Assembly (NCBI GenBank): GCA_020720185.1
Contig: DYPB01000076.1
Location: forward strand, 1-10,146
Reading direction: 5' to 3'
Length of the DNA stretch: 10,146 bases
From: Flavobacterium psychrophilum
GTDB taxonomy: Bacteria; Bacteroidota; Bacteroidia; Flavobacteriales; Flavobacteriaceae
Shown: piece by piece, positions 1 through 10,146 of the stretch
Numbering within the stretch: position 1 is the stretch's first letter
Layout: the number at the start of each line of letters is the position of its first letter
Notes under the pieces: generated by a model
Database searches by the model: none
Told to the model about the DNA's origin: nothing
What the model saw: only the letters and a program-made list of their open reading frames with translations
Translations under genes and position numbers: made by a program

Positions 1-51
1 GTTGGAATAATTCCGTCATGGGCGTTTCATCTGTTTATTCAATTTTTCTAT
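1..51. other. Window edge downstream of ccoG, no gene identified
   Basis: These bases follow the ccoG stop codon in the direction of transcription. Many cbb3 loci place ccoH (fixH) here. On the minus strand an ATG at 30 gives only four codons before TGA. An ATG at 19 opens a frame reading MTELFQ that runs off the edge. Neither resembles the usual ccoH start with a WG-containing membrane segment. On the plus strand two frames are open from the edge, one ending at TAA 57-59, the other overlapping ccoG, but both are too short to judge. The identity of the downstream gene cannot be decided here. Confidence 0.4.
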
Positions 52-1473
52 TTAATTAAAACTTCTTGGCGAAAGGAAAGTAGTTTTTGCTGTTTCTAAC
101 AGGTTTTTTCCGTCGTAAACTCCAATTTTTAATTTTATATTATCGCCTTCTAATTTGTATTTATTTATCTCTATAAATAATGTTCCTTCGGATAAACCTT
201 GTTTAATTACTTTAAAATTTTTATTTCCAACCAATTTAATTGTTCCTGAATGAGATAATATTTCAAAATGTATATTGTTATAATCTTTTACTGTTTTATT
301 TACAATTTTATAGGTATAAATATTACTTATTTTATCTCCTTTGTGCTGAAATAATTGACCTGGTAGTCTTAAAATAGTAGTTTCTATATCATTTCTTAAA
401 AATAACAATCCTATAAAAAGGGTAATTAAAATACCTAAAACAACCGTATAACCTTTCATTCTTGTTGTAAACTTAAAAGGCTCGTTTTTTTCAATTTCAT
501 CTTCAGATGCGTATCGAATTAATCCTTTTGGTAAACCAACATTTGTCATTATTGTATCACATTCATCAATACAAGCAGTACAATTTGTACATTCTAATTG
601 CGTTCCGTTTCTAATATCAATACCTGTAGGACAGACATTTACGCATTGATGACAGTCAATACAATCTCCTTTACCTGTTGTGGATCTATCTTCATTTTTA
701 TTGAATTTGGCTCTGCCTTTTTCTTTTTCTCCTCTCACAAAATCATAGGCAACATTTATAGATTTGTTGTCTAACAATACGCCTTGCAATCTGCCGTAAG
801 GACAAGCGATGATACAAACTTGTTCTCTAAACCATGCGAAAATAAAATAAAAAACTCCAGTGAAAATTAAGAGTGCAATAAAATTGCTTAAATGATTTAA
901 AGGACCTTCTTGAATCATTAAATACAATTTATCGCTACCAATAATATAGGCTAAAAATACATTGGCAATTCCAAAAGAAACAACAAAAAATATGAACCAT
1001 TTGGTTAATCTTTTTCTTATTTTTTCAGCATTCCATTCTTGTTTTTGTAGTCTCATCTGAGCACCACGATCACCTTCTATCCAAAATTCTATTCGTCTAA
1101 AAACCATTTCAAGGAAAATGGTTTGCGGACATATCCAACCACAGAATAATCGACCATAAATTACTGTAAATAGTATCACAAATACCACACCGATAATCAT
1201 TGCCAATACAAATAGATAGAAATCTTGTGGCCAAAATGGAAAGCCAAGTATATTAAAACGCCTTTCTAAGACATTAAACATCATAAATTGATTGCCATTT
1301 ACTTTAATAAATGGATTAGCAATTAATGTAATTAATAGAAAATAGCTTACCCATTTTCTGTATTCATAAAATTTACCTTTTGGTTGTTTGGGAAAGAGAA
1401 ATTTTCTGTTTCCTGATTCGTCAATCGTTCCTATGGAGTCCCTAAAACTCTCTTCTTCAAATGATTCTGACAT
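52..1473 (-). CDS. ccoG: CcoG/RdxA/FixG cytochrome oxidase accessory protein, membrane-bound 4Fe-4S protein
   Basis: This 473-residue inner-membrane protein is required for or assists cbb3 oxidase assembly. Work on proteobacterial relatives proposes that it reduces Cu(II) to Cu(I) before copper delivery to the CuB site. About five membrane segments are visible (roughly residues 42-60, 84-108, 158-178, 195-214 and 342-359). Cysteine pairs sit in CGWICP (C111, C115) and CIIACP (C220, C224). A two-cluster ferredoxin domain follows: CIDCHQCVNVCP (C271, C274, C277, C281) and CTNCTACIDEC (C295, C298, C301, C305). Residues from about 380 to the end form the Ig-like FixG C-terminal domain. Length is normal for the family and all cluster ligands are intact. 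It is the last oxidase gene visible. A strong hairpin lies between it and ccoP, so its mRNA level may differ from that of the structural genes. Confidence 0.96.
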   Translation of the reverse strand: MSESFEEESFRDSIGTIDESGNRKFLFPKQPKGKFYEYRKWVSYFLLITLIANPFIKVNGNQFMMFNVLERRFNILGFPFWPQDFYLFVLAMIIGVVFVILFTVIYGRLFCGWICPQTIFLEMVFRRIEFWIEGDRGAQMRLQKQEWNAEKIRKRLTKWFIFFVVSFGIANVFLAYIIGSDKLYLMIQEGPLNHLSNFIALLIFTGVFYFIFAWFREQVCIIACPYGRLQGVLLDNKSINVAYDFVRGEKEKGRAKFNKNEDRSTTGKGDCIDCHQCVNVCPTGIDIRNGTQLECTNCTACIDECDTIMTNVGLPKGLIRYASEDEIEKNEPFKFTTRMKGYTVVLGILITLFIGLLFLRNDIETTILRLPGQLFQHKGDKISNIYTYKIVNKTVKDYNNIHFEILSHSGTIKLVGNKNFKVIKQGLSEGTLFIEINKYKLEGDNIKLKIGVYDGKNLLETAKTTFLSPRSFN

Positions 1474-1497
1474 TTTTTGATATTTAGGCTTTTAGTA

Positions 1498-1532
1498 ACA
1501 TTGCCAACCTCAAGTTTTGAGATTGGCAATGT
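1498..1532 (-). promoter_or_regulatory. Intercistronic hairpin between ccoP and ccoG
   Basis: An inverted repeat with 16-bp arms and a 3-nt loop fills half of the 69-bp ccoP-ccoG gap. The arm at 1498-1513 reads ACATTGCCAACCTCAA and pairs with 1517-1532. The only non-Watson-Crick position (1508/1522) becomes a G-U pair in the minus-strand operon transcript, so the RNA stem is unbroken. No T-run follows it in the direction of transcription; the next bases on that strand are TACTAAAAGCC. It is therefore not a typical intrinsic terminator. A role in mRNA stability, processing or partial attenuation is inferred. Confidence 0.7.
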
Positions 1533-1542
1533 CTAAAAAAAA

Positions 1543-2460
1543 TTATTTTACTTTTGTAGTATCAGCTACTGGTGCAGTTTTTGCTCCATCTTCTACCCAG
1601 ATTTCTCCGTCTGGTGCTTTTGCATCTTTAGGATTAGTGCCTTTTAATGACAGTACATAACTGGCTACTTTTTGCATTTGTTTTGGTTTTAATGTTCCTT
1701 TCCAAGAAATCATTCCTTTTCCATCTCTACCTCCATTAACAAGGGTGTGGAAAACATTTTTAATACCTCCTCCTAAAATCCATCGATCGTCGGTTAGATT
1801 TGGTCCAATAGCTCCTCCTCCATCGGCTCTATGACAAGCGGCACAATTTGCGGTAAATATTTCCTTTCCTTCAGCTAATGATGGTGGGTCTGTTAATAAA
1901 ACTACGGTTTTTTCATCCATTAAATCAGGAGCGGTTTTTTGATATTCTGCAATATCAAATTTGGCTTGAATCATTTCTTTTTTAAGTTCCATTTCTTGAT
2001 TATCGCCACCCATTATTTCAAATCGAACTAAATATACAACGGCAAAAACAATACAGCTATAGAAAAGATATACCCACCATGGTGGTAAATTATTATCTAA
2101 TTCTTTTATACCATCGTAATCATGATGTAGTAAGATTGACTCGTTTTCGATTGGTTCAGATTTAGTTAATGCTTTCATTAATTTTTTGTACCAGTCACTC
2201 TCTCTTAAACTTGTATTGGCTTTTAGATCGGCAATTTTCTTTTGCTCTTCTGTCATTATTTGATACAATACATTATTAACAGCTGCTATAAGAATTTCCA
2301 TCGCAATTATCAAAAATAAGATTACGAATAGAAATAGTAACACTGCTGGGTATTTTATGAATGCTGGTTTGTCTCCAGAGTCGATAAAGTATTCTACCAA
2401 ACCAAAAATGGTGAAGAAAATTAGGGGAACTCTTATATATGCTGGAAGTAATTTTTTCAT
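1543..2460 (-). CDS. ccoP: CcoP, cbb3-type cytochrome c oxidase subunit III, single-haem form
   Basis: This 305-residue membrane-anchored c-type cytochrome passes electrons toward the CcoO haem and the catalytic subunit. Two hydrophobic segments occur near the N terminus (about residues 7-27 and 38-66). A third (about 127-147, beginning LPPWWVYLFY) lies in the FixP N-terminal-type domain after a soluble linker. The cytochrome c domain covers about 193-275, with the haem site CAACH at 206-210 and M250 (GKGM) as the likely sixth ligand. Only one CxxCH is present, whereas the well-studied proteobacterial CcoP carries two haems. The extra N-terminal membrane region is also unlike the proteobacterial form with one anchor. 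The tail from about 275 is low-complexity and rich in Lys, Ala and Asp. The gene begins 18 bases after the ccoQ stop, consistent with one operon. Confidence 0.95.
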   Translation of the reverse strand: MKKLLPAYIRVPLIFFTIFGLVEYFIDSGDKPAFIKYPAVLLFLFVILFLIIAMEILIAAVNNVLYQIMTEEQKKIADLKANTSLRESDWYKKLMKALTKSEPIENESILLHHDYDGIKELDNNLPPWWVYLFYSCIVFAVVYLVRFEIMGGDNQEMELKKEMIQAKFDIAEYQKTAPDLMDEKTVVLLTDPPSLAEGKEIFTANCAACHRADGGGAIGPNLTDDRWILGGGIKNVFHTLVNGGRDGKGMISWKGTLKPKQMQKVASYVLSLKGTNPKDAKAPDGEIWVEDGAKTAPVADTTKVK

Positions 2461-2478
2461 TTCTACTTTTTTTTAAAA

Positions 2479-2646
2479 TTAATCGTTTAAAGGCATTTGA
2501 CTCAATTCCTGAATTTTTTCTTTCTTATAGGAATAAACCCATACTGCTAATCCTAAAAAGAATGAGAAAAATATTAACATTGCTGTTATTGGATACATTG
2601 CAACTCCTGCAATAGTTTCCATACTGTGTTTTATTTGTTCAAACAT
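2479..2646 (-). CDS. ccoQ: CcoQ-like small subunit of cbb3 oxidase
   Basis: This is a 55-residue reading frame lying exactly where ccoQ is expected, between ccoNO and ccoP. It starts MFEQIKHSMETIAG. One membrane helix follows (about residues 17-38, YPITAMLIFFSFFLGLAVWV), then a basic stretch YSYKKEK, and it ends MPLND. A short protein with one helix and a charged cytoplasmic tail fits the CcoQ/FixQ family, which stabilises the complex. The ATG lies 4 bases after the ccoNO stop (TAA TAAG ATG) and the stop is 18 bases before the ccoP start, so translation is probably coupled. The sequence is too short for strong homology by eye, so identification rests on position, size and topology. Confidence 0.88.
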   Translation of the reverse strand: MFEQIKHSMETIAGVAMYPITAMLIFFSFFLGLAVWVYSYKKEKIQELSQMPLND

Positions 2647-2650
2647 CTTA

Positions 2651-4846
2651 TTATTGCTTTGATTTATCTTTTACTTTAATATCTGTTCCTAATCTTTGGA
2701 TGTAGGCAATCATTGCTACAATTTCTCTATCTGCCATTGGAATGAATTTTTCTCCATTCGCAGCCGCTTTTTTCTTACTTTCTTCATAACTTTTTACGAA
2801 ATCTGGGTCAGAATGTAAGTTTTTCTCTATTTGATTGGATTGAAAATGAATTGATTTTTGAGCATTTGCAATTTCATAATCTGTATATGGAACGCCTAAT
2901 TCTCTCATTGTTTTCATTTTTTTCTCTATTAATGAGATATCCATTGGTTCATTGTCAAATAACCATTTGTAACTTGGCATTATTGATCCTGGCGAGATGC
3001 TTTGTGGGCTCCAGAAGTGGTTAAAATGCCAATTATCGTTGTATTTACCGCCACATCTTAATAAATCTGGACCTGTTCTTTTTGATCCCCAAAGGAATGG
3101 ATGATCGTAAACAAATTCTCCTGCTTTTGATTGTGGTCCGTATCGTTCTACTTCACTACGGAATGGTCTTACTTGTTGAGAGTGGCAGTTTACACAACCT
3201 TCTCTGATGTATAAATCTCTTCCTTCTAATTCAAGTGGTGTGTATGGTTTTACGCTTGCTATAGTTGGTATATTGGATTTAACCATTATTGTTGGTACAA
3301 TTTGAATAATTCCTCCGATTAAAATTGCAATTGTTGCTAAAATTGTTAATTGAATTGGTTTTCTTTCTAACCAAGGGTGGAATTTTTCTCCTTTTACTCT
3401 TCCTGCGCTAAGTCTTTCTAATGCTGGTGCTTCTGCTAATTCATCTTCAATATTTGCATTTGCTTTTACTGTTCTGATGATATTATATACTAATACAAGC
3501 ATTCCTATTAAATATAATGTTCCTCCAGTTGCACGCATGGCATACATTGGCATAATTTCTTTCACTGTTTCAAGGAAGTTTCCGTAAGTTAATGAACCGT
3601 CAGGATTGAATTGTTTCCACATTGAGGCTTGTACAAAACCTGCAACATACATTGGTAGTGTATATAAGATAATTCCTAAAGTTCCTATCCAAAAGTGAAA
3701 GTTCGCTAATTTTGTAGAATATAAAGTTCCTTTTGTCATTCGAGGTATTAACCAATAAATCATACCAAATGCCATAAATCCGTTCCAAGCTAAGGCTCCA
3801 ACATGTACATGGGCAACGATCCAATCAGTAAAGTGTGCAATAGCATTTACATTTTTTAGTGATAACATTGGCCCTTCAAAAGTTGCCATTCCATAACCTG
3901 TAATGGCTACTACAAAGAATTTTAATATTGGATCAACTCGAACTTTATCCCAAACACCTCTTAGGGTAAGTAATCCATTGATCATACCTCCCCAAGATGG
4001 TGCAATAAGCATAATTGAAAAAACTACTCCTAAATTTTGTGCCCAAGTGGGTAAGGCAGAGTATAATAAATGGTGTGGTCCTGCCCAGATATAAATAAAG
4101 ATTAAAGACCAAAAGTGTACAATTGATAGTCTGTAAGAATAAACAGGTCTGTTAGCTGCTTTTGGTACAAAATAATACATTAATCCCAAATATGGTGTGG
4201 TTAAGAAGAATGCTACGGCATTGTGTCCGTACCACCATTGCACTAATGCGTCTTGAACTCCTGCATAAACAGTATAACTTTTCATAGAATTTATTGCTAT
4301 TGGCAATTCTAAATTATTAAAAATATGCAATACTGCAACAGTAACAAATGTGGATATATAAAACCAAATGGCTACATAAAAGTGTCGCTCTCTTCTATTA
4401 ATCATAGTACCAATCATATTGATACCCATAGCTACCCAAGATAAAGTAATTGCAATATCAATTGGCCATTCTAATTCTGCATATTCATGAGTGGAAGTAT
4501 AACCTAAAGGCAAGGTAATTGCTGCTGCTACAATGATTGATTGCCAAGTCCAAAAATGGAAATTGCTTAAAAAATCGCTATACATTCTAGTTTTTAATAA
4601 TCTTTGCATCGAATAATACATTCCTGCAAAAAAGGCATTCCCTACAAAGGCAAAAATTGCTGCATTGGTATGCAAGGGTCTCAATCTGCCATAACTTAAC
4701 CAAGAAATTCCATCGGTTAAATTTGGAAAAAGATAATAGAAAGCTTCTAATAGCCCAACTAACATGGCTACTACACCAAAGATGATGGTGGCATAAATGA
4801 ATCTCTTTACAATTTTGTTGTCGTAATAAAATTGTTGTATTTCCAT
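2651..4846 (-). CDS. ccoNO: CcoNO, fused cbb3-type cytochrome c oxidase subunits I and II
   Basis: This 731-residue protein reduces O2 to water and pumps protons. Residues 1 to about 460 are CcoN, a 12-helix haem-copper oxidase subunit. Visible ligands are H59 (RPLHTNA) and H348 for low-spin haem b, H346 for haem b3 (WIVAHVHVG), and H208, H258 and H259 for CuB. Y252 in IYIWAGPHH is the tyrosine expected to cross-link to H208. After a charged linker (about 461-495) comes CcoO: one anchor helix (about 497-520), then a cytochrome c domain with CVNCH at 551-555 followed by SQQVRPF, and M623 (GSIMPSY) as the likely axial ligand. Proteobacteria encode these as two proteins; here the frame is continuous with no internal stop. 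It starts 2 bases after the ccoS stop. Confidence 0.97.
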   Translation of the reverse strand: MEIQQFYYDNKIVKRFIYATIIFGVVAMLVGLLEAFYYLFPNLTDGISWLSYGRLRPLHTNAAIFAFVGNAFFAGMYYSMQRLLKTRMYSDFLSNFHFWTWQSIIVAAAITLPLGYTSTHEYAELEWPIDIAITLSWVAMGINMIGTMINRRERHFYVAIWFYISTFVTVAVLHIFNNLELPIAINSMKSYTVYAGVQDALVQWWYGHNAVAFFLTTPYLGLMYYFVPKAANRPVYSYRLSIVHFWSLIFIYIWAGPHHLLYSALPTWAQNLGVVFSIMLIAPSWGGMINGLLTLRGVWDKVRVDPILKFFVVAITGYGMATFEGPMLSLKNVNAIAHFTDWIVAHVHVGALAWNGFMAFGMIYWLIPRMTKGTLYSTKLANFHFWIGTLGIILYTLPMYVAGFVQASMWKQFNPDGSLTYGNFLETVKEIMPMYAMRATGGTLYLIGMLVLVYNIIRTVKANANIEDELAEAPALERLSAGRVKGEKFHPWLERKPIQLTILATIAILIGGIIQIVPTIMVKSNIPTIASVKPYTPLELEGRDLYIREGCVNCHSQQVRPFRSEVERYGPQSKAGEFVYDHPFLWGSKRTGPDLLRCGGKYNDNWHFNHFWSPQSISPGSIMPSYKWLFDNEPMDISLIEKKMKTMRELGVPYTDYEIANAQKSIHFQSNQIEKNLHSDPDFVKSYEESKKKAAANGEKFIPMADREIVAMIAYIQRLGTDIKVKDKSKQ

Positions 4847-4848
4847 AA

Positions 4849-5055
4849 TTAATTTTGTTTTGTTATTTTATTGTTTTTTGTTTTTTTTGTTTCTACTTTT
4901 TTAGAGGATAGTTTTAATTCGTCATCAAATAACATTCGAACTGAAGGTGTATAATTATCCTCATATTGACCTGATTTTACGGCCATAATAAAAGAGATAA
5001 GAAAACCTACTGCAATTACAATACTTACTGTTATTAATATATATATAACACTCAT
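4849..5055 (-). CDS. ccoS: CcoS, cbb3-type oxidase assembly protein
   Basis: This 68-residue protein has one N-terminal membrane helix (about residues 4-25) followed by the CcoS signature AVKSGQYED...TPSVRMLFDDE (about 25-46). The tail is rich in Lys, Thr and Asn and is not conserved in the family. In proteobacteria CcoS is needed to insert haem b and copper into CcoN. It lies 92 bp downstream of ccoI and 2 bp before ccoNO. The gap before it carries a -7 element and an Fnr-type site, so it is probably the first gene of its own ccoSNOQPG transcript. The start is well placed: it leads directly into the helix, and no extension is needed. Confidence 0.95.
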   Translation of the reverse strand: MSVIYILITVSIVIAVGFLISFIMAVKSGQYEDNYTPSVRMLFDDELKLSSKKVETKKTKNNKITKQN

Positions 5056-5072
5056 AGCTAAAATTTATGTAG

Positions 5073-5080
5073 CAAAAATA
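5073..5080 (-). promoter_or_regulatory. Predicted -7 element of the ccoS promoter
   Basis: On the minus strand this reads TATTTTTG, an exact match to the Bacteroidota -7 consensus TAnnTTTG, 17 bases before the ccoS start codon. No good -33 TTG element lies at the usual distance upstream. That is expected if an activator bound at the nearby Fnr-type site replaces it. Transcription would start near 5068, giving a leader of about 13 bases. Confidence 0.55.
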
Positions 5081-5103
5081 ATTATCAATTTAGAATTAGA
5101 ATA

Positions 5104-5115
5104 TGATATTTATCA
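5104..5115. promoter_or_regulatory. Fnr-type operator upstream of ccoS
   Basis: TGATATTTATCA has both half-sites of the Crp/Fnr-family consensus TGA-N6-TCA, and specifically the Fnr form TGAT-N4-ATCA. If the first base of the -7 element is taken as -12, its centre lies at -41.5, the classical class II activator position. This predicts activation of ccoSNOQPG by an Fnr-like regulator under low oxygen, presumably the protein encoded at 7813-8496. Confidence 0.6.
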
Positions 5116-5147
5116 GTTTTTGAACTTTTGTTAATTTTTTGTTAAAT

Positions 5148-7520
5148 TTATTTAACTCTTGAAAATATATTAGTTACTATTGTTACAAAACTTACGATAG
5201 TAATTGTACTTAATGGCATTATAATTGCTGCAAAGATAGGTGATAAATTTCCGGTAATGGCATAACTTAAGCCAGTAATATTATATAATAATGATATTCC
5301 AAAACTGAGATAAATGGTTGTCATTGCATTTTTTGAATATTTCATAAAAAACGCAATATTTTTAAACTGCGAAGCATCTAAAATACCATCGCAAGCGGGC
5401 GAAAACACATTTACATTCTCTGAAATTGATATCCCTACATTGCTTTGGGCTAACGCTCCTGCATCGTTAAGTCCGTCGCCAACCATCATTACATTATGGC
5501 CTTGTTTTTGTAAATTATTTATAAATTCTAGTTTTTGTTCTGGTTTTTGATTAAAAACTAAATCCGTATTTGAGGGCATTAATCGTTGTAACGATTCTTT
5601 TTCGCCATCGTTATCGCCTGATAAAATGATTAATTTGTATTTTCTACTTAATGTTTCAAATAGTGTTTCCAAACCATCTCTGTATTGATTGTTGAAGATG
5701 AATTTTCCTAGATAACGGTCGTCAATTTTGATATGAACAATGGTTTGCTTTAAATTATTAGAATCATCAATACCAACAAAAGATGCGGAACCTATTTTTA
5801 TTAAATGTCCGTTAATAATTCCTTGAACACCTTTTCCTGTAATTTCATCAAAATTATTGACTGTGGTTTTTGAAACATTAGGTAAATAATCATATAACCG
5901 TCTACTTAGAGGATGGTTAGAGGCTCTAATTAAATTTTTAAATAGTAGTAAATCGTCATCTGAATAATTCCCGTCAAAGCTTATTGCTGATTTTTTATCG
6001 GTTGTTATTGTGCCTGTTTTATCAAATACAATCGTATCGACTTTTGCTAATTGTTCTATAACAGTGGCATTTTTTAGGTATAATTTCCGATTTCCCATAA
6101 TTCGTAAAACATTTCCTAATGTAAAAGGTGCTGTTAAGGCTAATGCACAGGGACAGGCAACAATTAGAATTGCTGTAAAAACATTGAAAGCCGTATTGAT
6201 ATCTATAAATGCCCAATAGATAAAGGAAATTATTGATAATGAGAGTAATACTGGTGTAAAATACCTACTTATTTTGTTGGTTATTGTTTTGTGTTTTATT
6301 TCGACTGTTTTCTGAAAAACATCGTTACTCCATAGTTGTGTTAAATAACTTTGCGAAATGGTAAATAGAACTTCCATTTCTATTACTTTTCCTAATTGTT
6401 TTCCGCCTGCAAAAACCTTGTCTCCCGATTTTTTTTCTATTGGAATGGCTTCACCCGAAACAAAACTATAATCTAATGAGGCGTTTTCTGATATTAATAT
6501 TCCATCAACAGGAATTAACTCTTGATTTCTAATCAACAATCTATCACCTTTTTCTATATCATAAACCGAAACTGGTATTTCGTCTCCGTTTGAAAGTATT
6601 TTTGTAACCGCAATAGGAAAGTATGATTTGTAATCCCTTTCAAAGGATAAAAAATCATAGGTTTTTTGTTGAAATAATTTGCCTAATAACATAAAGAAAA
6701 TTAGTCCAGCCATACTATCAAAAAAACCTTGTCCGTAATCAAAAATAATATCTATCGTGCTTCTTACAAACATCACAACAATTCCTAGTGCTATTGGAAT
6801 TTCGATATTAAATAGTCTTGATTTTATACTACTCCAAGCCGCTGTGTAATAACCGCTGGCAGAATAGAAAAAGGTGGGTAAAGAAAGTGCAAATATTAAC
6901 CATCTAAAAAAACCTCGATATTGATCAATCCAAAATTCTTTTACTTCAAAATATTCTGGAAAAGAGAGTAACATAATATTTCCAAAACAAAAGAAAGCTA
7001 CTCCAATTTTATAGGTTAAACTCCTGTCTATCTTATGTTTACCAGTTTCATAATTTTCTAAACTAATATAGGGTTCATAGCCAATAGAATGGAGCAAGAG
7101 TACTATTTTTTTTAGAGATACTTCTTTTGGATTGTAGTTTATTCTTACTTTTTTTTCTGAAAAATTAACTTGTGAGGTGGTTATTCCGTCTTGAAGTCGT
7201 TGTAAATTTTCTAATATCCAAATACAAGAACTACAATGAATATGAGGAATGTACAACGAAATGATTGCAGTAGAATTTTCCTGAAAATCTATTAATTTAT
7301 TTACAATATCTTCATTGTCTAAAAAATCATATTTTCCTAATGTTTCTTGTGGGGTTGCTCCTGGTGATTTTTCAAAATCATAATAGCAAGATAAATCATT
7401 TTGACTAAAAATTTCATAAACGGTTTTGCAACCATTACAACAAAATATTTTATCGTCAAATTGTATTTTATCAGATTCTATAATATCTAAACCACAATGA
7501 AAACAATTTTTAGAGCCCAT
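5148..7520 (-). CDS. ccoI: CcoI/FixI copper-translocating P1B-type ATPase
   Basis: This 790-residue inner-membrane pump exports Cu(I) toward the periplasm and is needed for cbb3 oxidase assembly. The N terminus holds a cysteine cluster (CFHC at 6-9; C27, C28, C31) typical of the putative metal-binding domain of this subfamily. A heavy-metal-associated domain with C96-S-S-C99 follows (about 85-155). Eight membrane segments are visible: four before the actuator domain (SGEA at 355-358), two around the copper-binding CPC motif (C456, C458), and two at the C terminus. Catalytic motifs are intact: D500 in DKTGTIT (phosphorylation site), H536-P537, and GDGLND (681-686). The gene is divergent from the Crp/Fnr regulator. 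Its promoter region has been separated from an Fnr-type site by a MITE-like insertion. Length is usual for the family. Confidence 0.96.
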   Translation of the reverse strand: MGSKNCFHCGLDIIESDKIQFDDKIFCCNGCKTVYEIFSQNDLSCYYDFEKSPGATPQETLGKYDFLDNEDIVNKLIDFQENSTAIISLYIPHIHCSSCIWILENLQRLQDGITTSQVNFSEKKVRINYNPKEVSLKKIVLLLHSIGYEPYISLENYETGKHKIDRSLTYKIGVAFFCFGNIMLLSFPEYFEVKEFWIDQYRGFFRWLIFALSLPTFFYSASGYYTAAWSSIKSRLFNIEIPIALGIVVMFVRSTIDIIFDYGQGFFDSMAGLIFFMLLGKLFQQKTYDFLSFERDYKSYFPIAVTKILSNGDEIPVSVYDIEKGDRLLIRNQELIPVDGILISENASLDYSFVSGEAIPIEKKSGDKVFAGGKQLGKVIEMEVLFTISQSYLTQLWSNDVFQKTVEIKHKTITNKISRYFTPVLLSLSIISFIYWAFIDINTAFNVFTAILIVACPCALALTAPFTLGNVLRIMGNRKLYLKNATVIEQLAKVDTIVFDKTGTITTDKKSAISFDGNYSDDDLLLFKNLIRASNHPLSRRLYDYLPNVSKTTVNNFDEITGKGVQGIINGHLIKIGSASFVGIDDSNNLKQTIVHIKIDDRYLGKFIFNNQYRDGLETLFETLSRKYKLIILSGDNDGEKESLQRLMPSNTDLVFNQKPEQKLEFINNLQKQGHNVMMVGDGLNDAGALAQSNVGISISENVNVFSPACDGILDASQFKNIAFFMKYSKNAMTTIYLSFGISLLYNITGLSYAITGNLSPIFAAIIMPLSTITIVSFVTIVTNIFSRVK

Positions 7521-7544
7521 AATCTTACTTCTTTTTACCTACTA

Positions 7545-7552
7545 CAAAAGTA
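7545..7552 (-). promoter_or_regulatory. Predicted -7 element of the ccoI promoter
   Basis: On the minus strand this reads TACTTTTG, an exact match to TAnnTTTG, 24 bases before the ccoI ATG; transcription would start near 7540. I see no convincing -33 element. The present upstream DNA is the end of the inserted element at 7578-7759 rather than an operator. Confidence 0.5.
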
Positions 7553-7577
7553 ATCAAATATTATAAGAATATTGTAT

Positions 7578-7596
7578 GGTGGGTTCTATAAATTAG
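7578..7596 (+). repeat. Left terminal inverted repeat of the MITE-like element
   Basis: The 19 bp read GGTGGGTTCTATAAATTAG and match the right terminus except at the fourth base. The preceding four bases GTAT are the left copy of the presumed target duplication. The match stops abruptly after base 19. Confidence 0.8.
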
Positions 7597-7638
7597 CTGA
7601 TAGCTATTTTTGGAATTATTTTGAATAGATTTTTTCTT

Positions 7639-7676
7639 TCTTTCTGTTCAAATATGCCCATATTTGAACAAAAAGA
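7639..7676. repeat. Strong palindrome inside the MITE-like element
   Basis: The core at 7645-7670 has perfect 12-bp arms (left arm TGTTCAAATATG) around a CC spacer. After one mismatch (7644/7671) the symmetry continues for five more pairs (7639-7643 with 7672-7676), so 17 of 18 positions pair. It could be a stem-loop in RNA, a cruciform, or a dimeric operator. No gene for a dedicated regulator is nearby, and no poly-T tract follows it on the plus strand. On the minus strand the following bases are CTTTCTTTCTTTTTT-like pyrimidines, so weak termination of transcripts in that direction is possible. Confidence 0.75.
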
Positions 7677-7740
7677 TGGGAAAAAGATGGCAAAATAAAA
7701 CAAAAAGAGCATCAGTAAAAAAAATAAATTTACAAAAAAA

Positions 7741-7759
7741 CTAATTTATAGAACCAACC
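7741..7759 (-). repeat. Right terminal inverted repeat of the MITE-like element
   Basis: Read on the minus strand, this is GGTTGGTTCTATAAATTAG, matching the left terminus at 18 of 19 bases. It is followed by the second GTAT copy, whose last three bases form the start of the Fnr-type palindrome at 7761-7776. Confidence 0.8.
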
Positions 7760-7760
7760 G

Positions 7761-7776
7761 TATGATAATTATCATA
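7761..7776. promoter_or_regulatory. Fnr-type operator upstream of the Crp/Fnr regulator gene
   Basis: TATGATAATTATCATA is a perfect 16-bp palindrome containing TGAT-N4-ATCA, the Fnr-type consensus. It lies 36 bases before the regulator ATG, which points to autoregulation. If the weak -7 element TATTTTTA at 7800-7807 is used, its centre is at -43.5 (activation-like). If TAATTTTA at 7784-7791 is used, it is near -27.5 (repression-like). Its left edge overlaps the target duplication of the adjacent element. Confidence 0.65.
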
Positions 7777-7812
7777 TTTTAGGTAATTTTACACTCAAAT
7801 ATTTTTATTATT

Positions 7813-8496
7813 ATGAGTAAATGTGATCAATGTATTATTAGAGAGATTAGTTCTCTGAAAGCACTCAGTAAAGAAGAGGTAATTGCAATGTCTAATTGTA
7901 AAGTCTCTAAAGTGATAAAAAAGGGAGAAGTGATTTTTAACGAAGGTGAATTTATTAATGGTATTTTTTGTATAAAAGATGGGATTTGTAAAATGACAAA
8001 ATTAAGTCCGAATGGAAAGGATCAAATTGTTAAACTAACTAAAAAAGGGGAATTATTAGGACAAAGGTCTTTAATTAGTAATGAACCAGCTAATTTAAGT
8101 GCCGTTGCACTTGAAAATATGGAAATTTGTTTTATTCCAAAGAGTGAAATTAATAGTTTTATTGATAACAACAAACAGTTTTCAATGAATGTAATGAAAA
8201 CCGTTTGTACTGATTTGAAAGATGCCGACGATTTAATGGTTAGAATGGCACAAAAATCGGTTAGGGAACGATTAGCTCATACGCTTTTGTATCTTGAAGA
8301 TACCTTTGGTACGAATGAGGATTTATCACTAAAAATTCAATTATCTAGAGATGATATTGCAGGTATGATAGGCACTGCTACAGAAAGTTGTATTAGATTA
8401 TTGTCTGAATTTAACAAATTAGGTTTAATTTTATTAAAAGGAAAATCTATTACAATTTTAAAAAAAGACAAGCTGAAACATTTAGCCCTAGATTAA
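7813..8496 (+). CDS. Crp/Fnr-family transcriptional regulator, Fnr-like
   Basis: This is a 227-residue cytoplasmic DNA-binding protein. A cyclic-nucleotide-binding-type beta roll covers about residues 20-115 (KKGEVIFNEGE, GDLLGQ-like KKGELLGQRSLI), a dimerisation helix about 118-145, and a winged helix-turn-helix about 148-220 (LSRDDIAGMIGTATESCIRLLSEF). The recognition helix has E191 and R195, aligning with the E-x-x-x-R residues of E. coli FNR that read TGA. The FNR serine position is isoleucine (I194). Cysteines C4, C7 (CDQC) and C29, plus one of C53, C59, C106 or C132, could bind an oxygen-sensitive 4Fe-4S cluster. Their spacing differs from E. coli FNR, so this is inference. Divergence from ccoI and two TGAT-N4-ATCA sites in the locus support control of cbb3 oxidase genes. 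The start is the only ATG that includes the CDQC motif. Confidence 0.92.
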   Translation: MSKCDQCIIREISSLKALSKEEVIAMSNCKVSKVIKKGEVIFNEGEFINGIFCIKDGICKMTKLSPNGKDQIVKLTKKGELLGQRSLISNEPANLSAVALENMEICFIPKSEINSFIDNNKQFSMNVMKTVCTDLKDADDLMVRMAQKSVRERLAHTLLYLEDTFGTNEDLSLKIQLSRDDIAGMIGTATESCIRLLSEFNKLGLILLKGKSITILKKDKLKHLALD

Positions 8497-8505
8497 TTTT
8501 ATCAT

Positions 8506-8544
8506 AAAAAAAGCTGTTAGCTAAAAAATCTTACGGCTTTTTTT
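8506..8544. terminator. Bidirectional intrinsic terminator between the convergent regulator and ffh genes
   Basis: A hairpin of about 15 bp begins 10 bases after the regulator stop. AAAAAAAGC (8506-8514) pairs with GCTTTTTTT (8536-8544). The stem continues inward through one G-U pair and one U-U mismatch to a 9-nt loop (8521-8529). Because the stem has A-runs on one side and T-runs on the other, either strand gives a hairpin ending in U-rich RNA. It can therefore stop both the regulator and ffh, whose stop codon is 15 bases away. Confidence 0.85.
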
Positions 8545-8558
8545 ATTCTCAATAAATA

Positions 8559-9914
8559 TTACCTCATCATAGGCATTCCGCCACCTTTCATAGCATTACC
8601 CATCATTTTCATCATGTTTTTACCTCCTGGTCCTTGCATCATCTTCATCATTTTACTCATTTGGTCAAACTGTTTCATTAACTGATTAACCTCTTCTATT
8701 TTTCGTCCAGATCCTTTTGCAATTCTGGTTTTGCGTTTCATATCAATAATTGATGGTCGGGTTCGTTCTTTTGGAGTCATTGAGTGGATAATAGCCTCGA
8801 TATACTTAAACGCATCGTCTTGAATTTCAACATCTTTCATGGCTTTTGAAGCTCCTGGAATCATTCCTACCAAGTCTTTCATATTCCCCATTTTTTTTAT
8901 CTGTTGTATTTGAGCTAAAAAATCATCAAACCCAAACTCATTTTTGGCAATTTTCTTTTGTAATTTTCGTGCTTCCTCTTCGTTAAATTGCTCTTGAGCA
9001 CGCTCCACCAAAGAAACCACATCTCCCATTCCTAAAATTCTCTCCGCCATACGATCAGGATAGAAAACATCAATAGCTTCCATCTTTTCGCCTGTTCCTA
9101 CAAATTTTATCGGTTTGTTTACCACCGATTTTATCGAAATTGCAGCTCCGCCACGGGTATCACCGTCTAATTTTGTAAGAATTACTCCATCAAAATTTAA
9201 AATATCGTTAAATGCCTTGGCTGTATTTACGGCATCTTGCCCCGTCATAGCATCAACCACAAACAAAGTTTCTTGGGGTTTAATAGCTTTATGAACATTT
9301 GCAATTTCGTTCATCATTGCCTCATCAACTGCAAGTCGCCCAGCGGTATCAACAATAACAACATTAAAAGCGTTATCTTTAGCATATTTTACAGCATTTG
9401 TTGCAATTTCAACTGGATTATTGTTGCCAATTTCAGAATAAACCTCTACATCAATCTGTTTTCCAACCACATGCAACTGATTTATTGCTGCAGGACGATA
9501 TACATCGCATGCTACCAAAAGTGGTTTTTTATTCTTTTTAGTTTTTAAAAAATTAGCCAATTTGCCCGAAAAGGTGGTTTTACCAGAACCTTGCAAACCA
9601 CTCATTAAAATTACACTCGGGTTGCCTATCAGGTTAATTCCTGCCACTTCACCACCCATCAATTCAGTCAATTCGTCTTTCACTAATTTTACCAAAAGTT
9701 GTCCTGGTTGCAAGCTCGTCAATACATTCTGACCGATAGCTTTATCCTTTACTTTGGTTGTAAAATCTTTGGCAATTTTAAAATTAACATCGGCATCAAG
9801 CAACGCTTTTCGAACTTCTTTCAGGGTTTCTGCTACATTTATTTCGGTAATTTTACCATGACCTTTCAGTATATGAAATGCCTTATCTAATTTTTCGGAT
9901 AGATTATTGAACAT
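8559..9914 (-). CDS. ffh: Ffh, signal recognition particle GTPase (SRP54)
   Basis: This 451-residue protein binds 4.5S/SRP RNA and signal sequences on nascent chains and docks with FtsY to target membrane proteins to the Sec translocon. The N domain covers residues 1 to about 88. The G domain (about 98-295) has GLQGSGKTT (106-114), DVYRPAA (137-143), DTAGR (189-193), TKLDG (247-251) and GTGEK (273-277). The methionine-rich M domain runs from about 300 to the end, with the RNA-binding helix region around SGRKIEEVNQLMKQF (402-416) and a C terminus rich in Met and Gly. Length and motifs are normal for the family. It converges with the Crp/Fnr gene across a shared terminator and has its own predicted promoter. 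It is a housekeeping gene not functionally tied to the oxidase locus, though it serves insertion of membrane proteins in general. Confidence 0.98.
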   Translation of the reverse strand: MFNNLSEKLDKAFHILKGHGKITEINVAETLKEVRKALLDADVNFKIAKDFTTKVKDKAIGQNVLTSLQPGQLLVKLVKDELTELMGGEVAGINLIGNPSVILMSGLQGSGKTTFSGKLANFLKTKKNKKPLLVACDVYRPAAINQLHVVGKQIDVEVYSEIGNNNPVEIATNAVKYAKDNAFNVVIVDTAGRLAVDEAMMNEIANVHKAIKPQETLFVVDAMTGQDAVNTAKAFNDILNFDGVILTKLDGDTRGGAAISIKSVVNKPIKFVGTGEKMEAIDVFYPDRMAERILGMGDVVSLVERAQEQFNEEEARKLQKKIAKNEFGFDDFLAQIQQIKKMGNMKDLVGMIPGASKAMKDVEIQDDAFKYIEAIIHSMTPKERTRPSIIDMKRKTRIAKGSGRKIEEVNQLMKQFDQMSKMMKMMQGPGGKNMMKMMGNAMKGGGMPMMR

Positions 9915-9937
9915 CGTAATTTAATTTTTTAAAGATG

Positions 9938-9945
9938 CAAATATA
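9938..9945 (-). promoter_or_regulatory. Predicted -7 element of the ffh promoter
   Basis: On the minus strand this reads TATATTTG, an exact TAnnTTTG match, 23 bases before the ffh ATG. A TTTTTG is present farther upstream, but its 24-base spacing is longer than usual, so the -33 element is uncertain. Confidence 0.5.
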
Positions 9946-9961
9946 ATAAAAGTTGTGGCTT

Positions 9962-10025
9962 TATAATCACAAAAATGAAATGTACATAATCAAAAATTGA
10001 AATGTACATTTTTTTTGTGATTATA
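9962..10025. repeat. Nested inverted and direct repeats upstream of ffh
   Basis: Outer arms TATAATCACAAAAA (9962-9975) and their exact complement (10012-10025) form a 14-bp inverted repeat. Inside are two 12-bp direct copies of TGAAATGTACAT (9976-9987 and 9998-10009), offset by 22 bp. Each contains the palindrome ATGTACAT, so the two copies can also pair with each other and extend the hairpin after a small bulge. Two palindromic sites about two helical turns apart suggest an operator pair. The terminus of an insertion sequence lying to the right is another possibility. No binding protein or element can be named. Confidence 0.7.
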
Positions 10026-10146
10026 GATAGTTAGAAAACTATATATGAGTAGTGTTTTTTAAATTTCAATCAAAGCCCATAACAATCAACATATTAAACC
10101 CAAATTACGCATTAGACTTCGTTATGAAAACTCAAAATGCAATAAA
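10026..10146. other. Right-edge region with no recognisable gene
   Basis: No frame of useful length exists on either strand. An ATG at 10124 begins MKTQNAI and runs off the window, so a gene starting here cannot be excluded. CATAAC (10078-10083) and GTTATG (10121-10126) form a short inverted repeat about 37 bases apart, too little to assign. Confidence 0.4.

Follow-up and report, generated by a model that had tools for sequence, protein, structure and literature searches.

A MITE-type insertion that probably took a conserved Fnr-like site from the ccoI promoter of Flavobacterium psychrophilum

A non-coding element of 182 bp lies between ccoI and a divergently transcribed Crp/Fnr-family regulator gene in a stretch of 10,146 nucleotides assigned to Flavobacterium psychrophilum (hereafter the window). 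The best explanation for its presence is that a MITE-type element inserted here and so separated ccoI from a conserved Fnr-like site that probably activates it; we consider this account likely as a whole, including the uncoupling of ccoI from oxygen that would follow from it. Our analysis supports the overall interpretation given earlier in a sequence-only reading of the same DNA.

The locus and the element

The minus strand of the window carries a cbb3 oxidase cluster (ccoG, ccoP, a fused ccoN/ccoO, ccoS and ccoI), which is followed by the divergent regulator gene and then ffh. The features on which the argument depends are as follows.

5073 to 5080, minus strand: −7 element of ccoS, TATTTTTG, read by hand
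5104 to 5115, no strand: second Fnr-like palindrome, TGATATTTATCA, upstream of ccoS-ccoN/O, its centre 36.5 bp from the ccoS −7 box
5148 to 7520, minus strand: ccoI, a heavy-metal P-type ATPase of 790 aa, frame uninterrupted
7545 to 7552, minus strand: −7 element of ccoI, TACTTTTG
7574 to 7577, no strand: left target-site duplication GTAT, read from the sequence and used as a flank in the shuffle test
7578 to 7759, no strand: 182-bp non-coding MITE-type element, one long imperfect hairpin (fold, copies elsewhere, no match in relatives' loci)
7578 to 7596, plus strand: left terminal inverted repeat, GGTGGGTTCTATAAATTAG, from sequence and pattern match
7741 to 7759, minus strand: right terminal inverted repeat, GGTTGGTTCTATAAATTAG, from sequence and pattern match
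7760 to 7763, no strand: right target-site duplication GTAT, its final T being the first base of the palindrome
7763 to 7774, no strand: Fnr-like palindrome, TGATAATTATCA, retained on the regulator side and conserved in position in relatives
7784 to 7791, plus strand: −7-like box of the regulator, TAATTTTA, one mismatch, 22.5 bp from the palindrome centre (about −27.5)
7813 to 8496, plus strand: Crp/Fnr-family regulator of 227 aa with an N-terminal CxxC, assigned by domain models

The ccoI product scores 290 bits against a copper-ATPase model, under the cutoff of 397, and the gene is therefore named for its place in the cbb3 cluster. The regulator matches PF00027 and PF13545 above cutoff (a cNMP-binding fold and a Crp-type helix-turn-helix); because its score against the NCBIfam Fnr model NF008365 (93.4 bits) misses the cutoff of 228, we term it Fnr-like only. 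Its best relatives by locus search are Flavobacterium proteins with up to 74% identity, and identity reaches 77% in another genome. All 67 rows of a comparison that contains one genome twice share cysteines C4, C7, C53 and C106. The Fe–S cluster of E. coli FNR is held by C20, C23, C29 and C122. The four regulator cysteines are candidate counterparts of these ligands, and the ligand set of the regulator may differ from that of E. coli FNR.

The structure described by the sequence-only reading, a 182-bp non-coding segment with 19-bp inverted ends differing at one position and GTAT on both sides, was borne out by direct reading and by shuffling. The two ends match GGTTGGTTCTATAAATTAG, a pattern itself derived from the window, with one and no mismatches, and none of 200 window shuffles was comparable. 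When the 292-bp spacer was shuffled 300 times with its dinucleotides kept, no shuffle gave inverted repeats of 19 bp with one mismatch or fewer and the same 4-mer immediately on either side; five gave a looser form (14 bp, two mismatches). No open reading frame of at least 60 aa overlaps the element. The perfect TGAT-N4-ATCA palindrome said to begin inside the right GTAT does so, using its last T.

Empty sites and operator spacing in relatives

Comparing the intergenic region with that of relatives, as the sequence-only reading had proposed, revealed the empty site. The spacer between ccoI and the regulator falls within 100–114 bp in 54 of 61 distinct relatives; one other has 160 bp, and the remaining six have 201–204 bp. 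Subtracting the insert and one GTAT (186 bp together) from the window spacer leaves 106 bp, within the range of those 54 relatives, in agreement with the earlier claim that this deletion restores a continuous sequence. Far from being shared by all divergent relatives, the 182 bp found no match at E 1e-4 in any of 146 fetched relative loci holding the regulator, and element-like sequence was found in none of 141 relatives' ccoI-regulator spacers. This larger set adds 80 spacers to the 61 (81 were sought; one had no recognisable ccoI beside the regulator), which, apart from L142, came from the high-scoring end of a match list (337 of 378 genomes matched) and not from a random draw. It includes three identical pairs, one untrimmed spacer (L151) and two entries that yielded no spacing and stay in the denominator, L193 and L173, the latter mis-anchored, since no recognisable ccoI adjoins its regulator.

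Several loci were dropped before counting: L010 (3.2 kb between the genes), L033 and L034 (too distant), L100 (the same genome as L001), L207 (no recognisable ccoI beside the regulator), and L143 and L144 (distant genera, by eye). The last two have a palindrome near the ccoI start, seen by eye and left unscored. The pairing of the two genes is not universal, the regulator having no recognisable ccoI neighbour in two genomes (G213 and G248; loci L207 and L173). L010, from Flavobacterium sp. MedPE-SWcel, presents a mirror case: about 3.2 kb of other DNA (2810–6000) separates ccoI from the regulator, and the palindrome remains on the ccoI side, with none seen by eye on the regulator side. The 160-bp spacer of L114 is longer by roughly 50 bp, which include two TTTTGTAGAA pieces and lie downstream of the regulator −7 box.

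Operator positions were compared as the distance from the palindrome centre to the last G of the −7 box. In a published account, this box occupies −12 to −5 (PMC9723704); a distance of 36.5 bp therefore corresponds to −41.5. Palindromes in relatives were scored with the relaxed pattern TGAY-N4-RTCR; 14 of the 61 relatives have the strict TGAT-N4-ATCA, and most of the remainder are of the type TGATATTTGTCA. On the ccoI side, the distance is 36.5 bp in 55 of the 61 and 37.5 bp in the other six. Over all 141 spacers it is 36.5 bp in 130, 37.5 bp in eight and 35.5 bp in one, the palindrome being absent at such a distance in two. When distances from 10 to 62 bp were scanned in the 61 relatives, the other peaks were all lower (14 relatives at 27.5 bp and seven at 29.5 bp). 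The ccoS-side palindrome is equally constant, with 36.5 bp in 29 of 31 relative loci (exceptions L005 and L020). Towards the regulator, a TAnnTTTG box lies 22.5–24.5 bp from the palindrome centre (about −27.5 to −29.5) in 49 of 61 relatives and is not found there in 12. The number of palindromes in the window is not enriched (nine sites within one mismatch against 8.7 expected), so the evidence lies in their conserved position.

Together, the empty-site length in relatives and the constant spacing show that the site was shared by the divergent genes and that its spacing to ccoI has been lost in the window. The centres of −42.5 at ccoI and −41.5 at ccoS given by the sequence-only reading follow from the reconstructed 37.5 bp and the observed 36.5 bp. 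Its ancestral site common to ccoI and the regulator is confirmed by the empty-site spacers and by distances of 35.5–37.5 bp in 139 of 141 relatives. Its view that the site stayed intact on the regulator side and was shifted away from ccoI likewise holds, the distance to the ccoI box now being 223.5 bp.

In the F. pectinovorum/oncorhynchi group (L012–L017), whose spacers measure 201–204 bp, the ccoI-side spacing is maintained; the nearest TAnnTTTG towards the regulator lies about 100 bp further away in five of these six loci and about 60 bp further in L014.

Predicted consequences for ccoI

In E. coli, promoters activated by Fnr or Crp in the class II manner have a TGA..TCA palindrome centred at −41.5. 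The loci studied here have the palindrome and its position in common with those promoters; they differ in having a Bacteroidota TAnnTTTG promoter, and activation is predicted only. The mechanism that we favour would begin with a non-autonomous MITE-type element entering the 106-bp spacer and duplicating the 4-bp GTAT. The insertion would have cut at the first base of the shared TGAT-N4-ATCA operator; because the duplication rebuilt this base, the operator is intact on the regulator side. Seen from ccoI, it would have moved from −42.5 to about −228.5, with MITE sequence filling its former place. The operator is presumably bound by the neighbouring Fnr-like protein. Its position at −41.5 suggests contact with RNA polymerase and class II activation of ccoI, and its position about −27.5 from the regulator, across that gene's promoter, makes autorepression probable. 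The insertion would then uncouple ccoI, and with it copper supply, from low-oxygen induction; the ccoS-ccoNO promoter retains its operator at −41.5. We infer from the sequence that ccoI has lost oxygen control and that its expression is altered. One study describes the cbb3 oxidase of F. psychrophilum as strongly up-regulated when oxygen is limiting (PMC9723704).

The promoter of ccoI could also soften or cancel such an effect. The ccoI −7 box of the window is a full TAnnTTTG, found at that place, with TA at −12/−11, in three of the 139 relatives with conserved spacing; the closest relative, L085, has GAATTTTG. Relatives' own ccoI boxes mostly carry one mismatch. Within the element, we found neither an Fnr-like TGAT-N4-ATCA within one mismatch nor a perfect TAnnTTTG directed towards ccoI. 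It does contain nine one-mismatch −7-like boxes pointing to ccoI and one exact box, at 7605–7612, aimed at the regulator. As the boxes of relatives are also mostly one-mismatch, transcription of ccoI might now begin within the element.

These observations leave room for a neutral insertion, in which the site serves mainly the regulator, or in which the full −7 box or a start within the element suffices for ccoI. The rarity of the full box among relatives, the nine candidate boxes and the uninterrupted ccoI frame all fit such a course, which we nevertheless judge somewhat unlikely: the distance to the ccoI box is 36.5 or 37.5 bp in every one of the 61 relatives, matching that at ccoS in 29 of 31, and this argues that the site matters for ccoI. 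Under the favoured insertion that removed an activator site, the full −7 box hints at compensation after the loss, a post hoc reading of a single observation among species of shared descent. A more specific scenario, in which a mobile hairpin crossing Flavobacteriaceae genera took the ccoI activator site and a T gained at −12 then made ccoI constitutive, the oxidase operon staying under oxygen control, would be unlikely in its entirety and is put forward tentatively.

Copies, fold and relation to known elements

Copies of the element occur elsewhere in the family. BLAST returned matches in three of 398 genomes drawn from the genus, of which those in G079 (79% identity over 176 bp) and G342 were judged real, and in three of 388 genomes from a family draw that may overlap the first, of which those in G615 and G775 were judged real; the matches in G038 and G544 were judged not to be real copies. 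Partial matches of about 19–60 bp (G001, G003, G012, G038, G544 and elsewhere in G342 and G079) were set aside by judgement as chance or low-complexity similarity. Near-complete copies number one or two per carrier genome, with two in G775 and one plus end fragments in G615; the G342 copy is readable in its right half, its left part falling in an N gap. The copies lie at loci other than the ccoI spacer, beside an FtsZ C-terminal reading frame in G079 and upstream of recR in G342, and all four carriers have a ccoI spacer without the element. TTAA borders both ends of the C11 copy of G615 and the C132 copy of G775, so that the ends do have second copies with direct repeats, and related copies in G079 and G342, as the sequence-only reading would lead one to expect.

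The flanks of the six copies are mostly 4-mers with a central TA, TTAA being commonest; the one readable flank of the G342 copy is TTAT. Some features of the flanks count against the best explanation: the window target is GTAT, whereas the two cleanest copies have TTAA; the two flanks differ at another two of the six (TTAA/TTAT in G775 C124 and TTAA/TTTT in G079, where TTTT is a misfit); and one left end is unread. The window element agrees with the G615 copy at 167 of 182 positions (91.8% identity), and the regulator proteins of the two genomes are just 45% identical, a disparity that fits horizontal movement between genera, with contamination of an assembly as a possible alternative. The G615 and G775 copies (L116:284–362 and L117:161–205) each carry additional sequence, different in the two, at almost identical positions of the 3′ arm. 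An 82-bp stretch of G615 (L139:1501–1582) with similar ends (GGTAGGTTTTAAGAATTAG and an inverted partner) is perhaps a shorter member of the family.

A search by end patterns of the 398 genomes, the four carriers and viral contigs, with hits only partly fetched and annotated, gave no recognisable transposase-bearing element that could be the autonomous parent IS. With up to two mismatches, the end pattern occurs in 61 of the 398 genus-draw genomes; since a reversed control pattern is nearly as frequent (57, a hand count), most of these hits are noise. Hits in three viral contigs were judged from reading alone to be phage coding sequence, the longer end pattern and the core motif each gave none in viral contigs, and no match to the element was found in phages and plasmids at E 1e-5. 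The label 'MITE-like' is fair on size, lack of coding capacity, inverted ends, target duplication, the empty site and occurrence at several loci, with no parent IS bearing these ends recognised in that search.

From end to end, the element forms a single imperfect hairpin, with an RNA folding energy of −61.3 kcal/mol (z −10.2; none of 200 shuffles as good) and a z of −8.8 when folded as DNA. Across the six copies, 22 of 66 pairs show two-sided change, against a mean of 8.6 in shuffles and none of 500 shuffles that high, and sliding the pair partners abolishes this signal (at most seven two-sided pairs). Pairing is retained in 96.4% of cells, a figure biased by taking the fold from the window copy; the two-sided changes are less affected. 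The fold is thus conserved across the six related copies, which is strong evidence for, though not proof of, selection on RNA or single-stranded DNA. An identical two-sided trace would result if one arm served as template for correcting the other.

The hairpin might accordingly be a functional structured RNA or regulatory DNA recruited to the spacer, its fold under selection, its movement rare and its effect on ccoI its purpose. Such a role would suit the depth of the fold, the excess of two-sided changes and the low copy number per genome. We regard it as improbable, given that copies sit at unrelated loci, that the ccoI spacers of all four carriers lack the element, that Rfam gave no match in the window at gathering score, and that arm correction within a hairpin also yields paired changes. 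A covariance model (R1), run with stricter tool filters, recovered no genome besides G079 and G342 among the 398.

Misjoining of a repeat into the spacer during assembly is highly improbable: the absence of the element from this spacer in relatives would suit an artefact, but the exact 4-bp duplication lies at the precise ends of the repeats, and the joined flanks give the empty-site length. An insertion is thus supported by ends, duplication and fold beyond chance, by empty spacers and constant spacing in relatives, and by copies at unrelated loci.

Mobile elements that alter promoters are a known kind of event. In two reviews of bacterial MITEs (PMC10969869, PMC2229807), such elements are shorter than 500 bp, non-coding, AT-rich and intergenic, with terminal inverted repeats, direct repeats at younger copies and transcripts that form stable stem-loops, all in common with the window element. 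Unlike bacterial MITEs generally, the window element has no identified parent IS, is found in one or two near-complete copies per carrier, and maintains its fold across genera despite many two-sided changes. In Neisseria, the Correia elements or NEMIS (PMC2229807, PMC2649163) are likewise small hairpins beside genes whose control they alter; they are reported to supply promoter sequences, sites for RNase III or an IHF site, whereas the window element is proposed to displace an operator. Their lengths differ as well. Regulatory roles of IS elements are treated in PMC9208149. The terms Bacteroid and Flavobacteri are absent from the main text of a 2024 MITE review, and a literature search for 'miniature inverted repeat' together with Flavobacterium returned a paper on a Cardinium MITE alone (PMC9769881). 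We recognised no published account of this hairpin family or of such an insertion in a literature search whose scope left most subscription papers and ISfinder outside.

The type of event is already known, and the comparative evidence for it is unusually clean here. An operator spacing that is near-constant among the relatives examined and is broken here by a clean insertion amounts to a deletion experiment done by nature on the control of cbb3 oxidase copper loading by oxygen, and makes it testable whether CcoI needs to be co-induced with the oxidase. The hairpin element family described here appears, in addition, to have crossed genera.
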